Source of the DNA: Nanobdellota archaeon
GTDB taxonomy: Archaea; Nanobdellota; Nanobdellia; Parvarchaeales; Parvarchaeaceae
Assembly (NCBI GenBank): GCA_021818905.1
Contig: JAKASS010000001.1
Span: 79,648 to 117,547, forward strand
Reading direction: 5' to 3'
Length of the DNA: 37,900 nt
Every line of letters starts with the position of its first letter. Position 1 is the first letter of the stretch. The notes below the pieces were generated by a model, which was not told the origin of the DNA, did no database searches, and was given only the letters and a program-made list of their open reading frames with translations. A program made the position numbers and the translations under genes. Below are positions 1 to 37,900 of this stretch, piece by piece.

Positions 1-72
1 GGTGCTTTTTACAAGAGAAACGATTTCTTTACTGCCTAAGACGTTTTCTAAACCGTTTTTAGATTCTGGCAT
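1..72 (-). CDS. N-terminal fragment of a CDS running off the left edge (MPESKNGLENVLGSKEIVSLVKST...)
   Basis: ATG at 72 on the minus strand with an open frame to the window edge; product not identifiable. Confidence 0.5.
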   Translation of the reverse strand, partial: MPESKNGLENVLGSKEIVSLVKST

Positions 73-116
73 AATTTCTTATTATAGGGGCCCCCGACTA
101 TTTAAATTTTCTAAAT

Positions 117-1145
117 TTAAGATATCTCGGCTTTTCCTACTACTCTTAAAACTCTTATAGAGAGATCTTTGTTTATCAACGTCAATCTATCGTCTTTATC
201 GAAACAAAAGTTCTTATCAGATTCGAACGAGGCCGTAACTGCATCGTCTTCTCTCAATACATTGGTAAGAGAAAGGGTGGGGGTTTGCCAATTGCATATA
301 AGAGTTAACTTTACTCCGTCCCTTATTTCTTGCTTGTAAAGCTTGTTTACGTGGACTTTTATTTTTCCCTCTTTCACGTCTCTAAAGCTCTTGTTTTGTC
401 TTACTTCTACGCCTCTTGGAAGGTCCCATGGCCAAACTCCCTTTATTGCGATTCCTACCCTATCACCCGCTTCCGCAGATTGCGTCTCTTCCTGGTTTAT
501 CTGGATACCATTCACAGATATCTCTTTTGTGAAGGGGGCCGGTGCTAAGACGCCTTCGGTATGTATGCCGACTTTACCCGCTGCCAAAGTACCTACAGCA
601 ATGGAAAGGCCCTTAGATTCGAAAGCGTGGTCTATCAAAAGCTTAAATGGCTTGGTTATATTATTCGAATCATAATTCAGTGCTGAAAGCTTCGCTCTTA
701 TGTCTGCTATTGTTTGATCGCTGTTTATGTCGACTCGCATAACTTCAAAATTCTCCATAGACGTACCCTTCAGTAGCTCAGCAAGATTTTTTGTGAGTTT
801 ATCTAGTTCTCCACTTGTAGATATGTCGGCTTTTGTAATGCAGATTAAGCCCTGCTTTATTCCCATCGTATTAGCGAGTATAACTAGCTCACCTACCTGA
901 AAATTGATTCCGATATCCGGCGAAATACAAAAGACGATTGCGTCCGAGATGCTAAGCACAGAGGCTATAATAGTCGGCGCATCCATGTCGCCTGGCGTAT
1001 CTATAAGCGTTATGTTTTTCCCGCCATATTTGAATGAGAAGAAAGATACGTCTTCTTCGGCGCCTTTTCTTTGCTGAAGCTTATTAACAAGGGTTGTCTT
1101 TCCGGACTTATACGGTCCGATAACACTTACTGAAAGCGAATTCAT
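117..1145 (-). CDS. EF-Tu/SelB-like translational GTPase paralog (342 aa)
   Basis: G1 GPYKSGKTTL, G3 DTPGD, G4-like TKAD, followed by beta-rich EF-Tu domain-2/3-like sequence; short for a full EF-Tu. Confidence 0.75.
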   Translation of the reverse strand: MNSLSVSVIGPYKSGKTTLVNKLQQRKGAEEDVSFFSFKYGGKNITLIDTPGDMDAPTIIASVLSISDAIVFCISPDIGINFQVGELVILANTMGIKQGLICITKADISTSGELDKLTKNLAELLKGTSMENFEVMRVDINSDQTIADIRAKLSALNYDSNNITKPFKLLIDHAFESKGLSIAVGTLAAGKVGIHTEGVLAPAPFTKEISVNGIQINQEETQSAEAGDRVGIAIKGVWPWDLPRGVEVRQNKSFRDVKEGKIKVHVNKLYKQEIRDGVKLTLICNWQTPTLSLTNVLREDDAVTASFESDKNFCFDKDDRLTLINKDLSIRVLRVVGKAEIS

Positions 1146-1187
1146 ATTGCCTTTTTATGACTAACATTTAAATACTTTTCTTTGGCT

Positions 1188-1537
1188 ATCTCTTTTTCTG
1201 CGACCGACCCAGAATAATCAAAGCTGCCAAGCCGTATAACGCAACCGAGATTATATACAGATATAATGACCTCGGGCTTGGGAAGTAGACTGCTGTCAAA
1301 GTTATCAGCACGCCGAAAGCCACCAAAAAACCCGCAACTATGGTCTGAAATAACCTCAATAGCTTCATCGACTTTGGTATAAGCCCTTTTGTCAATTCAA
1401 ACGATGCAAATTTGTGGCATTTCTAACACCGCATGTAAACGATAATGGCCAAGTCTTATCACCGCCACCGAAGCACCTAGTATGAATTTATATTTGAAGC
1501 TTTTCTTGCACTTTGGGCACGTTACCGTAGTTTCCAT
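1188..1537 (-). pseudogene. Disrupted zinc-ribbon + two-TM membrane protein (two out-of-frame pieces)
   Basis: Frame A from ATG 1537: METTVTCPKCKKSFKYKFILGASVAVIRLGHYRL...stop at 1397. Frame B: KCHKFASFELTKGLIPKS + two hydrophobic segments, ending near 1186. The two frames look like halves of one protein. Confidence 0.5.
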
Positions 1538-1539
1538 AA

Positions 1540-2457
1540 TCACATTTGGATTATATCGAGATCGTTTGGCAACGAGATTTCTGCAGGTAAGTGAAGCTTT
1601 TTCTTTAGTTCATCTATCTCAGAATTCATTAACTTTGTGTCTTCGTATCTTTGACTTGTATGCACGAGATAGACTTTCTTTACATTAGCGAGCTTAGCTA
1701 TCCTTAACGCATCACTTACTGTAAGATGAGAAAAGTTACTGGCCTTTTCCTGAAGAGCAGAGGAAAATGTGGCTTCTATCACCAATACGTCTGCGCCTTT
1801 AGCAAATTTTGCGAGATTCTTTTCGTAGGATAAATCTGTTAAATAAACGAACGACTTTCCTCTTTTCAGATAGGTAAACTCTTTTGCTTTTAAGAGCTTC
1901 CCCTTGTATCTTACGTTTTTACCTTTTTTTAGCACCTTAAGGAATGGTCCCGGTTTTATCCCCTCCTTTTTCAGAACGTCCCGCTTTATATTGAAAACAT
2001 CGTCTTCTTTTAATTTGTAGCCCAAACATTTGACAGAATGTTTTACATTCATGCCGTATACCGAATATTTTCCTATTTTCTCTATAAGCTTTTCTCTTTT
2101 TAGATCTAACGAGCGAGATTTTATCTGAAGATTCGGGTAGAATTTATAAGTCTGTAAAATATGTTTTATACTCGCATTTGTGCCTAGCGGTCCGATTATG
2201 TTTACCGGTTCTGACCTTCTCATCATATTCAGACTTTGAAGCACGCCGCCTATGCCTAGTGAATGGTCTCCATGCCAGTGTGTAACAAATATGTAGTCTA
2301 TGGCCGGGCTGAGATTAGCTATTCTTATCTGCCTCTGGGTTCCTTCTCCACAATCAAAAAGAACTTTTTTACCGTCCAAATTGAAATAAATCGAAGGGTG
2401 GTTTCTGGTTTTTGTCGGAAACGCAGACGATGTGCCAAGTATAGTTATTTTATCCAT
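1540..2457 (-). CDS. rnz: Ribonuclease Z
   Basis: N-term ILGTSSAFPTKTRNHPSIYF, HWHGDHSLG metal motif, VLIEATF, HTSQRY; RNase Z architecture. Confidence 0.92.
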   Translation of the reverse strand: MDKITILGTSSAFPTKTRNHPSIYFNLDGKKVLFDCGEGTQRQIRIANLSPAIDYIFVTHWHGDHSLGIGGVLQSLNMMRRSEPVNIIGPLGTNASIKHILQTYKFYPNLQIKSRSLDLKREKLIEKIGKYSVYGMNVKHSVKCLGYKLKEDDVFNIKRDVLKKEGIKPGPFLKVLKKGKNVRYKGKLLKAKEFTYLKRGKSFVYLTDLSYEKNLAKFAKGADVLVIEATFSSALQEKASNFSHLTVSDALRIAKLANVKKVYLVHTSQRYEDTKLMNSEIDELKKKLHLPAEISLPNDLDIIQM

Positions 2458-3274
2458 AAAAGACTCTTTGAAAGTTTTCCCACATCTTTTCTTTCAGTTC
2501 CACTTCGCCCATATCCCGTAAGGCTGCTACATAATTTAATAGCTTCCGGATATTTAATGGCGTATTCATCTTATCATCCGGACTAAGGGCGGGGGAATCC
2601 GTTTCCAAGAAAAGCCTATCCATCGCTATTTTCTTTATGAGGTTGTCGCGTTTAAACCTCATAAAACCCGTGGAGACACTGATATACGCGCCTCTGTCTA
2701 CCGCTTTTTCATATTGCAGCTGGTTGCCTTCGAAGTTGTGTATTATTATCTTTGTTTCGAACGATGCAATTATCCTTAAAAGCTCGTCCATCGATTTTCT
2801 GCTGTGGACTATACAGACTTTTCGTCTGAGTTCAGCCAGCTCCAATATCTCCGAGAATATTCTGCCCTGAAGCAGTTTTTGCGATTCGTCCTTGCCTCTA
2901 TAATCAAGACCTACTTCAGAGACAGCGAAAGCCTCATTAAGGTGCGCGGCTAGATAATCCACTCCGCCCTTTGCCTTTGCTTCACCTATCGCTGCTATTA
3001 CGTTGGGGTGAAGTCCAATGCATGGCAAAAAATTCGGGTGTTTTAACGCTTCGCTGAGTATCCCCGAGTCCTCGTCGGGCTCTTCTCCAGCGTTAAGCAC
3101 TATAAAGTCTGCTAGTTCCGAGTATAATCTGTCCCTGGACCCGTCAAATGCCTTATCGTTGATGTGTGCGTGGATATCCAAAAATTTTGCTTCCGTATTA
3201 GCGTTAAAACCCTCTTTAAATAATAAGTTTGATAAGCTTTTATACCTGCCATCTTCATAATTATTACTGAACAT
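2450..3274 (-). CDS. TatD family metal-dependent hydrolase
   Basis: FLDIHAHIND, IGLHPN, VSEVGLDYRG, HNFEG, ETDSPALSP motifs. Confidence 0.88.
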   Translation of the reverse strand: MFSNNYEDGRYKSLSNLLFKEGFNANTEAKFLDIHAHINDKAFDGSRDRLYSELADFIVLNAGEEPDEDSGILSEALKHPNFLPCIGLHPNVIAAIGEAKAKGGVDYLAAHLNEAFAVSEVGLDYRGKDESQKLLQGRIFSEILELAELRRKVCIVHSRKSMDELLRIIASFETKIIIHNFEGNQLQYEKAVDRGAYISVSTGFMRFKRDNLIKKIAMDRLFLETDSPALSPDDKMNTPLNIRKLLNYVAALRDMGEVELKEKMWENFQRVFYG

Positions 3275-3536
3275 GGAATTTGATGATACGGTAGCCTATT
3301 CGGTATAAATTTTCACGTTCGCAACCGGATAAACTGCCTCAGTGAGACCATCCTGAACGTTATGCCTTGGCGGTTCATAGCAGGAAAATAGAGGGGACTG
3401 GCAATTATATGCGTTTTAGATGAATGCCAGAACATTTTGATGAGGATGTGGTAACCTGTAGTGATACTGGCAGGTGGATATTCTAGATTTTTATAAGGAA
3501 AAAATTATTTAATAAAAGGAAAGTAATAGGAGATAT

Positions 3537-3608
3537 GCCTCTGTAGCTCAGTGGTAGAGCACATCACTTGTAATGATGGGGTCGAGGGTTCAATCCCCTC
3601 CAGAGGCT
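3537..3608 (+). tRNA. tRNA-Thr (TGT anticodon)
   Basis: GCCTCTG acceptor pairs CAGAGGC; anticodon stem CATCA/TGATG with loop CTTGTAA; T-arm GAGGGTTCAATCCCCTC; no encoded CCA. Confidence 0.95.
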
Positions 3609-3614
3609 TTAAAG

Positions 3615-4214
3615 TTAAAATTTTGCCAAAGCAAAAATATTGATCCAGACGTCTCCGTCATTACCTGTATTTGTATAAGAGTCTATCAGGTTAAAATCTT
3701 TTTCGACTAGTTTCTCAAATTCCCCCTTACTGTAGTAAGAGAAGAATCTTTTTGTGCCATCTGGATAAACCTTTATCTCGTCACCGAAACCCTCTTTCAA
3801 GCTTATAAAAATGACTCCTCCCTTCCTCAACACCCTTCTGAATTCCGTAAGTACTTTTCCCACTTCTGATCTTTTTATATGCAAAAGACTTGCGTTGGCC
3901 CAAAGTCCATCGAAATGACCAGAATCGAACTCAAGTTCCTTCATGTCCATCTTCCTAAAATCGCCTTCTGTAAATCTTTTCCTTGCTTCTGCGAGCATGC
4001 CTTTGGATCTGTCCACACCGATTACATCGCAACCTTTCTCCATAAAATACTGGGTGTCTCTGCCCGGGCCGCAGCCAACATCAAGAATCTTTTTACCCTT
4101 GCAAAGTTTAAGGAATTCGCTATATTTTCTTATAAAACTCTCATCGGCAGTTATATGTTTTTCGGCGTATTTGTGTGCTATCTTATCGTAGGTAGAAATA
4201 GTTGGATCAAGCAT
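3615..4214 (-). CDS. Class I SAM-dependent methyltransferase
   Basis: ILDVGCGPGRDTQYF motif I, VIGVDRS, FDGLWANASLLHI. Confidence 0.88.
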   Translation of the reverse strand: MLDPTISTYDKIAHKYAEKHITADESFIRKYSEFLKLCKGKKILDVGCGPGRDTQYFMEKGCDVIGVDRSKGMLAEARKRFTEGDFRKMDMKELEFDSGHFDGLWANASLLHIKRSEVGKVLTEFRRVLRKGGVIFISLKEGFGDEIKVYPDGTKRFFSYYSKGEFEKLVEKDFNLIDSYTNTGNDGDVWINIFALAKF

Positions 4215-4230
4215 ACTTGTTACTTTACTG

Positions 4231-5160
4231 TTACCCAGACGCTGCGATTTTCGTCTTTATCTGGTTGACTACGTTCTGTACGTTATCTTGCCCGCCTATG
4301 GCTGCTAAACCGGCTGCCGAAAGACCCGCCATCCCGCCAAGCGCGCCCATACCTTGCATAAATTGCATAGGTAATACTATCTTTGAAGAACTTGATTCTC
4401 CCATCTGTTTTAACGCCTGTAGGTATAGATACATCATAGACCTGTCATCCAAAGCATGTCCTCCTTCACCTACAGCTTCCATCACTATTTTCTGTGCATC
4501 AGCTTTGAATCTCTGTGCTTGAAGAAGGTTCGCGGCTATCTCTGGCTGTTGCATAGCTGTGATTACCTCGTCTGGAGGTGCTATGGTTCTTATCTGCACG
4601 GTTGGAACGTCGATTCCCCACTTCCATGTAAGGTGCCTTATCGAGTCTGCCAAAACGTCGTTGAGTTTATCTAAATTGCCAAAAAGTTGTCTCATCGTGA
4701 ACGAAGAAATCGCATTTCTTATCGCCGATTGAACTAGATTGCTAAGCCCCTGGCCATAATTGTCTATCTGTAATGTAGCTTTCTCCGGATCTGTTATCTG
4801 ATAATATATCGTGCCTTCAAGGCCCAATTTTATGTCATCCTGGGTAAATACTTCCTGTGAACTTATGTCCATCATCTTGACACGGACATCAACCCTTTGA
4901 TATTCTGACTCAAATCCTGGAACGACAATCACCCAACCTGGACCTACAACCCTGTTGAATTTGCCTAAACGGAATATTATACCCCTCTCAAACTGGCTGT
5001 ATTGTTTAACGGAAAACACTAAAAATATGATAAGTAATATAACAAATATCAATATGTAGACCGCAGGCAGCAATGCTGGGGCGGCGACAACGACAAACAC
5101 CACCAATAAAAGCAATACAACGATGCCTAACAATACCCCCCAAAATTCGCCTGGACTCAT
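4231..5160 (-). CDS. SPFH/stomatin (slipin)-like membrane protein
   Basis: N-terminal TM segments; QFERGIIFRLGKFNRVVGPGWVIVVPGF; VRVKMMDISSQEVFTQDDIKLGLEGTIYYQI; typical slipin core. Confidence 0.9.
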   Translation of the reverse strand: MSPGEFWGVLLGIVVLLLLVVFVVVAAPALLPAVYILIFVILLIIFLVFSVKQYSQFERGIIFRLGKFNRVVGPGWVIVVPGFESEYQRVDVRVKMMDISSQEVFTQDDIKLGLEGTIYYQITDPEKATLQIDNYGQGLSNLVQSAIRNAISSFTMRQLFGNLDKLNDVLADSIRHLTWKWGIDVPTVQIRTIAPPDEVITAMQQPEIAANLLQAQRFKADAQKIVMEAVGEGGHALDDRSMMYLYLQALKQMGESSSSKIVLPMQFMQGMGALGGMAGLSAAGLAAIGGQDNVQNVVNQIKTKIAASG

Positions 5161-5253
5161 ATTATTATTAGATTACATCGCTATATTAAAGTTTACTGAG
5201 TAATTTAATCACTGTTTTTTCGACGTGATAATCTAATTTTAAGTATTTATATT

Positions 5254-6309
5254 ATGGGTTATCTTAGAAACTATAGAGACACACTATATATGATAATTTT
5301 TAGTGCCGCTACAGCAGGTTCTAATCGTCCCGCGCTCGAAAACGCGGTGTTAAAGCTGGCCGCAAAAGACGGTAAAAAACTAAAAATCATAAATTTCATC
5401 GATGAGATGATAAAAAGCGCAAAAGACCTGAATAAATTTATAAGTCCTGCGACGCTCCCAAATCTAGACATAAAAACGCTTGAAATCTTGAAAAAGAGCG
5501 CTTTCCATAACATACGCGACCAGATAAAGGAAGCCCCTTCTTACGATTATCTTATAGACGGACATATGTCATTTTGGTGGAAAAGTGGGCCAATAAATCT
5601 TTTGAACGTCAACGATTTTAATGAGGTAACTCCGGATTTTTTTATAACGGTAATCTCCATGCCGGAAGACGTGCTGAAGTCGCTCAGCAGCAAAAAAGAA
5701 TGGATTGACAAGGACATAGATAGCTATGAGATAGCTATCTGGTCAGAGCTTGAAATATACACGACGGATCTCATAAGCGAGGCGCTTAATAAAAAGAATT
5801 ATCTGATTGCGGTAGGAGAAGACCCGCATACGCTTTATGATCTTATGTACGCCCCGCACAAGCCTAAGGTTTACATAAGTTTCAGCATGGAACACCGGGA
5901 TACGAGCTATGACCGGCTTGACAAGTTCATAGGGAAATTGAAGAAGCATTCAATAGTTTTCAACCCGCGTAAACTAGACATAGGCGCCTATCACCAAGTT
6001 GCGGATCAAAGATTAAAAGCGATAATATTCAATCAGACGGTTAGAAGGGATTACCATCTTATTGACCAGTCTGATCTGGTTGTAATACACATGTCGACGC
6101 TAGTTTATTCTAGTGGCGTGGATAGCGAAAGGATGCATGCACATACCAATGGAAAGCCGGTTTTGCTCTATTTCCCATTCGAAAGATACAGTCCGTTCAC
6201 CCCATACTTCGTTGACAAGATGTACAAAGATGAAAATGAGATAATAAAAGACGTCGCTAAGATCTCAAAAGATGCAATCGCAAGCGGCAGGAAAAGATCT
6301 AAACAATAA
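5254..6309 (+). CDS. Two-domain protein: degenerate archaeal adenylate-kinase-like (AdkA-like) N-domain fused to nucleoside 2-deoxyribosyltransferase-like C-domain
   Basis: N-term MIIFSAATAGSNRPALENA in P-loop position without GKT; LKIINFIDEM...YDYLIDGHMSFWW layout like AdkA; C-term RRDYHLIDQSDLVVIHM...SSGVDSERMHAHTNGKPVLLYFP like NDT families. Confidence 0.6.
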   Translation: MGYLRNYRDTLYMIIFSAATAGSNRPALENAVLKLAAKDGKKLKIINFIDEMIKSAKDLNKFISPATLPNLDIKTLEILKKSAFHNIRDQIKEAPSYDYLIDGHMSFWWKSGPINLLNVNDFNEVTPDFFITVISMPEDVLKSLSSKKEWIDKDIDSYEIAIWSELEIYTTDLISEALNKKNYLIAVGEDPHTLYDLMYAPHKPKVYISFSMEHRDTSYDRLDKFIGKLKKHSIVFNPRKLDIGAYHQVADQRLKAIIFNQTVRRDYHLIDQSDLVVIHMSTLVYSSGVDSERMHAHTNGKPVLLYFPFERYSPFTPYFVDKMYKDENEIIKDVAKISKDAIASGRKRSKQ

Positions 6310-7015
6310 TAAGATCTGTGCTTAGCCTTCTAGTTAGTTTAGCATATCTCATCAACCCGTTCTTTCTTATCACATCCGTGCTGCCGATATATCTGTTAAA
6401 TTTTGGGAAGGCTATGCCGTATCTTACTTCCGATTCTTTATACCTCGTTTTCGGAAGTTTGATGTCAAAAAGGGACCAGCAGTCTTTCTTGTATACGACA
6501 CCATTATTGTCTACGGTGGTAACCGAGGGATGCAAGTGCCCGAAACACAAAGTTTTTACCTTCGACGCTACATCTTTTGAAGGTAATGTGTGCCCGTGCA
6601 GGAAACCCAGATCCTTGTATACGAATTCGTTTAAGAGCTTTACATTCTCTAGTCTATTTGTAAGCTTGAAAAGCCCGCCGTCGTGGTTTCCTTTGGTTAT
6701 TATTATCTCTTCAAATTTTGAGGACAGCCTCGCCAAAACCGTAAAAAGAATGCCTCCTTCTCTGGGCGAAATCTCGGTATAACCCGACCTTATATCACCC
6801 AACATTATAAGCTTCTTAGAACCCAAGGATAAGATTTCCTTTGTAAGTTCTTCTGTCTTGCTATGTACATTGTAACCCTTCATGTTTAGTTCTTCTTCGA
6901 AGCCGAGATGTAAATCACCTATTATAGCATATTCATCCATTAAACCGGCCCCGAGGTTTTTCTTTATTTTAAACGGTATATTGTCTATTTCCACAATTCT
7001 ATATGAAAACCGCAT
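6299..7015 (-). CDS. Calcineurin-like metallophosphoesterase
   Basis: IIGDLHLGFEEEL, MLGDIRSG, ITKGNHDGG, FLHGHTLP, CFGHLHPS. Confidence 0.88.
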   Translation of the reverse strand: MRFSYRIVEIDNIPFKIKKNLGAGLMDEYAIIGDLHLGFEEELNMKGYNVHSKTEELTKEILSLGSKKLIMLGDIRSGYTEISPREGGILFTVLARLSSKFEEIIITKGNHDGGLFKLTNRLENVKLLNEFVYKDLGFLHGHTLPSKDVASKVKTLCFGHLHPSVTTVDNNGVVYKKDCWSLFDIKLPKTRYKESEVRYGIAFPKFNRYIGSTDVIRKNGLMRYAKLTRRLSTDLIIV

Positions 7016-7094
7016 TTTAAATCAATGAGCGCAAAATTTTGCCAACGTTTCGTTAAACGCTTTTAAATACGAAAAACATAATAAAAAGAGTTAT

Positions 7095-7799
7095 ATGAAA
7101 GTCCCGAGGTCTAGAAGACGCGGAAAGAGCAGGGTATTCAGAGTAAATGATTTCAGAGCCGTAGGCACGTCTAAAATCATAAAAGGCGATAAGCCTATGA
7201 ATGCCAAGATAACAAGATTTGTACACGATGCTTATAGAACCGCTCCCCTTATGGAGATAAAGTTTGAAGACGGAGCTACGACACTCCTACCTGCTTTTGG
7301 TGGCGCCTACGTCGGTAAAATAATAACATATCTAAAAGAGGGGCCGACTTCGGACGGCGACATAAGAAGACTAAAGGATGTTTCTCCGGGAACCGAAGTA
7401 TATAACATAGAACTAAAACCAAACGATGGCGGAAAACTTGTAAGGGCCGGCGGCTTGAATGCAAAAATAATCGAAAGCACGGCTGATAGAGTTACATTGT
7501 CGTTACCAAGTGGCTCTTCTGTAAATCTTGACCCAAACTGCAGAGTCATAGTAGGAAAAATCGCAAATGGGGGCAGAACTGAGAAACCTTTTTATAAGGC
7601 TGGAAATAAATACCATTTAATCAGGGCGAGAGGAAGATACTGGCCAATGAACGCGGCCGTAGCGATGAACGCTTACGAACATAAGTTTGGCGGAAAAAGA
7701 AGAAGCACGCAGCACAAGGCAAAAACTTCTTCTAGAAGAGCCTCGCCAGGTGGAAAAGTCGGTGCAATAGCGCCTAGAAGAACAGGTGCAAGGAGCTAA
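7095..7799 (+). CDS. rpl2: Large ribosomal subunit protein uL2
   Basis: GRARGRYWPMNAAVAMN-like motif (RARGRYWPMNAAVAMNAYEHKFGG) and C-terminal basic tail. Confidence 0.93.
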   Translation: MKVPRSRRRGKSRVFRVNDFRAVGTSKIIKGDKPMNAKITRFVHDAYRTAPLMEIKFEDGATTLLPAFGGAYVGKIITYLKEGPTSDGDIRRLKDVSPGTEVYNIELKPNDGGKLVRAGGLNAKIIESTADRVTLSLPSGSSVNLDPNCRVIVGKIANGGRTEKPFYKAGNKYHLIRARGRYWPMNAAVAMNAYEHKFGGKRRSTQHKAKTSSRRASPGGKVGAIAPRRTGARS

Positions 7800-7800
7800 A

Positions 7801-8190
7801 ATGGTAGAAACTTATATTTACAGGGGAAAGACGATAGAACAATTAAAAGCCATGAGTAATGAAGAGCTCGCCAAAATAGCAAACTCAGACGTAAGAAGGA
7901 TACTTAAAAACGGTTTTTCTAAAGAAGAAAAAATATTGTTGACAAAGATAGCAAAAAGAGCAAAGGCTAAAAAAACTATAAGGACACACATAAGAGAGAT
8001 GCTTATCTTGCCTAATTTTGTAGGTCTTACATTCGGGGTGCACAACGGAAAAGAATTTGTGCCTGTCGAAATAAAGCCGCAGATGGTCTTCCATAGGCTG
8101 GGGGAATATTCTTTGACGACTAAGCAGGTCAAGCATGGTATGCCAGGACTAAGAGCTACACGTTCAAGTGGCTTCGTGCCTATTAAATAA
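7801..8190 (+). CDS. rps19: Small ribosomal subunit protein uS19
   Basis: KTIRTHIREMLILPNFVGLTFGVHNGKEFVPVEI; ATG at 7801 preferred over the GTG at 7786 because of the upstream AGGAGC. Confidence 0.92.
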   Translation: MVETYIYRGKTIEQLKAMSNEELAKIANSDVRRILKNGFSKEEKILLTKIAKRAKAKKTIRTHIREMLILPNFVGLTFGVHNGKEFVPVEIKPQMVFHRLGEYSLTTKQVKHGMPGLRATRSSGFVPIK

Positions 8191-8195
8191 ATGAT

Positions 8196-8753
8196 ATGTT
8201 AACAAAAGTCAGCGCAAACAGAGAAGGAATGGGGATATCCTTAAAGCACACGCATGAGATAATGGTGGCTATAACAAACAAAACTGCAAGCAAAGCAATA
8301 GAATATCTGAAGAACGTCCAAGCGAAGAAAAATTTTGTTCCTTTCAAAAGATATCCAAGCAAAGGTCACAAGGCTGGAGTACCTGCGGGCTATCCTATGA
8401 AGGCTAGTAAATATGTTATAGAAGTTCTTAATGAATTAAGGTTTAATGCAAAGGCTATCGGCGGTGATGTCGATAAGGTGATCGTGTCTGGTTTTGACCT
8501 GGGCAGGGCCGCTTACCCGCGAATGAGGGGCGGCGGAACATACAAGCAAGGAAAAAGAACTAATCTTAGAATTTTTGGAATGGTAGAAGCTGAAAAGCCA
8601 AAGGCAAGGGAAGAGAAACCTGTTAAGACCGAGGGAGAAAAGCCAGCGGAGCCTAATGCAGAAGAGAAGAAAACCGAGGATACAAAAAAAGAGATTCTGA
8701 CGCCGGGAGAAGAAAAATTGGTAGAAGAGGCTGCAGTATCTGTAAAAAACTAA
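8196..8753 (+). CDS. rpl22: Large ribosomal subunit protein uL22 with long acidic/Lys-Glu C-terminal tail
   Basis: ANREGMGISLKHTHEI..., AYPRMRGGGTYKQGKRTNLRIFG; about 55-residue charged extension. Confidence 0.88.
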   Translation: MLTKVSANREGMGISLKHTHEIMVAITNKTASKAIEYLKNVQAKKNFVPFKRYPSKGHKAGVPAGYPMKASKYVIEVLNELRFNAKAIGGDVDKVIVSGFDLGRAAYPRMRGGGTYKQGKRTNLRIFGMVEAEKPKAREEKPVKTEGEKPAEPNAEEKKTEDTKKEILTPGEEKLVEEAAVSVKN

Positions 8754-8757
8754 ATAT

Positions 8758-9429
8758 ATGTTACCAAAGAAAATAATCGGTTCAAGAGTTAACGAGCAGA
8801 TAGCCAGAGAATACTTGCTTAAGAAGTTCACAAGATACGGTATAAGCGATATAAAGATAGACAAGACCCCGCTTGGGATGAAAGTAGTCTTAAAGACCCC
8901 TAAACCAGGAGTACTAGTAACGCGCGGTGGCCAGTCTCTCAAAGAAGCGTCTAACGAGCTAGGTACCTATTTCAAACAGGAACCGCCGCACATAGACATC
9001 GAACAAACAGAGGACCAGATGCTAGACCCAGAAGTTGTGGCAGATTCAATAGCTTTCAAAATATCGAAATACGGACCAATGAAGTACAAGATAATAGCGC
9101 ACAAGGCATTGGATGACATAATAAACGCTGGAGCTAGCGGCGCAGAAATAGAGATAGGTGGCGTAATAAAAGAGAGGGCCGCACACTTCAAGTTTAGACC
9201 ACACGGGAGCGTAATGCCAAAGACTGGGCAGCTTGAGGATTTCGGAGTAAGAAAAGCAAAGAAACAATTGATACTAAAAAGAGGTTCGATAGGGATAAAA
9301 GTCACTATCGTAGTGCCGACTCATGCAGTTGGCGGAGTTGAATTCAAAAATGGAAGAGAACTTGAAGGAGCTGGAGCTAGAGCTTCTGAAAATGAACATA
9401 AAAAGGACACAGGGGCTACAACCAGCTGA
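8758..9429 (+). CDS. rps3: Small ribosomal subunit protein uS3
   Basis: KH domain (PGVLVTRGGQSLKEASNEL), GAEIEIGGVIKERAAHFKF, IGIKVTIV. Confidence 0.92.
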   Translation: MLPKKIIGSRVNEQIAREYLLKKFTRYGISDIKIDKTPLGMKVVLKTPKPGVLVTRGGQSLKEASNELGTYFKQEPPHIDIEQTEDQMLDPEVVADSIAFKISKYGPMKYKIIAHKALDDIINAGASGAEIEIGGVIKERAAHFKFRPHGSVMPKTGQLEDFGVRKAKKQLILKRGSIGIKVTIVVPTHAVGGVEFKNGRELEGAGARASENEHKKDTGATTS

Positions 9430-9538
9430 TGCCGGAAAGTATAGACACTTAAAAAAGAAGATAGCTGCTTTGAAGAACAAGCTAAGACAAGAAGAATTAA
9501 AGGCTGCGACTAAAAAGCTAGCGCCAGCTAAGACTTGA
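9350..9538 (+). CDS. rpl29: Large ribosomal subunit protein uL29
   Basis: MEENLKELELELLKMNIKRTQG...HLKKKIAALKNKLRQEE; overlaps the uS3 C-terminus in another frame; ATG 9350 preferred. Confidence 0.82.
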   Translation: MEENLKELELELLKMNIKRTQGLQPADAGKYRHLKKKIAALKNKLRQEELKAATKKLAPAKT

Positions 9539-9568
9539 TTCGGGAATAAAAATTAATAAAAAAAAATT

Positions 9569-10918
9569 TTAGAAGTTTACGAAGATTACACCTACGAATA
9601 AAGCTAGCGTCAGGATTATTATAAGCGCCTCTTTCACTCTGAGTGATGAGATTTTTATATTTAGTTTCTGGGTATCGCGCACTTCTGTCACATCTGTGTC
9701 TCTAAGCAAGCCAAAGTAATAGAAGGTAGAGAAAAGTATTATCGCAAAAAGCGCGACTACCAGATATACGTAGCCGTGAGCTAACAATGCGACAAATATC
9801 GCGAGTTTTCCGAAGAACCCTATTGTCGGTGGCAGCCCCGCAAGAGACAATATCCCTATAAAAAATCCGACAGTTGCTATTTTTGATATAGAGAACATTT
9901 TTGCCGCGTCCTTTTTGTATATTATCTTCTGGTCCTCAAATATTTTGTAAGCCAAGAACACGAGTGCGTCTGCTATTGCAAAAGTAAATATGTAAAATAT
10001 CGCAGCTTGTATACCGATATAGTTAAGCAGGGCTATAGCTACGAAAGCGAATCCTGCTTGGGCTATGCTGGAATAAGCCAAAAGCCTTTTTATCCTTTCC
10101 TGGACCGTCGCCAAGAAGCTAGCGAAGAATATCGTAGAGACGGCCAGTATAATGAACATCATGCTTACAAATGGCGATGAGACTGGAAATGCGAAGAAGA
10201 AAACTCTTATCATCGCGACCAATCCCGCAGCCTTGGAGATAGAAGAAAGGAAAGCCGTTACGACACTGTTGGATGCTTCGTATACATCTGGTGCCCACAT
10301 ATGAAAGGGTACTATGGTCGATTTAAACGCCAAGCCGACCATGACTAAACCAACACCCGCTATGAATGGAATATAGTCCACGCTCGTTAGCTGCGTAAAC
10401 GAAAGGGTGCCGGCCCCGCCGTATACTAGAGATACTCCGAATATCATTATAACTATCGATATAAAGCTAAGAGAAACGTACTTCGTAGCTCCTTCCATCC
10501 TGCGATTGTTTTTCTGGAAGAACACCAAACCATACGAAGATATCGAAATCATCTCTATGGCGATAACAAGCGATATAAAATTGCTAGATAATATGACCAG
10601 CATCGCTCCGAGCGTTGCCAGAATGAAAAGGAAGTCTATCGTCGTGCTGTAGTCTTTTGAATCAGACATCAGGAATGCGTATATCACCACGGCTAAGAAC
10701 AGTATAAACCCATTTACAAACTGGGAGTATTGCGTAGAGCTGAAAAAGCTTACATTCATATTGCCAAAGATTATCTCCGCGATAAATGCAGCTATCAAAA
10801 TGGCAAGCGTAAGGAAATGTATTATATTTTTATTGTTAATTTTTAGACGAAGCCGCAATAAGTCTATTAATATCAGGGCCAGCACCCCACCAAAAAGTAT
10901 GTATTCCGCGTTTATCAT
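9569..10918 (-). CDS. nuoN: Complex I membrane subunit NuoN (ND2-like)
   Basis: Antiporter-like multi-TM protein; GLAFKSTIVPFHMWAPDVYEAS; GIQAAIFYIFTFAIADALVFL; LAGLPPTIGFFGK. Confidence 0.92.
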   Translation of the reverse strand: MINAEYILFGGVLALILIDLLRLRLKINNKNIIHFLTLAILIAAFIAEIIFGNMNVSFFSSTQYSQFVNGFILFLAVVIYAFLMSDSKDYSTTIDFLFILATLGAMLVILSSNFISLVIAIEMISISSYGLVFFQKNNRRMEGATKYVSLSFISIVIMIFGVSLVYGGAGTLSFTQLTSVDYIPFIAGVGLVMVGLAFKSTIVPFHMWAPDVYEASNSVVTAFLSSISKAAGLVAMIRVFFFAFPVSSPFVSMMFIILAVSTIFFASFLATVQERIKRLLAYSSIAQAGFAFVAIALLNYIGIQAAIFYIFTFAIADALVFLAYKIFEDQKIIYKKDAAKMFSISKIATVGFFIGILSLAGLPPTIGFFGKLAIFVALLAHGYVYLVVALFAIILFSTFYYFGLLRDTDVTEVRDTQKLNIKISSLRVKEALIIILTLALFVGVIFVNF

Positions 10919-12330
10919 ATTGTTAGGTTAAACGAATTTATCAATATACTTGGCATTACGCCCAATACGACTATAAAGATCGTGAATAATGAAAGCTGCA
11001 GCGCGTCTAGGGCTGAGATATCCGTTATTTTACCGAACGTTTTCTTGAGAGAATCGAAAAGTATTCTTTTGGCGGCAGAAAGATAATAATTTGTAGCTAT
11101 CAACACTCCCACCAAAGCTAGCAGAGACAACGGATAAACAGCATAGGCCCCCAACAAAACTAATAGTTCCGCTGGGAAATTGCTCAGACCGGGTACTCCC
11201 AAAGTCGCTATTATCGCCAACACTAGGAAAAACGCATACATCGGTATCCTACTCATTAGCCCCCCGAGCTTGTCTAGATCTCTTGTACCTGTCTTCTCTT
11301 TCAACATTCCTGCTAAAACGAAAAGCATGCCAACTATGAAACCATGACTTACTATAAGCACTATCGCGCCAGTTTCTCCCAAAGAATTCAGGGAAGCTAT
11401 CCCGATAAAGACAAGCGCCATATAAAATATGCTTGAGTAAGCGATAAGCCTCTTGAAGTCTTTTTGCGCTGAAGCGGCAAAAGTAGAATATAGCACGGTA
11501 AACAAACCGAGGATTATTAAAGGCACTTGAAAAGTCTTTACAACTCCAGGAAACAACAACACCGCGAACAGTATTAGAACATACGCTCCTAATTTAAGAA
11601 GGACCCCTGCAAGTAAAACGCTGCCGGCCGTCGGCGCACTCGTATGCGCATCTGGCAGCCAACTGTGCAAAGGGAACAATGGCATCTTTATTATCGCCGC
11701 TATAATAACGAAAAAGAAGATCACATCCTGTATCTGTATAGGAATGAGAGCGGTAGAGCTAGCTATCGTGTTAAGACTAAAAGATCCAGTATATACATAG
11801 AGAAGTATAAACGCGCCAAGGAGCACCATGCTCCCGAACTGCGTAAATATCAAAAACTTCATGCTCGCCTTTCTTTTTGTCTCCCTCTCTCCCCAGAATG
11901 CTATTATGAAAAAGAACGAGATCAGGATTATCTCCCAGAATATAAAGAACGATATAAGGTTTGACGACATGAAAACTGCTATCAATGAAAGGTAAGACAA
12001 AAGATAAAATATATAGAACAGCGCCTTATTTTCCTTTATTTCTTTGTAAGCCGACCACAACCCCAACCCAGGAAGTACTACTGCAAGCAAAAGAAAAGGT
12101 ATGCTTATGCCGTTAAGTTGCAGAGTGAACGAAAAGTCTATGGCGTTTACTAAAGTGATGGAAATCCCCTGGAATCCTATTATAAGGCCTAAAAAGAAAA
12201 CCATGGCTGTCGCTATCGTAACGCTCGTTACTATTTTTTCTTCGCTTATTGCAAGATGTAAAACTTTTTTTAGTATTAGGGCTATAATGCCTATCGCCGG
12301 TAATATCAAAAGTCCTGTTAGTTCTATCAT
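10915..12330 (-). CDS. nuoM: Complex I membrane subunit NuoM (ND4-like)
   Basis: KMPLFPLHSWLPDAHTSAPTAGSVLLAGVLLKLGAY signature. Confidence 0.95.
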   Translation of the reverse strand: MIELTGLLILPAIGIIALILKKVLHLAISEEKIVTSVTIATAMVFFLGLIIGFQGISITLVNAIDFSFTLQLNGISIPFLLLAVVLPGLGLWSAYKEIKENKALFYIFYLLSYLSLIAVFMSSNLISFFIFWEIILISFFFIIAFWGERETKRKASMKFLIFTQFGSMVLLGAFILLYVYTGSFSLNTIASSTALIPIQIQDVIFFFVIIAAIIKMPLFPLHSWLPDAHTSAPTAGSVLLAGVLLKLGAYVLILFAVLLFPGVVKTFQVPLIILGLFTVLYSTFAASAQKDFKRLIAYSSIFYMALVFIGIASLNSLGETGAIVLIVSHGFIVGMLFVLAGMLKEKTGTRDLDKLGGLMSRIPMYAFFLVLAIIATLGVPGLSNFPAELLVLLGAYAVYPLSLLALVGVLIATNYYLSAAKRILFDSLKKTFGKITDISALDALQLSLFTIFIVVLGVMPSILINSFNLTI

Positions 12331-14069
12331 ATGTAAATCGATGCTACTGCAAGTATCGCGATGATGCCTATCATTATCGCGAAGATGTAGGTCTGCGTGT
12401 CGCCGTCCTCTATCCTTCTCGACTTGGAAGACAAGAACAGCGAACCGTCTGCAAGCTTATCATAAAATATTGACAACTTTGAATCGAAAAGCCCGACCAG
12501 GTAGCCTATCCGGGCAACGGATCGCCCCGCAGCCGCTAGTATTGAATCGTAGCTGTGCCTCGATAGATAGATTGCTAGGTTTTTGGCTTTCATAGAAAAG
12601 ATTTGATATTTTGATCTGTAAAAGAACTCGAAGGCAACAAATACGCCTAATAAGGCGGCTAAAACGTCTATAAGTGTAAAGATGTCTAAAATGTAGGTGA
12701 AACTTGCGACTATATTTGTGAAAGAGAACATTAACAAGCCGCCTACAACCGATATCGCTGAAAGGAGGTACATAGGTATGGCGCTTTCCTTTTGTATTTC
12801 AAGTTTTTCTTCCGCTTTCTGATTGAACACCAAGAAAAACATCCTAAACGCAAACAACGCAGTCAAGAAAGACAGGGCGACGAAAAGTAAGTTTTCATAG
12901 ACGTTGAAGCCTGCTGCTAGGGAGAGGTGCGCAAAGAAACTCATAAACGGGGGGAGCCCAGCCAAAGATATTATCCCTATCAACGCTGGTATCGCTATCC
13001 AGGTATTAGCTAGTTTCTTAAGTTTTAGTGCATAGATGTCTTGTACCCCAAGCAAAACGGCGAACACCCCGCTCATAAGGAATAGCAGAGATTTGAAGAA
13101 TGCATGCGCAAAAAGATAGAAGACTGCGCCGCCCGTGTTTGCGGTCCCGACCGCAATGAACATGAACGCAAGACTCTCTATAGTAGAATACGCGAGTATT
13201 CTCTTAATGTGTCTATGATTCAACGCCAAGAAGGTTGCTATAAACGCGGTCAACAAACCTATCGCAATGAGGACCATATTTAACCCCGCTGCGGTTAGCA
13301 ATGGGGACATCACAATAATTAGGTAAGCCCCAGCCGCTACCATCGTAGCCGAATGTAAAAGTGCACTTACTGGTGTCGGACCTTCCATGGCGTCTGGCAG
13401 CCAGGTATAAAATGGGAACTGGGCAGATTTAGAAAGAGCTGCTATGAGTATGAGACTCCCCGATAGAAGTAGCAATGGCTGCGAAAGAGAAGTAGCTGCA
13501 GCGTTTATCGAAGGAATGGAGAACGTACCTAAGCCAATAAAAAGTATGACAAGTGCTGCGAAGAAAGCCATGTCACCTATTCTAGTCATGACGAGGGCCT
13601 TTTTGCCGGCAGCAGACGCACTTTCTTTTTTATACCAGAAACCTATTAGAAGATAAGAACTGACCCCCACGAGTTCCCAAAATATATAGAACAAAAGAAG
13701 ACTATTTGAAAGTACAAGCCCTAGCATTGCTAGGATAAAGATCGACATTTCCGTGTAGTACCTTTCCTGTGGTTCTTTTTTCATGTAAAAGACGGAAAAA
13801 ATAAGGACTATCAATGATATGAAAGAAACCAACACTGCAAATGAAAGCGTAAGGTTGTCGCCTATAAATGAAAGCGAAAAACCGCCTAAAAACCAGCTAT
13901 ACGATTCCACAACTGATTTTCCAAAGTAGGTGAAAAGATAGTATAACGACAAAACCAAAGAAACAAACGAACCTGCTATCGCGATGGTAGAACTTTTTAT
14001 CCTCCTTTCGCCAAACAGCGGTATCAAACACAACGAAACCAGAACTGGCAAAAGAATTAGGTATAACAT
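12327..14069 (-). CDS. nuoL: Complex I membrane subunit NuoL (ND5-like)
   Basis: SAQFPFYTWLPDAMEGPTPVSALLHSATMVAAGAYL signature. Confidence 0.95.
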   Translation of the reverse strand: MLYLILLPVLVSLCLIPLFGERRIKSSTIAIAGSFVSLVLSLYYLFTYFGKSVVESYSWFLGGFSLSFIGDNLTLSFAVLVSFISLIVLIFSVFYMKKEPQERYYTEMSIFILAMLGLVLSNSLLLFYIFWELVGVSSYLLIGFWYKKESASAAGKKALVMTRIGDMAFFAALVILFIGLGTFSIPSINAAATSLSQPLLLLSGSLILIAALSKSAQFPFYTWLPDAMEGPTPVSALLHSATMVAAGAYLIIVMSPLLTAAGLNMVLIAIGLLTAFIATFLALNHRHIKRILAYSTIESLAFMFIAVGTANTGGAVFYLFAHAFFKSLLFLMSGVFAVLLGVQDIYALKLKKLANTWIAIPALIGIISLAGLPPFMSFFAHLSLAAGFNVYENLLFVALSFLTALFAFRMFFLVFNQKAEEKLEIQKESAIPMYLLSAISVVGGLLMFSFTNIVASFTYILDIFTLIDVLAALLGVFVAFEFFYRSKYQIFSMKAKNLAIYLSRHSYDSILAAAGRSVARIGYLVGLFDSKLSIFYDKLADGSLFLSSKSRRIEDGDTQTYIFAIMIGIIAILAVASIYI

Positions 14070-14070
14070 A

Positions 14071-14373
14071 TTACCCTTTAAAGTTCCTCAATTTTGAAAA
14101 TGACAACGAGCCGGTCCTTCTTGAAAATATTATAAGCATACCTACTATCGCGACAGTCTCCAAGACGGCTATTACAAGCGTAATCAAAGCATAACTTGCA
14201 CCGTCGTAGGAATTAAAAACGTTTGAAGCGCCGACGAAATTTATAAGGGCGGCGTTTATTATTATCTCCGCCGCGACTATGAAAGTTATGCCGTTTCTTC
14301 TAGAGACTATACCGTATATAGCTATTGCAAAAAGTATCCCTGATAGTATCAAGATATAGTTATATGGTATCAT
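14071..14373 (-). CDS. nuoK: Complex I membrane subunit NuoK (ND4L-like)
   Basis: 100 aa, 3 TM, RNGITFIVAAEIIINAALINFV, ALITLVIAVLETVAIVGMLI; located between nuoJ and nuoL. Confidence 0.92.
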   Translation of the reverse strand: MIPYNYILILSGILFAIAIYGIVSRRNGITFIVAAEIIINAALINFVGASNVFNSYDGASYALITLVIAVLETVAIVGMLIIFSRRTGSLSFSKLRNFKG

Positions 14374-14846
14374 GGAGCATCCTCCTTGTTTATGAAGTAA
14401 ATGGTCGCAAGAAGGCTGGCTACGGATGTGACTGCAAGAACGGCTAGGACTACCGCGTAATTCTGGAAGAAGTATAAGCCGAAGTTTGTGTAGCTCAAAC
14501 CGGCCCCGGTATTTACAGAATTGTAGTTTAAGAGCAAGAAAGATAGTATACCCAATATCGCTATCGGGATGATTACAAGATATTTTTTGTCTATTGGGTT
14601 TATGGCTCCTTCCGGCATTATGCTTATACCTATCGCCAAAAGAAGCACTATGCCCCCATTATAGATTATAAGCTCGGCTACGCCCAGAAACACCGCGTTT
14701 AAGTAAAGAAACATGGCCGCAACGGTGACTAGGAACATAAACAGAAATAGGATATAGTGTACTAACCTTTTGCTTTCTATCGTCATTATCGCCGTACCCA
14801 CCAAAACGGCCGATATGGCCAAAAACCCTATAGTGTCAATATCCAT
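14370..14846 (-). CDS. nuoJ: Complex I membrane subunit NuoJ (ND6-like)
   Basis: AVFLGVAELIIYNGGIVLLLAIGISIM; overlaps nuoK by 4 bp. Confidence 0.9.
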   Translation of the reverse strand: MDIDTIGFLAISAVLVGTAIMTIESKRLVHYILFLFMFLVTVAAMFLYLNAVFLGVAELIIYNGGIVLLLAIGISIMPEGAINPIDKKYLVIIPIAILGILSFLLLNYNSVNTGAGLSYTNFGLYFFQNYAVVLAVLAVTSVASLLATIYFINKEDAP

Positions 14847-14915
14847 GAAATGCTTGTTTTTGATATAACTTGCCTATAGAATACTAATAATCGCGATGTA
14901 TTTAATTTTATGCCA

Positions 14916-14927
14916 CCCTCCGGAGGG
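14916..14927. repeat. Perfect GC-only palindrome CCCTCCGGAGGG
   Basis: Self-complementary 12-mer in an AT-rich divergent intergenic region. Confidence 0.9.
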
Positions 14928-15012
14928 CAGTAGGGCTGCTGAAAACCACTAATGCATACCAGTTTTATTTACACAAAAAAGCTATATATTTAAGTGATTG
15001 TCTAATTATATT

Positions 15013-15879
15013 ATGTTCGGTTTTAATATCAGAAAGTACGAGAAAGAGTTCACAACCGACACGATGGAGAGCCATCACGTGTTCTATGACTTATACGTAA
15101 AGAGCGACGATCCCCAGGAACTAAGAAATGAAGTTTCCGAATCGATGACGGATCTTGACTATAAAATCCTTCTAAATGAGATGGCAAAGTTTGAGGACAC
15201 CGAGCTAGAAGAAACCTTTCGCGGTGGCAATGCAAAGCCCATACGCGTGCTGGTAAAAGCGGCAAAAGACATGAAAAAGGGCTCAAAGTACCCTACGCTA
15301 TGGAAAGCTTGTCTGATAGTCGGTATACTATTTTTAATCGCCCTACTAGTCGAATACGGCGGCAGCTTATCGGCGAACTTTTCGTCTTTTTCGACTCAAC
15401 CCTCGTCGTTATTGCAATATGCGACGGTTGCATTGTTTGTTCTCGCGTTTTTATTCTGGGTTATAAAAGAAGTAGTCCCGATATTCTTATGGTCTAAGAT
15501 AATCGGCATATACGATCCTACCGAAGAATCGGCAAATGTTAGGATTGTCTTGGCAGGTGATTGCCAGTTCAAAGACAAGGATGCATATGCAAGGTTAGAG
15601 AGCGATATGACTGAACTTTATAGCGAATTATCTAGAAAGTATGCGAACAAACTAAACAAGAGACAGATGACACAAAGCGTATCGGCTGCATTTTCTGTTG
15701 GTTCCAGAGGCTCACAAAACGTAACTGCAAAATTAAGAGACATCGAAAAGCAATCTGCAGATTTAGAGCGTAATTTTGTAGCGGGCAAGATAAGTGAAGA
15801 GCAGTATAAGGAGCTAAAGACTAAATTTGAGGCCCAAAAGACCCAATTAGAAACGATGTTCGACCTTCTTTCTGGATAA
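15013..15879 (+). CDS. Two-TM membrane protein with C-terminal SHOCT-like helical segment
   Basis: TM LWKACLIVGILFLIALLV and LLQYATVALFVLAFLFWVI; C-term IEKQSADLERNFVAGKISEEQYKELKTKF; TATA-like GCTATATATTTAAG just upstream; ATG 15013 preferred over TTG 14998. Confidence 0.65.
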   Translation: MFGFNIRKYEKEFTTDTMESHHVFYDLYVKSDDPQELRNEVSESMTDLDYKILLNEMAKFEDTELEETFRGGNAKPIRVLVKAAKDMKKGSKYPTLWKACLIVGILFLIALLVEYGGSLSANFSSFSTQPSSLLQYATVALFVLAFLFWVIKEVVPIFLWSKIIGIYDPTEESANVRIVLAGDCQFKDKDAYARLESDMTELYSELSRKYANKLNKRQMTQSVSAAFSVGSRGSQNVTAKLRDIEKQSADLERNFVAGKISEEQYKELKTKFEAQKTQLETMFDLLSG

Positions 15880-15962
15880 GAAAGTCAATTTAAGTTTATT
15901 TAAACGTTTTTCTTTAAGCTTCTGGCTAATAGGTTTAAAAACTAAAAAAACGTATTAAGTTT

Positions 15963-16256
15963 ATGGCCTTGCCAGATTTGAATAACTGCGAATTTTTTAA
16001 GAAAACGACTTTATTCTCGGGGAATAAAAATGAAAAAGCGTTTATATTCAAATTAAAAGATGACCCACAATACACCTTTCTTTTTAGCTGCCCTAACTGC
16101 GGTGACAAAAATGAATTCGGGGGCGCATTGAATCTAAAGGAAGTAAAAGAAAAGGGTAAAAAGATAAACTACATAACTTTTAACTGCAAAAAATGCTCCG
16201 CCGAATTCTTGACAGAAAAATTCAAGGTAAAAAAGATGAGCAAGGGCGGCGGTTAA
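15963..16256 (+). CDS. Small zinc-ribbon protein
   Basis: CPNC...CKKC with beta-strand-like spacing; promoter-like AT-rich upstream region. Confidence 0.65.
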   Translation: MALPDLNNCEFFKKTTLFSGNKNEKAFIFKLKDDPQYTFLFSCPNCGDKNEFGGALNLKEVKEKGKKINYITFNCKKCSAEFLTEKFKVKKMSKGGG

Positions 16257-16273
16257 AAGATGCAAGTTTCGGT

Positions 16274-17077
16274 ATGAATGAACTGCTTAATAGGACTTCT
16301 TTGCTAATCAAAGACTTCAAACTCGATCAATTAAATGATTCTGGACAAAATTTTTTGGTCGATGAGGAGATAATAAAGAAGGAAATCGGCGCCGCAGAAC
16401 TAAGTAAAGATGACATAGTTCTAGACATAGGCGCTGGATTCGGCTATGAGCTTGCGGAGATAATAAAAACATGCGCAGCAATCGGCGTGGAGAAAGACGT
16501 CAAGATTTTCTCTTATCTTATAAATAAATACGAGCTAAATCCGAACGTGAAATTAGTAAACGGCGACATATTAAAACTTGTACTGCCAAAATTTACTAAA
16601 TTGATAACAAACCCGCCTTACAACATAGTCGATAATATATTAAACAAATTAATCCGCTATGATTTTTTATCTGGCGTCATGATACTCCCAAATACTATCT
16701 CACAAAAACTTCTGTCTGGTACTGCTTCAAACAAGTTTTCTATGATACAAAAGATCTTTTTCGATTTTTCAGATGTGATGGTGGTCCCGAAGGAAGCGTT
16801 CTATCCGATTCCGAGGGTAACCAGCCGGATGCTGCTCATAAAGAAGAAACCTGCCGACTTCATGCAGAGTGTAATGCTAAAGGACGAGATGACGGTTAAA
16901 AACGCAATATTAAGGACGCACCAAGAACTTTCTAACAAAACAAAGCGGGAGAGTCGTGGACTATTCTCTGGTGTTGACAATAGTTCTTTGACATTTAAAG
17001 ATAAGGAAATCAAAAAACTTAATTTCGAAGAACTCAAAACACTTTTGGACTTTTTAAGGGAAAATTACACTAACTAG
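16274..17077 (+). CDS. ksgA: rRNA adenine N6-dimethyltransferase (KsgA/Dim1 family)
   Basis: DSGQNFLVDEEII, VLDIGAGFGYELAEI, LITNPPYNIVDNILNKL; ATG 16274 preferred. Confidence 0.92.
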   Translation: MNELLNRTSLLIKDFKLDQLNDSGQNFLVDEEIIKKEIGAAELSKDDIVLDIGAGFGYELAEIIKTCAAIGVEKDVKIFSYLINKYELNPNVKLVNGDILKLVLPKFTKLITNPPYNIVDNILNKLIRYDFLSGVMILPNTISQKLLSGTASNKFSMIQKIFFDFSDVMVVPKEAFYPIPRVTSRMLLIKKKPADFMQSVMLKDEMTVKNAILRTHQELSNKTKRESRGLFSGVDNSSLTFKDKEIKKLNFEELKTLLDFLRENYTN

Positions 17078-20000
17078 ACGCTTTTGCCGTTTCTTTTGGC
17101 GGCTTTACGCTTACTACTTTACTAACCCCGCTTTCCGTCATTGTGACGCCGTATATTACGTCCGCGTTTAGAAGCGTTGTCTCATTGTGCGTTATCACTA
17201 TAAATTCAGTAGTTTCAGAATACGCTTTCACTAAGCTTGAAAATTTAGAAGAATTCATCGAGTCGAGAGCCGCATCTACTTCGTCTAGCACATAAAATGG
17301 AACGTCTATATACTTGGATATAGACATTAAAAGTGCAATTGAAAGTATCGACTTTTCGCCGCCACTTAGCCCGCGTATGTTGTGAACTTTCTTGTTCGGC
17401 AGGTCTACCTTTATATCTAGCCCCGCTCCGAATACGTCCTCTGGGTTTTCTGGGGCCAGCTCCGCCTTTCCGTTGGTTATAGAGTTGAAAACGCTCGAGA
17501 ATATGCTGTTTATATCTGATAACGTCTTCATGAAAGTCTCAAGTTTCTTATTTTCTATGTCTTTTATGACAGAAAGTATCCTCTCTCTTTCTTCCGTCAA
17601 TTTGGCCGACTTTTCATTCCCTTCGTTGTATTCGACAAGTATTTTGTTGAATGTTTCCAATGCTAATTCATTTATTGGCCCAAAAGAATCTACCTTTGAT
17701 TTAATCGATGATAATTTTCGGTTTATTGACTCTAAAGATTCGTTCTCTTCCAAAACCGTATCGGGTATGGCATATTTTTTGAATTCCTCTTCTGCCATAT
17801 CGAATTTAGCCTTCAAGCCCGCCTCATCGACGCGCAATCTATTTATCTTTTCATAAACTTCTCTCTCCGATTTTCCTATCTTCCCCAAGTTTTCTTCTGC
17901 TAAGGTAGATTCTTTTAACAGGTCTTCTCTCCTCTTTCTTAGGGCTACAAGCGCTTCGGATTTCTTATTTAAGTCGGCTTGTGACGCTTCTAGGTTCTTT
18001 TCGTCTTCCCCAATCTTTTTCCTGACCTCTGAGATGTCCTTATCGAATCTCGACTTCTCTTTCTCTAATGCCGAGGTTCTTCTGAGCAGATCATCTACCT
18101 CTGATTTGAATATCCTATCGACTCTGGTAGTCGCAGTGCCAAGTTTTACCTGTATTTCGTTTATCTGCCGGTCCAGCGCTTCTATGTCCTTTTTGTAGTC
18201 TACTCTTTCTAATTTATTGCTGTCAATGTCGCTTATCCGTTTATTCAGAGATGTCTTCTCCTCTTCTAATTTATTTATTACAGCTATTATATCGGCTTCT
18301 GAACCCTGGAAATTAGATAGTTCTTTTGTAACAGAATTTATATTGTTCTTTATGTCTAGCAAATCCTTTTCATAAGATTTTACTTTGGACAGCAAAAAGG
18401 TTAGTGTAGCTTCGCTCTCTGTATATTCCGCCTCGTATTTTTCCTTTAATTTAGAATGCTCCTCTAAGCCGTCAGATAATTCCTTTTGTTTTTTGTTTAT
18501 TGTGGAGAAACTGACATGTTCCTTGTAGCCCCCCGATATTACACCTGTTTTCTCAAAGACGGTGCCGTCTATTGTTACAATTCGATATTTATTTATCAAC
18601 GACTTAGCATTATCAAAAGAATCGACAAGCAGCGTATCCCCAAACACAAAGCGCATTGCATTCAAAAATCTGTTGTCAAATCTTATAAGGTTTATTGTGT
18701 AGTCTATAACGAACGGCATGCTGGGCTTATCTCCATGATCGAAAGATACTATCTTGTTTAGAGGTATAAAATTGTAGCTTCCGAGCTTGTCCTTCTTAAG
18801 TTTTTCTATGCACTTCGATGCAACGATTTCGTCTTCTACGACTATAAAATCCCCGCGCCTTCCTATAGAGCTTGAAATAGCCTCGGAATGTCTATCGTCT
18901 TTTATAGAGAAAAGTCCATTTATTGTTCCGTAAACTCCACTTATGTCTTTTTTTAGTCTATCCGCGGTTTCTATTGCGCGGTTCTGAGACGCTAATAACG
19001 CCTTCTGCGCCAGCAGGTTTTCCTTTAGCCAGTATATCTTATCCGATTCGGTCTTAATATTGGCTTTAGCCTTTTCTACTGCTCTTTTTATTTCAGAATA
19101 ATGTAATGTCATGTCTCTACTTTCCGTTTCTACTTTTGCCCGGTTGTTGTTTAACTCGCTCAACTTTGATTGCAATTCTGCGCTCTTCGGGTAATTTGCG
19201 AGAGCCAACCTATAATCAGACATTTTCTGGTTGATTTCGTTGGCTTTTCTTTCAAAATCATCCTTGTCCTTGAAATACTTCTCTGCCTTTAACGTTGTCT
19301 CAGTAAGCTCATGTCTCTTGGAAGTTAGCTCGCCTAATTTTTCTCTTAGATTTTTTATTTCATTATTCTCTTTTGTAGAAGACTCAGAAAATTCCTGTAT
19401 AGATTTGTTGACCTCACTTATACTTTCGCTTATCCTTTCGAGCTGTTGAATGTCAGTAGAAAGAACCAATCTAAGCTTAGAAAGTTCTATATCTAGACTC
19501 TTCGACTTTGTTTCCGCTTCGGATATTCCTCTCTCACCGGCGGATTCTGCCTGCGTATTAATCTCATTGATTTCCTTTCTTATCTCCGAAAGCCGCGCTA
19601 AAAGTTTCTCTTTTTCTATGGACATTCCTTTGTTCTCTTCGTCTATCTCCTTTATTGCCTTTACAACCTTACTGAGAGCATCATAAGCCTGGTTCTTTCT
19701 TATCGTAACCTGCTTAGACTGCAGAGTCTCCAGGTCATTTTTGAGTTTCTTGAAATCTTCAGCGCGTTTCTTTTCGTTTTCCAGTTGCTCCATTGTTTTC
19801 TTTTTCTCTTTTAGAACGGTTTCTATGGTTGAAATATTCTCTTGGACTTTTTTCATCTCATTCATCGCTTTTGATTTCTTTTCTTCGAAGATGCTTATGC
19901 CAGAAAGATCATTTATTATCGCTAGCTGTTCCTCGGGGGAGGATTCGGCTATCTCTGATATTTTGTCTTGTGGGATTATGTTAAAACTATCTTGTTTTAC

Positions 20001-20402
20001 CTTTATCACAGAGAGTATATTCAGTATTTCTTCTCTTGTGGAGGATTTGCCATTTATCCTGAAAACGCTTTTACCTCCACTATCTACCTTCCTGCTTATT
20101 GATATTTCATTTTCTTCGTAAGTTGAAAACGTCTTATCTGAGTTGTCGAGTATAATGTTTACCTTCGCGAATTCCGCTGGCTTCTGTGATTTCCCCCCAT
20201 TGAATATTAGATCTGTAAGAACCTCGCTTCGCATCTCCTTCTTTGACGATGCCCCCAGAACGAACATCATCGCGTCTATTATGTTACTTTTACCAGAACC
20301 GTTCGCGCCGGCGATTATATTGAAACCTTTTATGAAACTGAACTTCGTATGGCCAGCAAAAGATTTAAAATTATCTAGTTCTACTTCTTTGATATAAGTC
20401 AT
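17070..20402 (-). CDS. smc: Chromosome segregation protein SMC
   Basis: Walker A GANGSGKSNIIDAM, long coiled coils, hinge with GVISGG, LSGGEKSILSIAL, VLDEVDAALD. Confidence 0.96.
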   Translation of the reverse strand: MTYIKEVELDNFKSFAGHTKFSFIKGFNIIAGANGSGKSNIIDAMMFVLGASSKKEMRSEVLTDLIFNGGKSQKPAEFAKVNIILDNSDKTFSTYEENEISISRKVDSGGKSVFRINGKSSTREEILNILSVIKVKQDSFNIIPQDKISEIAESSPEEQLAIINDLSGISIFEEKKSKAMNEMKKVQENISTIETVLKEKKKTMEQLENEKKRAEDFKKLKNDLETLQSKQVTIRKNQAYDALSKVVKAIKEIDEENKGMSIEKEKLLARLSEIRKEINEINTQAESAGERGISEAETKSKSLDIELSKLRLVLSTDIQQLERISESISEVNKSIQEFSESSTKENNEIKNLREKLGELTSKRHELTETTLKAEKYFKDKDDFERKANEINQKMSDYRLALANYPKSAELQSKLSELNNNRAKVETESRDMTLHYSEIKRAVEKAKANIKTESDKIYWLKENLLAQKALLASQNRAIETADRLKKDISGVYGTINGLFSIKDDRHSEAISSSIGRRGDFIVVEDEIVASKCIEKLKKDKLGSYNFIPLNKIVSFDHGDKPSMPFVIDYTINLIRFDNRFLNAMRFVFGDTLLVDSFDNAKSLINKYRIVTIDGTVFEKTGVISGGYKEHVSFSTINKKQKELSDGLEEHSKLKEKYEAEYTESEATLTFLLSKVKSYEKDLLDIKNNINSVTKELSNFQGSEADIIAVINKLEEEKTSLNKRISDIDSNKLERVDYKKDIEALDRQINEIQVKLGTATTRVDRIFKSEVDDLLRRTSALEKEKSRFDKDISEVRKKIGEDEKNLEASQADLNKKSEALVALRKRREDLLKESTLAEENLGKIGKSEREVYEKINRLRVDEAGLKAKFDMAEEEFKKYAIPDTVLEENESLESINRKLSSIKSKVDSFGPINELALETFNKILVEYNEGNEKSAKLTEERERILSVIKDIENKKLETFMKTLSDINSIFSSVFNSITNGKAELAPENPEDVFGAGLDIKVDLPNKKVHNIRGLSGGEKSILSIALLMSISKYIDVPFYVLDEVDAALDSMNSSKFSSLVKAYSETTEFIVITHNETTLLNADVIYGVTMTESGVSKVVSVKPPKETAKASS

Positions 20403-20442
20403 ATTACTTATTGTAGATTAGGATTTAAAAGTGTAATTCGGT

Positions 20443-20949
20443 ATGATAAAATATTACCTTCCAAAGCACGCCAAAATACTTTTCATCGGGATAAATCCAC
20501 ACCATGGGTCATTCAGAAGAGGCGTGCCATTTTCTAACAATAAAACCTTCTGGTATCTGCTAAATCAAAGTGGAATAATAAATGAAAAACTGGAAGACCT
20601 TAGAGATGATGCTAAGCTAAAGGAAATATATTCAAGGAAATTTTCGAGCGTTTACCGGCTCGGTCTTATAAATGTAATAAGCCGTCCATCAAGGAATGTA
20701 AGTGAACTAAAAAAAGGCGAAGAAGCTGCCGGAAAGAAAAGAATACTTTCTGCTATAAAAGAAAGTAAACCGTTTGTTGTTTGTTTTGTCGGTAAAGTCA
20801 CGTTTCAGAAATTCTCTGGAGAAAAAGAAGTAAATTTTGGCTGGCAAAAAGAGATATTTGGCTCTAAAGTGTTTGTTATGCATTTCCCGATAAGAGGCGC
20901 GGCAAGCATAAGACTTAAAGACTTATCGATAATTTCAAACCTATTATAG
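20443..20949 (+). CDS. Uracil/mismatch DNA glycosylase (UDG superfamily, Mug/TDG-like)
   Basis: ILFIGINPHHGSFRRGVPFSNNKTFWYLLNQSGI; GLINVISRPSRNVSEL. Confidence 0.85.
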   Translation: MIKYYLPKHAKILFIGINPHHGSFRRGVPFSNNKTFWYLLNQSGIINEKLEDLRDDAKLKEIYSRKFSSVYRLGLINVISRPSRNVSELKKGEEAAGKKRILSAIKESKPFVVCFVGKVTFQKFSGEKEVNFGWQKEIFGSKVFVMHFPIRGAASIRLKDLSIISNLL

Positions 20950-21032
20950 GTATGGGTCCAATCTTTTTGTCTTCTCCTGTATATAAGTCTTCGAAGGCTT
21001 TTATTCAAAAATTTACCAATCTAAATGTTCTT

Positions 21033-21827
21033 TTAGACGGTATGCACAGCTGCTAGTCGTTTTATCTTTTCTGGTAGATATTTACCTTTTATGTGTAGAA
21101 CTATCTCGTTGCTTGGATGGGTTTCTTCTTCATTCTCGGTGAACATGAAGATCTCATTCTCATCGACTATAACGAAACGGCCTATGTCGAGGTTAGTCTT
21201 ATTGAACTTTCCAAATTGTTTTATCTCGCTTGCTAGCGCCCCGGTCAGGTCTTTGACCGGCGCGTAGACGTGCACCGTAATGTTATTTGCCTTAGCCTGT
21301 TTAAGCGCTCTACTAAGTGACTTTATTTTCTTCTCGAGTGAACCAGCCGTACTTATCACAATGATCTCTTTCTTTGCGTTCTTTATGCTTTTCTTTATTC
21401 TAAAGTAAGCGGTATCTGCGCCTTGATATGATGTGGCTACCTTATTTTCCTCTACGAACTTTATTCCCTTGTCATATAGTAGTTGGAGGTCCTTCATTAC
21501 TGCGCTATCTTTAAGCTTGTTAAGTTTTTCGATTTTTAAATCTAGGTCCTCTTTTGCTTTCTCATCGAGTTTTTCAATCAGCTCCACGGGCGGGATTGCT
21601 CTGTAACTTATTGGCTTGCCAAGGTCTCTTACTATGAAACCGCCATTCTCTAGAGAAACTAGTATGTCATATGATCTCGATTTAGGAATGTTCGCTATGT
21701 CGCTAAGTCTACCTGAAGTCGATTTACCCTGAGATAGGAGCGCGAGCCACATTTTGGCCTCGTAAAGATTAAGACCAAAAAGCCTTCTAATCTTACCTAT
21801 GTAGTCTTCCCCAAATGATAATGCCAT
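21033..21827 (-). CDS. TrmB-family HTH transcriptional regulator
   Basis: LYEAKMWLALLSQGKSTSGRLSDIANIPKSRSYDILVSLENGGFIVRDLGKPISYRAIPP wHTH; C-terminal TrmB-like domain. Confidence 0.88.
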   Translation of the reverse strand: MALSFGEDYIGKIRRLFGLNLYEAKMWLALLSQGKSTSGRLSDIANIPKSRSYDILVSLENGGFIVRDLGKPISYRAIPPVELIEKLDEKAKEDLDLKIEKLNKLKDSAVMKDLQLLYDKGIKFVEENKVATSYQGADTAYFRIKKSIKNAKKEIIVISTAGSLEKKIKSLSRALKQAKANNITVHVYAPVKDLTGALASEIKQFGKFNKTNLDIGRFVIVDENEIFMFTENEEETHPSNEIVLHIKGKYLPEKIKRLAAVHTV

Positions 21828-21983
21828 AAAACCTCCGCTTTTAATTTTACTTTATAGTAGTATTGTATAAATCATTAGTATATAAAGATTTCTATATTTT
21901 CACTTAGAACTATAGTGATGTTTATCAGTACTAAAATATAAACCTTTCGAAAATAAAAGAAAGAAAATAAAAAAATTAAAAAT

Positions 21984-22199
21984 CTACATGCTTACCTTAA
22001 ATACTGCTACGCCGACACCGAATGTTAGAGCACCTATTACCACTGCTGCTCCAGCCCATGTCAACGAAGGCAAGACATGATTTAACATCCAAACGAATCC
22101 AAGTGCAAGTAGGACTACTCCTACGCTAAATAGCACTAGACCCATTACGACATCTGCCATCTTTCTATCCGCATCGGATAGTCTTGCTGCTTTTGCCAT
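21984..22199 (-). CDS. Small two-TM membrane protein
   Basis: 71 aa, two hydrophobic segments, AT-rich promoter-like upstream. Confidence 0.5.
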   Translation of the reverse strand: MAKAARLSDADRKMADVVMGLVLFSVGVVLLALGFVWMLNHVLPSLTWAGAAVVIGALTFGVGVAVFKVSM

Positions 22200-22261
22200 A
22201 GTATAATAAATGTTTTTATATTTATAAGGCTTCTCTTCTTTGTGAATGTTTTTACCCCTAA

Positions 22262-22831
22262 ATGGAAGAAAATCAATGTGTTTTTTGTCAAATCGTATCC
22301 GGCACCATAAAATCTAGTGTTATATATCAGGATGAAAATCTGGTAGGCATACTCGACATAAATCCTGCTACTATGGGACACGTCATATTATTGCCTCGTA
22401 CCCATTATAGCAGTCTTTATGAAATGCCACAAAACCTTTCTCTTGGGTTTTTTAACGTGGCTAGGGTAATCGGTTATTCTTTGCTTATCTCCATGGGGGC
22501 CACTAACGTCGACCTGATATACAGCCAGGAATTAAGGTCTGGAAACTTCACGCCACATGCGCTCATACACATAATCCCCAGATACAAGGATGATAACGTT
22601 AATTATGCCTGGCAGCCTAACACGATGTCCGAAGAGGATATAAAGATGGTTTCACAGGCTGTGATTGGGGCGATAGATAAGATTAGGAACCAAGAAGCGC
22701 CGGCCCCCGCCACGCCTGTCCAGCAGACAAGGCCTGCGCCTGCCCCCGTTGTAAAACCTGTACAATCACAGCCGGAGCCCAATAAAGAAGAAAAACTTCT
22801 TGAGCTAAAGAAAAAAATCGTCGTATTCTAA
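22262..22831 (+). CDS. HIT-family protein with Pro/Ala/Gln-rich linker and charged C-terminal tail
   Basis: CVFCQIVSGTIKSSVIYQDENLVGILDINPATMGHVILLPRTHY; HALIHIIPR (HxHxx-like HIT motif). Confidence 0.87.
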   Translation: MEENQCVFCQIVSGTIKSSVIYQDENLVGILDINPATMGHVILLPRTHYSSLYEMPQNLSLGFFNVARVIGYSLLISMGATNVDLIYSQELRSGNFTPHALIHIIPRYKDDNVNYAWQPNTMSEEDIKMVSQAVIGAIDKIRNQEAPAPATPVQQTRPAPAPVVKPVQSQPEPNKEEKLLELKKKIVVF

Positions 22832-23361
22832 TTAGGTCTATATTCTACAGTCCGTTCAGATTCCTTCTTAAGCTCTTCCTTGACTTCGTTAGTGACTTCT
22901 TTTAATTCTTTGCTATTAACATCAAAATAATCATAAAAAGTGGGCGAAATCTTTATTACCTTTCTGTTTTCCTCGGTATACTTCGTCACAAGGCCCCTGG
23001 ATACTAGCTCTTTAACGTGTTGGTAAGAAAGGCTGCCTCTTAATTTTACAAGCTCTGACTGGTTTATTTTTCCTTTAGCCGCGATAAGACTCAAGGTCAT
23101 TAAAACGCCCTTCTTTAGGTCTGTTTTAAGCGTGTCCTCTACGATAGACGCAAGGTCGCTTCTAAGTCTCATTCTATAAAAAGTGCCTTCTGTAACTATA
23201 TTGAACGCCGCTTTCCTTTCCGTATATTCTTTATTGAGCTCTGCGACCGACTTCTTTATTATGACTGGGTCTGCTCTGGTCTTTTTCTCCAATTCATCTA
23301 GGGATATCCCATCCCCGAACGCGAATATTAACGCTTCAACGGATTCTTTTGTTTTTGACAT
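22828..23361 (-). CDS. scpB: Segregation and condensation protein ScpB
   Basis: wHTH protein directly downstream of ScpA-like ORF; SKTKESVEALIFAFGDGISLDELEKKT; alternative TTG start at 23373. Confidence 0.8.
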   Translation of the reverse strand: MSKTKESVEALIFAFGDGISLDELEKKTRADPVIIKKSVAELNKEYTERKAAFNIVTEGTFYRMRLRSDLASIVEDTLKTDLKKGVLMTLSLIAAKGKINQSELVKLRGSLSYQHVKELVSRGLVTKYTEENRKVIKISPTFYDYFDVNSKELKEVTNEVKEELKKESERTVEYRPN

Positions 23362-23998
23362 AAATCTCCGCAAAAGGCTCCTCTTGCTCCAATTCTACCC
23401 TGCCCATGTTCGACAAAAATAGGAGGGGCAAGAACGTGTAAATAAATTCTTTCCTATCTTTTTTATTCAAAAGCTCGGAAAACGCTATAACCTCCTTATA
23501 ACCAAACATTCTTATAAGTTTTTCTATAAGGAAATTTATTCTCTCTTCTATTTTTATCTCCTTTAATTCTATCTTAAAATTTATTTTTTCTTTTATATTA
23601 TATCTAAGCGCCTCTCTTATCGTGCTTATGAGCTCAGAAAATGTTATTTTCCTGTTCCTTATAAGGGGCAGCTTTGGGGTAATAGATATATCGTACGGTA
23701 TCGCCCTGACATAATTGCTGCCATTTTCGCTTTCCGCCACCGCTATATTTTTCTTGAGTATTTCATCTGTAGCCATATCGGACTTCATTCTCAATAGTAT
23801 AGCCGCCGTGTATACGAATTTTCCGCCATATCTAAAATCTATTCTGTTATTTTTGATTATAGACCAAAAACGATCTGTTATTTTTATAATGTCTATATCC
23901 ATCGGGTTCATGCCTTCTTCTCTTATTATAGAGGATATAAGGTGCTCCCAGCCTAGCTCGTCATCGAGTATAAGCTTGTAGAGGTCTTCGTACTCCAT
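23336..23998 (-). CDS. scpA: Segregation and condensation protein ScpA (kleisin)
   Basis: HLISSIIREEGMNPMDIDIIKITDRFW... ; C-term ELLNKKDRKEFIYTFLPLLFLSNMGRVELEQEEPFAEIYV kleisin-like. Confidence 0.85.
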   Translation of the reverse strand: MEYEDLYKLILDDELGWEHLISSIIREEGMNPMDIDIIKITDRFWSIIKNNRIDFRYGGKFVYTAAILLRMKSDMATDEILKKNIAVAESENGSNYVRAIPYDISITPKLPLIRNRKITFSELISTIREALRYNIKEKINFKIELKEIKIEERINFLIEKLIRMFGYKEVIAFSELLNKKDRKEFIYTFLPLLFLSNMGRVELEQEEPFAEIYVKNKRIR

Positions 23999-24001
23999 TG
24001 T

Positions 24002-26302
24002 TTAACCGAAGTAGGTAAGTTCCCCAGATTTAGTCTTTCGTGTGTAAACCTTGACTGCTGTCTCTTCGTACCTCTTTACTTCATCAGCTGTAAGACTTGG
24101 CTTGACTATATCAAATGCCTTTTCAAGATCGTCTTTGCTGATTTTTTCGGCCCCTATGTCGTTTCTGAGCGCTACCATGCCCGCTTCTTTTGTAAGTCGT
24201 TCGATATCTGAACCGACGTATCCCTCAGATCTAGATGCAAGAGAATCGATTAATTTCTCCTTGTCCCCTTCTATCGGCATCCTATCTAGGTATACTTTAA
24301 AGATAGCTTTTCGTTCTTTTTCGTTCGGGGGCGGCACAAAAACCACGCTGTCAAATCTACCCGACCTCAAAATCGCGGAATCTATCCTGTCTATTCTATT
24401 TGTTGCTGCGATAACAACCACATTTTTAAGCGGTTCTATTCCATCTAGTTCTGTCAGAAGCTGGTTTACTACCTGTTCATTTGCATTGCTGCCTTCAAAA
24501 CTTGACCTTGAGGAAGCTATGCTGTCTATCTCATCGATAAAGATTATTGCGGGCGATACTTGTCTGGCTTTGTCGAATATTTCTCTTATCCTTTTTTCGC
24601 TTTCGCCGACGTATTTGTTATATATCTCCGGCCCCTTTATCGCAATAAAATTGGATTCTGTCTCATTGGCAATCGCTTTAGCAAGCATAGTCTTGCCGGT
24701 CCCCGGTGGACCGTAAAGCAGTATGCCCTTTGGCGGCATTATTCCGACTTTCTTAAATGCTTCTGGGTGTTTTATTGGCCATTCGATTGCTTCTCTTAAC
24801 TGGTCTTTAACCCTGTCAAGACCGCCAACATCGTTCCAGCTTACGTTTGGTTTTTCTACCAAAACCTCACGCATGGCGCTAGGCCTTACAAATCTTAATG
24901 CTTCAATAAAGTCATCCATCTTTACTATTAATCTTTCTAGAACGGTCTTCGGAATATTCTCGTGCTCCTTAAGATTTAAATCATTTATGTTGCGCCTTAT
25001 AACGTTCATTGCAGCCTCTTTGATCAGCGATTCGAGATCTGCACCGACGAAGCCGTGTGTTATTTTTGCCAAGTGTTCTAATCCATCCGGACCAACCGAT
25101 TTGTCCAAAGGCATGTTTCTTGTGTGTATTTTTAGTATTTCCAGCCTCCCCTTTTCGTTTGGAACCCCTATGATTATCTCCCTGTCAAAACGTCCGGGTC
25201 TTCTCAGAGCTGGATCTATAGCATTTGGCCTGTTTGTGGCGGCTATCACGATAACTTTTCCTCTTCCTTTAAGGCCGTCCATTAGCGTGAGAAGCTGCGA
25301 CACCACGCGATGTTCTACCTCGCCTATGCTTTCCTCTCTTTTTGTCGCTATAGCGTCTATTTCGTCGATGAAGATTATTGATGGGGCATTCTTCTCTGCT
25401 TCTTCAAATAATTCTCTCAGTTTCTTTTCTGCGTCGCCGACCCACTTGCTCATTACTTCTGGTCCGTTTATCGAGATAAAGTGCGCGTCACTCTCGTCTG
25501 CGACTGCTCTAGCTAAGAGGGTCTTACCGGTTCCTGGCGGACCGTAAAGCAATACTCCTTTAGGAGGAGTTATTCCCAAGCGCATGAAAATTTCCGGATG
25601 TTTCAATGGCATCTCGACCATCTCCCTTATCTTGCCCACGGCGTCAGAAAGACCGCCGACATCTTCGTAACTTATGTGTTTTACTCTTGTTTCTTCCGAC
25701 ATTTTCACCGGTTCCAGGGAAATATTTATCTCGGTATCTTCGGTTATTAAGACGTTTCCCTTCGGTGAAGTAGCCGTTACTACAAATCTAAATTCGGAAA
25801 GACCAAAAAAGGCGCCCCCGGGGAATCCCCCGCCCTGGAAAAAGGCGTTAAAAAGATCCTCACCAAAAATAGAGCCCATGCTGCCGCCTTTATTGCTATT
25901 GCCTACAGTGACTAGGTCTCCTTTAGACACGGCCCTGCCGTTCAAAAGTCTTCCTACGAGTTCTTCTCCCCCCTTTATAGAAGTATTCGATACCGGGGCG
26001 AGATTTACGACATCTGCTTCGGTTATATCAGCTTTTCGCACCGTGATATTTTCGCCTATCGCAGCCTTAGCGTTCTTTCTCGTAGTTCCGTCCATCCTTA
26101 CCAGTCTTAAATTTAAATCGGATGGATAAGCTCGTTCCACCACTGCGACAGTCTTGCGGTTTCCTTCTATTTCAACGTAATCACCGACTCTTACACCTAT
26201 CTCTTTCATCGATGCCGTGTCTATCCTTACAGAGTTAAAACCTATATCGTCTTGGTGCGCCTCTGCTACCCTTAATTCTACCCCGCGATTTTCATTTTCC
26301 AT
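24002..26302 (-). CDS. CDC48/VCP-like double-AAA+ ATPase
   Basis: Two Walker A (GPPGTGKTLLARAV, GPPGTGKTMLAKAI), N-domain; ATG at 26302 preceded by strong SD GAGGAGG (ORF-track start at 26332 is upstream of this). Confidence 0.95.
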   Translation of the reverse strand: MENENRGVELRVAEAHQDDIGFNSVRIDTASMKEIGVRVGDYVEIEGNRKTVAVVERAYPSDLNLRLVRMDGTTRKNAKAAIGENITVRKADITEADVVNLAPVSNTSIKGGEELVGRLLNGRAVSKGDLVTVGNSNKGGSMGSIFGEDLFNAFFQGGGFPGGAFFGLSEFRFVVTATSPKGNVLITEDTEINISLEPVKMSEETRVKHISYEDVGGLSDAVGKIREMVEMPLKHPEIFMRLGITPPKGVLLYGPPGTGKTLLARAVADESDAHFISINGPEVMSKWVGDAEKKLRELFEEAEKNAPSIIFIDEIDAIATKREESIGEVEHRVVSQLLTLMDGLKGRGKVIVIAATNRPNAIDPALRRPGRFDREIIIGVPNEKGRLEILKIHTRNMPLDKSVGPDGLEHLAKITHGFVGADLESLIKEAAMNVIRRNINDLNLKEHENIPKTVLERLIVKMDDFIEALRFVRPSAMREVLVEKPNVSWNDVGGLDRVKDQLREAIEWPIKHPEAFKKVGIMPPKGILLYGPPGTGKTMLAKAIANETESNFIAIKGPEIYNKYVGESEKRIREIFDKARQVSPAIIFIDEIDSIASSRSSFEGSNANEQVVNQLLTELDGIEPLKNVVVIAATNRIDRIDSAILRSGRFDSVVFVPPPNEKERKAIFKVYLDRMPIEGDKEKLIDSLASRSEGYVGSDIERLTKEAGMVALRNDIGAEKISKDDLEKAFDIVKPSLTADEVKRYEETAVKVYTRKTKSGELTYFG

Positions 26303-26306
26303 TTTC

Positions 26307-26798
26307 TTATTCCTCCTCAAATAAAAGTACACGTCTCTTGCTGTACTTTACATTCCATTTTCTTATGAAACTTTCAAGTTCCTTTTCGTTTTCTGAAGGA
26401 AGCGCTATTACGCTTTTGCTTAGTCTTCTTCCCCCAAAATTCTGAAGTATGCCGCTGTTTCCTCTTCTGCCTAGAAGTGCATAATTAAAAAGCACCTTTC
26501 TGGTCTGGTCGAGCTTTGTAAGATCGTAAAATATTTCGGTAGTTTGATCAAAGCCCATTTTTTCCAGCAGCGGTTCGTTATCGAATATGCTTTTGGTATC
26601 GCTCAATTCCTTCAATAGATGATTGTGGACCATAGCAAAAAGGTCTGTAAACTCTAGGTTGTTGCCACCAAGTGCTTCTCTCACCTTTTCTTCTGAAGTC
26701 GTGGTGTCCTCCTTAAATATTATATATATTTTATCTTCTTTTTTGACGATGTCAAAAACGGTATCCATTATATCCGTGGGGAGTTCATTGAAGTCCAT
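26307..26798 (-). CDS. Hypothetical protein, first gene of the CDC48-ScpA-ScpB run
   Basis: 163 aa ORF ending 4 bp before the CDC48 start, TATA-like box upstream (CTTTATATAC). Confidence 0.65.
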   Translation of the reverse strand: MDFNELPTDIMDTVFDIVKKEDKIYIIFKEDTTTSEEKVREALGGNNLEFTDLFAMVHNHLLKELSDTKSIFDNEPLLEKMGFDQTTEIFYDLTKLDQTRKVLFNYALLGRRGNSGILQNFGGRRLSKSVIALPSENEKELESFIRKWNVKYSKRRVLLFEEE

Positions 26799-26801
26799 GG
26801 T

Positions 26802-26814
26802 GTTTATAGTAAAC
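26802..26814. promoter_or_regulatory. Operator-like palindrome copy 1: GTTTA-TAG-TAAAC
   Basis: Perfect 5-bp arms; 3 bp upstream of the start codon of the 163-aa gene. Confidence 0.6.
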
Positions 26815-26828
26815 CATTGGGTGTTATT

Positions 26829-26837
26829 GTATATAAA
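26829..26837 (-). promoter_or_regulatory. Putative TATA box for the 163-aa/CDC48/ScpA/ScpB operon
   Basis: Minus-strand CTTTATATAC about 30 nt upstream of the start codon, between the two palindromes. Confidence 0.5.
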
Positions 26838-26850
26838 GTTTACTGTAAAC
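26838..26850. promoter_or_regulatory. Operator-like palindrome copy 2: GTTTAC-T-GTAAAC
   Basis: Perfect palindrome 36 bp from copy 1, same arms GTTTA/TAAAC. Confidence 0.6.
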
Positions 26851-26933
26851 CAATTTAGGCCATAAAAAGCTATATATATTGTATAGTGAAAAGCAAAATC
26901 GATTAATAAATAATAGAAAAGACTGTACTCATA

Positions 26934-27689
26934 ATGGCTAAGCTAGTATTCATAGGAACCGGTTCTGGCGGTTTTGTAGGCAGCGAGAGACAGAATCCTT
27001 CTGTTTATTTTGACGGAATACTTTTTGATTGCGGCGCAGGTACGAATGGCAGGCTATATGATCTAGAGCTTCTAAACAAAGTAGAAGTGATTCTTATAAG
27101 CCATCTTCACAGCGATCATATAAGCGGTATTTATGACTTGCTTGTGCAGATTGCGATAGACGGTTCGCTAAATAAAACGGAAAGGGCTATCGAAATATTT
27201 TCGCCGCCTGGACTTTCTAAGCTTATAACCGATTATGTGAAAACTGAAGCCATATCCAGTGATCTTCTAAAATTCGCTAATTTCAAGCTGCACGAAACAG
27301 AAAGTTTAGATATAAAAATAAAAGGTAAACATATAATTGGTGTAAAGCTCGACCATCTCGCCTTTAATTTGGGCTATCCTATTGACAACGGAAAAACTAA
27401 GGTTGCTTATTCTGGCGATACTAGGGTGCCTAGTGCTATAGAAAAACTTAAAACTGACTATTTGATACACGAAGCTTCTTTTCCAGAAAAGTATAAAGAT
27501 CTCGCAATCAAATTCGGACACAGCACTGCGAAAGATGCCGCTAAAACCGCTGTAAAAATGGGGGCTAAAAGACTTTTTCTTACACACTTAAACAACAGGT
27601 CCGGTCCTGCAGACGAGATAGAATCTGAAGCAAAAGAAGTCTTCAAAAATTCAATAGTAGTAAATGATTTTAATAGCTTTGAGATCTAA
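26934..27689 (+). CDS. MBL-fold metallo-hydrolase, RNase Z-like
   Basis: FIGTGSGG, FDCGAG, ISHLHSDHISG, YSGDTR, FLTHLN; TATA-like GCTATATATATTG near 26870. Confidence 0.88.
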   Translation: MAKLVFIGTGSGGFVGSERQNPSVYFDGILFDCGAGTNGRLYDLELLNKVEVILISHLHSDHISGIYDLLVQIAIDGSLNKTERAIEIFSPPGLSKLITDYVKTEAISSDLLKFANFKLHETESLDIKIKGKHIIGVKLDHLAFNLGYPIDNGKTKVAYSGDTRVPSAIEKLKTDYLIHEASFPEKYKDLAIKFGHSTAKDAAKTAVKMGAKRLFLTHLNNRSGPADEIESEAKEVFKNSIVVNDFNSFEI

Positions 27690-27694
27690 AGTTT

Positions 27695-29485
27695 CTAATT
27701 CAGAGACTTCAATTTATCGACAAGCCCTCTGACTATGTCGAACCCGCCATCCCAGAATTCCTGCGAGTTTATGTCTATGCCTGTTTTCTTAAGTATGTTT
27801 TCAGGGGTTTCTGAGCCGCCGGCTGCAAGTATGCCCAATATCTTTGGCTTGAAGCTTTCTCCTTCCTCTTTGTATTTTTTGTAAAGTGAAAGCGTCAAAA
27901 GTCCTCCAAAACTGTAAGCATAACAGTAAAATGGTGTATGGTATATGTGGGGTATCATCGACCATTCCCACCTAAATTCATCCGGTATTTCTGATAAAGA
28001 GTCTCCAAACTGCTCTTTAAGATTCGACATGTATAGATCACATAGTTCTTTTGTTGTAGCACCTTTCGCCACGGCTTCGTGCGCTGCATTCTCAAAAAGT
28101 ACGAAGTAAGCTTGCCTTTGTATTGTTGCGTATAGGTCACCGAGCCTATCTACCAAAAGCTCTGTCTTTACTTTATCGTCATTTTCTCTGTCCATCAACT
28201 TTTCAGACATGACCATCTCTCCGAGTATAGAAGCAGTTTCTGCCATTGGCAGTCCGGGATTTTGGGTAAGTACTGAATGAGAAGACGCAAGCAATGCGTT
28301 TATACCATGACCCGATTCGTGCGCCACTGTAAACACGTCTCTCACACGGCCAGTATAATTTAATTTGATGAAAGGTACTATATTTGGACCTACATTCATA
28401 TTGTATGCCCCAGACTGCTTTCCAGGTCTTATTTCAGAGTCTACATGGTCGCTATCGAAGATTTTTCTAGCAAGCTCACTGAATTTTGGATCAAACTCCT
28501 GGAATACGTCTAATACTAGATTAACTCCATCAGAATATCTGAATTTTTTGTCTGATTTAGTTGTAGGTGCGTAAATATCATATCTGCTAAGCTTGTCGAC
28601 GCCTAAGAGCTTTGCTTTAAGTTTAAAGAAATCCTGGAATGCGCCCACGTTCTTTCTACAAGAAGATAGTAAAGCATCAATTGCAGAGTCCGATATCCCG
28701 TTTTTCATGTTCCTAGACGAGATGGGCGAAGAATAATTCCGCAGTTTAAGATTTTCATTCGACCAGTCTCTAACTACATTCATGTAAATCGCCCCTAGCA
28801 AGTCTCCATTTTCTGCATTTTTAGATAAAATCGCGTGATACGCGGCCCTTCTCTTTTTTGGATTTGTGCTCTGAAACAAAGACAAAAGTTCTCCCTCTGT
28901 AAACTTTTTAGATTTTCCTTTGCCATCTTTTTCCGTTTTGCCATCTATTTTAAGTACATAGCTAAAGCCGTTTGTGACCTGGTCATATAAGTCTGACCAT
29001 GCTGATTCACTCGTGATATTTTTTAGGTTTATAGCCTGTTCGACTTTTTCGTCTAAAGTATGCGATGTTAGTTTTCTCATTTTTGTAAGATAGAATCTAT
29101 GGTCTGTGTTTTCAGGTAGCAAGTCGCTCGCGGTTTTTTCGTCCAGCCCTAACCACCACAACTTAAGGAAAAGCCTCTTATTCTGCATTTCAGTCATTAT
29201 GTCTTCCGCTTTGTCTAAAAATGCCTTTGCCTCCTGAGAAGAAGTATTCTCCGTGAACCGCATTTGTGCATAGCTTATTAAGCGAATAGCTGATGCGGTT
29301 ATGTCTTCTTCAAGCCGCACAGCTCCTGCTACGTCTTCCCTTGATAGGTGCCCTAGATTAGTCCTTAATGTCTCAAATTGTGATACTTTTTTATTTAAGT
29401 CTGCTAAGAAGCTGTCAAATTTCTGGCCTTCTGTCGCTTCTAAAACATCGCTAAGGTCCCATTTCTTCTGCTTATATTCTGTCAT
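27695..29485 (-). CDS. pepF: M3-family oligoendopeptidase F-like
   Basis: VAHESGHGINAL (HExxH variant HESGH), ETASILGEMVMSE, FYCYAYSFGGLLTLSLY. Confidence 0.92.
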   Translation of the reverse strand: MTEYKQKKWDLSDVLEATEGQKFDSFLADLNKKVSQFETLRTNLGHLSREDVAGAVRLEEDITASAIRLISYAQMRFTENTSSQEAKAFLDKAEDIMTEMQNKRLFLKLWWLGLDEKTASDLLPENTDHRFYLTKMRKLTSHTLDEKVEQAINLKNITSESAWSDLYDQVTNGFSYVLKIDGKTEKDGKGKSKKFTEGELLSLFQSTNPKKRRAAYHAILSKNAENGDLLGAIYMNVVRDWSNENLKLRNYSSPISSRNMKNGISDSAIDALLSSCRKNVGAFQDFFKLKAKLLGVDKLSRYDIYAPTTKSDKKFRYSDGVNLVLDVFQEFDPKFSELARKIFDSDHVDSEIRPGKQSGAYNMNVGPNIVPFIKLNYTGRVRDVFTVAHESGHGINALLASSHSVLTQNPGLPMAETASILGEMVMSEKLMDRENDDKVKTELLVDRLGDLYATIQRQAYFVLFENAAHEAVAKGATTKELCDLYMSNLKEQFGDSLSEIPDEFRWEWSMIPHIYHTPFYCYAYSFGGLLTLSLYKKYKEEGESFKPKILGILAAGGSETPENILKKTGIDINSQEFWDGGFDIVRGLVDKLKSLN

Positions 29486-29559
29486 AACCAAATCGCATTA
29501 AATCCATTAATTTTACTATATTAGAGTGATAATACCGCATATAAATACTTTTAATCTAC

Positions 29560-30234
29560 TCATGACTTTACCGACTTGTCGTATTCTACTTTGGATATGG
29601 CCCCTTTAGAGAATTTTAGACGATAAGGATATCTGCCAAATTCATTTATGACATAAAGATTTCCTGAATCGGATAATAGTGCCCCTCTTGGGCGTTGTCT
29701 AATCGATTCTTCGACTTTTCTTATTAAAGAATCGTTCCCGTTCTTATGGAGATTTTCTGCGTTTAATAAAATTATATTTTCTACTGTTAAACTTCTCTGG
29801 CATTCGTCACATGAGTATTTATCACCCGGAAAGAATTCGTCAACTTTTAGTTCTTCCCAGCATTCGCATCTAAAATATACGTCTGGAACCGTCCCTTTAA
29901 ATCCCGTAAATACCCCGAGCCAGACTTTATCGTGGAGCGTGTAGCCGCTGTACATCTCGTCAGAGACGTGTTTTGCTAGGTAATTTATTCTGTGCGCTTC
30001 TTCGTGCTTTAGCGTATTCTTTATTTTAGCTTCGTCTTTGCTAGATAGATAGCTTTCGCTGATCGCAATCGTCTTTCTTCTCTTGCTCCAGTTAGGAACG
30101 CAGTTACCCTGCACTAGCGTATAATTCTTTGGATCAAAACACTGATATGTTTGTATAATCTGTATTGATTCGCTCGTTTCGGATAGCTCTTCTCTAAGCT
30201 CGCCAAGCAGCCTTTCCAATGTTTCTATGGCCAT
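29560..30234 (-). CDS. SprT-like zinc metalloprotease with C-terminal zinc ribbon
   Basis: LKHEEAHRINYL (HExxH), downstream LHDKVWLGVF, then CEC...CDEC metal knuckles. Confidence 0.65.
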   Translation of the reverse strand: MAIETLERLLGELREELSETSESIQIIQTYQCFDPKNYTLVQGNCVPNWSKRRKTIAISESYLSSKDEAKIKNTLKHEEAHRINYLAKHVSDEMYSGYTLHDKVWLGVFTGFKGTVPDVYFRCECWEELKVDEFFPGDKYSCDECQRSLTVENIILLNAENLHKNGNDSLIRKVEESIRQRPRGALLSDSGNLYVINEFGRYPYRLKFSKGAISKVEYDKSVKS

Positions 30235-30278
30235 TTAGTCTTATAGAAGTGTTCCGCTATATAAAAGGTATTATAACA

Positions 30279-31898
30279 TCATTTTATCAAAGATTGACTC
30301 TGTTCGTGCATGAATTGTTCGAGATAGAACCTACTGCCCGTGCCTTTTCCAGTCAATCCACTATTTTTCCAACCGACAAAACTGTGTAAGCCGACTATGG
30401 CCCCTGTTGTAGCGCCTATTTCTCTATTAACGTAAGTGACGCCTGCTTGTATTCCGTTGAAGAATTTCTTTATCTCGCTACGTTTTTTACTGTATAATCC
30501 GGCGGTCAATCCGTATTCCGTTTCATTCGCCTTTTTCATGGCTCCGTCGAATGTCTTGTAAGTAGCCAAGACTAGGAATGGCGTGAATAGTTCTTCGTGA
30601 AACAGTCGGTTCTTTTCATCTACTTCTGCTATAGTCGGCTCTACATATATTCCTTTAAGACCTACATCGACTTGTTTGCCACCGAAAAGTGCCTTTCCAG
30701 ATTTTCTTACCTCTTCTACCGCGTTATTATATTTTTTTTGGGCTTCTTCGCTTATGAGCGGCCCAATGTAAACTCCCTTATTCAGAGGATTGCCTATGTT
30801 TAATTTTTTGACTTTTTCTAAAAGTCTCTTAACAAATTCTTCTTTAACCGATTCCTGGACGTAAACACGAGAAGTCGCACTGCATTTTTGTCCACAAAAA
30901 CCGAATGCGGAACTGGTTACTCCTTTTGCGGCTATGTCTAAGTCTGCATACTTTGAGACTATTACGGGGTTCTTTCCGCCCATTTCCACGACAAAAACCT
31001 TGTGCAAACCGAGTTCATTGCTCTTCTTTATCATGCTTAATCCCACTGCTCTCGAACCTGTGAAGGCTATTCCGCTGACCTTTGGATTTGTGACGAACTC
31101 GTCTCCTATCTCAGAACCCGGGCCGCTAAGATAATTAAAAACTCCTGCAGGCAAACCTGCTTCTTCGAATATCTCGTATATTTTAAAACCGGAAAGCATC
31201 GTCATGTTGCCTGTGGATGAAGGCTTAAACACTACAGTGTTTCCTGTTATCAAAGCACCGGTAGACATGCCTACAGATATAGAAATCGGGAAATTGAAAG
31301 GCGCTATAACCCCGAATACACCATACGGCTTCATTCTTACCGTAACCTCTTCCCGCATGCCGGGCGCTCCTTGAAAACCTGCCGCGGTCTTTACAGTGCT
31401 TTCGGCCGACTTATTCTTTGATATGTAACCTTTATTGGACTCTACGAGATCTGAATAATATCTAATAAAATCTATCGCTTCGTCTACTTCGCCTACAGAC
31501 TCGTACCTACTTTTACCGTTTTCTATGCTCAAAATTGCCGCCATGGTGAATTTTTCCTTCGCAAAAATACGGGCGGCTTTTCTGAATATCCCGATCCTTT
31601 CCTTATAATTTAGAACGCCCCATCCACTAAAGGCATCAAAGGCCGCGTCTATCGCTATATGTGTAAGCTCTCTTGTGCCCTTCTGAAAAGTGCCTACATT
31701 CGCCTTGTCTATCGGAGAAAGTTCGACAAGTTTTTCCTTTGAGTGAACCTCTTTGCCGCCTATGTAAACCGGAAATTCTTTTCCGAGGACCTCTTTTTTT
31801 ACCTTTTCTACTGCTCTATCAAAAAGGCCATCGAACTCGGCTTCTTTGCCGGCTTCTAGAAATTTTTGAAAGGTAGACTCATTCACGAACTTTTTCAT
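30279..31898 (-). CDS. Aldehyde dehydrogenase, 1-pyrroline-5-carboxylate-dehydrogenase-like
   Basis: APFNFPISISVGMSTGALITGNTVVFKPSS, FTGSRAVGL, EMGGKNPVIV, FGFCGQKCSATSRVYV (catalytic Cys), FVGWKNSGLTGKGTGSRFYLEQFMHEQS. Confidence 0.88.
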   Translation of the reverse strand: MKKFVNESTFQKFLEAGKEAEFDGLFDRAVEKVKKEVLGKEFPVYIGGKEVHSKEKLVELSPIDKANVGTFQKGTRELTHIAIDAAFDAFSGWGVLNYKERIGIFRKAARIFAKEKFTMAAILSIENGKSRYESVGEVDEAIDFIRYYSDLVESNKGYISKNKSAESTVKTAAGFQGAPGMREEVTVRMKPYGVFGVIAPFNFPISISVGMSTGALITGNTVVFKPSSTGNMTMLSGFKIYEIFEEAGLPAGVFNYLSGPGSEIGDEFVTNPKVSGIAFTGSRAVGLSMIKKSNELGLHKVFVVEMGGKNPVIVSKYADLDIAAKGVTSSAFGFCGQKCSATSRVYVQESVKEEFVKRLLEKVKKLNIGNPLNKGVYIGPLISEEAQKKYNNAVEEVRKSGKALFGGKQVDVGLKGIYVEPTIAEVDEKNRLFHEELFTPFLVLATYKTFDGAMKKANETEYGLTAGLYSKKRSEIKKFFNGIQAGVTYVNREIGATTGAIVGLHSFVGWKNSGLTGKGTGSRFYLEQFMHEQSQSLIK

Positions 31899-31962
31899 AT
31901 TTACTTAATTCCCTCTTTGTTATTATATATTATTTTATACTGTCTTCAAGAGATTTTAAAAT

Positions 31963-32035
31963 TAGCCCTGACCGGATTTGAACCGGTGTTACAGGCTCCA
32001 AAGGCCCATGTACTTGGCCACTATACTACAGGGCT
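31963..32035 (-). tRNA. tRNA-Gln (TTG anticodon)
   Basis: Reverse complement AGCCCTG...CAGGGCT acceptor, loop CTTTGGA, T-arm ACCGGTTCAAATCCGGT. Confidence 0.93.
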
Positions 32036-32127
32036 ATAAGAAGCCTTAACCCATGATTATTCTTAAACGTTAAAAAATTACGCTAAAATATTTGAAGATT
32101 TAAATATCAAAGTTAATATAAGACTAA

Positions 32128-33168
32128 ATGATAATCGAGGTTCTAGTTGCGGCGGCACTAGGATCCGTTGCTGTACTTCTTGGCGGGCAATTTCTTCTCC
32201 CTATACTCTACCAAAGCGGCTTCGTAGCTCAGGACATAAACAAGAAGAACCGTCCGATTCTTCCGGCCAGCGGCGGACTCGTCCTCACGCTCGGATTTTT
32301 TGTCGGTATAATGGCTATACTATTTTCTGTGAATTTTATCGAAGCTGACAATATAAACGTAGAGTTGCTTTTGATTACGCTGATAAGCGTGATTGCTATC
32401 TCTTTTGTCGGGTTTCTTGATGACCTTCTTGGAAGCCGTGTCAGGACTTCGAAAGAGGACGTTAAAAAAATCGCCAAGAACTATTCGTTTTTTAATGGGG
32501 GGATAAAGCAATGGCAAAAACCCATGTTAACTTTAATCGCCGCGGTACCTTTGATGGTCATAAATTGGGGCGCGCCAGTTCTTAATATCCCATTTATCGG
32601 AAATGTTGCGATAAACCAGGTAATATATACACTAATAGTGATACCGCTCGCAGTTGTATTTTCTTCTAATGTATTCAATATGCTGGAAGGCCTTAACGGG
32701 ATATCAGCACAGATGGGTCTTGTGGCCTTCGCCGCGTTAGCTATATTTTCTTACCACCTGCAAGCCTATACGGGATTCGCCATAGCAACGGTAATGTCGG
32801 GGGCTTTGCTCGCTTATCTCTACTATGGTTCTTATCCTGCAAAAATCCTGCCCGGGGACAGTCTTACTTATCTTATAGGTGCTTCTTTTGCTGCCACGGT
32901 AATAGTGGGCGGTATGCAAATACTCGGCGTTCTTCTTATTCTTCCATGGATAGCAGAATTTTTCCTTAAGGCCAGGAAGAGGTTCCACGCCAATTCCTGG
33001 GGATTGATACAGAAGGACGGACGACTAAAATCTCCGCACGGTGATAAAATCTATTCTTTAACCCACATTTTCTTGAGAACTGGTCGCTTTAAAGAGTGGC
33101 AGATAGTGGCGCTGCTTACGCTCGTAGAGGTGATGGTTGCAGGGTTAAGTCTGGCAGTACTTTGGTAA
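32128..33168 (+). CDS. Glycosyltransferase family 4 / UDP-GlcNAc:polyprenyl-phosphate GlcNAc-1-P transferase-like (Alg7/AglH/MraY superfamily)
   Basis: Multi-TM; RPILPASGGLVL, GFLDDLLGSR, NVFNMLEGLNGISAQMG, LPGDSLTYLIGAS, HANSWGLIQKDGRLKSPHG. Confidence 0.9.
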   Translation: MIIEVLVAAALGSVAVLLGGQFLLPILYQSGFVAQDINKKNRPILPASGGLVLTLGFFVGIMAILFSVNFIEADNINVELLLITLISVIAISFVGFLDDLLGSRVRTSKEDVKKIAKNYSFFNGGIKQWQKPMLTLIAAVPLMVINWGAPVLNIPFIGNVAINQVIYTLIVIPLAVVFSSNVFNMLEGLNGISAQMGLVAFAALAIFSYHLQAYTGFAIATVMSGALLAYLYYGSYPAKILPGDSLTYLIGASFAATVIVGGMQILGVLLILPWIAEFFLKARKRFHANSWGLIQKDGRLKSPHGDKIYSLTHIFLRTGRFKEWQIVALLTLVEVMVAGLSLAVLW

Positions 33169-33245
33169 CATTGTAAAACTGCAAAAATACCTACCTTGCA
33201 GTAAAAAGAAAGCTTTATATTTGGGTTTTAATCTATTATAATACA

Positions 33246-34358
33246 ATGGAAAGTAAAACTGTCGCAGGAAAGGATTCTACGCTAGAGCGGGTGTTAAGCA
33301 AAACTGGAGAACTTTCAGAAATAATCGATGCAAAGGTATTGGACTTGGATAAATTAGAGCACGCTTTATCCCCCTATCTAAGAACCTCATTTCTTGTTCA
33401 ATACGATGACGATAACAAAATGATATCCGGCAATCAGGTATACGAGATGCTAGCGCCTTTCATGACGGAGAACATGAAACCCTCCGAAGTCCTAAGTTTG
33501 GAAGAAAAATTGGCGCCGGCCGTTTTAAAGAACGCCGAGACTGAGATGTTGAACCTTAACGCTCAGGGCGCTTCAATGTCCGATAGCAAACCGAATGGCT
33601 ACGCGGCCGGAAGAAGCATAGTTGGTTTAGACATAAGACTATCCGAGATGCTTAGCGAGGCGCCGGAAACTTCATTTGTTTTTGAAAAAATCGGAAAGGC
33701 ATTCGCCGTAAAGAAAGTTATTTCAAACGTTTACAGACTCAGTGAAGTCGATAAAGGGGCCAAATTCTTTTTCGCTACAGATTCCGCCGGGTCTGCCGGC
33801 TACTTATTATCTTTAGATTCTGCCGATGAATTTGACATTTCTTCACAAAATCTTTTGTCGCTATCTTTCTCCAAAGATAAAACTGACTACGTTAAATCCA
33901 CTTCGCAGAGCCGGCGCGCTGCTAGACTATATGAAATAAAAGATGGCGGGCAGACAAAAAGAAAGATACCTACCTCAAGCCAGGAGTTTAAAACGATATT
34001 CCCGGCTCTTTCTGAACTCCAGAACAAGCTTTTCGATACTAAACACAGATATGAAACTCGTGCGATAGAGGCATTCCTAAACGGGGGCAAAGTCGATGTG
34101 GTGGGTTGCCTCAAGGACTTTAGAAATGGGCTTATACAGAATGGGAAAGTCTACCTAAAGCAGGTTAAGCCTCGACTAAATAACGGAAAGGTAGAATATA
34201 CCAACGGCGAGATTCAAGTATCTGAAGATTTTGATAGTTTTCTTGATAAAATAAAAGTTTTGTATGGTGGTGACAAGAACGCGGCAAAAGGCGACTTATT
34301 TTTAGCTGTTCCAAAGATACCGCCACCAAAAAATGACATCTCGTCGATGTACGGGTAG
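33246..34358 (+). CDS. Hypothetical protein, 370 aa, soluble
   Basis: Long ORF with TATA-like AAAGCTTTATATTTGGG about 30 nt upstream; no recognised motif. Confidence 0.7.
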   Translation: MESKTVAGKDSTLERVLSKTGELSEIIDAKVLDLDKLEHALSPYLRTSFLVQYDDDNKMISGNQVYEMLAPFMTENMKPSEVLSLEEKLAPAVLKNAETEMLNLNAQGASMSDSKPNGYAAGRSIVGLDIRLSEMLSEAPETSFVFEKIGKAFAVKKVISNVYRLSEVDKGAKFFFATDSAGSAGYLLSLDSADEFDISSQNLLSLSFSKDKTDYVKSTSQSRRAARLYEIKDGGQTKRKIPTSSQEFKTIFPALSELQNKLFDTKHRYETRAIEAFLNGGKVDVVGCLKDFRNGLIQNGKVYLKQVKPRLNNGKVEYTNGEIQVSEDFDSFLDKIKVLYGGDKNAAKGDLFLAVPKIPPPKNDISSMYG

Positions 34359-34390
34359 GTGCTTAAATATTAGTAAATAAAATAATCAAT

Positions 34391-34861
34391 ATGGAAATAA
34401 TCCCGCTTGGTGTAACTGTAGTGCAATATCAGGGCACGATGGATGACCAGCAAACATACAACTTCGTAAAAACGACATTGCAGGGGCTCGGCTACAAAGT
34501 CGCAGAAAATTCTTATATCCAATTCGCTGGCGGAAACTACGCCATAGAATGGACAGCTAAGAGAATGATAGATGATTACATGGCTTATAGATTAACAATA
34601 AAACTTGATTATCGCAATATCAGCGAAGCCGCCGCAGTGAAAGACGGTAAACAGGTAAAAATAAAAACGGGGGATTTAAAAGTCCAGATAATAGCAGACC
34701 TCGTGTTGGATTATCTAGACAAATGGACTGTCGGGATATCAAAATTCATAAGACCAATTTATGATAAAATGAACCAAGAGGTCATAAATCAGAGAAAGAC
34801 GGCGTTTGAAAACGAAATACAAAATTTGAAGACCGCAATACAATCGCATTTCGGGCAATGA
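34391..34861 (+). CDS. Hypothetical protein, 156 aa
   Basis: ORF whose stop is 4 bp before the Rqc2-like start; no recognised family. Confidence 0.7.
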   Translation: MEIIPLGVTVVQYQGTMDDQQTYNFVKTTLQGLGYKVAENSYIQFAGGNYAIEWTAKRMIDDYMAYRLTIKLDYRNISEAAAVKDGKQVKIKTGDLKVQIIADLVLDYLDKWTVGISKFIRPIYDKMNQEVINQRKTAFENEIQNLKTAIQSHFGQ

Positions 34862-34865
34862 GCCT

Positions 34866-36665
34866 ATGCCCACTAGAAGCATATCCTCTTTTGACCTTTA
34901 CAAGCTTACAAAAGAGCTTTCATTTCTTAACGGCGGGTTTGTAAGAAACGTAAAAAGTCGAAAAAATGAGATTTATATACTTATCTTCAGCGGTCAGGAA
35001 TATTGGCTGAAAATAGTCCCTGGCAAATATGTCTCTGTTTCGAGGGAGAAGCCAGATGAAACGATAGACTTTCCTTTTACAGCAAAGTTAAAAAACGAAT
35101 TATTGGGCAAAAAAATAGTAATATCCGTGCATGGGTCGGATAGGATAATAGAACTCGACGCGAGGGATGCAAAACTCATAATAGAACTTTTTTCCAATGG
35201 GAACATATCAATAGTTAAAGACGGGATAATAGAGCAAGCTCTATTCAATAGATCTTACGGGACTAGGAAAATCGCTTCAGGTATACCATTCCAATATCCG
35301 CCAGAAGCGTTGGACGTTTTTAATATGGAACTAAAAGACTTCTCTAGGTCTCTTATTGAATCTAAAAGAGAAAACCTGGTAAAGGCCCTTGCAGTAGATT
35401 TCTCGCTCGGGGGGCTTTACGCCGAAGAAATCTGTTATCGGGCAGAGTTGGACAAGAACACAAGACCAAAGAACCTTGAGAAGACTGACGCAAATAAGAT
35501 ATACACTATCGCAAAGGCTATGTTTAACGAAACCGTAAAACCAAGCATAATAGAAAACAAATTTCTTGCGGTAGTAGAGATAAGGGACATCTCTGGTGAG
35601 AAGAAAAGCTTCAAGACGATTAATGATGCAATAATCGCTTTTTTTAAGGGGGATGAGAAAAGTGAAAACGCGGCTAGAGTTTTTAATCCAGCGAGCATAG
35701 AAAATAAAATTGCCGAATATTCGGGATTTGTGAATTATATAACAGAAAATTATGAAAGCATTAAAGATGTGATAAGAACGATAAGAAACTCTGACGAAAG
35801 CCTGGACAGTAGAAAATTGAAGCTTGATTCTGTTGGTTGGGGGGTCAGAGACAAATTCATATACAGAACGGATAATCCCGAAATACAGATAGATATGACA
35901 AAGCCGATTAACGATACCCTATCTGAGAATTATCAAAAGATAAAAAGACTTAAAGCAGCTTTACTAAAAAAGCCCGAGGCAAGGGCGCCGGCAAAGAGAT
36001 TAAAGTTCCATTACGATGAAGCCTGGTATTCAAAGTTCAGATCGTTCTTTACATCTTCTAATAAATTGGTAGTAATAGGCCGGGATAATAGTCAAAACAT
36101 CGTGCTTGTGACAAAACATACCGAACCGAGTGATTTACTTATTCATGCGGATGTTTTCGGGAGTCCTTTTGGTTTATTAAAGCTCGAAGGGGGGGCGGTC
36201 CCGAGTGAAAGCGACGTACGTGAGGCCGCTGAGATGGTCGGTTCATATTCATCCGCATGGAAAGCCGGCGCAGGCAGCATAGATGTTTATTTAGTAAAAC
36301 CGGGACAAGTGACTAAAACGCCGCCATCGGGTGAATCTTTAAAGAAAGGGGCATTCTACATAGGGGGCGAAAGAACTTACGTCAAAGACGTAGATCTTAA
36401 AGTTTACATAAATTTGACCTTCGACGCTTCTGAGTATAACCTTAGAAGTTTACCATATCGACCAGACGGAGATTTTGTGCTGATTCGACCCGGCAATACC
36501 AAAAGAGAAGACATCTTAGACCGAATAATAAAAACCTTTTCCCAAAAAGCGGGCATAATAATCGACAGGAACCGCTTGGACAGGCTTATACCAACGGGTC
36601 GGTCGGCTATAGAAAAGATATTCGTACCTACTGAAAGCCCAAAAATTAGCGAATCTAAGCTATAA
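34866..36665 (+). CDS. NFACT-family ribosome quality control protein (Rqc2/NEMF/RqcH-like)
   Basis: N-term SSFDLYKLTKELSFLNGGFVRNV; RSYGTRK; NFACT-R-like VIGRDNSQNIVLVTKHTEPSDLLIHADVFGSPFGLLK...SSAWKAG...VYLVKPGQVTKTPPSGESLKKGAFYI. Confidence 0.9.
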   Translation: MPTRSISSFDLYKLTKELSFLNGGFVRNVKSRKNEIYILIFSGQEYWLKIVPGKYVSVSREKPDETIDFPFTAKLKNELLGKKIVISVHGSDRIIELDARDAKLIIELFSNGNISIVKDGIIEQALFNRSYGTRKIASGIPFQYPPEALDVFNMELKDFSRSLIESKRENLVKALAVDFSLGGLYAEEICYRAELDKNTRPKNLEKTDANKIYTIAKAMFNETVKPSIIENKFLAVVEIRDISGEKKSFKTINDAIIAFFKGDEKSENAARVFNPASIENKIAEYSGFVNYITENYESIKDVIRTIRNSDESLDSRKLKLDSVGWGVRDKFIYRTDNPEIQIDMTKPINDTLSENYQKIKRLKAALLKKPEARAPAKRLKFHYDEAWYSKFRSFFTSSNKLVVIGRDNSQNIVLVTKHTEPSDLLIHADVFGSPFGLLKLEGGAVPSESDVREAAEMVGSYSSAWKAGAGSIDVYLVKPGQVTKTPPSGESLKKGAFYIGGERTYVKDVDLKVYINLTFDASEYNLRSLPYRPDGDFVLIRPGNTKREDILDRIIKTFSQKAGIIIDRNRLDRLIPTGRSAIEKIFVPTESPKISESKL

Positions 36666-36698
36666 ATACGACTTGCAATCTAACTAACATTAAGTGAT

Positions 36699-37058
36699 TT
36701 GATGATACCCAACAGAGTCGCGCTAGAAAGTGTTATAACTGACCTATCGGCGGATAATGGCTGTATAATAGTCGAAGGCAAGAGGGACATAAATGCTCTC
36801 GTGGCCCTCGGGGTAGATAAGAGCAGAATAATACAAACGGCTCAGATAAGATATTGTGATCTTGAGGCCAAAATTCAACCTTGCTACAAAAAGCTTATCC
36901 CTATCTTTGACAATGACAGGACTGGCAGCAATAGATTATCCTCATTTATGGCATATTTTTCTGCGAATGGGGTGCCGATAGACTTATCATATTCTAACAG
37001 AATAAAAAACTCCGGACTTATCTGTTTAGAAGACATAGACAACGTTCTCTGCCCATAA
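36699..37058 (+). CDS. Small stand-alone Toprim-domain protein
   Basis: IIVEGKRDINAL (Toprim Glu), LIPIFDNDRTG (DxD). Confidence 0.82.
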   Translation: MMIPNRVALESVITDLSADNGCIIVEGKRDINALVALGVDKSRIIQTAQIRYCDLEAKIQPCYKKLIPIFDNDRTGSNRLSSFMAYFSANGVPIDLSYSNRIKNSGLICLEDIDNVLCP

Positions 37059-37200
37059 AAGATCGAATTATACCTAAATGTGAAATCACTGTCGTTTCGT
37101 CTAGTTTACGCTTGTCGTTTAAGGACAAGAAACTCCCGAATCTTTTCTTGGGTCGCCCGGTAATCGACATCGCTCGAATCAAGTTTTATGGCCACGCGAT

Positions 37201-37523
37201 GATATTCTTGGCTATAGCATCAAAGATCGGGGAAATAAAGAAGTATTTGCAATAATTCTTGATAAGGGCACTAGTAACAATAATGATAGAATCGCTAGAA
37301 GAGGTATTCAATAGGCACTAGACGCAGCGAAAGCAAAGGGGCATTTACTTTAGCTCTTACGGACAGAAGCGGCGGAAAAGCGAAAGACCATGCGGATAGT
37401 ATCATACGTGCAGAATCAGATACAATACCGATAATACAGGAAGTCCATGTCGCGGTAATACATCTGCTTTGCCTTGTACTTGATAGACTGCTTAAAAAAG
37501 ACGGCAAAAAGTGGTCGAAGTAA
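37201..37523 (+). pseudogene. Degraded SIS-domain / GmhA-like sugar-phosphate isomerase
   Basis: Frame 1 from 37201: DILGYSIKDRGNKEVFAIILDKGTSNNNDRIARRGIQ*ALDAAKAKG; -1 frame from 37341: AFTLALTDRSGGKAKDHADSIIRAESDTIPIIQEVHVAVIHLLCLVLDRLLKKDGKKWSK* ; IQEVHxxxxHLLC is typical of GmhA. Confidence 0.75.
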
Positions 37524-37573
37524 AACGCTTAAGAAACACCCATTCTGTGCTCAGTAATAATGCGAAGGCTCCC

Positions 37574-37771
37574 TTAATTTTTTGTAATACTTATATACCA
37601 CATAACTGCAGCGATAACAGTAGCAACGGCCAGTCCGCCAAAAGCGACGTAACCCGTGTTTTCTATGTTGCTTATCTGCGAATCAGCAAAAAGACCACCG
37701 GCCATTGCAATCGGAAGCGTTTCTTTTGCGGCTTCTGTAAATCCAAGTACTCTATCCAATCTAGATACCAT
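37574..37771 (-). CDS. Small single-TM membrane protein
   Basis: 65 aa with hydrophobic C-terminal segment GYVAFGGLAVATVIAAVMWYIS; palindromic AT-rich promoter region upstream. Confidence 0.5.
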   Translation of the reverse strand: MVSRLDRVLGFTEAAKETLPIAMAGGLFADSQISNIENTGYVAFGGLAVATVIAAVMWYISITKN

Positions 37772-37793
37772 GTCTTCTCTTAGCTAATATCAC

Positions 37794-37809
37794 CGTATAA
37801 TATTATACG
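37794..37809. repeat. Perfect 16-bp palindrome CGTATAATATTATACG
   Basis: Self-complementary; about 23 bp upstream of the 65-aa ORF start, over its expected TATA region. Confidence 0.85.
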
Positions 37810-37900
37810 CGCACAACATATTAATACTTTACTATTACTGGATAGTGATGTTATCCATATTAATCCGATTTGAGCTTTGCAAGGACAGTTTAACGCAGCA

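Follow-up and report, generated by a model that had tools for sequence, protein, structure and literature searches.

A putative deoxynucleotide N-hydrolase joined to a degenerate adenylate-kinase-like domain in an ultrasmall archaeon

What can a protein do that joins a disabled nucleotide kinase to a second nucleotide-handling domain, in an archaeon that is probably tiny and host-dependent? The question is raised by a gene in the window, the whole stretch of 37,900 nt that was analysed (G000:C4:79648-117547), part of a Parvarchaeota/Nanoarchaeia-type genome of 945 kb that is 100% complete. Nucleotide synthesis is reported to be missing from Parvarchaeota and other DPANN archaea, which have to rely on nucleotides that they scavenge; for Parvarchaeota, the absence of de novo synthesis is stated in the available passages of one study (PMC5864196). 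These passages also note a parvarchaeal deoxyribose-phosphate aldolase (DeoC) as a source of acetaldehyde and name no source for its substrate. The fusion family considered here, undescribed in the open-access literature text searched, is a candidate for the enzyme supplying that substrate. The protein is probably a 2'-deoxynucleoside-5'-monophosphate (dNMP) N-hydrolase from the DNPH1/NDT superfamily that carries a non-catalytic domain of kinase origin, and its use to salvage or eat DNA is the best reading of the evidence. We infer the reaction, the preference for a deoxy sugar and a 5'-phosphate, and the choice of hydrolysis over transfer, as well as what the pseudokinase domain does; the pathway is testable with one recombinant protein.

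The sequence-only reading placed the gene on the forward strand at 5254-6309. Its frame, strand and motifs stand and its start does not: since homology among orthologues begins at Met13 of the reported ORF, and a TAA lies immediately 5' of that ATG in orthologues L005-L009, the CDS is taken to start at 5290, and residues are numbered from there. The upstream codons, to judge from the orthologue alignments, are probably not translated. The gene and its neighbours are as follows.

5254..5289, forward strand: 12 codons upstream of the true start, coding not conserved in orthologues
5290..6309, forward strand: corrected fusion CDS, 339 aa, with homology from Met13 of the reported ORF
4231..5160, reverse strand: stomatin/SPFH gene, divergent from the fusion gene (context only)
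6299..7015, reverse strand: calcineurin-like phosphoesterase gene, convergent, sharing 11 nt with the end of the CDS (context only)

The divergent stomatin gene pointed out earlier is present, but the association does not hold, as a fumarase-like gene occupies that place in other members of the genus; a functional tie between the two genes was dropped because the neighbour is not conserved. The frame is not a chance one. Full-length homologs persist in 21 of the 28 genomes of the genus and, against the two closest orthologues, dN is ~0.04-0.05 in both halves with dS ~2 (near saturation). With dN so far below dS, even granting the near saturation of dS, the dead kinase domain is also under selection.

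The N-terminal half had been read as an archaeal adenylate kinase (AdkA) fold without catalysis, and both parts of that claim are borne out. Its features are listed here.

5290..5847, forward strand: AdkA-like P-loop-fold domain, residues 1-186 (AAA_17, PDB profile, Foldseek)
5302..5328, forward strand: degenerate P-loop SAATAGSNR, residues 5-13, aligned with GVPGVGKTS of an intact AdkA of the same class
5554..5580, forward strand: IDGHMSFWW, remnant of the AdkA DTH followed by the family-invariant F95-x-W97 (alignments A1 and A3)
5740..5754, forward strand: WSELE in the former kinase domain, with W151 (15/16) and E155 (16/16) conserved in the alignment

Pfam AAA_17 is matched above its curated cut-off (28.4 versus 27 bits, E 2.3e-6), and a family profile searched against the PDB matches the archaeal adenylate kinase 1ki9 (E 1e-9). 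The AlphaFold model (pLDDT 77, pTM 0.82) retrieves archaeal AdkA in Foldseek with E 3e-9 and TM 0.75-0.82 by target length. Compared with AdkA (1ki9, 6ln3; NF003122), the fold, the order of elements and the D-x-H remnant are shared, but the score of 23.5 bits falls far below the 155-bit cut-off of NCBIfam NF003122. Alignment with intact AdkA proteins of the same class (GVPGVGKTS...DEIRKKL...AIKRIKE...LDTH...RRLRDIQIRGRD) indicates what has gone: the Lys and Thr of the P-loop, and the AMP-site and LID arginines at positions aligned with the DEIR, AIKR and RR..RGRD (LID) segments; the D-x-H position is retained. F95-x-W97, W151 and E155, invariant or nearly so, are gains relative to AdkA. In this streamlined genome a nucleotide kinase has clearly become a non-catalytic domain, and in a sister lineage some members still possess the ATP-binding loop.

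The distribution of the family, looked for across genomes of one DPANN class as the earlier reading had suggested, bears on when the loop was lost. Among the 378 genomes sampled from the class, 15 more, outside the genus, have homologs (two being contig-end fragments or partial), spread patchily over other families, and a second genome draw adds five close members. The gene tree splits the family with full support into subfamily A, which includes the fusion protein, and sister subfamily B (G378, G411, G421, G142 and G081), with both domains and the S-x-G-x-x-x-E motif. Walker A is present in three of five subfamily B members and in no member of subfamily A. Given this split, the P-loop was probably lost inside an older fusion, the loss being complete in subfamily A. 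Homologs with an intact GKT loop, which the sequence-only reading would have taken to imply an ordinary kinase, thus occur, but only in this remote sister subfamily; they do not make the protein an ordinary kinase because the LID arginines are missing there as well (by eye). The subfamily B loci are L166:1357-2490, L167:1881-3137, L168:4861-6033, L171 and L172, and PEP-synthase-like genes adjoin L168 and L171 (by eye); L171 and L172 are among those with Walker A. Two other frames were set aside: a second match in the window's own genome (C18:15857) is a long protein with a sequence unlike the fusion, and a 335-aa N-terminal extension of the frame in G445 looks like a spurious open frame.

The C-terminal half had been assigned to the NDT superfamily, with the nucleophilic Glu retained at its expected position; the domain modelled alone agrees, and the Glu is invariant. 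Its features are these.

5851..6306, forward strand: NDT/DNPH1-fold domain, residues 188-339 (Foldseek to NDT 7o62 and DNPH1 8rpt)
5872..5874, forward strand: Tyr195, invariant in the alignment, counterpart of DNPH1 Tyr24 and NDT Tyr7
6037..6051, forward strand: TVRRD, with Asp254 invariant in the alignment, counterpart of DNPH1 Asp80 (general acid)
6109..6129, forward strand: SSGVDSE, with Ser274 at the phosphate-binding position and invariant Glu280 at that of the nucleophile (alignment)
6190..6198, forward strand: SPF, with P302-F303 invariant in the alignment and Ser301 a candidate second phosphate contact, by comparison with DNPH1 Ser128'

Foldseek with the C-domain model, whose confidence is moderate (pLDDT 68), returns in order NDT 7o62 (E 2e-5), YtoQ and human DNPH1 8rpt, the last being a weaker match than 7o62 (E 2.8e-4, TM 0.54-0.63, ~17% identity). 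Nuc_deoxyrib_tr (PF05014) stays below its cut-off for the fusion protein (17.9 versus 28.8 bits) and is matched at E<=1 by 10 of 16 family members. As a PDB profile search with the C-domain alone gave nothing significant, with only a weak NDT match (E 1.1), the assignment is one of predicted fold, motif and weak Pfam match.

Residues specify the chemistry further. In alignment A3, which comprises 16 divergent family members, Tyr195, Asp254 and Glu280 are present in all 16 and occupy the positions of the DNPH1 catalytic triad Y24-D80-E104 (PMC10603095; PMC12751057). The residue six before the nucleophilic Glu (Glu-6) is Ser in 14 of 16 members, Thr in one, Ala in one and Asp in none. It is Ser98 in DNPH1 (PMC10603095) and Ser97 in MilB, both in contact with phosphate. 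In the three nucleoside transferases read (1f8x, 1s2d and 6evs), Glu-6 is Asp, the D92 of the Lactobacillus enzyme; this Asp is lost in 4hx9, a designed phosphodeoxyribosyltransferase. Across these sequences the Glu-6 residue separates nucleoside from nucleotide enzymes. The substitution F17Y switches MilB from CMP to dCMP; if Phe17 lies at the position of the triad Tyr, as we take it to do, the invariant Tyr of the family would indicate a deoxyribonucleotide substrate.

The comparison with known systems follows from these features. DNPH1 (Rcl) shares the fold, the triad and the Ser six before the nucleophile, and its product would feed deoC; unlike DNPH1, the fusion protein is archaeal, joined to an AdkA-derived domain and of predicted activity. 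NDTs (PF05014; 7o62, 1f8x) share the fold and the catalytic Tyr, Asp and Glu, and one of them is the best structural match, but those read have Asp where the fusion has Ser. The (hydroxymethyl-)CMP N-glycosidases MilB and BlsM share with the fusion protein the pattern S97-x-G99-x-x-x-E103, whose Ser and Gly contact phosphate in MilB. DmtZ of Z-DNA phages is likewise an NDT-like 5'-nucleotide enzyme joined to another nucleotide-enzyme domain, but the partner there is often dUTPase-like, and host and context differ. For dnph1, the available passages give hydrolysis of dNMP to base and 2-deoxyribose 5-phosphate (dR5P) as the defining reaction (PMC3834327). By analogy, Glu280 would attack C1' of a dNMP while being positioned by Tyr195, Asp254 would protonate the leaving base, and the 5'-phosphate would be held by Ser274 and perhaps by Ser301 of a partner subunit. 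The products would be a free base and dR5P: with deoC, dR5P would be split into glyceraldehyde 3-phosphate and acetaldehyde, and with phosphoribosyltransferases the base could be rebuilt into an NMP. The AdkA-derived domain, presumably unable to transfer phosphate, would most likely serve as an oligomerization or a nucleotide-binding/regulatory module.

Gene neighbourhoods point in the same direction and, among the options offered earlier, favour nucleotide salvage. In four distant genomes (G038, G359, G243 and G284), spread over three regions of the gene tree, the fusion gene overlaps deoC by 4-8 nt, lying upstream in two and downstream in two, with the junction ATGA in three of the four; the DeoC proteins of these loci keep the lysine motifs VKTSTG and KA(S/A)GG. 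Loci L068 and L074 are among those with the deoC link. Under a simple model, the chance of four deoC neighbours in 18 loci is ~7e-8. Other relatives place the gene among salvage genes: G375 has split and intact fusion copies followed by a cytidine/dCMP deaminase, a DUF7768 protein, a phosphoribosyltransferase and IMP dehydrogenase, G232 has an NDT-like gene and a thymidine kinase gene adjacent, and G447 a cytidine deaminase gene. In the G375 duplication (L076:2967-5084), one copy consists of adjacent N-part and C-part ORFs; because the stretch between them is all N, masked or unassembled, assembly may account for the split. Outside the genus, 10 genomes have both the family and deoC, five the family only, seven deoC only and 328 neither (Fisher p 8e-12; p 4e-11 counted by genus), these p values ignoring shared ancestry and genome size. 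With the second draw, deoC is found in 12 of 20 family genomes. Fusion and deoC operons in relatives thereby suggest how scavengers recycle or feed on DNA.

Several observations weigh against the dNMP N-hydrolase. Its C-domain model is of moderate confidence, and the structure that this model matches best is that of a nucleoside transferase and not DNPH1; in the window's genus, the neighbours (SPFH, fumarase-like and phosphatase-like) are not salvage genes and are uninformative; and, beyond the genus, five of the 15 genomes with the family, some of them incomplete, have no detectable deoC. deoC is absent from the window's own complete genome and present in only about half of the genus genomes, so in the former the free base is probably the wanted product. 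PRTase-fold genes occur in most family genomes. Among the genus genomes tested, those with a clear deoC mostly lack phosphoribosyltransferases (G002, G003, G009, G010, G020 and G025), those without deoC have them (G000, G004, G012, G013 and G024), and G022 has both; the two sinks thus look complementary in the genus, a post hoc observation. At the threshold used, the phosphoribosyltransferase profile PF00156 found nothing in the subclade formed by the first six genomes and G026, which may therefore rely on ready-made nucleotides.

How do other explanations fare? A phosphodeoxyribosyltransferase would swap bases between dNMPs, making one dNMP from another that was scavenged by a cell without de novo synthesis. 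Phosphate-site enzymes of the NDT superfamily can do both reactions, and phage DmtZ hydrolyses dAMP and transfers the dR5P to 2-aminoadenine (PMC12884076). Because deoC is missing from the window's genome, free dR5P would have no known sink there, a point for transfer; the deoC operons, which imply that free dR5P is released, and the strong co-occurrence with deoC argue against it and leave transfer unlikely, though with an appreciable chance. A ribonucleotide N-glycosidase like MilB or BlsM, freeing ribose 5-phosphate for PRPP synthesis, would fit the S-x-G-x-x-x-E motif and the widespread PRTase-fold genes. MilB, however, prefers ribonucleotides and has Phe17 at what we take to be the position of the family's invariant Tyr, and the linked gene, deoC, acts on a deoxy sugar phosphate; such an activity is improbable. 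Hardly better placed, and if anything slightly worse, is the role of human DNPH1 as a sanitizer that removes damaged or unwanted dNMPs with little metabolic flux: the active-site signature agrees and deoC would not be needed, as in the window's genome, but the deoC, deaminase, thymidine kinase, PRTase and IMP dehydrogenase neighbours are explained less well than by salvage.

Two further possibilities carry very little weight. An effector that depletes NAD or nucleotides was among the functions first proposed; it would act in immunity, its pseudokinase domain detecting infection. The C-domain shares a broad fold class with TIR domains and the retron Ec86 effector, which rank low in the fold search. 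The fusion protein matches no PADLOC defence model at E up to 5 and no phage sequence, its relatives sit in salvage-gene operons, and conservation through the genus under strong purifying selection fits an effector poorly; the proposal is given up, lacking PADLOC, phage or gene-context backing, and is very improbable. Least credible is a kinase that still works despite its atypical P-loop and is joined to a helper NDT domain; the Walker A of some subfamily B members is in its favour, but none is found in subfamily A and the kinase arginines are lost, a residue loss for which an ordinary kinase was rejected. What speaks for the dNMP N-hydrolase is the conjunction of the invariant triad and the Ser at Glu-6, the overlap with deoC in both gene orders and the co-occurrence, the salvage-gene neighbours, and the absence of de novo nucleotide synthesis reported in the passages cited for Parvarchaeota (PMC5864196).

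It is tempting to go further and propose a direct route of DNA catabolism, in which the pseudokinase-hydrolase fusion bypasses nucleoside phosphorylase and phosphopentomutase and the dead AdkA domain senses nucleotides or presents the substrate. This extension is tentative, somewhat short of an even chance, and concerns an enzyme known to date from a single class of ultrasmall archaea, the class searched. dR5P may instead come from the bypassed pair of enzymes, PNP-type genes being found in 20 of 28 family genomes; PF00591 (DeoA/AMP phosphorylase) is found in none of the 14 genus genomes searched and in 11 of 14 others.

Some minor observations concern related genes. A standard adenylate kinase was not found in the window's own genome; the best candidate (G000:C5:36809-37357) is a P-loop protein of 182 aa whose GKST loop is intact and which matches AAA_18/AAA_17, with ADK just above the cut-off. 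The same genome has a weak PF05014 match at G000:C20:983-1255 (L083), TAG-interrupted and without a clear ORF. Finally, two genomes from one genus have stand-alone NDT-like genes close to the fusion gene (L170:6662-7372 and L075:5218-5934), which suggests that they are part of a larger nucleotide-salvage island.
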